This document shows, in pieces, positions 1-64,000 of a stretch of 64,000 nt of DNA. A program made the position numbers and the translations under genes. The first letter of the stretch is position 1. Each line of letters begins with the position of its first letter. The notes under the pieces were generated by a model. That model was not told the DNA's origin. It did no database searches and saw only the letters and a program-made list of their open reading frames with translations. Source of the DNA: Periplaneta americana. Taxonomy: Eukaryota; Arthropoda; Insecta; Blattodea; Blattidae. The DNA lies in the NCBI RefSeq assembly GCF_040183065.1, contig NC_091117.1:110487001-110551000 (forward strand). The letters are read 5' to 3'.

Positions 1-889
1 TTCGATCGCAAGAGTCGGCCATCCTGACTCAAGGTGTTTGTGGTTTTCCAATTTCCTCCGCTGGGATAGTACCAATTTCAAGAGCCACGATCCGATTCCT
101 TCGCAATCCCCATTACCCCTTCAACATCACTTCTCATTTATCATCCTATCATATCTCCCGATAGATCTACCACCTGTCCTATGTAGTAGCACAATCGGCA
201 AAGTTGTGTCCGGTGGGTAAAACACTGTAATGTTGAAAACGCCGGAAAAATTTATGCTGGCTTTTTGCGTTTTTAGTAGATTAAGAATAATTTCTTTGTA
301 TTTATTTTTTGAAGATAAACTAAATCCAACGTTATTAACTATTCTTGTTCTAATCTTGGATCACTATTATTTTTCTTATTTATTAATAATTTACCTAACG
401 TGATTAAATGTTCAAGATGTGTACTCTGTGTTCATGATTTTAAGTTATTGAAATTGATAAGAAATAAAAGTGACATGGAACAATTACATTTAGATTTTGA
501 CAATATTTAAAAATAGAGTTAAAAGAAGTAATCTACATTTTAATATTAAGAAATACTATTCTATGATTTGTATTCGATGTCCATCCTTTCTAAAAGCTAA
601 TTAAACAACGAATGTTCAGTTATTGGAACATTTATGCAGTGGAAAGGTATAAGGAGCTAAGGCCTACTATTAATTATAACCTTTTATTTAATCAGCATAC
701 AGTAATAAAACAAATGAAAGTTTTTAAACGTTTGAACTTAATATTTCGGAATTCTAGAAGTTTTAAAGACATTAATTTTCAATTGCCTGCAATTCATACA
801 CAATGAGAGTATGCTAGTCTAATTTGGTCTCCATGTTGTGAATCGTATAGACAAAACATCGAAAAAGTTCAAAATCGTTTCTTAGACTT
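1..889. other. AT-rich sequence without recognised feature
   Basis: Two short open frames lie here (38-220 and 612-806) but neither shows a domain, compositional bias or start context that supports a gene. I see no repeat pair or tRNA-like motif in this block. Confidence 0.5.
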
Positions 890-1124
890 CTTATTGGTTT
901 ATTTTACGACGCTTTATCACCTGCAATGGTTATCCAGCGTCTTAATGAAATGAAGATGATAATGCCAGTCCAGAGTCCAGCGCCGAAAGTTATCTTGCTC
1001 TTAATTGATTAAGAGAAAACCCTGGAAAAACTCAACCAGGTAAATTGTTCCAAACAAGATTTGAGCCCACGCTCGCGCGTTTCGCGGTCAGACATACTAA
1101 CTACCGTTACTCCAAAGCGGTGGA
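890..1124 (-). mobile_element. tRNA-derived SINE copy (family A), diverged
   Basis: The block matches copies at 13730-13982, 42588-42836 and 59681-59838 in its core (an acgacgcttta stretch, a gaaaaccctgg stretch and an aaccaggtaa stretch). The tRNA-like head lies at the high-coordinate end, so the element runs on the minus strand. Read on that strand, the expected B-box region is still visible (ttgagcccacgct on the plus strand), but it has drifted from the gaacccgggcc form kept in the 13.7-kb copy. The copy is older than that one and I could not find a clean target duplication. Confidence 0.8.
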
Positions 1125-1756
1125 CTTCCTGAGATTTATTTATTTTCAAACGTATAATCATATAATCATTCATATTTACGGAACAAAATTTCTACAATAA
1201 TTTACTTTCTGAATTTAAATTTAATTATCATCACTCACCAAACGTAGGTTAATAGCTGAACAATTTTATTGTTCATTTATAAAACATGGACTACTTGGTA
1301 ACAGTGCATTACTTGACCTAATACAGATTAATGCGAAAACATCAACTTTAAGAAATAGAGAAATGTTCTTTTTTTACATCACATACTGCGTTATCATAAA
1401 AATTCACCTCTTTTAAAAGTGTGTTTGGATATGAGCCCCTACCGCTTGAGCCATCCAGGTTGGCAATTTTTTTTTGTTATTTTTAGACCAAATTTCAAAA
1501 TGTCTCAAAAATGTATTTCGGATAATTGGTCAAAGATAGATATTACATAGGTCTACACCATATTATTTATACATTTTCGGTCTTACTAATAAACCGTGTA
1601 TAGCTTTAATACGAGACATATGCAAAATTGGACAGAACACGTTACTAATAAACCATACATAAGCAATGGTTGTATAAACAGTCTGTAACTAGACATGGAA
1701 ATTGCTTTGCAATAGTTACAATACATGAAACACCTTGCTTAAGCGTTGTATATACT
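1125..1756. other. Unannotated AT-rich spacer
   Basis: I see no gene, tRNA-like motif or terminal repeat here. Short T-runs near 1369 and 1470 are the only local structure. Confidence 0.5.
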
Positions 1757-3820
1757 TAGAGGAAAGTGCCCTAAACCGGACTCCTCCCCTTAAAGCGGAC
1801 TCCCAGTCTCCTGGCTCTGCATTCTCTTGAACTCTAGCAGAACTAAGTGTACAGTAAATAGTAGTTTAGGCTTCTACCACTCTGTAGCGGAGCACACACT
1901 TCGCCCGCTTCACTTGTTGCTTATCAGTCTGTAATTATGTGCTTTGACAGTGGAAAAAGTTTTTACACTGTGCTACATTTTTTGTTTTTTCTCCTAGATA
2001 TTGACAGGTAAGCCATTCGATCTATATATATATATCTTTAAATGGTAAGGTTTAAGGTTACTGCTTGGTATTAAACCGTTTAATTCAGATGTTTGGTTAA
2101 AAATCTATTGAGTTAACAAAGTGTTGGCTATAGTCGCGTAAACCGGACCCCCTTCAGTTGCCTAAACCGGACCCCTTATTTTTTCATGTTTAAAGTCTAC
2201 CTGTATTTGTACACACTCTTATTCTTTTGGAATTCTGTTCCAAATTTCAAGAGGATAACGGGGAAGGAAGGAATAATCTTTACAGCGTACCATTCAGGGT
2301 GGATCCAAATGAACTCCTTCACTCAGTGGTTTCTACACTTCATCGAGTTTGCCAATCCTACAAAGGAAAACCCTGTGCTGTTGCTCTTGAATGGCCACTT
2401 TAGACACACACAGAATATTGATCTGATCAACTTGGCAAAAACAAATCCTGTTACCATTGTGTCGCTGCCACCTCACTCTTCACAAAAACTACAATCTTTG
2501 GACAAAACTTTCATGGTTCCCCTGAAAGTTCACTACAGCAAGGAAATCAGGCAGTGGTTAAGGCACAATGAACGTGCTATCAGTGCTTTTGATGCAATAG
2601 ACCTGTTTGGCAAAGCCTATATTAGATGCCAAATAGCTCAAATAGCAATCAATGGATTTAAAGCAACCCTTGAACAAGAAGCTGTTTTCAGATGTCGAAT
2701 ACATTGAAGAGGCAAACAAAACGAGATTTTCTCTTTCTATGAATCTGTGTTAAAGAAACGAACAGCAGAAAATCAGAGCTTTCCAGAGAACGGAGAAGAA
2801 TGTGATGTGAACGAACCACGAGTTATTGTAGAGTTTGACCCAAATCAACGATCAACATCTTCAGCAGGTCAGGGTGTTCCTCTGTCATCAGCTACACTTG
2901 AGGATCCTCGGGGTTCTACATCTTCTAAGACGCGCCCGTTTGACATCACTCCCATTCCAAAATTTAAAAAGAGTTTCTCGAACAGGGGGCGAAAGATCTG
3001 TAGTTCTACGATCATCACATCTACGTCTTATGAAGCCCAATTGATGGAAGCTAAGAAAGCTAAAGAAGCAATGGAAGCTGAACAACACGCACGGAATCGT
3101 GCTCAAGGACGCAAAAGAAATGGCGGCCAGGGACGTGGTTCAGAAGTACAGCCTTCAAGAAAAGGGAAAGGGCTCGTGAAAAATCGCCTAAAATATTTGT
3201 GAAAAATGTGATAATCAAGCACTGAAGATGAAAACAACGTGACCTCTGAAATATCTGAATTGGATCTCTTCTCGAAAGTTTTCCCATCCAAAGATGATGC
3301 TTGGTATGTGTGTTTTGTGACAGAAAATTTTCGGAGGATTCTAAAGGGGAACTTTTGGTCATTTGCGTTATGTGCTGGGACTGAAAAGGACATGAACATC
3401 TGCGATTTTTGTCGCTAAACGATTTAATTCTGTTGTACGTTTTGTGTATCTTTTTTAAAATACATCCTATATCTCTTTTTAGAAACTAAAATCTGTAATT
3501 ATAATATTAGGCTTATGCTTTGAAACTAGATTATGTTTTCTCTTATTTAATACCTTTTTCCAAATTTGTTTAGTGTTATTTTGTTTAATTTTACAAGGGG
3601 TCCGATTTCGGCAACTATTTTGCAAATCGCCAAAGTGTAAGCTTATTGAAAATAATTTTTTTTCATACCAATTTTAATTATATTTTCTAAAAGTAAAATG
3701 TAAATGGTGCATAATATTATAAAGTAAATTTTACATGCTTTTAAAGCATAATTTTTTACTGTTTTATATTTTTTTTAATCAAAAACAAAATGGAGGTCCG
3801 GTTTTGGGCACTTTCCTCTA
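1757..3820 (+). mobile_element. pogo-like DNA transposon, TA target duplication
   Basis: The ends are inverted repeats: the left end begins gaggaaagtgccctaaaccg at 1759, and the right end is its near-complement (ggttttgggcactttcctc) ending at 3818. Both are flanked by TA (1757-1758 and 3819-3820), the duplication used by the Tc1/mariner/pogo superfamily. The element is 2,060 bp between the TAs. The motif taaaccggacccc recurs inside at about 2139 and 2165, which looks like subterminal binding sites. It carries a broken DDE transposase (separate entry). Its right end abuts the 3' tail of a LINE copy, so it landed in that tail. Confidence 0.9.
2186..3202 (+). pseudogene. pogo-like (DDE_1) transposase, N-terminally deleted and broken
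   Basis: The reading frame 2186-2707 aligns by eye with the second half of pogo/jerky-type transposases. It has a HSGW..NSFTQWF segment (residues about 39-50), a LLLLNGHFRH block where the family has L-x-D-G-H-x-x-H, then SLPPHSSQKLQSLDKTFM, and a C-terminal KAYIRCQIAQIAINGFKAT block. The helix-turn-helix DNA-binding half and the first catalytic Asp are missing. The second catalytic Asp appears as Asn (LNGH). A TGA at 2705-2707 interrupts the frame; the same frame resumes to 3202 with a Ser/Pro-rich then Lys/Arg/Glu-rich tail. A one-base shift near 2685 gives a more family-like DVEYIEEANK continuation, so a frameshift is the better explanation. The copy cannot be active. Confidence 0.85.
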
Positions 3821-3927
3821 CTTACGGCTTTTAAGGAACCCTTAGGTTCATTGCCGCCCTCACATAACCCACCATCAGTCCCTATTCTGTGCAAGATTAA
3901 TCCAGTTTATATTATCATATCTCAACA

Positions 3928-4219
3928 CCCTCAAATCATACGATGAAAGAGTAATGGAACGGAGAAAAATTCTCTCCGGTGCCGGGATTTGAACCCGGGT
4001 TTTCAGCTCTACGTGCTGACGCTTTATCCACTAAGCCACACCGGATTCCAACCCGGCGTCGGAAGAATCGTCTCAGTTTTAAGTTCCAACTCTTGGGTTC
4101 CCTCTAGTGGCCGTCCTCTGCACTACGTCATAGATATCTATGAACCTAGGACCGAAGTCCACACATGTGCTGAGGTGCACTCGTAATGAGTGACTAGTTG
4201 GCCGGGATCCCTCAAATCA
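3928..4219 (-). mobile_element. tRNA-containing SINE with 11-bp target duplication, inserted in the LINE
   Basis: The 11-mer ccctcaaatca occurs at 3928-3938 and again at 4209-4219, and the LINE sequence continues across it, so 3939-4208 is an insertion. Read on the minus strand, the element begins atcccggccaactagtcact, passes through about 160 bp of non-tRNA sequence, then a tRNA-like block (3975-4045), then a short hairpin ending (ggagagaatttttctcc), and the copy ends at the duplication. A related piece lacking the tRNA block is at 31160-31312. The tRNA block sits near the 3' end of the unit and not at its 5' end, which is unusual for a SINE. Confidence 0.85.
3975..4045 (-). other. tRNA-like cloverleaf inside the SINE (not a host tRNA gene)
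   Basis: Folded by eye on the minus strand, all four arms form. The acceptor stem is 7 of 7 pairs (TCCGGTG with CACCGGA). The D stem is GCTT/AAGC, the anticodon stem TCAGC/GCTGA, and the T arm CCGGG-TTCAAAT-CCCGG. The anticodon loop is ACGTAGA, which would give GTA (Tyr) at positions 34-36 but has C in place of the near-universal U33. There is no intron, and the 3' flank is the SINE hairpin. The A box (GGCTTAGTGGA) and B box (GGTTCAAATCC) are intact, so it could drive polymerase III. It is most likely a SINE promoter. Confidence 0.75.
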
Positions 4220-5560
4220 ATTTTAATATCATCCTCTAATCTACGTTTCGGTCTCCTAAAAGGTCTTTTTCCCTCCGGCCTCCCAACTGACACTCTCTAT
4301 GCATTTCTGGATTCGCCCATACGTACTACAATGCCCTGCCCATCTCAAACGTCTGGATTTTATGTTCCTAAATACGTCAGCTGAAGAATACAATGCGTGC
4401 AGGTCTGCGTTGTGTAACTTTGTCCATTCTCTTGCAACTTCATCCCTTACCCCCAAATATTTTCCTAAGAACCTTATTCTCAAACATCCTTAATCTCTGT
4501 TCCTCTCTCAAAGTGACAGTCCAAGTTTCACAACCATACAGAACAACCGGCAATATAACTGTTTTATAAATTCTAACTTTCAGATTTTTTGACAGCAGAC
4601 TAGATAACAAAAGCTTTTCAACCGAATAATAAAAGGCATTTCTCATGTTTATTCTGCGTTTAATTTCCTTCCGGGTGTCATTTATATTTGTTACTGTTGC
4701 TCCAAGATATTTCAATTTTTCCACCTCTTCGAAGGATAAATCTCCAATTTTTATATTTCCATTCGTACAATATTCTGGTCACGAGACATACAGTAATTAT
4801 ATACTTTGTCTTTTCGGGATTTATTTCCAAACCTATCCTTTACTTGCTTCAAATAAAATTCCCATCTTTTTCCCTAATCGTTTGTGGATTTTATTCTAAC
4901 ATATACACTTCATCTGTAGAGACAAGAAGCTGATGTAACCCGTTCAATTCCAAACCCTCTCTGTTACCCTGAACTTTCCTAATGGGATATTCTAGAGCGA
5001 AGTTAGAAAGTAAAGGTGATAGTGAATCTCCTTGCTTTAGCCTGCAATGAATTGGAAAAGCATCCGGCAGAGATTGGCTTATACGGACTCTGCTGTACGT
5101 TTCACTTAGACACAGCTTAATTAATTGAATTATTTTCTTAGGAATACCAACTTTTGTAAGAATATTATATAAAAACTTTTCTCTCAACAGTGTCATATGC
5201 CTTTTTGAAATCTGTGAATAACTGATGTACTGTACCCTTATACTCCCATTTTTTCTACAATATCTGTCGAATACAAAATATCTTATCAATAGTCGATCTA
5301 TTACGCTTGAAACCACATTAATGATCCCAATAATTTCATGTACATATGAAGTTAATCTTCTCAAAAGAATATTGGACAAAATTTTGTACGATGTCAATAA
5401 AAGTGATAAGTCCTCGAAAGTTACCACAGTTAGTCTTGTCCCCCTTCTTAAAGACAGGTACAATTATGGTACAATTTCCTTTTCCGAAACAGTAAGCTAA
5501 GTACAAGCTTATACATTTCGCTAGATATTCCGCTTCCACCCTCTTTTATTAATTCCGCAG

Positions 5561-5900
5561 GACACATGAACCTTTTCAGATTTTCTAACAGTTGCAGCTC
5601 GCTGCAGCAAGCGAGCGGGTCAAGATCTGTTCTTTTATTGTGTGTAATGTTTAAGTATAATTACTCTTACTGAAGTAATTTTCATCACAATTTTTATTAC
5701 TTATTCGCTTCACAGATCAGTAGATTTTGCAGTCATTAACTTGTGAAATAAAGTGGCAGATATGTAGAAATTTACTTTGCTAATGTCTGAGAAACAATGT
5801 CTTAATTCTGTCTCAGACTTCCTTGTACAGCAAAGCTGAATTTATTATTGTTTATTTCTCCAGAGGAAAGATGAGATACAGTTTGTTTGTAGGAGCAGCC
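5561..5900. other. Unannotated sequence beyond the LINE
   Basis: A short GC-richer patch (about 5585-5625, with a ctcgctgcagcaagcgag palindromic stretch) is followed by plain AT-rich sequence. No gene is visible. Confidence 0.4.
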
Positions 5901-6408
5901 TACGAATCTAGCGATAATAAAACGTAAACATATCTGTAGATACGTAATTTAGTATTGATATTGAAGCTGAAAAGTATTTTATTTTTCCTCTGTTAAATGA
6001 AATCTATGTAATTTAATTTAATTCTCTAGCTTACACATACCTAGGGGTCCAGGGTTCTATATTCTGGTTACGAATCTGGCTATAATGCAACGTAATCATA
6101 ATGTGTGTTCATATATAATTCAGTTCTCATACTGAAACTACAGATTATTTTATTTTTCTCTGGTAAACTAAGTCTATCTAATTTTATTTTATTATCTAAT
6201 TTTTACATATCTAGAGGTCCAGAGTTCCATATTCTGGCTAAGGATCCGGCTATAAGAATATAAGCATATCTGTTCATATGTAGGCCTAATTCAGTACTCA
6301 TATTGAAATTGAAGATTACTTTCTTTCACTTTGTTAAATCAAGCCTATTTAATTTAATTTAATACTCAAGCTTATACCTACCTAGAGCTCCATGATTCTA
6401 TATTCTAT
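5901..6408. repeat. Three-copy degenerate tandem repeat, ~170-bp period
   Basis: Landmarks recur at a nearly constant spacing. A tacgaatct / taaggatcc / tactctgg landmark falls at 5901, 6069, 6239 and 6409. An attcagtactcatattgaa-like stretch and a cctagaggtccagagttcta-like stretch recur in each unit. The period is 168-170 bp over about three units. The copies are clearly diverged (roughly 75-80 percent by eye). No reading frame runs through them. Confidence 0.8.
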
Positions 6409-8241
6409 TACTCTGGCCTGTGGGAATATGAACCTACGAGTGAAGGTAGTTATACAGAAGTGAATATGAAAACCATAACCCAACAATATCGTTAATATAT
6501 TGAAGATAAAATTGTATATTATAAAAAAGTATAAAGTGTAATATATATAACGAAAGGTTTTTAAATAGAAATTGAGTTATGGAATTATAAAATCTCCTCG
6601 TTCCCAGCATGGCTGTATTTATTTTAAAAGTGAAATGTAATTAATTTGCTTCATCTTATAAAGTTTTCTAATGCTCTTAAGGAAGAATGTTGTTAATACT
6701 TTGTATAATTCATGGAAAAAGAGGCAGGAGTGTTTATGTTTACTATATCATCCAAGTATCTCGTATGAATATGCAATATTTCGTCTTATACCATGTATAA
6801 TATTCCAATGAAAAGTGAAAATCGTACCTATGGTTATTCTCAGCTTTCTTCTTCTTTCCACGTTCTATTATAATGGCACTGCTAACATATAGGCCCACTG
6901 CTAATTATTTTAAATATCGTACGATGAAGTAATACACGGTTCTGAAAATTGTACAAATAATTAACACGTTTATTTTGCATAATTTTCCAGGAGAGGTAAA
7001 TTCAAGTATGCCACCCATTTTAATTGTCTCTTTGTCTTGTCCGAGAATATGAGATAACGTATGCACTTTTAAACCACACGCCTCTGCAGTCAGATTCTTT
7101 GTTTGTGAAAAACTGACACTCACTGCATCATAAGCTAGTCCTTTAGAAAAAGTATATAAGAAAATAGCATACTCCTCGCTTGTGACTATAGGACTATCCT
7201 TTTACGTATAACAGATGAAACAGCAGAGCCATTTGCAATCCCATAACCAGGATATTAACCTGATATAATTTTGTAACTGGGGTACTATAAGTATTTGTGT
7301 ATTAGTGTTATCGTTTGTGCTTTGAGAGTTAGCTAATGGAAATATGTGTACCTACGTGTGTGACCTTATGACATCTTATGACATCAACATTCATTCATAG
7401 CATTACCCCGCTGCGTCTCATTCTGCAGTTGATAAAGCGTCTTAAAATAAACTAATTAAAAAACATGTGAGAAAATCATCATCTCCATAGTAATTTCTCC
7501 TGGACCGCTTGCCTGTTATATCGGAAATTAAAGAGACAGTGTTACGGTAAGTTACACATCACACACGAGAAAACAGTCGACATCTGAATTTGAAAATAAA
7601 CAGAATCTATCTTCGTTTACAGAGAGGGACTTCAGAGCAAAATATGTATATTCTATGCTGTAGGTTGAATATCTCTGTTTTGTCTTAAAGCGAAAACACG
7701 CGAACCAGTTGACATATAATTACCATTCTTGTACGTACAATTGATTTCAGTATGTCTAGCTCTATCGAATGGCACAGCTTAAAATTCATTCCTAGCCATA
7801 AGTATTGTGCGCGCAAGAAAGAAATTAATACGCGACGCTTCAGCGAGACTTCGCGACGATTTAACTAGGCAATACCGCTTCACTGTCACTGGCTAGTCGA
7901 CATAGACCGGCCTGAACTAGCTCCGCCTTGTATGTTCTCTTATTCTGAAAGCACTTTTTTTTTTAGTAAGACTGTTTGCGTATGCTATGCAAAATGTACA
8001 GTACCGCATTATTTGTAATGATATATTCTATCCCATTTTTACCTTTTTATATGTTTCTTTATGTCACGTAATGTTTAATTATTTTTTCTTCTCTTTTAAT
8101 TGCTTTATTTTTTTCTTATTATTGTAATATATTTTTATTTTATCCTTTTTCGTTTATTTTATCTTGTTTGTTCTATTGTATTGTGAATTAATTTTATGTA
8201 GCTGCTATGATTCGATTCTAGCTCTGCTGTAGAACATATTT
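6409..8241. other. Unannotated AT-rich sequence
   Basis: No gene or element is recognised in these 1.8 kb. A short minus-strand frame at 6905-7123 has no recognisable domain. A GC-richer patch with several cg dinucleotides lies at about 7805-7930 and could be the end of an unrecognised repeat. Confidence 0.4.
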
Positions 8242-8399
8242 AAGTGAGTGAGTGAGTGAGTGAGTGAGTGAGTGAGGGAGTGAGTGAGTGAGTGAGTGAG
8301 TGAGTGAGTGAGTGAGTGAGTGAGTGAGTGAGTGAGTGAGTGAGTGAGTGAGTGAGTGAGTGAGTGAGTGAGTGAGTGAGTGAGTGAGTGAGTGAGTGA
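8242..8399. repeat. (TGAG)n microsatellite
   Basis: About 39 copies of the tetramer run almost without interruption; a single gaggga variant lies near 8275. The open frame reading Thr-His-Ser-Leu on the minus strand is only a translation of the repeat. Confidence 0.97.
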
Positions 8400-8876
8400 C
8401 GGTATCAATATTGAATTGTCTGATTTTTAATAGTAGTTTTATTTTTTACGGGCATTAAAAGCTCAAACAATGTTTTATATCTGTTGTGAAGCTCATGTTC
8501 AGTTTAAGGAATTTCTGGAGAAGAAGTCGCTTACGTATCCAGATATTCTATCAGAATAGCTTCTTCCATTTAAAGATTTTATACTCGGAAGATATAATTT
8601 CGTTCCAGAATTTGGCGATCTGTCCTTCCTAACGCTATTCATACCAGCAAATCTTCGTCAAGAGAATAAAATGGTCTCCTTTGTGTTCTTAACATAAATA
8701 TGTATCCAGTTTGTGCTACAAATGTATTATGTGAATACTAATGTAATTTCCTTCTTCCAGTGTCTGTGACAATGACGCTAATTAACTAACACCGCTGATT
8801 CTGCCTGAAATTGTTCATCACAAAGTGTGGGCGGAAGTAACTTCTCATTATTTCTTGGTTCACAGAATTTTATAAA
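8400..8876. other. Unannotated sequence
   Basis: Non-repetitive AT-rich sequence with no supported gene. Confidence 0.4.
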
Positions 8877-8877
8877 C

Positions 8878-8941
<64 letters not shown>
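8877..8941 (-). repeat. (ACTT)n array, 3' tail of the adjacent LINE
   Basis: About 16 copies of actt lie directly downstream, on the minus strand, of the LINE 3' end at 8942-9143. The same junction (acttacggcttttaag) occurs at 3821 in the other copy of this LINE family. The array therefore looks like the LINE's own (AAGT)n tail, possibly lengthened later. Confidence 0.8.
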
Positions 8942-8942
<1 letters not shown>

Positions 8943-9143
8943 TGGCTTTTAAGAAGGTTCATTGCCGCCCATATAAGCTCGCCATCTGTCCCTATTCCGA
9001 GCAAGATTAATCCAGTTCCTACCATCATATCCCACCTCCTTCAAATCCATTTTAATATTATCATCCCATCTACGTCTCGGCCTCCCCAAAGGTCTTATTC
9101 CCTCTGGCCTCCCAACTAACATTTTATAAACAATATGATTCAC
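8942..9143 (-). pseudogene. 3'-terminal LINE fragment (ORF2 C-terminus)
   Basis: The minus-strand frame reads VGRPEGIRPLGRPRRRWDDN followed by IKMDLKEVGYDGRNWINLARNRDRW in two adjoining blocks. This is the conserved C-terminal tail of an arthropod LINE ORF2, ending shortly before the tetramer tail. Only about 200 bp survive, so this is a strongly 5'-truncated copy, the usual outcome of target-primed reverse transcription. It matches the 3' end of the copy at 3821-5560. Confidence 0.85.
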
Positions 9144-9308
9144 AAATGTCTAATGAATTGGTAAAGTTATTTTCAACTGCAATAAAATTATAACTTATAT
9201 AATTCCTAAGCCATCGTCTGAATGGCGCATGAAAGATATCGTGAGTGCATGTAGTGTATCGACATTGGTCGATGTCAGTTTGAAGTCCTGTGTTCTTTAA
9301 CAACCGAG

Positions 9309-9364
<56 letters not shown>
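9309..9364. repeat. (AT)n microsatellite
   Basis: An uninterrupted run of about 28 AT dinucleotides. Confidence 0.97.
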
Positions 9365-9366
<2 letters not shown>

Positions 9367-10035
9367 GTCTAGTTATATTCTCAAAAGAGTTTAAATTTGG
9401 ACCTGAATCGATGCTTCTAAAGTCCTATACTGACAATGGTTATAGTTGATTTGTGAATTAAATATAAATTAATATGTTGCATTATATTTCATAATATTAT
9501 AATTTCTTTTTTTGGGGTAGAATTGTAAAATGGTATTATTCATATTGTGGTTAGCAGTCAATAATTGTGCGTGAAATGTAAATAAAAATTCATTTCCACA
9601 ATCCGAAACTATAAATTGTTTATTGTCCATTAAAATGCATTTTTCATTATGGTTACGACATTATTATTAATTTTAATACAGCTGAGTGTAAATATTTGGA
9701 TTTATTAAATGTAAATTATTCTGTGTTTTATTAAGCAATTGTAAATTATTAAGTGTCACGTATAATCCATTATACGGTGCATCTGATTATTATTTTGCGT
9801 TCTGAAGAATGGCATAAATAATTATGGCTAGGCTTAAATAACTTACTTTGTCTAAAAAGTATGTAAATCCGTTTCTTCCATTGCAAGTTATACTCTATAG
9901 TGAATGAATCCAATGCATATCAAATATTATATTATTTTCTTGACTTGCATTTCAGCCATTGTATTTTATAGTCTATGTGTAATTATCAAACAGGTACATT
10001 ATTTAATTATTTTCCTTACTATTTAAAAAAAAAAA
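9365..10035. other. Unannotated AT-rich sequence
   Basis: Very AT-rich, with no frame or repeat pair that I can support. Confidence 0.4.
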
Positions 10036-10037
10036 AA

Positions 10038-10091
<54 letters not shown>

Positions 10092-10228
10092 CCGTGGCGC
10101 TACAGCCCGTGAAGGGCATAGACCGACCAGCCGGCTGCTGGCCTTACGCCCACATGCCGAAGCAGAGGTGGACGATCATCCAACCAGAATGGAGGTATCG
10201 TGTGGTTAGCACGATGATCCCCCCAGCC

Positions 10229-10291
<63 letters not shown>
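10036..10291 (-). mobile_element. SINE core fragment between two (AAT)n arrays
   Basis: An (aat)n array (10036-10091) and a second one (10229-10291) flank 137 bp of unique sequence. That sequence matches 36031-36175 closely (shared stretches: gaccgaccag, ggctgctggcct, ccacatgccgaag, accagaatggaggtatcgtg, tggttagcacgatgatcc). The longer copy at 36 kb continues into a tRNA-like head, so this piece is the 3' part of the same SINE family on the minus strand. The identical array on both sides could come from insertion into a pre-existing microsatellite. Confidence 0.8.
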
Positions 10292-10294
<3 letters not shown>

Positions 10295-12255
10295 GCAATA
10301 ATAACAATAATAGTAACAGATGTTAAACTTATGTTTCATTTAAATTTGTAATTAAATTAGATAAGATATAAGCTCACATTATACTGCATATTGAAGATTT
10401 ACGATCCCAAACAATAGCGTGTCGCCTTCTAATACGTTAATAACAATAACCATAACTCTCTTAGTTTCAATAAATTGTTTTTAACATGTTTGTTGTTTCT
10501 ATAATTGTTGTAGTAAACATGCAAAAATGCATGAGTCAGAGAATGACATAATATATGTCTCAGGCGCTAAGTATGATCATCCGACAAGTCTAGGAATTAC
10601 GTCACGAGCTTCTTCTCCGTGATTGGCTGGCCTTGGTGGAAAGTAACCACTGTACCAAAATGAAACTTGTAATGGATAATGAGGAGGGATTTGGAAAATC
10701 TAAAAAAGTTATTTTCTAACATTCACCGTTTTAGAGGAAATAGTTATGTTTCTATGAAGCATTTGGCAATATCACGGCTAGTGCAATAACTCTTAAAAGC
10801 CCGGCCACCCATCTCTTACCTTTCCCTCCCCCCCCCCCCGTTGTACTCAGTCGGAGACACTGGGTAGTACACTGCGTTGCAAGATTTATTTTAACGATTT
10901 TCGCAATTATTCAATTTAAATTCACGGCTAAACAGTTCAATGTGCAAAACAAGACTCAAGACACTATCATTCAGATCATTTTTACCGATCTGCTTGTACA
11001 GCTATCAGCCATTTCTCTCTGGCCTTTACCGCAATGGAGCTCTGTGAACATTGGGTAAAGACTATTTTTTTCCTGCTTAACCGTGCTTCATCGAAGGAAA
11101 TGTGTAATACAAGTTTTGTTATTTTTAACACGTAGAATCACCTCATAAATTTTAGTTCATCGGTCCCCTTCTATTCTGTATATCCATTAATATACATTTT
11201 TGTGTCAGTTCGCATTTTAGTGCTTTTAAGTGCTTCTTTCGGTTGTTTTAGTGTATTTTGGCCGCCTATTTTTAAAGTTTAAGTGTCTTCATCCCCAACT
11301 CTAGCCATGCCATCTGGAGACGTTTCTTAATAATTCTTGAACATAGCCGTACGTACAAAAAGTGAAGATGATTATTTAGAACTGTTGCCATAATGTGCTT
11401 ATAATGAGTCAGTTGGCACATATAGCCTATTATATCACGGACAGAGAGGTAATCATGGAAAGCAGACGTTAGTGAAACTATCCGCAACACACAAATAACA
11501 GATGAGCTGCATTATTAAACGAAAGGGAAGGGTCTCCTCGCGATGAACTTGGCAAAACCGCGAGCGGCGCGGCGGTAAATAGCTGGGCAGCCCAACTCCC
11601 TTTCTCGTGGAGGTCAGGAGGTTATAGAGATGCTCCTCGGCGTGCCTCGTGCCACTGCCACATATTGTAACTCGTTTTGGAAAGTCGCTGAGGGAGTGCA
11701 TGTCGATGAATCTCAACGATTCCCCACAGTGCCTAATCACTAGAGACCTGCGTTTGTTCACTTTGAATACAAGTTATGTGTACGGCAATCAAACTAACTT
11801 TGTATGGAGAACACTGCGAGTTCAAGCTGTTCAATCTACAATGAAGCAAGCAATTTCGCCGCACGCTCCGTTACCGTGTGTTTACTTTACACCTGTTTAT
11901 TCGTTTGCTCTTCTTTATAAGTCGGTGAACAACAGAAATTGTACTCATGTAGGCTACAAAATACTACTTGGAATTGAAATGGGATATAAGTGCACTTTCG
12001 TTACTTTTGAGAAAATGTGATTAAAATGTTTACATTTTTGTAAATTCCGTGAAGTTTGAATTTTAAATTTTAATATGTGACCTGGTTAAAAGATATATTC
12101 GTTTGTCACTAAAATGTCATATGCTTTAGCTTACCCTGGATGCACTTAACCCTCCTGCTACCAAGAGGGATAACAGCATTACCCCACTGATGGTTTTTCA
12201 ATATTATTTTCATTTCTCTCTTATTTCTTTTTAAAATTCTATGTATTTGTCCGGT
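10292..12255. other. Unannotated sequence with a GC-rich patch
   Basis: No gene is supported. A C-run lies at about 10829-10840. A GC- and CpG-richer patch lies at about 11525-11750 (gcgagcggcgcggcgg within it); the two overlapping frames there (11453-11761 minus, 11649-12020 plus) show no domain I recognise. It may be part of an unrecognised repeat or an old exon. Confidence 0.35.
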
Positions 12256-12259
12256 ATAT

Positions 12260-12310
<51 letters not shown>

Positions 12311-12312
12311 TT
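12256..12312. repeat. (TTTA)n microsatellite
   Basis: About 14 perfect tetramer copies. Confidence 0.95.
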
Positions 12313-12572
12313 ATTTTGTTAATAATTGTAACATAAAATATAATATATACAGAAAAACTTTAGCTCACCCCTGAAAGAGTAGAACTCGTGCTCAGGGACG
12401 GATTCCTGAATTGAAATTAATAATTATACAATACAATTTGTCTTATGTCTACCGTGCAATTATAGTATATAAATTTAAACTTACAATTTTTCAATTTTTA
12501 TAAAATCCATACATAACTTTTTAAATTTAATACTAGAACTATTAGAATTGACAAGATTAGGATATTTAAATG

Positions 12573-12812
12573 TAGGGTAAACTAGGGTCTGTTGGACAGT
12601 CGGGCATGTTGGACACTCTGTACTTTAACGTGTTACCTCGCCACTTGTGGGCACCACATTCTGCTAGAAGTCAATGACGGAAGTAGCCACTAGTGTGGCT
12701 ACTTCCGTCATTGACTTCTAGCAGAATGTGGTGCCCACAAGTGGCGAGGTAACACGTTAAAGTACAGAGTGTCCAACATGCCCGACTGTCCAACAGACCC
12801 TAGTTTACCCTA
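12573..12812. mobile_element. Perfect palindromic MITE, 118-bp arms, TA ends
   Basis: The sequence from tagggtaaactagggtctgt (12573) to its complement ending at 12812 forms two arms of 118 bp (12573-12690 and 12695-12812) around a 4-nt loop, tagt. I find no mismatch between the arms. Taking the outer TA as the target duplication, the element is 236 bp. The ends resemble the pogo-type ends elsewhere in this window. It has no coding capacity, so it must depend on a transposase supplied in trans. The perfect arms point to a recent origin or to arm-to-arm conversion. Confidence 0.95.
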
Positions 12813-13715
12813 TACTAACAATATGAATTAAGAATAACATAAATAATTAATGTACAGTATTTTTAGATGTAATTCACATTATTCATGTGGGGTGATCTTG
12901 TTACCAAATAATCTGTGTCAGGGTATAAAATTCAATTTGTAGCTTAATTTTCTTCATTTCTAAGTATTTATTCTCCCAAATTATTTATGTGTTATAACAA
13001 TTTTTATATTGTAATTTATATTGTTATGACCTTTTTCCGCAACTTTTTTTATTTTTTATTTCTGTCACCAGTAACATTCCAAAAGAAATTTTATTACGAA
13101 TAATTATTAGTGGAGCCTTTTTCCGAGCTGCCTATTGTAGTGTAGATGGTGTTCGAACATTTGAATTTGAAGAAATAACTAAAATTTCATACATAGACCT
13201 AATTAGTTTCATATTTTTTATTTATTTTTTATACATTTTATTTATGAATTATTTATTTTTGTTTTAATATATAAATTTAATTTTATAAATTTTATTTATA
13301 TTTATTTTATTTTATTACAAACCATGAGGCGTCGATGTGAGGCCTGTATTCAAGCAAGAGGTGAATATTTTTAATATATCCTTTACGGGTATGTAAATGG
13401 TATTATAAATACACCGCCATAACTCGGAAAAGAAGCATTTTCGAACACATTTTGTAATATACTATTTTAATTGTCCACATTATGGGGAAATGTTCGTATG
13501 CATCTGAAGTGTGATTAGTATAATATATAGCTAATCGTTGATGTATGCAATGGAGGGGGAAAGGAACTGGCTACCCTACCCTATTATCTCCTGGCCTAGT
13601 TGTCTCATAAGTGGTGCCATGTTGTTTTCACTTGTGAGGTTCAGATGTGTCTTCGAATAATTGACTAAACGACAACATATGGGGAATGCATTCCTAAAAT
13701 ATTGCCCACTATTTT
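12813..13715. other. Unannotated AT-rich sequence
   Basis: Extremely AT-rich around 13200-13320. No gene or repeat pair is supported. Confidence 0.4.
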
Positions 13716-13996
13716 TAAACACTTTGTATTTTTTTAGTAGGTTGTTTTACGACGCTTTATCAACATCTCAGGTTATTTAGCGTCTGAATGAGATGAAGGT
13801 GATAATGCCGGTGAAATGAGTCTGGGGTCCAGCACCGAAAGTTACCCAGCATTTGCTCATATTGGGTTGAGGGAAAACCCCGGAAAAAACCTCAACCAGG
13901 TAACTTGCCCCGACCGGGAATCGAACCCGGGCCACCTGGTTTCGCGGCCAGACGCGCTGACCGTTACTCCACAGGTGTGGACTAAACACTTTGTAT
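13716..13996 (-). mobile_element. tRNA-derived SINE (family A) with 14-bp target duplication
   Basis: The 14-mer taaacactttgtat is present at 13716-13729 and 13983-13996. Read on the minus strand, the element starts with a tRNA-like head: an A-box-like ggagtaacggtcagcg and a B box GGTTCGATTCC. It continues through the family core (ttacctggttgaggtttttt, ggggttttccctcaaccc) and ends with cctactaaaaaa against the duplication. The head keeps a recognisable T arm, and this is the best-preserved family A copy in the window. The same 3' end (aacctactaaaa) closes the 59.7-kb copy. Confidence 0.92.
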
Positions 13997-14864
13997 ATTA
14001 GTCGTTGTTACATAAAAGAAATCGAGGTCTTAAAAAATTTTGAACTCAATAAAAGAATTCAGGCGCCACATAAAAATTTTTAGTCGCCATGGCTATCTGG
14101 CCCCGGAATTGGTAGATTGATTTTTACAATAAGTAAAACGCATCTAGATACTTTAGGTGTAACTGAAGCTTGAAATGAACAATGGGAAAAACATAAATTA
14201 TTTCCATAAAAACTTAAATAAAACAAACTATACTGATTTTGTGTTTTACGAGCTTCTACACATTACAATGAATAACTGTAAACATTTTATGTGTTTCAAA
14301 TGAAAAATGTCTTCATCTTTCTGATAAAATACTCGTATATTTTATTCTTTCCTGATGAAGTGCTCGCTACCAATTTTTTCTAGTAGAACACTAACCTCCA
14401 AGATCTAGCTAATGATCTTCAAGTCCTAGCTTTGTTTAATTTTCGCATGCTGACTGAATAGCAGACTTGAGCTGTATGAGTAGAGTTTGATGCCGCCGAG
14501 CTATACTCCATATATTGGCTATGCCTAAACTGTTGAGGTTTGCTTGGAGACTCTAGGTGTTCAAACGCAGGACTTTACTAATCACACATGAGTGACAGGT
14601 GAGTGCCGTACCAACTGGTCATCTCTTAGAAGTGTGATTTTATGCATCACTGGCAGAAAAGATTGTGGAATAGGTAAAATGTCTTTGTTAAAAGTTCGAC
14701 TTATGTACAGAAAAAATTAGAAAGACCATGTTGATTGTCACATTTGTACAAGTGTCGTTAGAAGGATTATCTATTACAACTCCAAAGGTGGAAGATAGAA
14801 ACGGCCAGATTGACAGGAGTTCTGCGGAATCAGAACGAACAATTATGTCCCAACCTTGTGCACG
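13997..14864. other. Unannotated sequence
   Basis: No supported gene or repeat pair. Confidence 0.4.
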
Positions 14865-14888
14865 ATGATGATGATGACAATGACGATA

Positions 14889-14921
<33 letters not shown>

Positions 14922-17190
14922 CATCATCATCATCAATAACTTCAAGGTTTAGGCCGATGGCCTGTTCCGCCTCCAGAATTTTATCCATCAAACTGGTCTC
15001 TCCAACGTCTCTTTGGTCTTCCCACTCGTCTTCTTCGTGTAGGTCTATAACACCATGTTCTGAAAGGTATCCTGTCGTTGGGCATTCTTGTTATATGGCC
15101 GTACCAATTATTTCTATATTTTTCAATTATAGTTATTACACTCTCGATATTAAGTTCTCGACGTATATCTTCGTTTCTCTTATGGTCCTGTAGTCTAAAT
15201 CCTGCTAGTGGCCTTAAGAGTCTCATCTCAGCGGCCTCAATTCTTCTCTGTTGGGCTCTAGTCAGAATCCACGTTTCTGAACCATATAAAAATGTCGGAA
15301 TTGCCAGTGTCTTGTAAAATTTGAGTACAGTTTTTCTGTCGACTTTATTTATGAGTGTACGTTTAATTGTACCAATAAGTCTTAAAAATTTATTTAACTT
15401 GTTTTCTACGTCTGTGGAGGATATGTAAGAGAGATCGCATCCAAGGTAAGTAAAAGAATTTACTTGTTCAATCATCTTATCCTCTATTACAATTTTAGTT
15501 CTTATTGTATTATTTCCGCAGAAGCCAAATACTTTAGTTTTCCTGTGTGATATTTTTAGATTGTAGTTATTAGCAACAATTCTCAACAGATGGACTGCTC
15601 TCTGTAGGTTGTCTTCAGAATCAGCCAACACCAACTGGTCGTCTGCGAAAAGTAAGTAATCTAAAATTATATTATCTATAAAATAATGTGTTTTTAAATT
15701 GTTCTGCCATTCTCTTACGGCTTCGTCTAGGTACAAATTAAAAAGAGTAGGTGATAAGGGACACCCTTGTCTAACCCCTTGGTTAACTTCTCGCAAGTTG
15801 GTGGTAATCTTGTTGATATTCATTTTGATTTTTGTATTTTTGTACATACTTTGTATCACCCTTATTAGATGCTCAGGAATTCCTTTCTTTTTTAATATCA
15901 TCCACAATTTTGTTCTGCTAATCATATCAAATGCTTTCTCAAAGTCTATGAAAGCCATATATGTGGGAATATTAAATTCGACATGTTTTTCTATAATCTG
16001 CGTTATGGTGAAGATATTATCAATACATGATCTGTTTTTGCGGAACCCACTCTGTTCTTCTGCTAATAGCACTTCTGCAATTTTGTTTAGTCTTTGAGAG
16101 ATAATCTTGGCATATATTTTATAGCCTGAGTTAAGAAGGCTAATCCCTCTGTAATTTTCACAATTCTTCCTGTTCCCTTTTTTAAAAATGGGAGTAATTA
16201 GTGCTATATTCCATTCTTCTGGTATGTGACCAAACTTCCAACATATATTTAAAAAACTTAAAAATCTTTGTAAAAAGCATTGTGGCGCATATTTAAACAA
16301 TTCCAGATTTAAACCATCTGATCCCGGCGATTTTCTATTTCTGGTTATTTGGAGAGCATTTTTCAATTCATCTATTGAAATTGGGTCCACATATTCATTG
16401 TATGTAGCCGTTTGTATGTTTTCTTCATCATCCTTACTAGTCCATAAATATTGGTAAAAATCTAGCCATTGTATCTCAGAAATGGGGTTCCAGTTTATAG
16501 TATCTTTTACTTCTTTATTTAGTTCTTTCATAATCTTGTATGCTTTAGCTTGTCTGCCATTAATATCATACTCAATATTATTATTTACAAATTTATCCCA
16601 GCTTTCTCTTTTAATTTTCCTTATTTCTCTCTTTGCAACTGCAGAGAGTCTGTTATATTTAATGCGATTTTCATCCGTGGGGTGGGAAATATATAATAAG
16701 TATGCATCTTTTTTGTCTTTTATTATTGTTGCTAATTCGTCGTTCCAAATGTTAAGTCCTCTTCTAGTACGTCTTTTCTTTCGTTTACCTAGGGCTTCTG
16801 ACGCAGCCTGTGTTAGAATAGTTTTCAATAATTGCCATTCTTCATTTACATTTAAACTCATAGGTGTTTCCACTACTTGTAGGGCTATTCTATTCTGATA
16901 GAGTTGTCGGATACTCATGTCTTCTAATAGGTTGATTTTGTATACCTCTTCTTTCTGATATAATTTTGTTTTACTTCTGTACCATTTTGGGGGCATATTA
17001 AATTTAGAGATTAGCAAGAAGTGGTCTGTATTAATATCATATCCCCTATATACTCTCGTGTCTTCAATAAATGTAGCTAGCTTTTTATTTACTATTACAT
17101 AATCAATAATTGATCTATAGCCTCTTGAGCTCCATGTGTATTTGTGGATGTCTTTGTGGCGAAAAAAGCTGTTAGTCACTTTAAGGTCAT
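14865..17190 (-). mobile_element. 5'-truncated non-LTR retrotransposon with microsatellite tail
   Basis: A LINE on the minus strand is defined by the 732-codon frame 14981-17179 (separate entry) and ends in an (ATT)n/(ATC)n array at about 14889-14937, which serves as its tail. The 5' end falls inside the endonuclease domain, so roughly the first third of the coding region is missing. I did not find a certain target duplication. The clade is uncertain; RTE-like is possible. Confidence 0.85.
14981..17179 (-). pseudogene. LINE ORF2: endonuclease C-terminus plus reverse transcriptase
   Basis: This 732-codon frame is the longest in the window. Residues 1-60 look like the end of an AP-type endonuclease (RSIIDYVIVN..., then NTDHFLLISKF). 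The reverse transcriptase follows, with NRKSPGSDGLNLELFK near residue 280, IFKKGNRKNCENYRGISLL near 330, FIDFEKAFDMISR near 395 (first catalytic Asp), NQGVRQGCPLSPTLFNLYLD near 460, and LLFADDQLVLAD near 505 (FADD, the catalytic pair intact). The C-terminus carries LYGSETW and GRPKRRWRDQFD. The frame ends in a stop, but a one-base shift at the end (about 14985) reads DKILEAEQAIGLNLEVIDDD into the tail, which looks like the original C-terminus. The protein lacks the first endonuclease motifs, so it could not mobilise itself. Little decay suggests a recent insertion. Confidence 0.85.
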
Positions 17191-17499
17191 TTGATTACTA
17201 TTACAATTATAGCATCCTTATATTCATACAAATTTCTGCCAAGTAACTACGGATATAGATAACTATGAGATAAAGTGTGATTACTTTAAATGTCGAAAAT
17301 TATATACTATATAGTAGATTATTTGTTCTTATGTAATATTCTCAAAAATGGTAGAGTATGTGACTCTTTCATAAGCAACGTTAGCTTTCGCAATTCGATT
17401 AAAGTATCAAAGCTCACAAACATAAAAGAAATTCAAATTAAAAAAGGTCCTTAAAGTAGCTCTACTAAACGATACGAGTATTAGATGGCTTTTTGAACA

Positions 17500-18116
17500 G
17501 CTATTAGAAACATATCTTCAGAGTATCAAACTGTCCTCCGATGATATAGAAGAATGGCTTCACTTAACAACTACTTTGAAAAAGCAGTATCGGAAAGCAT
17601 TGGCTTTCATAATAAAAGTAAGAGAAAACGAAAAATTAGGAAGTGGGACGAAGACATAAAAAACATCATTAATGATAAACGAACGCCATATTTGAAATTT
17701 TGCAAACAAAAAAGTTAGAAGATCATATAGAACATAAACTAAAACCTGCAATGCCAAAAGCGGCACAAGGGAGTGGACATGAGGTAAACGATATAAATAA
17801 TATTCAAGTTATCGTTTATATTCTGTTATTGTTCTTTAGCGATATAAGTAATATAAATTTTATGTTAGGTTTGGAACAATATAGCTGCATAATACGAGTG
17901 TTAATATTTTCTTCTTATATTGTTATGATTATCTACTTCAGTTTTGTGTGTAAAATTGTAGTGTGCTTTACTTTGTAAATTTGTAGTTTTTTTTGTACCG
18001 CAGTTTTACTTCTGGTTGAGTGTTACGGAAGGTCGTGTGGCCTTATCTCTGCTAGGTTAAATAAACCATTATTATTATTATTATTATTATTAGACTCATT
18101 ATTATTATTATTATTA
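17500..18116 (+). mobile_element. Internally deleted LINE fragment with (ATT)n tail
   Basis: On the plus strand, 17555-17710 reads KSKRKRKIRKWDEDIKNIIN and then DKRTPYLKF. This resembles the linker between endonuclease and reverse transcriptase in the neighbouring LINE (RRGLNIWNDELATIIKDKKD). After an unrelated or deleted stretch, 18000-18060 (ggttgagtgttacggaaggt ... gttaaataaacc) leads into an (ATT)n array at 18069-18116, the typical look of a LINE 3' end. The reverse transcriptase itself is absent, so this would be an internally deleted copy. The link between the two parts is inference. Confidence 0.45.
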
Positions 18117-18451
18117 TTGAGTATATTAAGAAATTTATATTTTAAGTTTGTGAGAATTGCTCCTTTAGGAAACCCATTGAGAATATGTGAGATATTGCCA
18201 CTTGTTTCATAGCTTCAGTCACTGGCCATTGCGATGATTTTAAAATAGTGATAGTTTTTTAAGTAACTGACACGTTAACGTATATCATATTATTAAGCAC
18301 GGACAAATCCTACCAGGCTCATCGCGTTGCCTGGAGCTTGAGAGCCTACTGCGTGAGTGTCTTTGTGAGTTGACTGTACAGATACATCAAACTAGCAAGC
18401 TGTCTCATTCGCGCAGGCGCATAGAGCACATCTCCCTTACCACTGTCCGCA

Positions 18452-19523
18452 CTGTGGACTAGTGATGAAATAAACTGATATTCTGTAATCACTATTCGAT
18501 CTGTGATTGCTCATTTATGATCACGGTGATCTTAGACGGTGAAACAGTGATAAACAGAGGTTGAACTGCGAACTTGTTCGAGGTGAAAACTGAACAGTTC
18601 ATTCTTCCCCGCTCATCAGAGCGTCTCACTGCGAATGTTTCAATGCTCTCGATATTTCGCACATGGTAGGGGAGGATGAGAAAATGTTGAGGTTATATTT
18701 TTGCAGTTCACAGAAGTCAAGTGTAAGCATAATTCTGAGATGTAAATATAGGTGCTTCATCATTTTAAAAAGCGATTAAAGATTTGAAAGTCAGTATTCA
18801 TTCATTCATTCATTCATTCATTCATTCATTCATTCATTCATTCATTCATTCATTCATTCATTTAATCTAATGCTATAGACAAACTGAACATTATTTTATC
18901 TTCTCATTACCTAATATAATGATTGTCCATTTGATCTTTTCCAGTATTCCTGAAGTGAAATATTATATAGGAAAAAAAACTGAAAGTTAGTAATTTGACA
19001 CAATTCACACATCACTCAGAAGATGAATGAAACATTGTTATTTTTAAAATCATTGTCATATTTTGTAAAATTTTGTTATTATTGTAATTTTACTAGTTGA
19101 ATAGTGTAGCCAATTAATAACGTCACTGCTTAAAATAATGGAATCAATTAAGCAATGTAAAAACCTGCCAGATTTTATGGCTGTCAGCTGACAATAGTAT
19201 ATCTTCCGGCTTTAAGAAATTGAAATCTGCCAGGATCAGCCTGAAATCTACTGAGTTGGCTACACTGAATGTATTGTAAAAATCAGGTGCTCACAGTTCG
19301 CGAGCGTAGTTGTTCCCAGTGTTTGTCACTTGGTAGCATAAACACAGCAGCGCAGCGCAGCACACGCAGTGGAAAAGAACAACTGTCTGAGATGGTGAGC
19401 AGTTTAGCCCTCGAACTGTGATCACTGTTTAAAGAGCTGTTTAATCACGAGTGTGATCGTGATTTTTCGATCACCGTGATAAAATCACAGGTCAGTGATT
19501 TTCTGCTCATCACTACTGTGGAC
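18452..19523. mobile_element. Non-autonomous hAT-type element, 8-bp target duplication
   Basis: ctgtggac flanks the element at 18452-18459 and 19516-19523. The left end is tagtgatgaaataaactg; the right end, complemented, is tagtgatgagcagaaaatca. The shared TAGTGATGA start and the 8-bp duplication are typical of the hAT superfamily. Gtgat/atcac motifs recur near both ends (for example gatcacggtgatc near 18520 and tcgatcaccgtgat near 19468), like subterminal transposase sites. In 1,056 bp there is no transposase frame. It contains a (ATTC)n array at 18797-18862. Confidence 0.88.
18797..18862. repeat. (ATTC)n microsatellite
   Basis: About 16 copies of the tetramer inside the hAT-type element. 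Confidence 0.95.
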
Positions 19524-20207
19524 TAGCAGTGCTCATTCCTCCCTCTTCAATAAGCGCTATCACCTTAGCTTTAATATCCATTATTACAGAATGATGTTAT
19601 AATATGATTCAGCATGGTGTTTATGCGTGCAGGGATGATGAAAAATTATCCTAGAATGTTCTATAAAATTGAAGCGAAATAAACACCATGTTTTAAAAAG
19701 AATTGGTCTCAATGTTTTTATTTCTGTAGATTGTATATACCGTTAATGCTCTAAAAGGTTGTTTTTGGTTAGATTAACTAGTACAATATAGGCTATACCT
19801 ACAACTCATAGTTCGAATACCTCTGTCCCCAGGGCGATATGTGGAGTGGAGTAGGCATAGTGCCAACATTATGTCTCATAGAGTTCATTTCCACGTTATT
19901 TCATGTGAGCCAATGTACAGTTTCCCTAGAAAAGAATGAGACGATTGCATATTCCAATGCCTCAGATGTAAGACACTGCGCATGATTGGAGATTAGACCA
20001 CTGATATACAAGATAACGAATATTGAGTTACTTAAATTCAGGCTATTTGGTTTGTTACTAGCATCGTTCCCAAATTCACTTCAAAAACTGCAAAAAATAT
20101 GGTAATATGACGTAAATAATAGATAAATATATACATAAATCGTGTTGTTAAATCGACATTGGACTTCATGATTAGATCGGCATTCCGCACAGAAAGAAAA
20201 GCTCTCG
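19524..20207. other. Unannotated sequence
   Basis: No gene or repeat pair is supported. Confidence 0.4.
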
Positions 20208-20288
20208 TGTCGTTTCAATAGCTCAGACGCTAAGACTTCTTCGTGTTGTGTAAAAGAGTGCGAGTGCGAGTTCGATTCTTAGTCTAAA
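20208..20288 (+). mobile_element. tRNA-like SINE head, diverged
   Basis: On the plus strand a caatagctcagacgctaag A-box region is followed about 45 nt later by a gcgagttcgattctta B-box region, the arrangement of a tRNA gene or SINE promoter. The stems are poorly kept, so this is not a functional tRNA. It could be the head of an old SINE whose body runs into 20289-20350, which holds a repeated taacgttgaaat motif. Confidence 0.55.
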
Positions 20289-21079
20289 CAACGATTTTTT
20301 TTGTCTAAATAACGTTGAAATAACTAAATAACGTTGAAATAGAGATTTACAAAGTCCTGTTAATGATTGCAAATAGTACAAAATTAGAAATTATAATATT
20401 ATAAACGTTAATCTAATGAATGCATTTACACCATATTAAAAACTAACAATTAGAATGAAATTAAAAATAAATATTCCTGAGCCACACAGACAAACTTTTA
20501 CAAAGGTTTAGTGTCCTTAGGCCTGTGCCATTTATTGAGTAATTATTACAATATTTTATTAGTAGCTTTCCCATATACATATACACATGTGTAAGAAATG
20601 CACTCGCACAAAACAATTTTTGTTAAACGTGTGGCTTTGCACTATTTCATTCTCACCCCTTTAGTTGATTTTAACTATTTTATCTACGTGTTTGCAATAC
20701 TGTTTAATTTAATGTGTATTCAATTTTATTCATGTTATGATTGAATGAAAAAGCACTGTTGCAGTTACTGACTAATTAGATATATTAATACTAATTATTA
20801 AATGCATTTGTTAAATAACGAAATCCTGTATCTTATGCAAAATCTTGATTGTTGAAGTTGTCAATAATATTTCCGTACTATATACTATAAGGGGCTAAAA
20901 AAACAGGAGAAGTTTCAGTTATACAGTGGAACCGACACGCTACTGAACTCGTATGAGCTACCGAAACAAGACAGTGACATTAGCAGCAGTCCAGAATTTA
21001 GATCCCACAGTAGATATTTGTCATTCGGTACAGAGAAGCAATGATAATTTGTGACCCGAGCTAAGTTGTGAAATTGTGC
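20289..21079. other. Unannotated AT-rich sequence
   Basis: A small direct repeat (aaataacgttgaaata) lies at about 20308-20342. Nothing else is recognised. Confidence 0.4.
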
Positions 21080-23375
21080 CCTTAAGTGGCTGTCTTCTTC
21101 GTGATCCTTCTTCTGGTCCTTGTTCTTGTTGTGGTCCTTGTAACAATTCTTGTTGTATTTGTCATGCTATTAATCGTAGTTTTGGTCCTTATCGTGGCTC
21201 TTTCGTATTCCTAGTCGTGAACCATATCGCAGTCGTTATTATAAACCTTGTCGTGGTACTTTCCGTTGTCCATGTCGTCATTATCGTAGTCCTTGTCGTT
21301 TTTCTCGTGATTCTTATCATCATCTTGTTGCCTTTGTTGTAGTCCTAATCATGGTCCTTGTTGTATTTGTCATGGTTCTATAGTCCTGATTGTTATCCGT
21401 ATCGCGATGCATGTCCTGAGCCTTACTGCGGTCGTTGTTATAGTTGTCTTTGTGTTCGTCCGTTTCTTGGTCCTATAATGGTCGTTGTTTCTTTGTCGTA
21501 ATAGTTGTAGTGGTCATTATTGTTGTCCAAGTCATGGTTTCTTATTGCGATCATTGTTGTGGTGCATGTCATGGTCCATGTTATGATACTTATCGTGGTC
21601 CTTGTCCTTATCGAGGTCCTTATAGTGGTTCTTGATATCTTTTCCATGGTCTTTATCGTGCCATTGTTGTCTCTGCTCTGGTTATTCTCTGCTTTGGTGG
21701 GGCCCTTATTACAGCGCTTGTTTTCATTGTAACGGCCTTTTTCGATCTTGTTTTTGTCATGGTCCCTATAGTGGCCTTGGTCCTTATCGTAGTCCTTGTC
21801 GTGATTCTTATAGTTGTCTCTGTCTTTGTCCAATTCGCGTTCTTAAATTGTTCCTTATCGCGATAATTGTTGCCTTTGTCATATTCTTTATCGTGAACAA
21901 TATTGTTTTTGTCGTGGTCCTAGTTGTCATTGTAATGACCCTTATCGTTCTCTCTGTTTTTCTCATGGTACTTATCGTGGTTCATGTCGCGATTATTATC
22001 GTGGTTCTTGTCTTCGTCCATGTGACGCTTCTTACATTGGTCTTTGTTGTCTCTGGCATAGTCCTTATCGTGATCCTCATTCTGTTTTTTATCGTGATTA
22101 TTGTTGCCTTTGTCGTGATCTTTGTTATCATTGTAATAGCCCTTATCTTACTCCTTGTCTTTGTCATGTCTTGGTCCTTATCGTAGTCCTTGTCGTGATC
22201 CTTATCGTAGTCAGTGTAGCAGTTCTTAAAGTGGTTTATTTTATGGTTCTTATCCTGAACATTGTGGTGCGTGTCGTGGACCATGTCGTGATCCTTATCG
22301 TAGTCCTCGTCCTTATTCTTATCGTGATTCTTATAGTGGTCTGTATTCTCCTTCGTATATCCTTATCGCTGTCTTGGTCTTTATGAACCTTGTCGTAGTG
22401 TTTTTCATGGTCTTTATCGTGATACTTATCACAGTGTTTGTCGCGACCCATATCGTTATTCTCATCGTGGTCCTTGTCTTTGGTTTGTTTTTGTCATGGT
22501 TCTTAACATCGTTCTTGTCTTTGACGAAATCCTTACTGTGATTATTCTGAGGTCCATGTCATGGTCCTTATCGTAATCCTTGCCGTAGATATTGTAATGA
22601 TCGTTTTTGTCTTTCCCATGGTCCTTTCGTGGCCACTGTTGTCTTTGTCATGTTTCTTATCGTAATCCTTGTCTTTTTTGTGGTCCTTATCATGGTCCTT
22701 ATCGTGGTGTTTGTTGTCTTTGTTATGTTCCTTGTCATGGTCTTGGACCTTATAATGGTTCATGTCGTGACTCTTATCATGAACCTTGTCTTTATCGTGG
22801 TCTAATTCGTAATTAGCTATTATCGTGCCCCTTGTCTTGATCCATAACGCGTTTCTTATATTGGTTCTTGTTTTCCTTGTCATGGTCCTTATCGTGATCC
22901 TTATTATTTTGCCATGGTTCTTGTTGTCTTTCACATGACTCTTATCGTGATCTATGTTGTCTTTATTGTGGTCATTGTTGGCATTATAATAGTTCTTATC
23001 GTCCTCCTTGCTGCTTTTGTCGTGGTCCTTAATAAGTATTTGTTGTCTTTGTCATGGTCCTTATCTTGGTAAATTTCGAAGTCCTTATCGTGGTCCATGC
23101 CGTGGTATTAATTTAATCCTTGTCGTGGTGCTTGTCGTGTTTCTTGTCGTAGTATATTATCATGGTCCTTATCGCGGTCCTTGTTGTCTTTCTAATAGTC
23201 CTTTTTGTGGTCCTGGTCTTTTTAATCCTTATGGTGGTCTATGTCGCGGCATAATCCTTGTCGTGGTGTTTGTCGTGTTTCTTGTATGTAACCATGGACC
23301 TGACCTTTGTCCTTGTCGTCTTTTTCGTGGTCCTTGCAATGTTCCTTGCTGTCTTTGCCATATATCTACATTTGT
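21080..23375. repeat. Degenerate ~12-bp minisatellite array, 2.3 kb
   Basis: The stretch is built from drifting copies of a unit like cttatcgtggtc (with cttgtcgtggtc and gtccttatcgtg variants). Read on the minus strand, long segments translate as Asp-Lys-Asp-His repeats; on the plus strand they read as Val/Leu/Ile-rich or Cys/Gly/Pro-rich strings. Overlapping open frames on both strands follow from the repeat, which rarely makes stops, and not from selection. The array is interrupted by many substitutions and small indels, so it is old or expanded by slippage of an already variable unit. Confidence 0.9.
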
Positions 23376-23697
23376 CATTTCAAAATTAATATTGATTTTG
23401 CACTTCGGCGAATGACTTTCGTGTTACACGGTATATTTCAATCTTTCATTAAGGACGTAAAAAGATACGTACACCAGAAATACACAGATAACTGATAACA
23501 TTTTGCACTGGTGTGCACTTTGGAATAGGATGAAAATAGGCCTACGCATGCACGACCAGATGTCTTCCTGGCTACGTCGATATCGAGTGAACCGCGCTGT
23601 TGAACTTCAACTTCCGACGACCAAGAGTCGTTTCATTCATTTTAAAGCGAAGTGTACGTAGTATTATTGTTTCAGTTATTTCACTCTCCACGAAATT
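23376..23697. other. Unannotated sequence after the minisatellite
   Basis: No supported feature. Confidence 0.4.
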
Positions 23698-23937
23698 GTG
23701 ACCTTAATGGAGAATGATAATGAAGTGATTGATAGAAATTACATATTTGTTACGATATCCCCACTTCCTGTGAAAGATGATGCTGCCACAGATGAAGATT
23801 CAGATGAAGAAGATGATATAAGTAAATATCACCACTTACGCGGATCAAAGCTTCGTGCTGAATCTGAAACAAATAACGGAGAAGGTAGTGCCGATGTTGG
23901 AATAAATGGCAATGAAGGTAACGATGGAAAAGAATAG
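23698..23937 (+). other. Short acidic open frame, possibly a transposon-derived N-terminus
   Basis: A 79-codon frame starts at an ATG and contains an acidic run (DEDSDEEDDISKYHHL, residues about 32-47) and a Gly/Asn/Glu-rich end. The acidic stretch followed by a Leu/Arg segment recalls the N-termini of piggyBac-type transposases, but no DDE domain follows and I see no TTAA-flanked ends. It may also be chance. I do not assign a function. Confidence 0.3.
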
Positions 23938-24794
23938 GGTAAGGTTGCCTATATCGCATCACTTTAGAATTTATAATTTCTATTGAACAATACAGTTTTT
24001 CTTTTCTGCATTCCTGTACAGAGATACATTCCTATAACTTTTCCTTTGATGTAAAATAGAATCCTTGAATTTGATTTAATATTTTTTAATTTAGAATGAC
24101 ATTTTCGAAACACTTGTCAGTGGAGCCATTTAGGCAACTAGTTTCCTAAATAGCACCTGCGGTTTCTTAAATAGCACCTCTTTATCTGCATTGAACTGGA
24201 TGAACGAAAACTTTTAATACTGAACATACTGAACAGTATTTAATATGAATAATGTAATAAATGCAAATTACAAGTTCATTGAAATTAATGAAAGAGAGTA
24301 ACGCATCTTCAAATGAAATTGAAAAAATAGATCATAAATTATCTAACATTTAAAATTTCTGAACGCATTTTTTATTGTTACACATTTGCCATGTGCCTCA
24401 CTAGGCAGTTCAGACTGTAAATTGTGTCACCTTTTCTCCACGATTATCTCGAAGCCATCTAAGAATTGCTTCATGATATAGCTGTCTGAAATGGTTTGAA
24501 GATAGAAACATCTAAATGCTGGGCCTATGAGTATTATGACGAGTAAACTGAAACAGGAACACACCATTTTCCGGAGATAATCTAGCTTCTAAATTTTTGG
24601 AGTAGGGCGTATAGGTGGACATACAGAAGCAGTAGCCTACTTTTTTCTATGGCAGGTTTGAGTGGCAAATAAAATGTTTGACTATTCGACAAATAGTTCA
24701 CTGTTGATGTAACCTCACTCAGAGCAAACAAATAACGATCCTGGAGGAGCACCAGCTGATAATGAAGGATGCACTGTTTGACGATTAAAAATTA

Positions 24795-24977
24795 TCATGG
24801 GTGGGACAAATTACCTGGTGCGCTTGTACGACACACACTTGTTGTATTAACGTCCTTCCTACCACTTGATATTGCACCCACCTGATGCATTCCTCGTTCA
24901 GTAAAATTTTTGGGGTCTTCTTTTGTACGGCTAGAATTGCTACAGTTGCTCATATCCCACCGGTGCGAATTAGGCAC
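24795..24977 (-). pseudogene. pogo/jerky-like transposase fragment
   Basis: The minus-strand reading has SSRTKEDPKNFTERGMHQVG, then AISSGRKDVNTTSVCRTSAP, then GN. This resembles the segment of DDE_1 transposases that runs from a region before the K-x-VGxxxSGERG block to the A-x-GN block. The first catalytic Asp and the later domain are not seen in frame. It is a short relic, and the start codon used by the frame has no significance. Confidence 0.6.
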
Positions 24978-25202
24978 CTACAAAGTGGTGCGAATTGAGA
25001 AACTACGTCATAAGTTATTATTTCCTTAATTCTAGCCTATAATCACCACACGTTCGAAAATCCTACTAAGTTAAATGTTTTTTAACATTTCTTTAAACCA
25101 ATAACATTATAAGATTATGGATTCCTTTGCATATAAATCCGTTATTTAGCTACAAATTGTTATTTTGCAATTCATTTTTAATTTTCAGAGAAGTCTATAT
25201 TT

Positions 25203-25523
25203 TATCTTAAAAATATTTATTTCAGTCACTGACTTCACAGCATATGCTTAAGGTGCTACACCTTTACATTACATGTTTAAAGGACGTATGAACGTTTTCG
25301 TTGATCTACGCCAACATCGTCAGATACGAAGTACATTTTAGCAGTATCAGTGCTCTCTACATAATATCTACAAATACAAAACATATTTAGTGGCATGCAA
25401 AATGAGACATATTAAAAACCAACATTGCTGTGATACACATTGACATTCACATATGACTGCCTTGATTGTCACTTACTTAAAATGCACGTATAGATTACAA
25501 AATATATTGATTCACACACACAT

Positions 25524-25615
<92 letters not shown>

Positions 25616-26243
25616 GCAAGTCTTCACATATGAGATAATAAATTGACATGATTTAAAAATGATAAAAATAATAAAATCTAAAACTAAGATAAAAATATTA
25701 TGAATGTGAAGAGTTGCAAAATTACAGTAATTACATTTATTATATTCCTATTTCTGTTTCACAATAATATATATATATTTCCACCATTCAGAAACGTATG
25801 TATCTTGGTTTGTGTGACGTAATTATTTGAATATTTTTCAAGTTTATATGGTTTTATTATAAATGTCAATATATTATGCGTTGGATTGTTTGGTGTTGAT
25901 TAATAATATATACTGTATTTGATTTTGTCGATAATGCTGTTCCTCCAATCTGGAAGTAATTGAAATCAATAAGTTGATGACCCAATTTTAACGGATTTAA
26001 CATTTAATTTGTATGATATGTTAAATGTAAGAAACTTACATGGCGATGTATTGTCGATATCCAATACTGTAATTGTAATGAGCGTGTGGTATGGCGCAAG
26101 TCAAGTATCAGAATTAAGTGAAAAAGATCAAATATTGAATAAATAAATCACTACTAATGATACTGTTGAAGCAAGTATTTAACTGGCATCATATGAATTT
26201 GAATGAAGGTCAAAATTCGGTGCTGTTATTTTGGGTAATGGAT
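25203..26243 (-). repeat. Left inverted terminal repeat of the Penelope-like element
   Basis: This arm is the inverse of 27788-28820. It carries a (CA)n(TA)n array at about 25514-25610 where the other arm has a (TG)n/(CG)n-type array, so the two simple repeats have expanded differently since duplication. Confidence 0.9.
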
Positions 26244-26325
26244 ATACAATGTATATACAGTAAAAAATACCTAACATATAGTTGATGAATTGAAAAATAT
26301 CTCAATTGATAAAGATTAAAGACTA

Positions 26326-27150
26326 ATGTCATTAGACATAGAAAATTTATATACGAACATTCCTGTCCAAGAAACAATAGAAGTAATTAAAACAAAGCTT
26401 ATTGAAAATAAAATTCACGATTCAATAATCAAACAAATAGTTCAGTTAACAACACTATGTACGTCACAAAATTATTTCACTTTTAATCAAAAAATATATA
26501 AACAGAACAGTGGTTTAGCAATGGGCAGTCCGTTATCAGGCATATTAACAGAAATCTTTTTACAACATATGGAAGGAAAACACATTCAAAACTTACTCAA
26601 TAAAAATGGTATAATATATTATCGCAGATATGTAGACGATACTATCATAATACACAACAACAAATCGAGCAGTGATTCCATTGCATACGATTTCAATCAA
26701 ATTCACAATAATTCAAAATTTACAGTTGAATTGGAAACAAACAAATCCATACCATTTTTGGATATAAAAATAATAAAAAAAAGTAACCTATCCTTCGACA
26801 TCTATAGGAAACCAACACATACTAATCATACTATACCAGAGCATCCTCCTGCCCATAAATTAATTATGTTTCACTATTTAATTAATAGAGCATTGCAGAT
26901 TCCTTTATCCCGTACAAAATACAGAAAAGAAATACAGAACATTCTTGACACCGCGCATGAAAACGGTTATAATAGAACATTAATTAGAAAACTAATATCT
27001 AAGAAAGAAAATGAACAGAAAATTAAAAGTTCGTCCACTTTATCTAGATCTACTAAAAAGAGCAACAAAACGTGGTCGACTTTGACTTATAATAAAATAA
27101 TTTCTATATTTTTTCCAAAAAGAAAACATAAAAATAGCATACAAAACTAA
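26326..27150 (+). pseudogene. Penelope-type reverse transcriptase (N-terminally truncated)
   Basis: Visible motifs are SLDIENLYTNIP near residue 2 (first catalytic Asp), a QNSGLAMGSPLSGILTEIF block near residue 60, and YYRRYVDDTIIIH near residue 98 (the YVDD catalytic centre). These are followed by a thumb-like FTVELETNKSIPFLDIKI segment near 135 and FDIYRKPTHTNHTIP near 155. These are the signature blocks of PLE reverse transcriptases. The upstream ~250-300 residues of the usual protein are missing. The ATG at 26326 lies inside the motif and is not a natural start. The frame ends at 27150 just before the nuclease, and a one-base shift in an A-rich run near 27120-27135 would join them. The reverse transcriptase core itself is intact as far as I can see. 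Confidence 0.88.
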
Positions 27151-27481
27151 CAATAAAATCAACAATAACATTAATAACCATTTGCACCATATTGATAAAC
27201 TTAATAAGAAAGGAGTGTATATGTTAAATTATAAAACCTGTAATGCCAAATACATCGGGCAAACAAAACGGAATTTCAAAGTAAGATATAAAAAACACAT
27301 CTCCGATTTTAAACATAACAGAGCAAAGTCAAAATATGCATCCCATCTCATTCAAAACGGACACGAACTTGGCTCAGTAAATGATACTTTAACAATAATT
27401 AAAACATATAAAGATAATATTCATATAAATACAGCGGAAGAATATTATATTTCGAAATATTATAAAAAAATAAATCTTTAA
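27140..27481 (+). pseudogene. GIY-YIG endonuclease domain of the Penelope-like element
   Basis: The frame from about 27140 reads KTNNKINNNINNHLHHIDKL, then the GIY-YIG core. GVY is in KKGVYMLNYK and YIG in CNAKYIGQTKRNF. A catalytic-type Arg follows in KVRYKKHISDF, then a HLIQNGHEL segment, and the final Glu in NTAEEYYISKYY. This nuclease nicks target DNA to prime reverse transcription in PLEs. It is in the +1 frame relative to the reverse transcriptase frame 26326-27150. About 99 codons follow the internal ATG at 27182. Confidence 0.85.
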
Positions 27482-27787
27482 TTAATGAAAATTTACCTAA
27501 CATACAGAACACAGTATACAACATATAACGTGATGTATTCATGCGCGCACTGTCCACATCTTCCTCAGACCATGACATACGTAGTCGTCACACAGTCCTC
27601 ACACAACCACCACATAATCAACATCTAAGAAGGCACGTCTACACTAAGTAAGTCTATGTAGATATTTTTATGCTGTTTTGGATAATATAACTAAAAAGCT
27701 TGATTTATACATTCACTCAACTAAATTATAATTTCAAATTGCTACTAGTACATAATAACCGCACACAAATATTTATTTTCGTAACTA

Positions 27788-28820
27788 TTCCATTACCCAA
27801 AATAACAGCATCGAATTTTGACCTTCATTTAAATTCATATGATGTCAGTTAAATACTTGCTTCATCAATATCATTAGTAGTGATTTATTTATTCAATATT
27901 TGATCTTTTTCAGTTAATTCTGATACTTGACTTGCGCCATACCACATGCTCATTACAATTACAGTATTGGATATCGACAATACATCGCCATGTAACTTTC
28001 TTACATTTAACATATCATACAAATTAAATGTTAAATCCGTTAAAATTGGGTCATCAACTTATTGATTTCAATTACTTCCAGATTGGAGGAATAGCATTAT
28101 CGACAAAATCAAAAATACATTACTAATCAACACCAAACAACCCAACGTATAATATATTGACATTTATAATAAAACCATATAAACTTGAAAAATATTCAAA
28201 TAATTACGTCACACAAACCAAGATACATACGTTTCTGAATGGTGGAAATATATATATTATTGTGAAACAGAAATAGGAATATAATAAATGTAATTACTGT
28301 AATTTTGCAACTCTTTACATTCATAATACTTTTTATCTTAGTTTTAGATTTTATTATTTTTATCACTTTTAAATCATGTCAATTTATTATCCCATACGTG
28401 AAGACTTGCATTTATGTGTGTGTGTGTGCGTGTGCGTGCGTGCGTGCGTGCGTGCGCGTGCGCGTGCGCGTGCGCGTGCGCGTGCGCGTGCGTGTGCGTG
28501 TGTGTGTGTGTGTCAATATATTTTGTAATCTATACGTGTATTTTAAGTAAGTGACAATCAAGGCAGTCATATATGTGTGTCAATGTGTATCACAGCGATG
28601 TTGGTTTTTAATATGTCTCATTTTGCATGCCACTAAATATGTTTTGTATTTGTAGATATTATGTAGAGAGCACTGATATTGCTAAAATGTACTTCGTATC
28701 TGATGATTTTGGCGTAGACCAACGAAAACGTTCATAAGTCCTTTAAACATGTAATGTAAAGGTGTAGCACCTTAAACATATGCTGTGAAGTCAGTGACTG
28801 AAATAAATATTTTTAAGATA
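27788..28820 (+). repeat. Right inverted terminal repeat of the Penelope-like element
   Basis: This is the inverse of 25203-26243. The frames inside (for example 28305-28550, a Cys/Val/Arg alternation) only reflect the (TG)n/(CG)n array at about 28413-28514. Confidence 0.9.
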
Positions 28821-29039
28821 CAAATTGTTAGCTAAATATACATTCACCCGAACGATTAAATTAGATACAATATCACCACGCTGCTGACACAAAGAAGTGG
28901 CAGAAATCAAGTGACATGATGGAACTTCATATGGCAGATTGTAACAATATCACTAGATGCCACACTACTACGGTATCTTGTTTTAAACTAGCAGTGGTGC
29001 CATTTAGGAAGCGGTGAGATTTATGCTACTCTACTCTAT

Positions 29040-29650
29040 GTACACGTTGGAGCAACGATAAACGATAAAAGAAATGAACTAGCGACGCTTTGGTATTATT
29101 AAAGAATCAAGTGTTCATATCGGAGCAACGAGGACGCGAGAAGAGAAAATTTTGATTTATCAATAGAAGATATTTTAGGCATCCACTTAATGAAATAAGA
29201 TATATAGGAAATATCAGCTGCTAAGTTCAAGGTTAATATAACTTAAATACATACAAAATTAAACCCGTTTCTCATCCCAAAGATAGTATAAATTCGTTGT
29301 GTTGTGATTGGTTCTTGTGATCACATAACATATGACGAATAAATACACAACTGATCAATTTGCCAATATCTACAATAATTAATTTAATACGCCGAAATAA
29401 TAATAAATCGATTAATATTCGGATATATTGATAATCACCGGTAATTATACAGATTAATATTATCTTAATCAGAGATCATATCAACGACAAGAGCGAAGAA
29501 AATGGAACTTTTCATTTTCGTCGTTTTTATCGTGTATCTTCGCTTTTATCATTACTCCAATATGCACATCTCAATGACAATGCATGCTTCAATTCTCTCT
29601 GATATAGCATCGCTGCTTCTTTTATCGTTTATTGTCGCTCCAACGTGTAC
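29040..29650. mobile_element. MITE with ~33-bp inverted ends
   Basis: The left end gtacacgttggagcaacgat (29040) and the complement of the right end, gtacacgttggagcgacaat (to 29650), agree over about 33 bp, including aaacgataaaagaa. The interior keeps related pieces (ggagcaacgagga near 29122 and gattttctcatc-type stretches). A GTAC or TAC target duplication is possible but ambiguous because the ends themselves contain it. No transposase frame is present; the frame 29502-29693 crosses the right end and is not credible. Confidence 0.8.
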
Positions 29651-30917
29651 GTACCCTAACATTGGTAAGGATAGGACCTATGAATTGTTATGAAAAAAAC
29701 ATGCTTGAAAAAATGGTGACATAGAAATAGACTCTGTAGACGGCCTGAGATTAGTTCTGTTCCAAAATAATCTTTCTCCATTGGACCGTTCAACAGTTCG
29801 TACTTAAGTACATGTTATAGGCTACATTTGAGAACAGTCAGTTATACTTTTCTCATTACATTTTGTAACAATACACTATTTTAGGAACACTAAAACACAC
29901 AAAAATTTAAATACATCGTAAACTCTCATAAATACATTTGAAACAAATATAAACTCAGAAAGAATAGTAACCAATTTGCCCACTGTCCTTTTAAAAGGAC
30001 ACAACATTTCAGCCACGGCGGATTCCGATTATTTTTAAATTTCCGGTTTATATGTCTCATTACGTAGCCTACCCTTGGTCAGTTAGAAACCGAATTTGAA
30101 AAAGTATAGAGGAATTTATTTCTGGGCAGATCTGGGTTAAAAACTACATTCTATAGTCAAAAACGTGAATGGGCTAAGTGTGAAACGTTATCTGTACGAA
30201 ATTTATTGTACTGGTATTATATTCGTTATTAAAGAAACTGAAATTAAAAAGTTGAATAATAATATCATCAACAAAAAATGGAAAATAATTAAATGGTTCA
30301 ATCAAAATAGAATTTGAACGAAATAAATTTGTGTCGAGTTTTGTAAAGCAAAATCATTCATATGACATCAACATTCATTATACGTAAATACAGAATACGA
30401 TACATACAAGCTAGTGGAGTTCATAAGACAGGTTCGTTAACATATACATTTCAATAAAACCGGAATACAATTCAAATCAGAAAAGACTGATTAGGCCTAC
30501 GTTTCAAAACACCCTGCAACATTATCGCAATCGTGCACAAAGCTCACGACGAGATTGTAATCTTCACAGAGTAATAAGTGTGCCAAATGAAGAAGTGAGA
30601 GTCTGTAGGACCCCGAATGTCAATAAAAGCTTCATCATCTGGAACACTCGTACAAAAAGTTGTTCTTCCTAACTAGAAGCACACGTGAGCGAAAAGGCAC
30701 GAGTTTGCCGCTCCTCCAGTGTATGCAGCAGTAATTTGTAACAATTATTTGGATCAAGGAGAGATTTTCAAACGGAAACCATTTAGCTGCCAATGGGAAC
30801 GAGACTTATTCCGTTTAAGCTGTGAGGCTACATTTCCTCTGACTTAATCATAAGAATAACTAACTTCTATCTCTCCATCTTCTGTCCTTAACCTGTGAAT
30901 ATAGAATACTGGTCAAC
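29651..30917. other. Unannotated sequence
   Basis: No gene, tRNA-like motif or repeat pair is recognised in this block. Confidence 0.4.
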
Positions 30918-31157
30918 GTAAAGAATAATTATTTGGTCCTTCATAATTCATCTGTTACGGTAACAATGATTGTTAAAGGTGAAAAATTCGTTCAGGCGCC
31001 GGGGATCGAACCCGGGTCCTTGGTTCTACGTACCAAGCGCTCTAACTACTGAGCTACGCCGAAATTCAATCTACAGCACCGATCTCCTCTAACAATCGTA
31101 GTTACCATAACAGATAAATTCTGTAGGACCAAAAAAATAATTTTTATGTAGATTCTT
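30918..31157. mobile_element. Foldback element enclosing a tRNA-like core
   Basis: Two imperfect inverted arms of about 55 bp (left 30918-30975, right 31090-31157) pair through shared blocks ttatttggtcct, atctgttacggtaac and gattgtta, with one indel of about 10 nt. Between them on the minus strand sits a tRNA-like sequence (30992-31063). A tRNA promoter inside a foldback differs from the usual SINE layout and from the SINE at 3928-4219, although the anticodon loop is shared. Confidence 0.7.
30992..31063 (-). other. tRNA-like sequence in the foldback (anticodon loop ACGTAGA)
   Basis: On the minus strand the arms are as follows: acceptor ttcggcg/cgcctga with one mismatch and one wobble, D stem GCTC/GAGC, anticodon stem TTGGT/ACCAA with loop ACGTAGA, and T arm CCGGG-TTCGATC-CCCGG. 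The A box (TAGCTCAGTAGTTA) and B box (GGTTCGATCCC) are intact. Anticodon GTA with C33 repeats the unusual loop of the 3975-4045 unit. A tRNA search program could call it. The atypical loop and the repeat context argue against a host tRNA gene. Confidence 0.65.
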
Positions 31158-31159
31158 CG

Positions 31160-31312
31160 CATATACATACTGTGGAATCCCGGCCACCAAGTCACTCAAT
31201 TGAGTGCACTCCTTGAATCATGACAGTTGACTTAATATATGTCAACACATTTGTCGAACAAGAAGTAAGGCCACATAGGGAGAGAATTTTTCTCCTCTAA
31301 TAATCATAGAGT
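31160..31312 (+). mobile_element. SINE-family fragment lacking the tRNA block
   Basis: It begins ggaatcccggccacc, contains tcactcaattgagtgcact, and ends with the hairpin ggagagaatttttctcc. Both ends match the SINE at 3928-4219 (complemented), but the middle is different and no tRNA-like block is present. It therefore shares conserved ends with that family around a variable interior. Confidence 0.6.
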
Positions 31313-31925
31313 ACTGGTGTTTCACTACTGTAAGGCCTACGGGAAACTTAATTGAACAACGTGTTGTCTTTCGATATGATGTTTCCTGTACAGTTTAAAA
31401 GAAGATAAATAAATATGACAAATAAATTTAGCAATAAGTAGACAAAATATTGTTTATCACCTCCAATCTCCATCTGAAAATGAAATACCGTAGTTTCCCC
31501 TAACTATGGTCCACATTTTTCACATTTTTCTTTGTATATTCAATATTATTCATCTAGATTAAGTCAAATTTTGGCTTCGGACTCTTGTAAGTTTATATTA
31601 AATAAATATTGACATATGTGTTTGAAATTATTTTATTACAAGTGTTAAAAAAATAATAATCATTGGTACATAGTTGTATCCTGATTTGCCCAACTATGAT
31701 CCACTCATATATTCATGCTTGAAAGCATGAATGAACTATAGCTGGAGCTGTAATTATTCGTAAATCAATACATTGAGTTTCTAATTTAAGGGTAGAAACA
31801 TAATCTAGCACAGAAATATTAAAAATAAATGAAAAGTACATGGATTCTTTTTATTAGCACACATTACATAAACACTCAATAAACAAGTGAAATATGAAAG
31901 TCACTTTTCTGCAATAATGAACAAC

Positions 31926-33495
31926 TACACTCACCAGCAAAAACAACCGGGCCACCTAAAGTTTCTAAATTTTTTTTTTTTATGAAGTGAGAATCAGAAA
32001 ACCCATTATGAAATGAAGAAAACATTGCTTCCCAGGAAAAAAAAAACTCTTTTTATTATCACTTGCGCTATTATTTTCAACGCCAAACAATGGATATAAT
32101 TAAAAGGTGTAAAAACTTACAAATTGTTTCAATTTTCTTCCAAATGTTCAACTGATTTTGTGGCCACCCAGATGTTACTAATAGCGGATATTGCCTCCCC
32201 GTGATTGTATGAATGTTGCCATTCGCCGATTCAACCCTTCGATCAGATTCTGGATGTCAGTCTGGTCGATTCTATTCCATTCTTTACTTAGAACATTTCG
32301 GAGCTGCTGTAAGTTGCTGTGAGGAGTTAGACGACTTCTAACTCCCTTCCCTAGCATTCACCACACGTGTTCAATAGGGTTTAAATTAGTACTTCTTGCT
32401 GGCCATGTCATCGTATTCAATCCAACGTTGTGACGGAAATCATCCACGATTCTTGTAGCATGAGGGCAAGCATTCTCATGCATTAACAGGAACTTTCCAC
32501 CAATAAGTGGAGCATATGGTATCACATGTTAAATTAGACCTTCTTCGATGTATCTTGGAGCAGACAAAGCACCTCCATTAATGAAAACAAGTTCTGTGAG
32601 AGCTTCATACGAAATGCCACCCCATACCTTTACTGATCCTTCTTGGAAACTGACACGTGAACTGAAGATACATGAAGAAAAACGTTCTCCTTCTCTTCTC
32701 CACACTCTTTCACGTCCATCTATAAACTAAATCTCGATTCACCTGTAAAGAGCACTCGTCGCCACTCCCCCAGGTTCCAATTAACATGATTGTGAGCAAA
32801 ACGTAATCGTTCAACATTATGTTGCTGGAGCAATTCTGGGACTTTAGCTGGTCTTCTGGAATCAGCCCACATTCATCCAGACGTCCTCTTACAGTTCTCT
32901 CACTCACGTTAACTTGTCTTATATTCTGGAACGCTCTTCTGGTCTCAATAGGTGTGGAATGGCAATTTCTTAATGTGTTTATGACAATAAAATGGTCGTC
33001 ACGAGCCGAAGTTACTCGTTTTCTCCCTGAACCGGGTCTCTTGGAATAACCTCTTGTGTCTCTAAAGCGATGGTACACTCGTTGTACGGTCGATCGAGGA
33101 ATTCCAAGAACTGCAGCCACATAACGCTATTCCCACCTTCTATCAATGCAACCATTTTGCTGAATCGGTAGGACTTAGTGATATTTGTATACAATGAAGT
33201 ACTCCAGTACTGCAACAAAAGAGCTTACCAGTGTGTAGACATCTTCAGCTTAGCTTGAAATGAGTCCGAGAAGTTTACACAGAATATTACGAGAAGAACG
33301 AATCTTCTTTTCAGATCATTGTTGGATATTACGTATTCAGTATTACATTGTTACGTATCACAAAATAAATGAATAACTAAATGAACCTCAACACACCTAC
33401 AATTATTAAAAAATCTTAAAATTTTAAAAAAAATTTAAAGAAACTGTAGTTGGCCCGGTTTTTTTTTTTTTTTTTTTTTTTTGCATGTCAGTGTA
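31926..33495 (-). mobile_element. Tc1-like transposon nested in the pogo-like element
   Basis: TA flanks both sides (31926-31927, 33494-33495). The left end is cactcaccagcaaaaacaac and the right end, complemented, is cactgacatgcaaaaaaaaa, each followed by aaccgggccaNctaNagttt-type sequence. The element is about 1.57 kb, the normal Tc1 size. It encodes a broken transposase on the minus strand. Confidence 0.88.
32250..33120 (-). pseudogene. Tc1-like transposase, catalytic residues lost
   Basis: 33120-32710 (minus) opens with a helix-turn-helix: PRSTVQRVYHRFRDTRGYSK, a GSGRKR AT-hook-like link, then TSARDDHFIVINTLRN and SERTVRGRLDECGL, the paired-type DNA-binding half. After a frameshift the catalytic half can be followed in pieces. 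FTGESRF (near 32740) stands where the family has F-T-D-E-S-R-F. LMHENACPHAT (near 32465) stands for L-M-Q-D-N-A-R-P-H. NPIEHVW (near 32355) keeps the final Glu but is followed by a stop. The first Asp has become Gly and the second has become Glu, so the enzyme is dead regardless of the frameshift. WGGISYEALTELVF is also visible. Confidence 0.85.
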
Positions 33496-33639
33496 TATTA
33501 AAGAACAAATGTACGGTATCAAAATAAACACATTCTTAGCAAAATATTATGCAAATAAATTCACTGATAATGTTTAATTATCGTACTGAGATCTATTATT
33601 CATTAAGCTTATTTCGATCCTTTGAATCTCCACTTCTCT

Positions 33640-33960
33640 TGGAATTCTGAAATTGAAAATAAATCTCTCTTTTTGGAGACGCATTTGGGGCCTTCAATTT
33701 GTTTTATTATGTTTTCCTTTCTATAGAATAAAATGTCTTCCATTTATCGCCATCTCAGTAATTGCCGCTTCTTACTATACATGAAACAACAGCTCCATTG
33801 TTCTTCACTTCCAGAACTTTCCCTGGCCACAATTCCTCCTCACAAGTAACTACCATATAACTATGTGCCTTTAGCATTAATTTAACAGATTTCGTCTTCT
33901 TTTCCATATCTGACTCACTATCTGTAAATATGGAGAGAACACCGGAAACATCTTAATTTG
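33640..33960 (-). pseudogene. pogo-like transposase C-terminal relic
   Basis: On the minus strand near 33855-33750 the reading VTCEEELWPGKVLEVKNNGA then VVSCIVRSGNY resembles the C-terminal SH3-like segment found in many arthropod jerky/pogo-type proteins. Stops and shifts follow. No DDE core is visible in the element, so it is probably internally deleted. Confidence 0.55.
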
Positions 33961-34734
33961 TATCCAATTCAATTTCATCGCTCTCATAGTCACCTACAGG
34001 GACGGTTGTTTTCCTTCTACCCTGAAGTTTTCGTTTTACCGGACCATCATTCGTGCTTGTACCATTGATGCTGGAACAGCCTGTTTCTTTGTTTACTTGA
34101 CTATAATGTTAAATGGTGTTTTAGAATGTACTGAGATACCGTATTTGCAGAAGTAAATAATCACAATGATCACATTTTATTGAAACAAATATTTCAAAAT
34201 AAAATACAACTATGGTCCACGAAACATTGTGGTACATAGTTGAGGACTGACTTCTAGCCTTGATGTTAAACATTTTTCACGCAGAGTCCTTAACCTCTGC
34301 CATTGTAATTATTACGTGAAAGTAAACACTATATAGCCAGGTTTAATTGTACAAAGAATCATATATCTATAACGTACCAGTTCTACAGAGGAGAGCTTAA
34401 TAAAACAGACAATCACAAACTGAATGATTTCGTGTGTTCACACATTCAATAGAACGATGGACACTGACCTTGTTAAGCATCCATATCATTCCCTCGTCTA
34501 ATGGTAGATAGAAGCATCTATGGGGTACATAATTTCATCATAGTGGCGCCTTAAATGGCGAACACCGAACTCTTGGGGGACTAAGTATTACATAATGCGT
34601 TTTGGACCATAGTTGGGTGCCTGGACAATAGTTATGGGAAATTACGGTACGTATATCTTTCTCAGTTGCTTTACAGGTGGACTGCGAGCTAAAATCACGA
34701 AATGTATTTATATCATCGATTTTTAGAAGTGAAC

Positions 34735-35985
34735 TTTATACAGGAACTTATTATAAGAGGCTTTTCTTCTTCCTTTCTTCAATCTTCATTTCTTTCTTAC
34801 TTTTCTTCTTTCCTACCTTCCTTCTTTTTTGCTTTTCTTCTTTCCTTCTTACCTAGTTTTCTTCTTTCCTACCTATTCTAACTTCCTTCTTTCCTTCTCT
34901 CCTTCTTTCCTACCTTCCTTCTTTTCTACATTTCCTTATTTCCTACATTCCTTCTTTCCTTTTTTCCTACCTTCTTTCTTTCCTACCTTCCTTCTTTCCT
35001 TTTTTCCTATCATCTTTTTTTCCTACCTTCCTTCTTTCTTTCATTCCTACATTTCTTATTTCTTAATTTCTTAATTTATTTCTTTGCTATGTTCCTTATT
35101 TCCTACATTCTTTCTTTCCTAGTTTCCTACATTCCTTCTTTCCTACCTTCCTTCTTCCTTCTTACTCTCTTCCTCCTTTCCTTATTTCCTACCTTGCTCT
35201 TTCCTATTTTTCTTCACTCTTTCTTTCTTTCTTTTCTTCTCTTCTATTTTATTTTCCTCTTTCCTTACCTTGCTTCTATCCTACCTTCCTTGTTTCTTCG
35301 TTCTTACCTTCATTCGTACCTCCTTTCCTAAATATCTTCTTTCCTTATTTCCTCTCTTCCTTCTTTCCTACATTTCTCCTTTCCTAACTTCCTTCATTCT
35401 ACTTTCCTTCTTTTCTTCCTCCCTACCTTCCTTCTTTCCTCCATCCCTCCTTTCCTATCTTCCTTCGTCTTACTTTCCTTCTTTCCTACATTCCTCCTTT
35501 CTTAACTTCCTTCTTCCTACTTTCCTCCTTTCCTTGTTTCCTACCTTCCATCTTTCCTTCTTCCTTACCTTCCTTCTTTCCTACATTCCTCCTTTCCTAC
35601 CTTCCTTCTTCTTACTTTCCTTCTTTCCTACCTTCCTTCCTTGTTTCCTTCTTTTCTACCTCCCTTCTTTTCTTCTTTCCGACTTTCCTTCTTATTTTCC
35701 TTCTTTCCTATCTTCCTTCTTTTCTACCTTTCTTCTTCCTACTTTTCATCTTTCCTACCTTCCTTCCTTGTTTCCTTCTTTTCTACCGTTCTTCTTTCCT
35801 TCTTTTCTACTGTCCTTCTCTCTTTCCTTTTTTCCTTCCTCCCTTCTTTTCTTCTTTTTTCCTTCCTTCTTTCCTTCCTTCATTTCCTTTCCTTCTTTTA
35901 ATCTTCCTTACTATCCTTTCTTGTTTCTTTTTCCTTTCTTTCTTTCCTTGTTCTTCTCTTTAACCTTCTCCTTTCCCACAGACTT
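34735..35985. repeat. Polypyrimidine (CTTC/CTTT/CTAC)n tract, 1.25 kb
   Basis: The plus strand is almost entirely pyrimidine, made of drifting ttccttctttcctacc-like units with scattered A in the ctacc or ctaac positions. The long Phe/Leu/Ser/Pro frames (for example 35270-36004) are translations of the repeat and are not genes. Such mirror-repeat tracts can form triplex DNA; that is inference only. Confidence 0.92.
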
Positions 35986-36030
35986 ACAATCCAGTACTGT
36001 GTAGAGGAGAGTATAATTTATATTTTTAAT

Positions 36031-36397
36031 CTGAGGCACGACATCCCATGAAGGACCTTGACCGACCAGACGGCTGCTGGCCTCACGTCCACATGCCGAA
36101 GGAGAGGTAGACGATTATACAACCAGAATGGAGGTATCGTGTGGTTAGCACGATGATCCCTCCAGCCGTTATAGCTAATCATACTAGACAAGCACATATA
36201 CTGCAGGTCTCCATAGTCATGTGGTCAGCAACGATATAGTCTATGTACAATAGGGTCACCGCTGAGGCAACACAAGATAAGGGACTAACACCCAGCCCCA
36301 TGGATGGAAAATAACATATCTTTCATTGCCCACGCCGGAAATAGAACCACGGACCGCTTAGCATCGAAGCGACACGCTGTCCAATAGCCATAACGAC
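36031..36397 (-). mobile_element. tRNA-derived SINE (family C), long copy
   Basis: The 3' half (36031-36175) matches 10092-10228. Extending to 36397, the minus strand begins with a tRNA-like head: a gttatggctattggacagcg A-box region and a ccgtggttctatttccggcg B-box region. It is followed by ccatccatggggctgggtgt. The element lies immediately beside the polypyrimidine tract, whose purine strand follows the SINE 3' end within about 50 nt. Confidence 0.8.
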
Positions 36398-36582
36398 ACA
36401 TGGAGTTTCTTTACTAATCAAGAAATTTCAAGACGAACGTAATACTTTAATATCTCAATATCAGCAAGCCTTTAGTCAATTTGCTGTCCGGTTATAATTG
36501 CAATATTAATCAACCATCCTAAGATTTACAGAAATATACTCATGTTTCTTAAACTAGAACACATCATGTTGTGTATTTCGTA

Positions 36583-38845
36583 ACTGAACCTGTCGTTTGC
36601 TATAAGTAATGTTCGCTGTATTGGAAGTTTCCAACTGATCCTATCGTGTGCTAGCAGTAAGATTAGTTACACGGGCACTTCATAACTGATTTTGTAGTTT
36701 GCTAACTAGTAAGGTCTGCTGAACTGGAAATCTATGAGTAATCCCGTCTTGTGCTAACAAGTAAGTTCCGCTGAACTGAAAAATTCATGAGTGATCCTGC
36801 CGTGTGCTAACAAGTAAGGTCCGCTGAACTCGAAATTCGTGACTGGTCCTGTCGTGTGCTAACTAGTAAGGTCCACTGCATTGGAAATTAATGTCTGATC
36901 CTGTCGTGTGATAACAAGTAAGGTCCGCTGAACTGGAAATTCATGAACACGACTGATCCTGTCTTGTACTAACAAGTACGGTCCGCTGCACTGGATATTC
37001 ATGAGTAGAAGGCGGATGTTGATGACCTAAAAATCTACTTAAAATGATCATTAAAATGCCCTTAAATTAAAATAAAATGACATTTAAATATTATTCACTG
37101 TAGGCCTACTCGCACCACAACTTCTTAAAAATTAGTCACCTTGTTTCAATGAGTGCCCTGCAAATCTCGGAGAGAGAAGGCAACTTCCTGGAATTTGGCT
37201 AAGATAAAGAAAAAGATCATGCAACAAAAAATGAAGGTTTTAAGGGAAAACTATAGTTTTTAATGAGGGTTTACAATGTTTTTCAATCAGGAGTGGTCGA
37301 CGTCAGTGCCTTCATTCTCCATCTCCTCCTTCCGCGCTTCAGTTTTGTTACCAGATCTTCCAGATAAGGGAGTATGAATTGTTGGCGCAGCGTGTATTCT
37401 TGCAATCATTGTGTTAAAAATACTGTCTACTACAGCAGACATCCCTTCCGAACCATGTTGAGGACAAACGTCCTGTCCAGGATATGGTGAAAGTTCCCCC
37501 CCTTTCAAAAATAAATTCTAAAGACACCCTCGTACCGACTAAAGAACAGTAGCGGTCAAAGTCCCCTCTTAAAGTAAGCAGCTGTCAAGCATTTTATATT
37601 ATTTTCGTTATGAGAAGTGAAGCCTTCAGAGGAATGAGGGATGGAATTTAGAATCTGTTCCAAACTATAAAACTAGAACTTCATTGTTTTTCACTTATGC
37701 AGTAGGTAATTACTACTGACCTATTTGGTTAGAAAATGATTTAATAGACCTATCGGTAAAGAAGAAAATAGAATGCATTCCAAAGATCTAAAAAATGTTC
37801 AAAGTATTAAAAATGACCAAAAATGCTGAAAAAATATAAAAATGACTTATTAGTTCAAAAACGTCAAAAAAACGCAAAAAATGCAAAATTAGGAATTATT
37901 TGTTACGTTGATATTAACATAGAAAGGATTTCCATATTACTAGGATCGTCCTACTGTGAAAAATAAGAAGATAACTTTTCATCAACATCCGCCCCCTATT
38001 CATGAGTGACACTGATGTGTGCTAATAAGTAAGTTCCGCTGAACTGAAAAATTCATAAGTGATCCTGTCGTATGCTCTAAAGTAAGCTCCGCTGAAATGG
38101 AAATTCAAGAGCATGACTGATATCTCATCTACTAACAAGTAAGATCTGCTGAACTGGATATTCATGAGTGATACTGTCGTGTGCTAACAAGTAAGTTCCG
38201 CTGAACTGAAAAATTAATGAGCATGACTGATCCTCTCTTCTACTAACAAGTAAGGTCCGCTGAACTGGATATTCATGAGTGATACTGTCGTGTGCTAACA
38301 AGTAAATTCCGCTGAACTGAAAAATTCATGCGTGATCCTGTCGTGTGCTCAAAAGTAAGGTCCGCTGAAAAGGAAATTCAAGAGCATGACTGATCCTCTC
38401 TTCTACTAACAAGTAAGGTCCGCTGAATGGGATATTCATGAGTGATACTGTCGTGTGGTAACAAGTAAGTTCCGCTGAACTAAAAAATTCATGAGTGATT
38501 CTGTTGTGTGCTCAAAAGTCAGGTCCGCTGACTGGAAATTCATGAGAACGACTGATACTGTTTTGTACTAACAAGTAAGATCCGCGGAACTGGAAATTTA
38601 TGACTGATCCTGTCTTGTACTAACAAGAAAGGTCGGTTGAATTGAAAATTTATGACTGATCCTGTCGTATTCTAACAAGTAAGGTCGGTTGAACTGGAAA
38701 TTTATGACTAATTCTGTCGTATGCTAACAAGTGAAGTTCGCTGCACTGGAAATTCATGAGTGATACTGTCGTGTGCTAACAAGTAAGGTCCACTGCAATG
38801 GAAACTCATGACTGAGCCTGTCGTCTGCTGACAAGTTTCGCTATA
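36583..38845. repeat. 52-bp minisatellite, about 24 diverged copies
   Basis: The unit, in two overlapping parts, is gaactggaaattcatgag then tgatcctgtcgtgtgctaac aagtaaggtccgct, 52 bp in most copies and 58 bp in some (an extra aacacg or catgac). Copies are well conserved in gtgctaacaagtaag. The array runs 36583-36997 and continues 38007-38845; the middle is an inserted hAT-type element. No reading frame persists through it. Copy-to-copy spacing is continuous, with no unique spacers. Confidence 0.92.
36998..38006. mobile_element. Non-autonomous hAT-type element inside the minisatellite
   Basis: ttcatgag, itself part of the 52-bp unit, is duplicated at 36998-37005 and 37999-38006. The element (37006-37998, 993 bp) has ends tagaaggcggatgttgatga and, complemented, tagggggcggatgttgatga. 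The 8-bp duplication with TAG-starting ends fits hAT. A-rich runs containing aaaaatg recur near the right end. The minus-strand frame 37287-37508 inside has no hAT motif. Confidence 0.92.
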
Positions 38846-39021
38846 CTGAACTTCATAATAGACACTGGATCATGCTCTCATTACAACTTCATCGTTAAAT
38901 TATGTTCATATTCACTAACACTTCATTATCATTTCGCAATAATATCATCATTACCGACATTATTGCTATCATCTGTCAATTTTATCGTTATTTTTATTAT
39001 GTTCACCATCATCACAGTCAC

Positions 39022-39090
<69 letters not shown>

Positions 39091-39224
39091 CATCATCATC
39101 GTCCTCATCATAACGATTATCATACCTAATATAATTTAATTTAATTCTTTATGTCATGTTTAGTTGTGAGAACTACACGAAACTAGATGAATTCATTAAC
39201 TCTGCCGAATAAAATTTATCCCCC
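38846..39224. repeat. AT-rich spacer with (ATT)n microsatellite
   Basis: The (att)n array lies at about 39022-39090, flanked by cat repeats. The poly-Tyr and poly-Ile frames are artefacts of it. Confidence 0.85.
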
Positions 39225-39446
39225 GAGATTAATCGTAATTGATGAAAGTGCTCTCCTTGACACGATCATAAATTTAGTTAGCTTAATATTAATGTTTGTT
39301 CATCTAAAGCACTACAAGCTTCATTAACATCTTGAATTCTCTTTCCAGCTATAACAATATCGTCTGTATATGAAAGAATTTCATAACATTTATTTAAAAT
39401 GGTCCCTTTAGTTTGAATAGGATGCTTAATTACATACATATTATTT
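39225..39446 (-). pseudogene. LINE reverse transcriptase fragment
   Basis: On the minus strand the reading is GTILNKCYEILSYTDDIVIAG then KRIQDVNEACSALDEQTLIL, with stops after. This is the block around the catalytic Y-x-D-D of a LINE reverse transcriptase, here YTDD. Only about 70 codons are recognisable, and the neighbours on each side do not extend it. Confidence 0.65.
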
Positions 39447-39939
39447 TATTCAAAGTAATGTGGTGTTCGAAAGTTCATAGGGCCCGCACAGGTAGAAGTA
39501 GACAAGGAGGTTGTAATGCTGAAAATGTTTATACTGTACAATCTCTTAGAAACTAGGTGAACGATGATGTCATATCCGTCGCACGTGTGTCGTATACATT
39601 CTGACAGAGCCATCTATGATTCCGAACATCATGCTCTCTCCTATTATTTTATTCTCTTAGCTATTGTCTTGTCACAGATGATGCGCAATTGTTTCTTTCT
39701 ATGTATACAATTCAGAAGGCCATGATGGCATTATAAATTAACACCAACAAACAGAAAAAGGAATTAATACAATGTATTGAAAGAAATTACAGGATTCAAG
39801 AAATACCATGCAATGGAAAACTTACTTATGATTAAATAGAAGTATCTGGCTCTACGAATATGCACTCTGGAATCGTAGATCAGTTAGTTTGTCAGAGACT
39901 ATACAGAGTGTAACACAGGCGGTAATGGATGATGGTGAC
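39447..39939. other. Unannotated sequence
   Basis: No supported gene or repeat pair. Confidence 0.4.
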
Positions 39940-40112
39940 GATGGAGAATTTTTTTAGGATGTCATGGGGTAACCGGAGTACCCGAAGAAAATGCTTGTGT
40001 TGCCTGGGCCATGATCTTGCTCAACACAAATGATAAATTCATGGTGGAGCGAGATTTGAATCTGGGTCCGCTGGCTTTATAATCCCAATGCGCTAACACT
40101 GAGCAGTATTCT
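39940..40112 (-). mobile_element. tRNA-derived SINE (family B) fragment
   Basis: The plus strand has ggggtaaccggagtacccga then gaaaatgcttgtgttgcctg, followed by a tRNA-like head in inverse orientation (gcgagatttgaatctgggtc, then aatcccaatgcgctaacact). Complemented, these are a GATTCAAATCTCG B box and a gttagcgcattggg A box. The ggtaaccggagtacccg block is a core I recall from several arthropod SINEs. Confidence 0.7.
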
Positions 40113-40183
40113 CAGATATTTAGCCATGAATTTCATATTGTTGGAAGCCAAAGCAGACCAATGAAATATATTAATTTAGTAAA

Positions 40184-40187
40184 TTAT

Positions 40188-40241
<54 letters not shown>
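40184..40241. repeat. (AAT)n microsatellite
   Basis: About 19 trinucleotide copies. Confidence 0.95.
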
Positions 40242-40243
<2 letters not shown>

Positions 40244-40555
40244 TTCTTTGTGCTCGAATTTATCGACGGAATGAAAACCCCGCATGATATTGCATGCATT
40301 AACACGTTCAATATAACGAAGTCGACGACGTTTGCGGAACGTGATGGAGAAATGGAGTTGATGAAATTTATATCATGTGAATAACTCAACAAAAAGTGAA
40401 TTACTTGGTGATTGAAGACAAAGTTCTGGATCACCTGGTGAATGAGATAATTGACTCCTCGGGATATACCAGTCTATTACAAACCAGAGAAATGGCGTGG
40501 AAAATATCTGGCTATGATTCGTTCTATCCGACTTCCTCATCGTATTCTTTGCCCC

Positions 40556-40632
40556 CTTGCTCCTCCTCCTCCTCCTCCTCCTCCTCCTCCTCCTCCTCTT
40601 CCTTCTCCTCCTCCTCCTCATCATCATCATCA

Positions 40633-40681
<49 letters not shown>
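40556..40681. repeat. Compound (CTC)n(CAT)n(ATT)n microsatellite
   Basis: Three trinucleotide blocks follow one another. Frames reading poly-Ser, poly-Pro, poly-Arg or poly-Tyr through here are artefacts. Confidence 0.95.
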
Positions 40682-40684
<3 letters not shown>

Positions 40685-41217
40685 ATTAAAAGAGAAATTA
40701 AACCTTTGAGTTCTTTTTCCGTTTTAATTTTTCAAGATTACTCAGAACTGCTCTCGTCTTTCAAGCGGTAGTCCCGCACTGTTCTACTTACTGATCGGCA
40801 GTCCGAGAGCAAGCAGTTTCACCCCTGCGGCTTCAATGCATGTTATCTGCTTTTTTTTTTGACGTCGACAAGTCCGACACTTGTAGCTATAAACGTATAA
40901 GCAGTGCAATTATTCCATAGATTAAAGAAATCTGCCATGAGAGAAAAAGTACAGAATTATCTAAAAAGGAAAATCCTACATTTCTACGTTTAACCAGAGA
41001 TACAGTAATTTTAAATTTTCCTCCTCCATCTACTCCTCCTCTTTCTCACCCTCATCGTTATCATCATGGTCTCTTTGTCGGTATGGCCGTGTATATAGGT
41101 TTTTTATGTTGTTAGTGCGTCTGCCTTCCATTTGGCTTGAGTAAATATTTTTTACTTGCTTATGAGTGCTAGCGTTTTTATTGTTATTAAAGTACGTAAA
41201 TAACAATTATTTTATCA
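40682..41217. other. Unannotated sequence
   Basis: No supported feature. A short ctcctcctcc-type patch lies at about 41018-41050. Confidence 0.4.
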
Positions 41218-41663
41218 TACAGTAAAAACTCGTTAATCCAGACTAATTGGGAGAATAAGTTGACCGGTTTAACGAAAGTCCAGATTAACTGAAATAATCT
41301 AAAAGAATAGTAGAAGATGCATTGAAACTCTCTTTATAACACAAAACACGTTTATAATGGTGTATTTAAAGGATATAGGCCTAAATATACTATACAGTAA
41401 AACACAATGTAAAGTAATACATACAATGCAGTACATGCGTGTTACTGATTATGTGTCCGGCAGATAGATGAATTTTCTTTATTTTAATACTATAGGCCTA
41501 TAGGTGTAATATTGTAATTACTGTAATTCCATAGTTCTAATGTATAAAAATAAGTCTTGAAACAAAGTTCTTTAATTTTTCCAAACTCATCTTTTTTGTT
41601 TTGCCTATCCAAATTAAACGAAGTCCGGCTTATCGGGGTCTGGATTAACGAGGTTTTACTGTA
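41218..41663. mobile_element. Tigger/pogo-type MITE, TA target duplication
   Basis: The ends are cagtaaaaactcgttaatcc (from 41220) and, complemented, cagtaaaacctcgttaatcc (to 41661), each flanked by TA. Inverted similarity extends to cagac. The CAGT start and TA duplication match Tigger/pogo-derived MITEs. The 442-bp interior has no transposase. Confidence 0.9.
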
Positions 41664-42491
41664 TATTTATAGATGAAGACATCATGGAATAATCATCTTT
41701 GCATGAATAACACAATCTAACATTTTAACAGCAATGGTACCTAGAAGCAAACCCAGCAATCTCTAATTTGGAAAACTTTACAGTATAAGCAAAAAGCTAT
41801 TAGAGATATTCACGGAAAGAAAATTTGAACAATAACTATTTGCATATGTAAATTGAACAGCAGAAAAGCGATTTTAAACAACATTTTTATTTTAAAGTTA
41901 CTGTGAAACAAGACAATAAAGTTTTTATTTGGACATTGCTGTTTTTGCACTTAATATGTGTATTTTCCATCTTTGCATCTGAAATGAGGAAGACTGCCAG
42001 ATTTGTAGAAGAGTTCCGAATTTATTTCTTCGCTTGAAATTTAAATTTTGATTACAAAAATAATATTATTGACACAACAAGATACAAGAGTTTTTTTTTT
42101 CACATATTCTATATCTTTAAAGTTTTCTTGTTCATCTTGTTGAAACAATATACTTGTATATATAAGAATGTTAAGTAATTTTCTACACACTCAATTCTGA
42201 CAATTCTTCATTACTGCACACACAGTCGTCATTATCTGTCTCACTAAGTAAATCAGATGCACGAATGCTGTAAATTAGACACTTGTAAAAATACAATTTT
42301 CTGTTCTGACGCCAGTTCTCTCTAAAGTGGATTTCAATCAGTTGTTCCACATTAGCCACTTTCTTATGATGGACAGGATTTGGTTGTGTGGTTGAATTTG
42401 AGCAACATGGGTTTCTTTTTTCGTTATATATTTAGATAAACCTATATCATACGTGTAGAAGTTCTCATCTTCTACCAGGATATTATGTTTA
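41664..42491. other. Unannotated AT-rich sequence
   Basis: No gene or repeat pair is supported. Confidence 0.4.

Positions 42492-42550
<59 letters not shown>
42492..42550. repeat. (ATT)n microsatellite
   Basis: About 20 trinucleotide copies, 40 bp from a SINE copy. Confidence 0.95.
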
Positions 42551-42552
<2 letters not shown>

Positions 42553-42587
42553 TTGACCAGGATATTCGCTTATTGTTGGTAGGTCTT

Positions 42588-42836
42588 ATCAGTAGGCCTA
42601 CGTATCTCTGTATCAACTACTAGGTTATTTAGCGTCGATTGGATTGGTGATAGCGAAATGCTATTTGGCGACATGAGACCGAGGATTCGCTAAAGATTAC
42701 CTGACTTTGGCCTTACAGTTGGGGAACCCTTGGAAAAAAAACAACCAGGTAATCAACAAAGCGGGGAACGAACCCGCGCCTGAGTGCAACTCCGGATCGG
42801 TGGGAAGCGTCTTAGCCGACTGAGCTAAGCCGGTGA
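42588..42836 (-). mobile_element. tRNA-derived SINE (family A relative)
   Basis: The plus strand has ggttatttagcgtcgattgg, a tgatagcgaaatgctatttg block shared with 59.7 kb, an aaccaggtaatc block, and an inverse tRNA-like head. Complemented, the head reads ccggcttagctcagtcggct (A box) and gcgggttcgttccccgc (B box). The head differs from the 13.7-kb copy while the body is related, so related bodies carry different tRNA heads. Confidence 0.85.
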
Positions 42837-43470
42837 CCGTAAACTTGAAATGCAAAGCATCTAATCACTTCACTATTTTTCTGCTTCAGATTTCTAATTA
42901 AATATTTCATGTACTTCCGTTCCAACCTTCACTACTTTTGAATATTTTTATATTATTTTGAGTTACTCTTCTGGGTTTTCGTTTACCTGTCCTTTTTAAA
43001 CAGATCTTGAACACAATCCAAAGAGTTTGTTAGGTGAGAAAAAAGAGTGGCCTCGTACTGGGTGAAATTCTGAAGCTCCTGAAAACTTGAAGGTGCTTAA
43101 AGTGCTTTGGAAGGTGATAGGATTATTACTTTCTCAATGCTACTCATTTTACTGGAAATCTTGTGACAACTACTTCCATGAAAGCAATGAAAAAACACAC
43201 AATGAACACAAAAATGTAAGATAAAAAAAAAATTTGCTGATGGCCACATGGCCAAATAGGTGTCTCTTATTGGCCAATGTGGATGTTTTAGGCTTTTTCT
43301 TCCCAGATAGTAAAAAAAAAAATATCGTTGAGATTGCAAGCTTTGCTTCTAACTTCACTTTTCAATATTAAACTTAACCAATTTACAGCTGATTTTGCTT
43401 CACATAATCTTTGTAAATCGTGGGAAAACACCAAGGAAAATCCTATGAAGCCATAAAATAAATTCTTAAA
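42837..43470. other. Unannotated sequence
   Basis: Overlapping short frames (43097-43497, minus) have no recognisable domain and overlap A/T runs. No gene is supported. Confidence 0.4.
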
Positions 43471-43560
43471 AAAATTAGATTGCCGACTTTGGTTCAAGAC
43501 ACTTCAATTTATCAAATTACAGACAGTTTAAAAGAGGACCCCTACAAGGTGCAGTTACAA
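43470..43560 (+). pseudogene. LINE reverse transcriptase fragment, left of the inserted transposon
   Basis: In the frame reading ...NYRQFKRGPLQGAVT, the last part is a LINE motif (usual form RGLPQGAVTS, with LFN following). The continuation is found at 46331, on the far side of a transposon. Upstream of about 43470 the frame is not recognisable. Confidence 0.6.
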
Positions 43561-46361
43561 AAGAGTCATTCCACGTCAAATCGCACAGCAATAAAACACG
43601 ACCTTCTCGGAAATGGTCGAATTCTTTTCATGAATTCCACACATCAAATAAGGGTACCCGTATTGTTTTATTTTCACAATTATTAATTATTTGTGTAGTT
43701 ATGACTATCTGAAATTACGCAAATAATGCGCGCACTGTTACATAAACTCACTTGGAAATCTGTGTCTATAAATAAATGAGATTTTCGGATTGGCGCATTT
43801 TAAAGACAAAAATACAACACTTTTTATTAATTTAGACCTATCATAAATAAATTTAAAATTTGGCCCATTTCTTTAATAATTTCTTTTTCAAAGCAAAATT
43901 ACTATATTAAATAGCCAAGTTAAAAATCTGAAAAATTATAGACTTTTTTCCTGATGTATTATCTGTAAACTACTGCATTTAGAAATGTGGGATCTGCACA
44001 CATACATTTGTAACAATTTATTTTCCGGAGGCATGCACGAGCTCGCGATTCCCAGCTAATGAACTACTTGCAGCCATAGGCTAGAAGGCTGCCCCCGGAA
44101 AGTTTTACGAAATCCCCCTTTGGATATGATAACTGATCTCGCCGCACTACAAAAGAAATGCATTCATTCATCAAATGATTAATACCGTAAGGAACAGTAA
44201 ATATCTAAAGTTATTTTCTTATTGTCAGCACAGCTAAGAGGGGGAGAAATTCACAATGCTGTATGTTTATATTGTAATAGGCCTATAGCCAATTGTTTAA
44301 CGATAGCAAGGCTGGGTAAGGCAGTAAACTTTATGGCAATAAACAGATGGTAGGACACAAAATATAGAAGGTAAAAATAATCAGTCAAGGTTTGAATTTC
44401 ACGGAGTGACGTGACTTATATACAACATGAGTGAAGGTTAAGATCGCGTAATATATAACAAGTGTTTAAATCTAATTGACCTTCCTAATCACGCTTTTAA
44501 AAAGAAAAGAACAATAAGACGCATAAGTCGCGATTTATTGATAAGGAGTCTTTGAATGTGCGAATATGTGATTCATTCCGTAAAAAATCTATCAACTTCC
44601 GGATAGGTCAGGTGAAATTATATGTGAAGCTGGTAGTTCTTGTGATATTAGTAAACGTGAATCAAATGAAAGTGCGAACAGAGAGAGTGATTATCCCAGT
44701 TCTTCTTCTAGCAGTTATATGGATACAGAGCTAGAAATCACCAATATTGAGGAATTAAACAAGAGTTTGGTGTCTATATAATCCCCTATCAAGAAAAGAA
44801 AACTACAACGAAAACGATACACACGTGAAAAGCTTAAAAAAGTAAAAGGCTTCCTAGCAAGTAAAGTTTTTCATGCAGAAGATGCATCGTCATCCCTTCA
44901 AAAGTCAGCCATATTTTATTTTTAACGGAATGCAAAGAAAATGTACAACCTGAAAATTACATAGTTACTGCAGACTTTTCTGAAAATTATTCATTTGTAA
45001 TACAAGATTCAGTAAAAGGTGTGCATTGGAACAAATGCCAAGATACAAGACATCCTTTCGTAGCATATTTCAAAGGAGATACAGAAATTCGTCACAAAAG
45101 TATTGTTGTCATGTCAGAAAGCATGAAACATGACACCGATTCCTTTCACTTTTTTCAATCCGAAGCAATAAATTTCTTAAAGCAAGAATTCAACTAAATG
45201 AAAAAAAATCATTTCCTTTTCCGATGGATCAAGTTAACAATACAGAAACAAAAAGAATTTTAATAATAATTGCTTACATGAAGACGATTATATAATTAGT
45301 ACTGAATGACACTTATTTGCAACGTCGCATGGTAAAGGTCCATGTGGTGTCATTGGAGGAACTGTTAAAAGACTTGCTACGAGAGCAGCCTATACAAGAT
45401 CCTATAACAACACCAAAAAAAAAAAACTGTTTGATTGGTCACAAAAAACATTTATAAAGTGTCATTTATATTTTGTCCATTGAATAAGCACAAAAACCAC
45501 ATTGAAAATTTGCAGGCCAGATACCACAATCTAAAACCAATAACTGGTACATTAAAATTACATTCTTTCATTCCGTTGACAAAAAATGAAGATTTAGTAA
45601 AACAATTTTCTTTCAAGAAAGAAGATAGGGGAATGAAAATTTAAAGTGTAGTGTGAATGAAAACAAACGTTTAAAAAGCATAATGTAGGCCTACAAATAT
45701 TTGAAGATATCATAATAAGTAAATTAGCAGTGTTTCCTCGAGTGACTTGATCCGTACTGGGTGTAATCTTGCAATGTTCAGTCGATCATTCAGCGCCGAT
45801 AAACCTCCCAGCGCGCTTCAAGGCTTCCCGTCCATTGCTACACATTGTGTCGTAAGTAATTAAATTTCCATTAAACTATTGGAGATCCCATTGTGATTTT
45901 TTCTGGGATTATTAAGAATACTTCAGTGCACCTAGTAGGTATTTGTTTTAGATTTTTAATGCGGCTATTTCGCATTGATATCTAACGTTTAAAAATTAAA
46001 TCATAAAAAATATTTGTAATAATTATATTAAAATTACTTAGTAAATATTTAACAAAAGACAGTACTTTAAGCTTTTAAATGCATTTTTTTTTTCAAAAAA
46101 TTTTTAACATCAATATTCTCGGAAACATGACGCTTTAAATGTTGCATTGTGCGACATTTTTAACGAATTTTAACATGCAATATTTTAAAAACATGTGGAC
46201 TTAGGAGGAAATATAAATACACTTGTTGGTATATTAGACCCATATAGTTGGTAAAAGAAAATATAAACGCAATCAGAAATATGAAGGTCAAAATTTGGAT
46301 AATTTTGTGCGATTTGACGTGGAATGACTCAAAAGAGGGCTCCTACAAGGTGCAGTTACAA
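43530..46361 (+). mobile_element. TIR transposon of an arthropod multicopy family, with 31-bp flanking repeats
   Basis: The inverted ends are gagtcattccacgtcaaatc plus gcac, perfect over 24 bp (43563-43586 and 46307-46330). Outside them a 31-bp sequence starting aaaagagg and ending ggtgcagttacaa occurs at 43530-43560 and 46331-46361 with two differences. The interior holds a decayed transposase-like gene (44550-45650). I recognise the gene family from many arthropod genomes but cannot give its superfamily name with confidence. Confidence 0.85.
44550..45650 (+). pseudogene. Decayed transposase-like gene of the TIR element
   Basis: Pieces in several frames align with a large uncharacterised arthropod family. 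44780-44850 has SPIKKRKLQRKRYTREKL. 44940-45200 has ENYIVTADFSENYSFVIQDS, then KGVHWNKCQDTRHPFVAYFK, then HDTDSFHFFQ. 45315-45415 has FATSHGKGPCGVIGGTVKRL, then ATRAAYTRSYNNT. 45435-45644 gives YKVSFIFCPLNKHKNHIENL and a Lys-rich end. The conserved ADFSENY, then HDT, then SHGKGPCGVIGG blocks suggest a DDE-type nuclease fold, but that is inference. Several frameshifts and stops (for example near 45196 and 45300) kill the frame. Confidence 0.65.
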
Positions 46362-47260
46362 GTATTGTACGATTTAATACATTGATAAATTACCTGTTTA
46401 CCTCTTTAACTACAATCGTCTGAGGTAAGAAACGGGATTCATACAGAGATATATCTGATACAATTTACCAAACATGCATTAAATCTCTACTACATTACGG
46501 TTGCGAAGTCCTAATAATATCAAATCAGACTACCATAAGTTAAATAGAAAAAGTTAAAAATTCGAGCAATGAGATAATTATAGGAGCCGCACAAGTGCAC
46601 CGATACCAACAATGGAGACACTAACTAAGAATGATCCAATAGAACAAGATAATAAAACGTTAGCTCTAGTTCAGTGTGGAAAAGTGCTAAGACTACCATC
46701 CAATGACTATTGGTCAACTAAGGAAAACAAACTCGGGAAACTTAAATCCCATTAAGGTTTCGTACAAGAAGTAACAGAAATTTAAAACATGATTATTCCA
46801 AACATCATTTCAGGAAGGATACTCTTGTATCCCTCTCCAAAAGAGCTTGCAGATATTGATCATAAACCTAACCTGCTATAAAAAGTGTCAAAGAGTTCCA
46901 CATCTGTATCAGAACTGAAGGCACCAGCCTTAGAAATGATACATACTCTGTATCCTGAGAAAGGTTGACTATATATTTATACTTATGGATTCTACATGCA
47001 AGAGTCCCCATCTATGGTCGATTTCCCAAAGCTACATTCTTTTTGTCGCCGTAAGTGTTGTCCTCGGTTCACCACTGGAGAAGAACTTCATAATACAGCT
47101 TTATGATTAATGGATCAATGGTGGAATATCCGTATGGGAAACGGGAGTGATCCACGAAAACTACCATCAAGCACAGTCTTTTTCACCAAAATTCCACTTG
47201 GATCCGGCAATGTCCGGCTTACCGGCATGGAAAGCCAACGCTCTAAAGTGTTCGACTATA
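46331..47260 (+). pseudogene. LINE reverse transcriptase remnant, right of the inserted transposon
   Basis: The reading KRGLLQGAVTSIVRFNTLIN, then DTIYQTCIKSLLHYGCEVLI, continues the LINE interrupted at 43560. Multiple stops interrupt it. Beyond about 46700 similarity becomes speculative. No tail or target duplication is identified. Confidence 0.6.
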
Positions 47261-47948
47261 AGTGTTAAAAAATAAAATGATTTAAAGCATATGGAGAAAA
47301 TCAATTAATCTTCAGAATTTATTCCGCAATAATTTGCATTCCATTGACCTAAGTGACGTCATTAATTTTGGTGGATAATTCCTTCAGCAAAGAACAACAA
47401 AAAAGTAAAGTGCCTGTAGGTTGTGTTTAGGATAGTTTTCCAGAAAAGAACGTACAATTTTAAACATGTGAATTGTGTCATCGTGCAACGTTTTAATCAA
47501 TAATCGAATGCACAGTAATCTGTTGTGTTTCGGTGAACAACCCCTTCACCTGAGATGTTTTCAAGGCTACACCCGAATTGGCTCTCAATTTCCGAAATAT
47601 TTCCATAGCTCCCTGGCCCCTGAATATTTTGTTATTCAAATTGTCTTCTGCGTTACAACCGAACTGGCTACGAAGCGACTGTATGTTTCAACATTTTTCT
47701 TCCAAGTTTAACATAGGCTACTTAGGACTGTCTACATTACGTACTGCTATATCTGGTCAAAAATGTTATTGCTCTAGTGTAGTATTTATTTTCATCTATT
47801 AACATTTTTAGTATAAACATAAAACTCATTAAAAAAACTCCTTCCGTATTACGTCCTCTCTCTTCTTCTGTAACTCTTCTAAAATTTTCTATTTTCAAAT
47901 TATGATTTGTTTTTATATTAATTCTTACTATTCAGTTTAATATACGCC
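47261..47948. other. Unannotated sequence
   Basis: Frames at 47475-47802 (plus) lack recognisable domains. No element ends are seen. Confidence 0.4.
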
Positions 47949-48913
47949 TAGGGGAGTTACGCCTAAAATGACATACTTGGGTAAAATGACATACTATGTG
48001 TTTTGTGAAAACACTGTAAGCTGAATTTGAATTTACAGCTCTATAGTGCACAGAAGCTGGAAACAGTGGTTACATCCAAGTTTTAGCAAGCAAAGGCGCT
48101 TTTTGGTGAAGCAGGTACAAGTAAATGAAAAAAGTTCAAGACGATATAACATTGTTGAGGTATATTATGTATTTTTTGTCCTTCTAAGCTTCAGATATTA
48201 GTGAAATAATGTTCATGACTGAAAACATGAATATTTCCCTCCATAAAAAGCTTTACAATATTCAAATTCATAAAGAGTTTAGGTCGTACTAACACTACTT
48301 CTTATTCTTCTTCATTCCGTTTAAAATGACATACCACCTACTTGGCTAAAGTGACATACTATGTCATTTTACCCAAGTGCATTTTTCTGACTGGAAATGA
48401 GAAGCCATATATTATGGGCGATAGCGATTTGCAAAATTGGTGTCAAATTTGTTTACAATGGCTGATTAGTGATTACTTCTGTGAAATTATGCAATATATA
48501 GTGGCATCTCTCTCATTGCTCGACTGAATTTTTCGTAAAGCTAACTGATTTTAAAATAGGTGAGAAGGGGATTTCTTTAAAATATATAAAACCCTAAAGT
48601 TTCTAAAATAAATATATTTTCAATATTTATATGCACTGAATTTTGTCACTCTGATTTATTCTCTTATGAATCAGCTAGGCTTGGCGAGTCTGAAGTTTAC
48701 TTGCACCTACTTCACCAAAAAGCGCTTTTGTGAAAACATTGTAACATGAGTTTGGATTTACATCTTCATAGTGCACAGAATTTGGCAACAGTGATTACAT
48801 GTCATGCTAGTCACTGCACCAACCGACTCCAGCCACTTGTTGTCTCTTTCTTCGGGGCTTTGAAAAGATATGATCAGGCCGTTACAAAGTGGCTGAAGAA
48901 CCATCCTGGATGG

Positions 48914-51751
48914 GTGATTACTAGACATCGGATTTTTAGGCACTAAAAATTGCAGTTTTAGGCGCCTAAAATAAGCTCAAAATTTGTAAAATTAGGCTCT
49001 ATTTTAATGAAAATAGGCGTTTTAGGCACATCAAGGTATCATACTTATTTCTTTCACTGAAATTTTTAGTTATACACTAAAATACGCACAAAAAAGTATG
49101 TTTAAACATTAATTATATTTATAAACAGAGCTGCACAAATTTAATATATTGAAACTAATGAAATAATGATTATTGATATCAAGATTACTCATTTTAAGTT
49201 ATTGAAATTCAGTTCCATGCTCAGACTTTATTATAATTATCTGCACAGTACACCACCAGAATTTTTTCTAAATTCTCCACAGTTAACCTTTGCCTTTTGT
49301 CACTGAGAATCATTTTGAAAGCAGAAAAACTTCTTTCAACCGAAACTGATGTGAGAGGCGCAAATTTTAAATTAGGTACAATAGAAACATCAATACTTAC
49401 TGGAACATTTACACTTTCCCCCGATATCACTCTTGATACTTTTTCCAACAATGAAAATCCTACATTCTTATTTAATACGTTGTCCCACTTATTTTTAACT
49501 TTTTTCCCAGTTTCGCCCAAAGCAGAATGTATGTTCACTTGAACTTCCTTTACTACTGCTATTTGGCTACAAAGAGATTGTTTTTCACGTTCTAATTGTT
49601 CAATGCTTGCAGGTATGAAAGAAAAGTATGATGTTATGTAGGCAATATCGTTTTTCACTCGTGAGTCATTCAGACAATCTTTCACTGCTTTCACACACGC
49701 TGCACTATCAGTTTCAGGTAATTTATCAATAACTGTGACCACTTCTTTAAAATACTTAGAATAATACACCACTGACTGAATCCAGGTTCCCCATCGTGTA
49801 ACAACCGGCTGAGGTGGGAGTGGGATATCTGGAAAGTTCTCTCTGAATATTGAAATCCTGGATGGGGCTTTACAAAAACATTTTTTTTTGTGTTAGAAAT
49901 AAACGAATTGACAAGAGGAAATTCATTCCGGATTGTTTCAGAAACCCTGTGAAGGCCATGTGCTAGACAGGTTACATGCGTGAGGTTAGGATAAAATGTT
50001 TTAAGAAGTGGAGCTGCAGCAACCATGTATGAGGCAGCATCAGTACAAAACAACAGAACTTTAGAATCGTCTATATTACCTGAGTATAAAGACTGTAGGC
50101 CTTTATTTACAAAATAAGCAATGGCTTGGCTATTCACTTTCGAAAGTTCCTTAACACATACGAGGTGTGGAATCGAAGGTCCATCAGGACTAAGTTTTCC
50201 TATTACCATATTTGCTATATACCTATTCATAGGATCTGAGGTTTCATCCACAGAGACCCATATGTAAGAATCACCTATATCCTCCCGAATGGAAGCTAAA
50301 GTTTCATTGTATATTCTGTCTAAGTAATTTTTTCTTAGGGTCGACTCAGATGGGATATTTTGTTTGCAGTATTTTTGTAAACACTGTCTTAAAACCGGAT
50401 TTTCAATTGCATTCCAGGGGATGTTAGCAGCAACAAACGCTCTGGTTAAATCAGCATAGAAATTGCTGCTGAGATTGGATGAAGTAGGCCGTGTTAGTAA
50501 AGTTTGTTGCAGTTGATTTTTCTGCTGAGCTTTAGCCTTATGAGCCGCTCCTTGCACATGCTGCTTTAGGTGGCACTTCTTTTCTTGCGAAATCTAAAAA
50601 TGTAAAGTAAACTGAATTAAAATAAAATCCTAAATGTTGTATTGCCGTATTTCTGTCACAAAGTTAGTGGGTTCGAACAATCAAAATTTTAATGACCTGC
50701 AAATACTTTAACTATCGGAATTTAAAAGGTTAAAGTGTAGTGGTCTTAAAAAGAATTATACCTCAGGATAGCTCAGTCAATGTATAAATATTATAGGCCT
50801 ACTTATTAAAATTAATAGAATTTATATATTTCAACTATTTGCTACAAATCTTGCAGAATATTATTTTTCCATCATAAGTGAATTCTGAATATTCTGTTAG
50901 CCATTACCGGATCAATGTAGATTTTGCACTTATATTTTTCGGCATTATCGCGTTAAACTTCACAGGAAAACGTCCTACCGCTCAAAACTTCTCAACACAG
51001 ATAAGGTGAGGGAAAGAGCAACTGTTAACGAGCATTCAAATGAACCGTTGTTATTGAGATTCAATTGGACAAAAATACAAAGTTCCACTTATTGTTGCAT
51101 TTCCTGGTAGTGTTAACACTAGGAGGGCCATTCTTTTAAATATTTTGTAACGGTTTACCCTACTAATTCGCAGTTTTACGACTTTTCATAAATATTTCAA
51201 AAACACTCTTTCTCCAAAAATTGTGATTTTATGACACTCTGAAGGGCAGTACAGCTAATCGGTTTCAGACCGAAAACAGTCATTTTTATAGTATAGTATA
51301 TCTCTGAATCGGTAGCAGCACATGTTGTGATTGTTGCCTGCTTCAAAACTAAGGTTGGTTCTTTGTCGGCATTTATGCCTCCAAGCATGTTAGATTCGGT
51401 GAAAATTGCGAGTGTTGTGAGATTCAAAACATTTTGTTTCCTTTATCAGTGGTTTCATGGCCAGTGTGAAGCAAACTTTCCACTTTTTAAATGCCTTAAA
51501 TTTCGCAGTGAATGCATGTATAAATTATAAAAAGTAAGAGTAAAATGCGAAATTGTACAGTGAGTTAGGCATTTTTAGGCGAATATTAACAAATTAGGCT
51601 CTAATACCCGTTTTAGGGCATTTTAGGGCACTATAAAACTCTTTGAATACCTTTCAATTTCCATGAAACACAAATATTAATAATTATTTTTACTTTTCTC
51701 CTGAAGAAACAAAATAGGCATTTGCCCTAGAATCCGATGTCTGGTGATTAC
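48914..51751 (-). mobile_element. hAT transposon with 8-bp target duplication, nested in pogo-like element
   Basis: gtgattac is duplicated at 48914-48921 and 51744-51751. The element (48922-51743, 2,822 bp) has ends tagacatcggat and, complemented, cagacatcggat. Ttaggc-type motifs are dense within about 150 bp of both ends (ttaggcac, ttaggcgcc, aattaggctct on the left; ttaggcattttta, ttaggcgaa, aattaggctct on the right), consistent with hAT subterminal transposase sites. A near-complete transposase is on the minus strand. The host frame reads cleanly into the target site from both sides, which supports the boundaries. Confidence 0.95.
49221..50557 (-). pseudogene. hAT transposase (CGGBP1-like group), one frameshift
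   Basis: The N-terminal frame (50557-49691) has LRKNYLDRIYNETLASIRED, then the catalytic-type WVSVDETSDPMNRYIANMVIG, a VLLFCTDAASYMVAAAPLLK block, and THVTCLAHGLHRVSE. The C-terminal frame (49772-49221) has FAPLTSVSVERSFSAFKMIL then SDKRQRLTVENLEKILVVYC, the hAT dimerisation domain. The true path changes frame at an A9 run on the minus strand (about 49881-49889). It then reads SRISIFRENFPDIPLPPQPV and TRWGTW before joining the second frame. A 3' splice site (ttacatttttag) ends at about 50594, just upstream of ISQEKKCHLKQHVQGAAHK, so a further 5' exon with a zinc-finger half is expected, but I could not find it. Apart from the single shift the protein is well preserved. Confidence 0.85.
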
Positions 51752-52678
51752 ACAGTTTCAAATTGCGGACTTATTTTCTGAAGTCTATGGAAAAGCTGCA
51801 ACCATCACCAATGCATTGGGTGGATTTTCTTCAACAGGAATTTGCCCATTCAATTCGGACATATTTTCTGATCACTTATTTAATCCTACAGTGCCCACAG
51901 ACAGACCTCTAAGGAATGCAGTCCCTACAGACGGGCCAAAGGGTGCAACACAGAAGAGCAGTTCAACAACAAGAAATGCAAAAGAACATATGATAGAGAC
52001 ATCACCACTAACTGCACCAGCTGCGGAAGCGTTACAAACGAGGCCTTCAGTTCATGTGACACAGCAAGAGATCTCCCCGATTCCCTCTGGCACTAGATCT
52101 GTGGCGAGAAGAAAGAGAACACATGAAGGGTCCCAAATCGAGCATCTCTTTTATTAACCAATTAAAATTAAAGGAAGCTGAAAGAAGAGTTGTAGGAGAA
52201 AGGCGTACAGCAAACAGAGGAAAAACACAGCTTCAGTTTGATCTAAGCAAAGGGGACCAAGATGAAGAGAGTGACTTCGAAGGTGATGTTGAGAACGATG
52301 CACCTTGTCTGTACTGCAATGAATTTTATAACAAATATAAACCAGAAGAAACATGGCTACAGTGCAAGAAATGTTTCTTATGGGCACACAATTAATGTGC
52401 AAGTGTATCTAAGAGAACAAACATTTTTTTTAACTATGTAAAAATTAACTTAAGTGTGTCATTTTACCCTAGTAACTTGGGTAAAATGACATAGTTTATC
52501 TATTTTCAAACATACATTTCGGTTAAAGATTGTCAGTATTTTCCACTTTCTGTTGATCTTAATATATGTGTTAATATTGTAGTATCAGTTATATATAATT
52601 GGCCAAAACAAATTGTGTAAGAATAGACATTTTTTCAAGATATCCTTAAGGTATGTCATTTTAGGCCTAGTTCCCCTA

Positions 52679-54149
52679 CATGTTATTTTGAATACCAATT
52701 AAAACAACAATAAAATTTAAAATGTTGGGTTGAGCGAAATAAAATTGAGAAATCAACTTCCAATGGAAAGACTTACAGCAGTTAGTTGTATGGCAGGTAG
52801 AATTCGAAAATTACTTAGTGAAAATTTCAGACGAGATAATTGAAGAAGGAGATCTGTAAGCCTCTAACACATAATCACAAAAAAGTCAAGTAGTTGATTT
52901 ACTGGCTTCATCGCTAGCAAATCTTCAATGAAACAATTTTTACCTCGTTTAAAGGCAGATGGAATATACAAAAAAAAAAAAACAATTTAAAAATTGTCCG
53001 ATCTCAAACTCTCTACTGTTAAAGTCACAAGATTCTATGTTCCCTCATCACGACTGGCCTAAATGGAGCCACAACCTTTTTCGCTGCAGCAGGCAATGTT
53101 TATATATGTATATTAAATAATTATTATTACATAGCAAGAAATTTAGTGATACAAGTTATTGTGATAATTACTGCCTTTAGTCGATGTATGTGCATATATC
53201 CCTAATGTCTACGTTGGGACGCTATGTAGTGCAAGCTTTATGCGCTCGTGAACAAGGTCGAGCTCATCTACCGTGATTTCGAGCTAATATCGTCTCGTCC
53301 CTGACATAGAGAGATTCCAAGCCCGGTTTTTGTAATGAGGAAAAAGAGGTCTACTGCCAAGCCATAATGGTGTGAATCTCGCGTTAACCCGAACGACACT
53401 TAGACAAATTCACGCTACAGGAGAGCGATCATTTTTTGTGTCAAACGGTGTAAAACAGTCAAATTACTCTCACAAATGAAAATTATAATATTAGTTTCTT
53501 TGTTATTCACATACGAGGAATTTTATTATCCTCCTCAATCGTTGCAGTTTCGTAAGTGTCTATAAGTGTATCTAACTCCGCGAGTGTTTTGGTTAACTTT
53601 GGTACGTATTTCATTTCAGTAGCATGCAAGTTTTCCCGAAATCTACCCAGGTCGTGAATTGTTAGACTTTCGTATATAGCGCTAGTAATTTCAGTACGAA
53701 TAATTTTAGACGGATGTTAGTATTTCCTTTCCTCAATTTTTCTTTTTAAACTGTTGTTGACTTTCGCCGTTTCAAAATATTTTCTTTGTCTTTTTCATGG
53801 CTGTGATCTGAAGCACTAGCAAGATAACTTTAATATTAGATAATTTAATATAAGACTTACAGGGCCTTTTGGTGCACTTCTAAGGCTAATAAAAAACTTT
53901 ATATCTTCCGTGACGAACGTCATATCCTTGTATACGATCCTTAGCAACGTATGAACTGGTTGAATTTGTCTCAATGAAATAGACCGGTGTGGCGGTGTGT
54001 GTATTATACAGTGCGTGACACAACAATGCCGTCATAAACAACTGACCTTTAATAGGTTAGCATAAAAAAATATATGTACAATATATGTTGGTTTAATCTT
54101 CAATAGATTATCCAGAAAACAGTTTTTTTCGATTGTCTCAGAACTTTAA
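52679..54149. other. Unannotated sequence
   Basis: No frame above chance or inverted pair is recognised. A GC-richer patch with CpG dinucleotides lies at about 53210-53330. Confidence 0.4.
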
Positions 54150-56935
54150 AAAGTGGACTTAGTTCCTTTCAACAATAACCGATACATTTGAATCACTTGT
54201 TTCAGAAACAGCACTTCTCCCTCCAGTAACATTTTTCAGGAAATTGAAAAAACGTTCTGTAAGGCATATTTTATTGTTCACACTTGTGATATTTTTTTCA
54301 TTTGATCATTTACTAAATACAAACATCCTGACATCTTGCTTATTTGATAGAGTTCAATACCCACATCTACAGAATTTGTTTAATTTGGAGGAGATGTGCT
54401 GTTTCTGAAACAAACAGTAGGAATAACAAGAACAACAAGTAGATTCTCAATGTTAATAATCTTAAATTAATGTAGAAATGCTAATATAAGTTAGAGAACA
54501 TGTTTTAAACCCATTCATTCAAACTTCACAGCCTAATAATCACAACTTAAAATGCAGAAAATATTACCTGCAAAAAAAAAAAAAAGAAATTCACTAAGTT
54601 TCTGTCAAACAGGACATTTTTAATTATGTCAATAATAAATTCATGATGGCATCAAAGCATACACACAACATTACTCTTCCTTAGTATGTTTTCTTGCATC
54701 ACCATGATTAGTCATCAGTTGATCTCGTTGGCCAAGTATATAGTTCATTATAAAAATCATGATATTCTGTTGGAATGTATGGTTCCAATTTCTTAATGTC
54801 TGATAATTTCTTTTCAATTAAAGCCACATAGCCATGTGGATAAGCAGGAACACTGGGCAGCATAGGAAGCACACTTCTAGAAAGGAACAACTTGAAAGTA
54901 TGAACAGTCAGTCCATCAATAAAGTTCCTTCCTGAGATATGATCCACTTCATATTGGAACTCCATAAAGTCATTCACATGAAAAGTTACTTTCTGATCTC
55001 TTTTCATTCCTCTTCCCATGGACTCAATGGACAGAACAGACTTCTTGAAATAGGTCTTCCACCAATGGTTAAAGTCCAAAATGTCTGCAGTTTGTGCCAT
55101 TTGAACAGAGAATCTGTTGTTCTTATTTGATGCAACTATTAACTCTATGTATTCTTTTATTGAATAGATTCTGTCTGATGTGCGAATCTTCCTCTTTATA
55201 ACACCAAAATCTCGATCACAGGGCATGAAGAAATGCCCACGAATCGGAAAATAATGGTATATTTTTTTAAATCTGCCAGTAGTAATAAGAGTTTGGAGAA
55301 ATCGAACAACTGTGTTATTCCTATTCTGACCTGGGCAGCTATCAGAGAAGATGTGTAGGTACTTTGTTGTGTTTGGTAACTCGTTGCTTATGTAATCTAA
55401 GATAAATTAACAGACTTCATCTGGACCTTTTTTAGCCAGCCCCTCGTGATAAATGTACAATTTTGCTGTGTTATCGCTCAAGTTATGTATATTAAATACA
55501 TTAACATTAAGTTGCCTGAGATAGAATGCTTCCTGCACAGGTATCTCTGGCAGATGTAAATTCTGCATATAATCTATACATATTGAAGCAGTTTCATTGT
55601 CTTCTTTGCAGAGATTAGAACAATATTCCATTTTTTTTGTGAACTTTTTGGCTCTTCTTTTATGGACAATAAACTCTGCTCCTGCTACACGTTTGGCGTT
55701 ATCATTCAGCGATGGACTTTTCATCCTTACCGATAGTTGTTCGCATGTACAGCAGGTATCAATTTGTGGCCTCCCAAATGATAGACTGAATCGCTCCTTA
55801 AAAATTTTGCGGTATAACCAGTAGGATACCTGTTGGTCAGGATACTTCTCCATAAAGGAGGCATGCGTTAATGTGATATTTAACCTCTCGCTCAAATATT
55901 CTATTTCTCTTGATGAGTAGTGAGATTTTTTGGTTGGATATGAGCGTATGTGATCTTCCACTAATATACACACTTCCCCAGAAGTTGCATTTCCAGAAGT
56001 GTTTTTACCCCTCAAATCCTTTGGAGATCTTCCAAGCAGTAACAAAGATGTTAGACGACGAATGCGACCCTTTGTCACACCATGCAAGTTTAGAAATGCT
56101 TTGGCACACACTTGTTGTCGTCCAAAACTACATGTCACAAAATACTTGAAATTACGCGAACGTGGCTTCTTTGGTTCATCTCCCTGCGGACGTCTCCTTT
56201 TAACTTGCACTACTTCCACTAATGCTTGTAAATACGAATACTGTTCGTCTTTAGTTTCTTTGGCATAAAAGTTTGTAAATATTTCTTCTCGATCCCCCTC
56301 CAATAATCTTCCAAAGCACTTCAATTTACACCTGAAGGAAAGAGGGATTATGTTATGTGACGAAAAGTATAACAGGAGTAAATATGGATTTAACATATTA
56401 TGAATCATGTTACATTGCAAAGTATGATTTTCATAACAACAGCAACACTATTGAACAGGTAATCATTAATATTGTGGCATACTCACTTGCAATCATTTCC
56501 AATTTTCTTCTTTGCGACCACCTTAGAAGCATAGTTGATATGTTCTAACCCCTTTACTCTTCCCCTTTTCACATGTTCTCGTTTGTATTCAACACTTTTA
56601 AATCCTCTCTTTCGTTTTTTCACTACGGACAAAACAGCTCCCTCATCACTACTAGACGCCATGTTGGAATAGTACTATTGGGGGAAACTAGCAGCGCTCC
56701 TTGTGGAGAACAGAAACGGCACTTTTCCAGGATAAGTGTTGTTACTGCACAAAACGGAAACTTTCGACTAAGTTTGCAAGCAGCAGTTATGTGATGGAAG
56801 TGTTGTTTCTGCACAAAACTGTAGCATTTCAGTCGGTAATTGCGATTGTGCTAACAACTCATATACGTCAAACAGTGGAGAAGTGTTGTTTCTGAAACAA
56901 ACGATTCATTTCTATAAAGGAAGTCTATTCGGATG
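54150..56935 (-). mobile_element. DNA transposon with two-exon transposase-like gene (ends approximate)
   Basis: Inverted similarity between about 54150-54220 and about 56876-56935 includes gaatcacttgtttcagaaac on the left and gaatcgtttgtttcagaaac (complement) on the right, with acttcctttNNa further out. A palindromic motif tgtttcagaaaca plus agNacttctcc recurs at least six times near the ends. The interior encodes a transposase-like protein on the minus strand. The outermost bases and the target duplication are not determined. Confidence 0.7.
54708..56662 (-). pseudogene. Two-exon transposase-like gene, near-complete with one in-frame stop
   Basis: Exon 1 is 56662-56487 and starts with an ATG; its protein begins MASSSDEGAV and is Lys/Arg-rich. 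It ends at a donor gtgagt (first base 56486). Exon 2 begins at 56331 after a pyrimidine-rich acceptor ending cag. Splicing restores a family-like junction (NDCKCKLKCF) and keeps phase. The joined frame would be about 599 codons, with one interruption: a TAA at 55409-55407 inside VC*FILDY. Downstream in the same frame are HIFSDSCPGQNRNNTVVRF (probable catalytic Asp), RGHFFMPCDRDFG, then NHWWKTYFKK. Upstream are KYFVTCSFGRQQVCAKAFLN, SHYSSREIEYLSERLNIT, YRKIFKERFSLSFGRPQIDT, and a CCTCEQL cysteine knuckle. I recognise this as a widespread, high-copy insect protein family of probable transposases. The single stop means it is only just dead, or is an assembly error. Confidence 0.8.
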
Positions 56936-57859
56936 CGAATAGTTGGGGCGACATATTTTTTTCTAGGTGCCAATTCTGGAACATTGGTTTTCAGTAGGGG
57001 AGTGAGAGGTTATTGTCACGTAGATTGTTCTTAATATCGTAAGAGAAAATACAGATCATGTATTCTTTAAAATTTTTGTGTTTCTTTTTTTTAACGTGTA
57101 GAGATATAGGCTTCAAGAAGATATGGCTTCAACGAATACATAAAGTTGCCTCCTACTTCAGTTTTTGATGTAGTTAAGAAATAAACTTCCATAAGGGAAA
57201 GTAAATTTCCACCGCTATCTCTAAACGCAATTGTTTGTTTTCATTAATTTTTCAAGCTTCTCGATCTCTCCTCCATCACTTTAACGTACAAACCAGTTGT
57301 AATATGTGTAAGTAGACTCCATGCAATAACCATTTACAGATTTGACACGACTCTGTACAATTTAAAATTGCTTTGAAGAACGAAAATTTAAATTTTTGTT
57401 CGGATCAAAGTTCTGCATATTTAAGGGACAAAACTAACATTCGTTCAATTAGTAATTATCTCAATTCACTGCACTCTTAAAGTGACTGAGGATATTAGAA
57501 ATTTAGTCAGTCATTTTTCAAAATATTCTACTAAACGTATCATTTAAAATATTTTTTCTCTCGAAACATAAAAAGGATCAAAACTGTATTTAACTTTACA
57601 GTTTTGACATAACTACAAGATTAAACCCCTGAAATTAATGACGTGTGTGTGTCTAATGACTACCCTCTTCACTTGCGTGATTCGGGTTCCTCATACTGCG
57701 GATAGATGACAGGACTGTGACCCATTTTCAAGTTGCACACCACTTCGGCGGGCCACGTTATGCATGATGTGTGTATGTTAAGAGTTATGGCATTAACAGA
57801 GCCTTTTGATTTTCACTTTCGTTTCTCAGTTTTATTTCATTTATAGGCTACTTTTTACG
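56936..57859. other. Unannotated sequence
   Basis: No gene or element ends are supported. Confidence 0.4.
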
Positions 57860-57964
57860 TGGGTTGTAAATAAAGCAGTGGCAACATAGACAGTACGAAC
57901 ATAAGTTATTATTGAACTTACATGGCAAATATATTTACATCTCTTTAATATAATAATAATAGGC

Positions 57965-58013
<49 letters not shown>

Positions 58014-59470
58014 TTATTTTTTCTGTCAGAATTAATGCCGTGAGGTCTTCTCTACCATTCAACCAGAGGATAAAAAGTAATACATGATAATATAATGTTA
58101 GTACAACAAAAAGTTAAAAGTATACCAAAGATAAGATCGAAACAGAAAAATATGCATAAGCCAGAGGATAACTGAACTTAAATACTTACTTCTAGATGAC
58201 AAATTAAATTACAAGATTAATTTATAAACTAATTACAATTGTAAATTTTCATATATACCCTGGGACACCAGCGTGTTCCTGCATCGTTTGCCAAATCCGT
58301 GGTAATAGTTGAATGCCGTTAACTAGGTTGTTTCTGTTGATCTCTCTAATTGACTTCCCTACTACATGACGCACTGATTCAATATCTGGAAATCTCTTGC
58401 CTCTAAGTGATTCTTTCAACCGTGGAAACAAGTCGTAGCCACAAGGACTCATGTCAGGGGAATACGGAGGATGTTCCAATCCATCTCTGTAGCAATTCAG
58501 CCACTGTTGACAACGAGCATTATCATGAAAGATGAAAGATGGATTGTCTCTCAGGAAATCTGGACGTTTGCGCCGCATAGCTGGACGTAGGTTGTGTTCC
58601 AGAAAATGTTGGTAGTACGCTGCATTGACAAATTGGTCTTAAGATAAGGCTTGGCTAATGATAACATCTTCATTGTCGTATGCCACTATCAGCATGACTT
58701 TCATCCTAGAGGGTTCATAACGCACTTTTTTTGGACGTGGTGATCCTTTTTGGTGCCATTCATTAGACTGACGCTTTACTTCAAGCTCGTATGCCCGTGT
58801 CCACGTCTCGTCAATGACAACAATACGTTGCAGGAATACGTCCCCTTCGTTGTGATATCTCTGTAGGTGGAGTTGAGCTATTGCGTATCGATGTTAGGCC
58901 TACCTACTTCTGTGCTTCTGTCAAGTTATGAGGAACCCAACGTGCTGCAATTTTTCTAATGTGGAGGTTTTTCTTCAGAATGTGCCACACAGTTTGATGA
59001 ATGAGTCCAACCTCGATAGATAATAATTCTCATACAGTCCAGTCATGATCAACAGCAAGGAGACCTCGCACTAATTCCACTTATTCGTCACAAATGAACG
59101 GGCGACCTATGTTTGTCACGTGTGCCGTCTCATTTCGACCCGTACGAAATGCAGAGATCCATGTTGCAACCGTCCGATACGGTAGTGCATCGTTGGTACA
59201 AACTTCAAGTAACCCTTGATGACATTACAGTGCATTTCTACCATGGGCTACCTCGATTTTTATCCACGATCACTGCTCAAGTTGAGTAAACATGCTTTAG
59301 AACAGTTAAAATAGTGCTCTACATTTAACCACGCACAATAACAGCATCTGATATCATAGCAACCGGTTTTATCATTCAACACTTAGACAAGATCACGAGT
59401 TGTGTCGTATCGCATACGAATGTGCATGACCCATTCCTGGCAATGTTGTCACTGCTTTATTTACAACCCA
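57860..59470 (-). mobile_element. mariner-family transposon, decayed
   Basis: The left end tgggttgtaaataaagcagt (57860) matches the complement of the right end (ending 59470) for about 30 bp with few differences. TA follows on the right; the left flank reads CG, so one copy of the duplication has mutated or the boundary is off by a base. The element is about 1.6 kb. It contains an (AAT)n array at 57950-58014 near its 3' end and a transposase on the minus strand. Confidence 0.85.
58249..59280 (-). pseudogene. mariner transposase, acidic residues kept, frame broken
   Basis: On the minus strand near 58830-58640 the reading IVVIDETWTRAYELEVKRQS then NEWHQKGSPRPKKVRYEPS holds the first catalytic Asp (DETW). 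In the frame 58578-58249, HDNAR keeps the second Asp and HPPYSPDMSPCGYDLF the third. Only 22 residues separate the second and third Asp, against 34 in typical mariner, so an internal deletion is likely. Between and upstream of these the frame is broken; the N-terminal DNA-binding part (about 58900-59280) is visible only in scraps. It is not functional. Confidence 0.8.
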
Positions 59471-59680
59471 TATGTATTGGTCTATTGTTTTTTGTTTACT
59501 TAATAAAATTTCATTTTTACGGTTAACTCTGCACGTTGTCAATCAGAAAATGTAGAGTAGCATTAATAACAATTTCTACTAAACACCGAAAATTGTCACA
59601 ATAATATAAATTAAAAGAAACAGACCGTGCGGATACCCTTTAAAATGTATTTGCATGACAAGTGAAATATCTGCTAGTAG

Positions 59681-59838
59681 TTATTTTAGTAGGTTATATA
59701 ACGACGCTGGGTTATTTAGTGTCGATGGGATCGGTGATAGCGAAATGGTATTTGGCGAGGTGAGACTGAGGATTCGCCATAGATTGCCTGACATTCGCCT
59801 TACGTCTAGGGAAAACCTCGGAAGAAACCCAACCAGGT
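59681..59838 (-). mobile_element. SINE fragment (family A relative) without tRNA head
   Basis: The stretch ttattttagtaggttatata through tgatagcgaaatggtatttg to aacccaaccaggtaat matches the body of the copies at 13.7 and 42.6 kb. It stops where the tRNA-like head should begin, so it is 5'-truncated on the minus strand. Confidence 0.85.
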
Positions 59839-59952
59839 AATATGCCCATATTTATAACGCATCATTTGGCAGAAATTTATAACGTCACATCTGACTTAAA
59901 TGTAATATGCGGAAGAAGTATTCAGTTTACAAATGCAGTTCTGTTGAAGTTA

Positions 59953-60589
<637 letters not shown>

Positions 60590-60976
60590 TCGAGCGACAA
60601 TTTAACACTTTATTTAATACATTACAGGTAATTTTGAATTTATTGCATTGTTTAAATTCTGTGGTGTTTGGTCAGAACATGATAACTCCAAAAATGGTCT
60701 TTTTTCAGCTGAAAGCGCATCCAAACATATAAAAACAGTTCTCCTTCGTTTGGTATAGCCGTGATATCTCTATCTAATCTTATGTTATTTTCATTCACAT
60801 TTATATGTAAGTTAGAATTATGATTTGTGTAGGAAAAGTGGAAATAAAAATGCTTGTAATTCAAAACACATTTTTTGAAGTTATCAGGTTTTGACCTAAT
60901 ACTACAGAATTTAAACAATGTAATAAATTCAAAATTAGCTGTAATACATTAAATAAAATGTTAAATTGTCACTCGA
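60590..60976. mobile_element. MITE with ~110-bp imperfect inverted arms
   Basis: The left arm (from tcgagcgacaatttaacact, 60590 to about 60700) pairs with the complement of the right arm (about 60868-60976, tcgagtgacaatttaacatt). Blocks ttgaatttattgcattgttt and ataactccaaaaa are shared further in. Identity by eye is about 85 percent. The minus-strand frame 60652-60918 lies across the arms and is not credible. Confidence 0.85.
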
Positions 60977-62624
60977 GTTACCAGGCTAGCAGTGTGCTGT
61001 AATTCATTCTCCTACCATTTGAAACGACAAGCCGACACCAAATAATGTTTCTACGCTATTCGCAGTGTCAATAGTACAGATCCCATAGTTACTAATCATC
61101 AAACGCTGCCAACGATTTTCATCATGTGGATTTTGTCATTGTGTTTTTCACAGTTCCCACCGGTATCTATTTCTTTACACGTTTTGACTTAGGCCTACTC
61201 CTTATATCATTCTGGTAATGTATAGTATGTTTGTGCGTAATACCGACTTGACTTCATTTATTTTCCTTTATCCGCTCACCGAACAAGTCGTTTTGTTCAT
61301 ATAAGCCAATATCAAAAGAAAAAAAACACAAAATGCGTTGTCCTTTTGAGAACCCTGTGAACACTTTCCCAGAGAAGGCACCTTTCATTTTTATTACGCA
61401 CTTCTATATTGTTCGTGATCATATTGTGATATGATAGTCTAGAGCTTGTAATTAATATTACATTTCTGTATATCACATTTCATCACTCAAAGTATTTTCA
61501 CTTCCGTTATTATAAATTAAACCATTTCAAATAACTTGTATTATCATGGCCTTCTACTAATAAATTAATAACTTATTACGCCGCGTAGAAAATCGTGTAA
61601 AGATTGAGTTTTCTACGCAATAATTTACGTACAATATGTATCATGTTATTACGTGGTCAATCCTGGTTGTGACATATCGCTCCGGTAGGTCAGTGTTACA
61701 GCGGCGTAGCAACAATGGTTCGGATTAGAGAAAAAAACGGACAAAACGTTTATTTCCAACCTTAAAATATGAAGTTGGAAATTGTTTTGTGGTGTTATTT
61801 TGAAGTCAGTCCTTAACAAAACAATATTTTAGCTACATATAATTATGATTTTCATATTTATAGCTTTCGAAAGTTTACTAAGTTAAGTGCGCCAAATAAG
61901 GCCATGTAGACCAATTAGGCCAATTACTGTTTTACGAAGAAATGTCAAATATTGGTTATAAAGGGAAGCATCTTCCTCATCCGCATGCTCTACTGAATAT
62001 TAAAGCTTATCAACCATTCTCTTGTTGTCAGTTGTAGTGGATACGTAGACGAAGAAAGCTGTGCAGCCGAACCTCATTGTGTAGATACTACCACGTGGGA
62101 AGTGCGTTTTTGTTTAAAACTCCTTATACATTTCACGAAAATGTAATGTGTTATGTATATCAAATCATTACAGTATATTTTATCTATTTTCAAGAGTTCA
62201 AAATACTTTTACAATATAATTTAAATTAGGATTGTTTTACGTAACAAAATGAAAGAAAACGTATGTAGCGCTTTAAGCCAAGCAATGGCATTATTAGGAC
62301 TACATGATTCACTGAATGCTTTGCATTAATTATTTGTTTTTATTCAATTTTGTTTATTTATTTACTTAATTACTTCATTATTTATTTAATTATTAATTCA
62401 TCATTCATTCCATTTCATCTATTTAAGCTAGTACTGTTTTATTTGTAAGGAGGACGTTATCAGAGAGATGATTTTGTGTGAAACTTGTCGCAGATATGTG
62501 CTTAACATTGCATTGGGATCACAAAACAAAAGAAAATTGTACATTTTGAGTTCCCAGAATGTGAAAACGATTGAGTTCTGATATAGTCTCAAGCGTTTTA
62601 AGTCATTCATAGTGTAAAGACTAG
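60977..62624. other. Unannotated sequence with one short hairpin
   Basis: A 10-bp perfect inverted pair, gcgtagaaaa at about 61582 and ttttctacgc at about 61610, encloses an 18-nt loop. No gene is supported. Confidence 0.4.
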
Positions 62625-63245
62625 TGTCGTGCAATGTTCGAAAATGAGAGGCGATATCAAGATACTACAAACTTCGCCCTACTTCACAGACATCCCAACA
62701 GGACGTGGAAGTGAAGCATATAAACAAAAATAACCGAGTTCATTGAAAAACGGTAAGAGGCCTTATGTTCGGTTCATGTTTGCAGAGTCTCCCTTTGCAT
62801 TTGTTCAATATTTACCTTTCCTTAAATACGTTCGGTGGCATTCTCTTTAGTTCCTACCCTCCCTGCTCCTTTATGCTTTACCTGCATAAGGATATTAGGC
62901 ATATATCTTGCGAAGTTACGCATAGTAATGAGTATAGGTAATTTTTTCTTGTTATTAATATAACTAAACATTCACAGAAATATAGGTATAAATAAATAAA
63001 ACAAAATGTATCTTTAAAAAGCATATGCACATAGTACCAACTAGTATGTGCAATGTTCAAACAGGAGAGAGAAAACCAAGACATTGCAAACTTCGTCTTA
63101 TTTCATATGAAAAAATTAATCGCAAGATATGTGTTCAAATCCTTAAGCGGTTTAAAATAGTGTCCTGCAATGTTCGAACATGAGAGAGGCAACCAAGACA
63201 TCAAAAACTTCGTCTTATTTTATATGAAAAACTTATCGCAAAGTC
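62625..63245. repeat. Three dispersed copies of a ~70-bp repeat
   Basis: A unit like gtgcaatgttcgaacatgag, then a ccaagacatNNNaaacttcg segment, then tcttatttcatatgaaaa, occurs at about 62627, 63047 and 63172. The last two are 125 bp apart and share the longest match. Each is preceded by a ttaagcg/gtttta-like stretch. Confidence 0.65.
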
Positions 63246-64000
63246 TATGCTAAAACATGAAGGGATGGGAGTGGAGGACAGCCAATATTTTTGTAACAAA
63301 GTGGAACAAACACGACAGGTCTTCTTCTGCCGAGCGAACATCGATGAATGTAGAACTTCTTCAAACTCGATTAACTTGAATCGAACATAGTGCCTGTAGA
63401 CTTTCATCACCCATATAGTTACACAAATATTGTTACCGAGAAACTGTGATTTACTTGAATATTATGCGAAGAAAGTAATTATAGCTATTTTCTTTCTGTA
63501 ATTGGTATAGTAACAAACGTCACGTATTTTAAAAACATAATATAATGTACCTATATGTACGTATATTTCTGTCGAAGTTTAATCATATTTTTGTAATAAA
63601 AATTACATCTCCTTACAACTAAATAATACTTCTCACGATTTGTTCTAAAATCCTTACTCAGCTAAAAGCATGAAGAGTTGGAAGAGGAGTGTAAGAGAGA
63701 CAAGCGAACTTCAAGAGCACAGATTATTCAAGGCGCAAGACCGAGTGAACGAGACAGATCACAGTATAGAGAACATACAGTAAAGACACCTAAGCCATTT
63801 CGTGGGAATAAATTCTGAGTACGCATGTCACGAAACCGGGTGTATTATCTGGAACCTCCACCAGATGGATCTCCATGTACCCGGGCTGGCATAATTTAAT
63901 ATTGACTGAAAACATTCATTACTCATCTTTTAATAAATTTAAAGACATGAAGCAAAGGAATGGCAATATAACCATAATAATAATTACTTCCGTATGCAAT
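63246..64000. other. Unannotated sequence to the end of the window
   Basis: No supported gene or element. The GC-richer end (about 63800-63890, with gaaaccgggtgtattatctg) resembles nothing I can name. Confidence 0.35.

Follow-up and report, generated by a model that had tools for sequence, protein, structure and literature searches.

LINE-1 twin priming produces two mutually inverted cDNAs from the two strands of a target, with the second priming event internal to the RNA. An inverted 5' part then lies next to a direct 3' part, unlike the insertions described here, which have two outward 3' ends at fixed start sites. The closest described systems are other Penelope-like elements (PLEs), in which inverted pseudo-LTRs, tails, two start sites and target duplications are already known. 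Among PLEs of the Penelope/Poseidon type with a GIY-YIG endonuclease, that of Anolis carolinensis (PAc) resembles our family in combining a reverse transcriptase (RT) with a GIY-YIG nuclease, and in a tail of 30-40 nt located between two RT start sites near the start of the ORF (PMC11167929). Like the reaction that we propose below, that of PAc cuts and extends both strands, at AT-rich targets; in vitro, two adjacent RT start sites bound the tail, and further steps are described as yet to be validated (PMC11167929). PAc has a 5'-ATT-3' cutting preference, whereas the target of our family appears to be a symmetric ANC-N12-GNT, and the start site used in vitro is reported to show no strand difference, whereas each resolved two-armed insertion here has a single tail (PMC11167929). 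Since the start site does not differ between strands there, such exclusivity is not predicted by the in vitro work (PMC11167929). In Adineta vaga, Pen2a_Av and its relatives are reported to carry a tail optionally on one of the inverted repeats (PMC3846280). Their pseudo-LTRs are about 0.2 kb long with what the authors read as palindromes at the junction, unlike the variable arms and mostly asymmetric junctions found here, where the duplication also peaks at 12 bp and every resolved two-armed copy has a tail at one end (PMC3846280). Tail exclusivity, the 12-bp peak and the symmetric site were not found in our searches of the open-access literature, outside of which most subscription papers lie. 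Because our coverage of the literature was limited in this way, we make no claim of priority.

The window (the whole 64-kb stretch of Periplaneta americana DNA analysed) contains one such insertion (Table 1). A preliminary description had recognised inverted arms at this locus, and self-alignment agrees with it: approximately 1.04 kb aligns in inverted orientation, which exceeds the 900 bp below which that description would have been given up, and is 94-98% complementary over five ungapped blocks. Three of these blocks exceed in length every other inverted pair of the entire window, and the alignment between arm blocks breaks where (CA)n(TA)n faces (GT/GC)n. The RT and nuclease described between the arms were also found by profile search. 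The RT matches RVT_1 (E=1.1e-12) at profile positions 71-186 of 205 and has the YVDD within the string RRYVDDTIII, while the GIY-YIG domain scores above the PF01541 cut-off in two versions of the frame (E=2.9e-6 and 3.3e-6). Since the RT match starts only at profile position 71, 5' truncation has reached into the RT, and because the RT and GIY-YIG also lie in different ORFs, the copy is dead. The arrangement is thus less complete than had been thought.

Table 1. Features of the two-armed insertion, in window coordinates.
Feature	Position	Strand	Remarks
Inverted block 1	25200-25541 / 28482-28823		94% complementary; self-alignment
Inverted block 2	25610-25695 / 28330-28415		97%; self-alignment
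Inverted block 3	25691-25776 / 28248-28333		98%; self-alignment
Inverted block 4	25769-25920 / 28106-28257		95%; self-alignment
Inverted block 5	25918-26242 / 27789-28113		97%; self-alignment
Left target-site duplication, 12 bp, TACAAATTGTTA	25151..25162	.	C before, as in family target consensus
PLE tail, 39-40 nt, outer end of left cDNA	25163..25202	-	Left end only; same sequence in sister copies
Left arm, shorter cDNA, inverted, inner end truncated	25203..26242	-	Alignment, sister copies
Inner junction between the two cDNAs, 3 unassigned bases	26243..26245	.	
Longer cDNA, internal part, 5'-truncated within RT	26246..27788	+	
Partial RT ORF, 274 aa, with YVDD	26326..27150	+	RVT_1 profile match
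GIY-YIG endonuclease remnant, separate ORF, 99 aa	27182..27481	+	Profile match
Right arm, pseudo-LTR-like 3' part of longer cDNA	27789..28818	+	Ends at no-tail start site
Hammerhead-like motif in right arm, not canonical	28700..28740	+	Without Rfam match
Right target-site duplication, 12 bp	28819..28830	.	First bases may be shared with arm end; G after

The direct repeat outside the arms was first read as 11 bp (25152-25162 and 28820-28830), is present as described, and extends to the 12-bp TACAAATTGTTA when one further matching T in each copy is counted. The extra T of the right duplication may equally belong to the arm end. At its no-tail start site the right arm ends in ...AAGA, followed by TAC common to arm and duplication. 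The context C-TACAAATTGTTA-G fits the family target at the adjoining bases. The left arm consists of 1.04 kb plus the tail, and the inner ends lie at element positions 2662 and 1100. The window insertion is a dead, shortened PLE copy whose mirrored ends look like two cDNAs. We consider it likely that it formed from two cDNAs primed by both 3' ends of a 12-nt staggered break, with start sites 39-40 nt apart.

We searched the genome (3,231,669,367 bases in 91 contigs) for sister copies, so that our sampling covers one genome and close subfamilies. The Periplaneta americana assembly of PMC12774602 is given as 3.23 Gb in 91 scaffolds, 17 of them chromosome-sized. The whole-element search gave at least 219 matches, and scoring covered 40 out of 1,868 candidate loci; across this and the tail-bearing and arm-only queries there were 1,188 to 1,868 candidates each, with 40 each scored. 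The whole-element sample of 40 loci comprises the window locus and L009-L047, among which L012 and L013 overlap. PLE copies cluster in places, with three near C4:122.52-122.54 Mb. Arrangements similar to that in the window recur at many assembly loci, where the arms differ in length and the direct repeats in sequence. Their confinement to a single contig, proposed beforehand as a sign of misassembly, was not observed, and this recurrence makes misassembly of the window arrangement very unlikely.

One sister copy, L011, is a tandem copy (771-5561) in which an arm leads into the tail, and the tail in turn into the upstream portion of the coding region. Because the element is continuous through the tail, the tail is ordinary element sequence, and tail-like sequence has 90-100% identity in sister copies where matched. 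The 40 bases at 25163-25202 indeed have no partner on the right, as the preliminary description noted. Of its two suggestions for them, tail addition stands, while an untemplated origin was dropped since the tail is templated, occurs in sister copies and is read through in L011. Among copies this tail is 39-40 nt long, at the 3' end and optional. The ORF may start at an ATG inside the tail, where the L011 frames carry stops.

The RT of L011 matches RVT_1 (E=6.4e-14), and its frame finds telomerase RTs as best matches among solved structures (E=1.6e-6, residues 307-414). A GIY-YIG domain above the PF01541 cut-off lies downstream of the RT in its own frame in both L011 and the window, and pseudo-LTRs occur in the family both in tandem (L011) and inverted. 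Judged by its telomerase-related RT, GIY-YIG nuclease, pseudo-LTR-like arms, tail and duplication, the family is assigned to the endonuclease-bearing (EN+) PLEs, in accordance with the original identification. Hammerhead ribozymes have been reported in the pseudo-LTRs of PLEs (PMC11167929), a feature that we do not take as universal. A hammerhead-like string is present in 64 of 73 arms here; the Rfam search gave no hammerhead match at E<=10 in 25000-29000 or at four other loci.

We determined how tails are distributed over the two ends. Exactly one end was tailed in all 50 two-armed copies with both ends resolved, and both ends were tailed in none. These copies comprise 18 from the whole-element sample, 14 found with tail-bearing queries and 18 found with the arm-only, tail-free query, and each set was uniform (18/18, 14/14 and 18/18). 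Since the second set was found by a tail, it tests only against two tails. The 40 loci scored with the arm-only query included three two-armed copies already counted (L050, L060 and L062), four others previously read and the 18 further two-armed copies, of which both ends were read (96 bases each); 13 loci with a single arm match were left out, as were the cluster at C1:14652 (too complex) and C6:186249 (one end unclear). Two further loci are not in the 50: L022 is two-armed with its other end off the stretch read, and L019 has lost one outer end. Short second pieces are easier to recognise when tailed. When the three copies identified chiefly through their tail (L031, L037 and L040) are left out, one tail was found in 47 of 47, and in the parts not chosen by tail in 33 of 33 (15 + 18). 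If the ends chose independently, the chance of the latter would be 0.5^33 = 1.2e-10.

Some ends deviate in detail: the tail of L015 is 34 of 39 nt, and the tailless end of L024 starts about 10 nt further in. A partial second tail hinted at C1:25856 proved to be a chance alignment, as the fetched copy, L049, has one tail. The 20 loci of the whole-element sample without a recognised inverted arm had a tailed 3' end in eight cases, a tailless one in eight and 16 nt of the tail in one (L034); one ran past the tail (L013) and two had no clear end (L021 and L047). With eight tailed versus eight tailless single-arm 3' ends, both start sites are in common use. The 3' end of L013 lies well past its tail, so the tail is not its 3' end, and it does not belong to the 50.

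We next looked at whether the two arms of a copy have a common source, using 73 arm ends no shorter than 150 nt, with both arms available for 22 copies. Within a copy the arms were 97.4% identical on average versus 94.1% between copies, and in 18 of 44 tests an arm's partner was its closest match among 72. Variants present in exactly two arms fell within one copy in 12 of 34 cases versus 0.8% expected. The window arms are not mutually nearest, with partner ranks of 10 and 6 of 72. Gene conversion between arms could contribute to the shared variants. Considering the private variants common to both arms, we infer that both derive from one RNA or from several RNAs of one source copy.

A rule placing the tail on the shorter cDNA was not significant (14 of 19, p=0.064, L022 not counted), with 11 of 16 without the three copies found mainly by their tail. 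Such a frequent but not constant placement of the tail would suit a reaction in which two independent RNAs are primed and an asymmetric protein dimer, not a shared RNA, imposes the one-tail rule. The private variants favour one source for both arms; several RNAs of one locus would provide it equally. Separate RNAs are a genuine possibility, if a somewhat doubtful one.

A script for inner junctions was run on 32 copies, drawn from the whole-element sample and further compact copies, of which 24 were resolved and eight were mis-chained and dropped. In 18 of the resolved junctions the element positions at which the arms end differ, by at least 17 nt. Overlap at the junction is between -4 and +5 nt for 18 of the resolved copies and -9 for one, and the other five junctions lie in a microsatellite. 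Microhomology at the junctions was tentatively set aside, the overlaps being small. The inner coordinates of the two arms coincide in L044, and in each of L049, L050, L056, L058 and L062 the arms come together at roughly one spot within the AT/GT repeat.

These last six copies are what would be expected if a strand folded back, primed itself and was copied into an inverted arm, a process proposed for Adineta vaga Penelope elements on the basis of palindromes at inverted junctions (PMC3846280). Elsewhere the junctions speak against it, since self-priming does not account for arms that end at different positions, as in 18 of 24 junctions including that of the window (2662 versus 1100). A tailed strand copied back to its end should moreover give tails at both ends, which none of the 50 copies has. 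Fold-back self-priming is thus improbable.

The lengths of the arms vary as well. A second, inverted piece was found in 20 of the 40 loci of the whole-element sample; the other 20 had no recognised inverted arm, although in two of these (L016 and L021) one end lies outside the stretch read. Where both ends are seen, both pieces begin at the 3' end of the element, and the shorter one has as few as 13 nt (L040, where it is tail only) and as many as about 1,680 nt (L010). Each arm is a cDNA end, which is why second arms differ in length among copies. The preliminary description had treated inverted terminal repeats of about 1 kb as a unit, which this variation contradicts. Fixed, element-encoded repeats that define a transposing unit would explain arms as alike as those of the window (94-98%), but given this range of lengths and the loci without a second arm, we regard them as very improbable.

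Target duplications were scored with a script in which the boundary could slide a few bases and the best word shared at the outer flanks was taken. We tested 48 copies (30 + 18), leaving out L011, L012, L013, L017 and L022 as multi-copy or complex. L019, L031 and L040 did not offer the script two usable ends; on visual inspection, L031 and L040 each have a shared 12-base word. The threshold of 6.5 is the highest score of a swapped-partner null made from the first 30 copies, and one copy equals it. A duplication scoring at least 6.5 was present in 40 of the 48, leaving eight without a good one. Its length was 12 bp in 27 copies, 13 bp in three, 16 bp in three, 10 bp in two, 11 bp in two and 8, 14 and 17 bp in one each, so that 13 of the 40 are not exactly 12 bp. 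The duplications of 14, 16 and 17 bp look like chance extensions, each with a mismatch. L043 has one tail and no recognisable duplication.

Two independent, oppositely oriented insertions, or an inversion at a later time, could be imagined where PLE copies cluster, as the three near C4:122.52-122.54 Mb do, yet a single direct repeat brackets both arms in 40 of 48 copies and the arms share private variants, which makes such an origin hardly credible. Inverted repeats are error-prone in assemblies, yet an inverted collapse has next to no chance of having created dozens of loci that differ in flanks, lengths and duplications and all follow the same logic. The Periplaneta americana assembly of PMC12774602 was, in addition, built from HiFi and Hi-C data.

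A target site can also be recognised. Among the 27 copies with exactly 12 bp duplicated, C precedes the duplication (position -1) in 23, G follows it (+1) in 21, and both are present in 18. Excluding the base impossible at each place, these enrichments have p=2.4e-10 and p=2.1e-8, respectively, and the later set alone gave C in seven of nine and G in seven of nine. Further out, A at -3 (19 copies) and T at +3 (18 copies) mirror each other, as do T at -5 (19 copies) and A at +5 (16 copies). Judged from these flanking bases, the target site is symmetric, of the apparent form ANC-N12-GNT. Since the length is peaked and the site mirror-symmetric, the results point to a dimer cutting both strands. 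The symmetry is confined to the bases nearest the duplication. That targets are palindromic in general was rejected: 24 sites were no different from swapped flanks, 114 of 300 of which scored as high. Long inverted repeats occur at some sites (10 bp in the window, 8 bp in L030 and 7 bp in L039). Under a staggered break, the pre-insertion site of the window is expected to read CTACAAATTGTTAG once.

Taken together, the likely course of integration would be as follows. The RT/GIY-YIG protein, probably as a dimer, would cut both strands at ANC-N12-GNT and leave 12-nt 3' overhangs, and each 3' end would prime reverse transcription of PLE RNA. The inner site (after ...AAGATA) would start one cDNA, without a tail; a site lying 39-40 nt further 3' (after ...GCAAAA) would start the other, which has the tail. 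The cDNAs would run toward each other, stop at different points and be joined nearly blunt, and filling in the overhangs would give the 12-bp duplication. In the window, the shorter cDNA would be the left arm, and the longer one the RT/EN part plus the right arm. In favour of this model count the single tail in 50 of 50 copies, the duplications in 40 of 48 (27 of them at 12 bp), the symmetric target, the inner end points, which mostly differ, the variants shared between arms and the cutting and extension of both strands seen with the Anolis PLE in vitro (PMC11167929). Against it count the equal use of start sites on the two strands in that in vitro work, the eight of 48 copies without a good duplication, the 13 of 40 duplications that are not exactly 12 bp, L043 and L013, the little overlap at junctions and the window arms, which are not mutual nearest neighbours.

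PLEs have been regarded as a third class of eukaryotic retroelements. In vitro work on a full-length PLE protein stops short of proving the later steps of their integration (PMC11167929). The early expectation that the window arrangement would be informative about integration was borne out: a large family with readable ends allows counts of the stagger, the symmetric target and the one-tail rule, and a prediction for the bench follows from each of them. More tentatively, and with close to even prospects, PLE integration in general could be an obligate symmetric reaction, in which a dimeric GIY-YIG/RT protein leaves a fixed 12-nt 3' overhang at a palindromic site and two reverse transcriptions, locked to different start sites 39-40 nt apart and perhaps both on one RNA, give each completed two-ended insertion a single tail. 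If true, this would hold for PLEs in general and would set them apart from LINE-type priming on one strand.

Sixty-four of the 73 compared arms, from the window copy and its sister copies, carry a hammerhead-like string in which CTGATGA is followed by a hairpin, GAAAA, a short hairpin and TC. Its conservation was hardly higher than that of the whole arm (0.972 versus 0.967), and a search of Rfam at E≤10, covering window positions 25000-29000 and four other loci, returned no match for it.

Positions of the features described (locus coordinates for sister copies)
Feature	Location	Strand
Hammerhead-like string, window copy	28700-28740	
Microsatellite, left arm	25510-25615	
Microsatellite, right arm	28410-28514	
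Inner junction, L044	near 2795-2815	
3' end, L034	near 3003-3030	
Locus L071	C3:38088558	
Extension past the tail, L013	near 740-1047	
Perfect palindrome, window	12573-12690 and 12695-12812	
732-aa open frame, window	14981-17179	minus

Two other features of the window lie outside the element. The arms of the palindrome are 118 nt long and 100% complementary, with a spacer of 4 nt. The 732-aa open frame looks, by eye, like a LINE-type reverse transcriptase.

At the 3' end of the sister copy L034, the tail stops after its first 16 nt. A G run comes next, and the flank beyond it has a 10-base word in common with the 5' side. From its sequence, this G run looks like a real untemplated addition, in contrast to the window copy. 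A long A run separates the tail end from the flank at L071, where no duplication was recognisable at the flanks. L013 and the right part of L012 are one locus; the L013 copy extends about 270 nt beyond the tail, entering the upstream coding region, and then ends. This is either a tandem remnant or a 3' end that lies at neither of the two start sites.

The microsatellite of the window copy has strongly diverged between the arms, being (CA)n(TA)n in the left arm and (GT/GC)n in the right. In five compact copies (L049, L050, L056, L058 and L062), both arms join inside the arm's AT/GT microsatellite, which suggests that self-complementary repeats may have been the means of joining them. The inner junction of L044 falls at an identical element position in both arms and, judged on sequence, is a true hairpin, from which most of the resolved copies differ.
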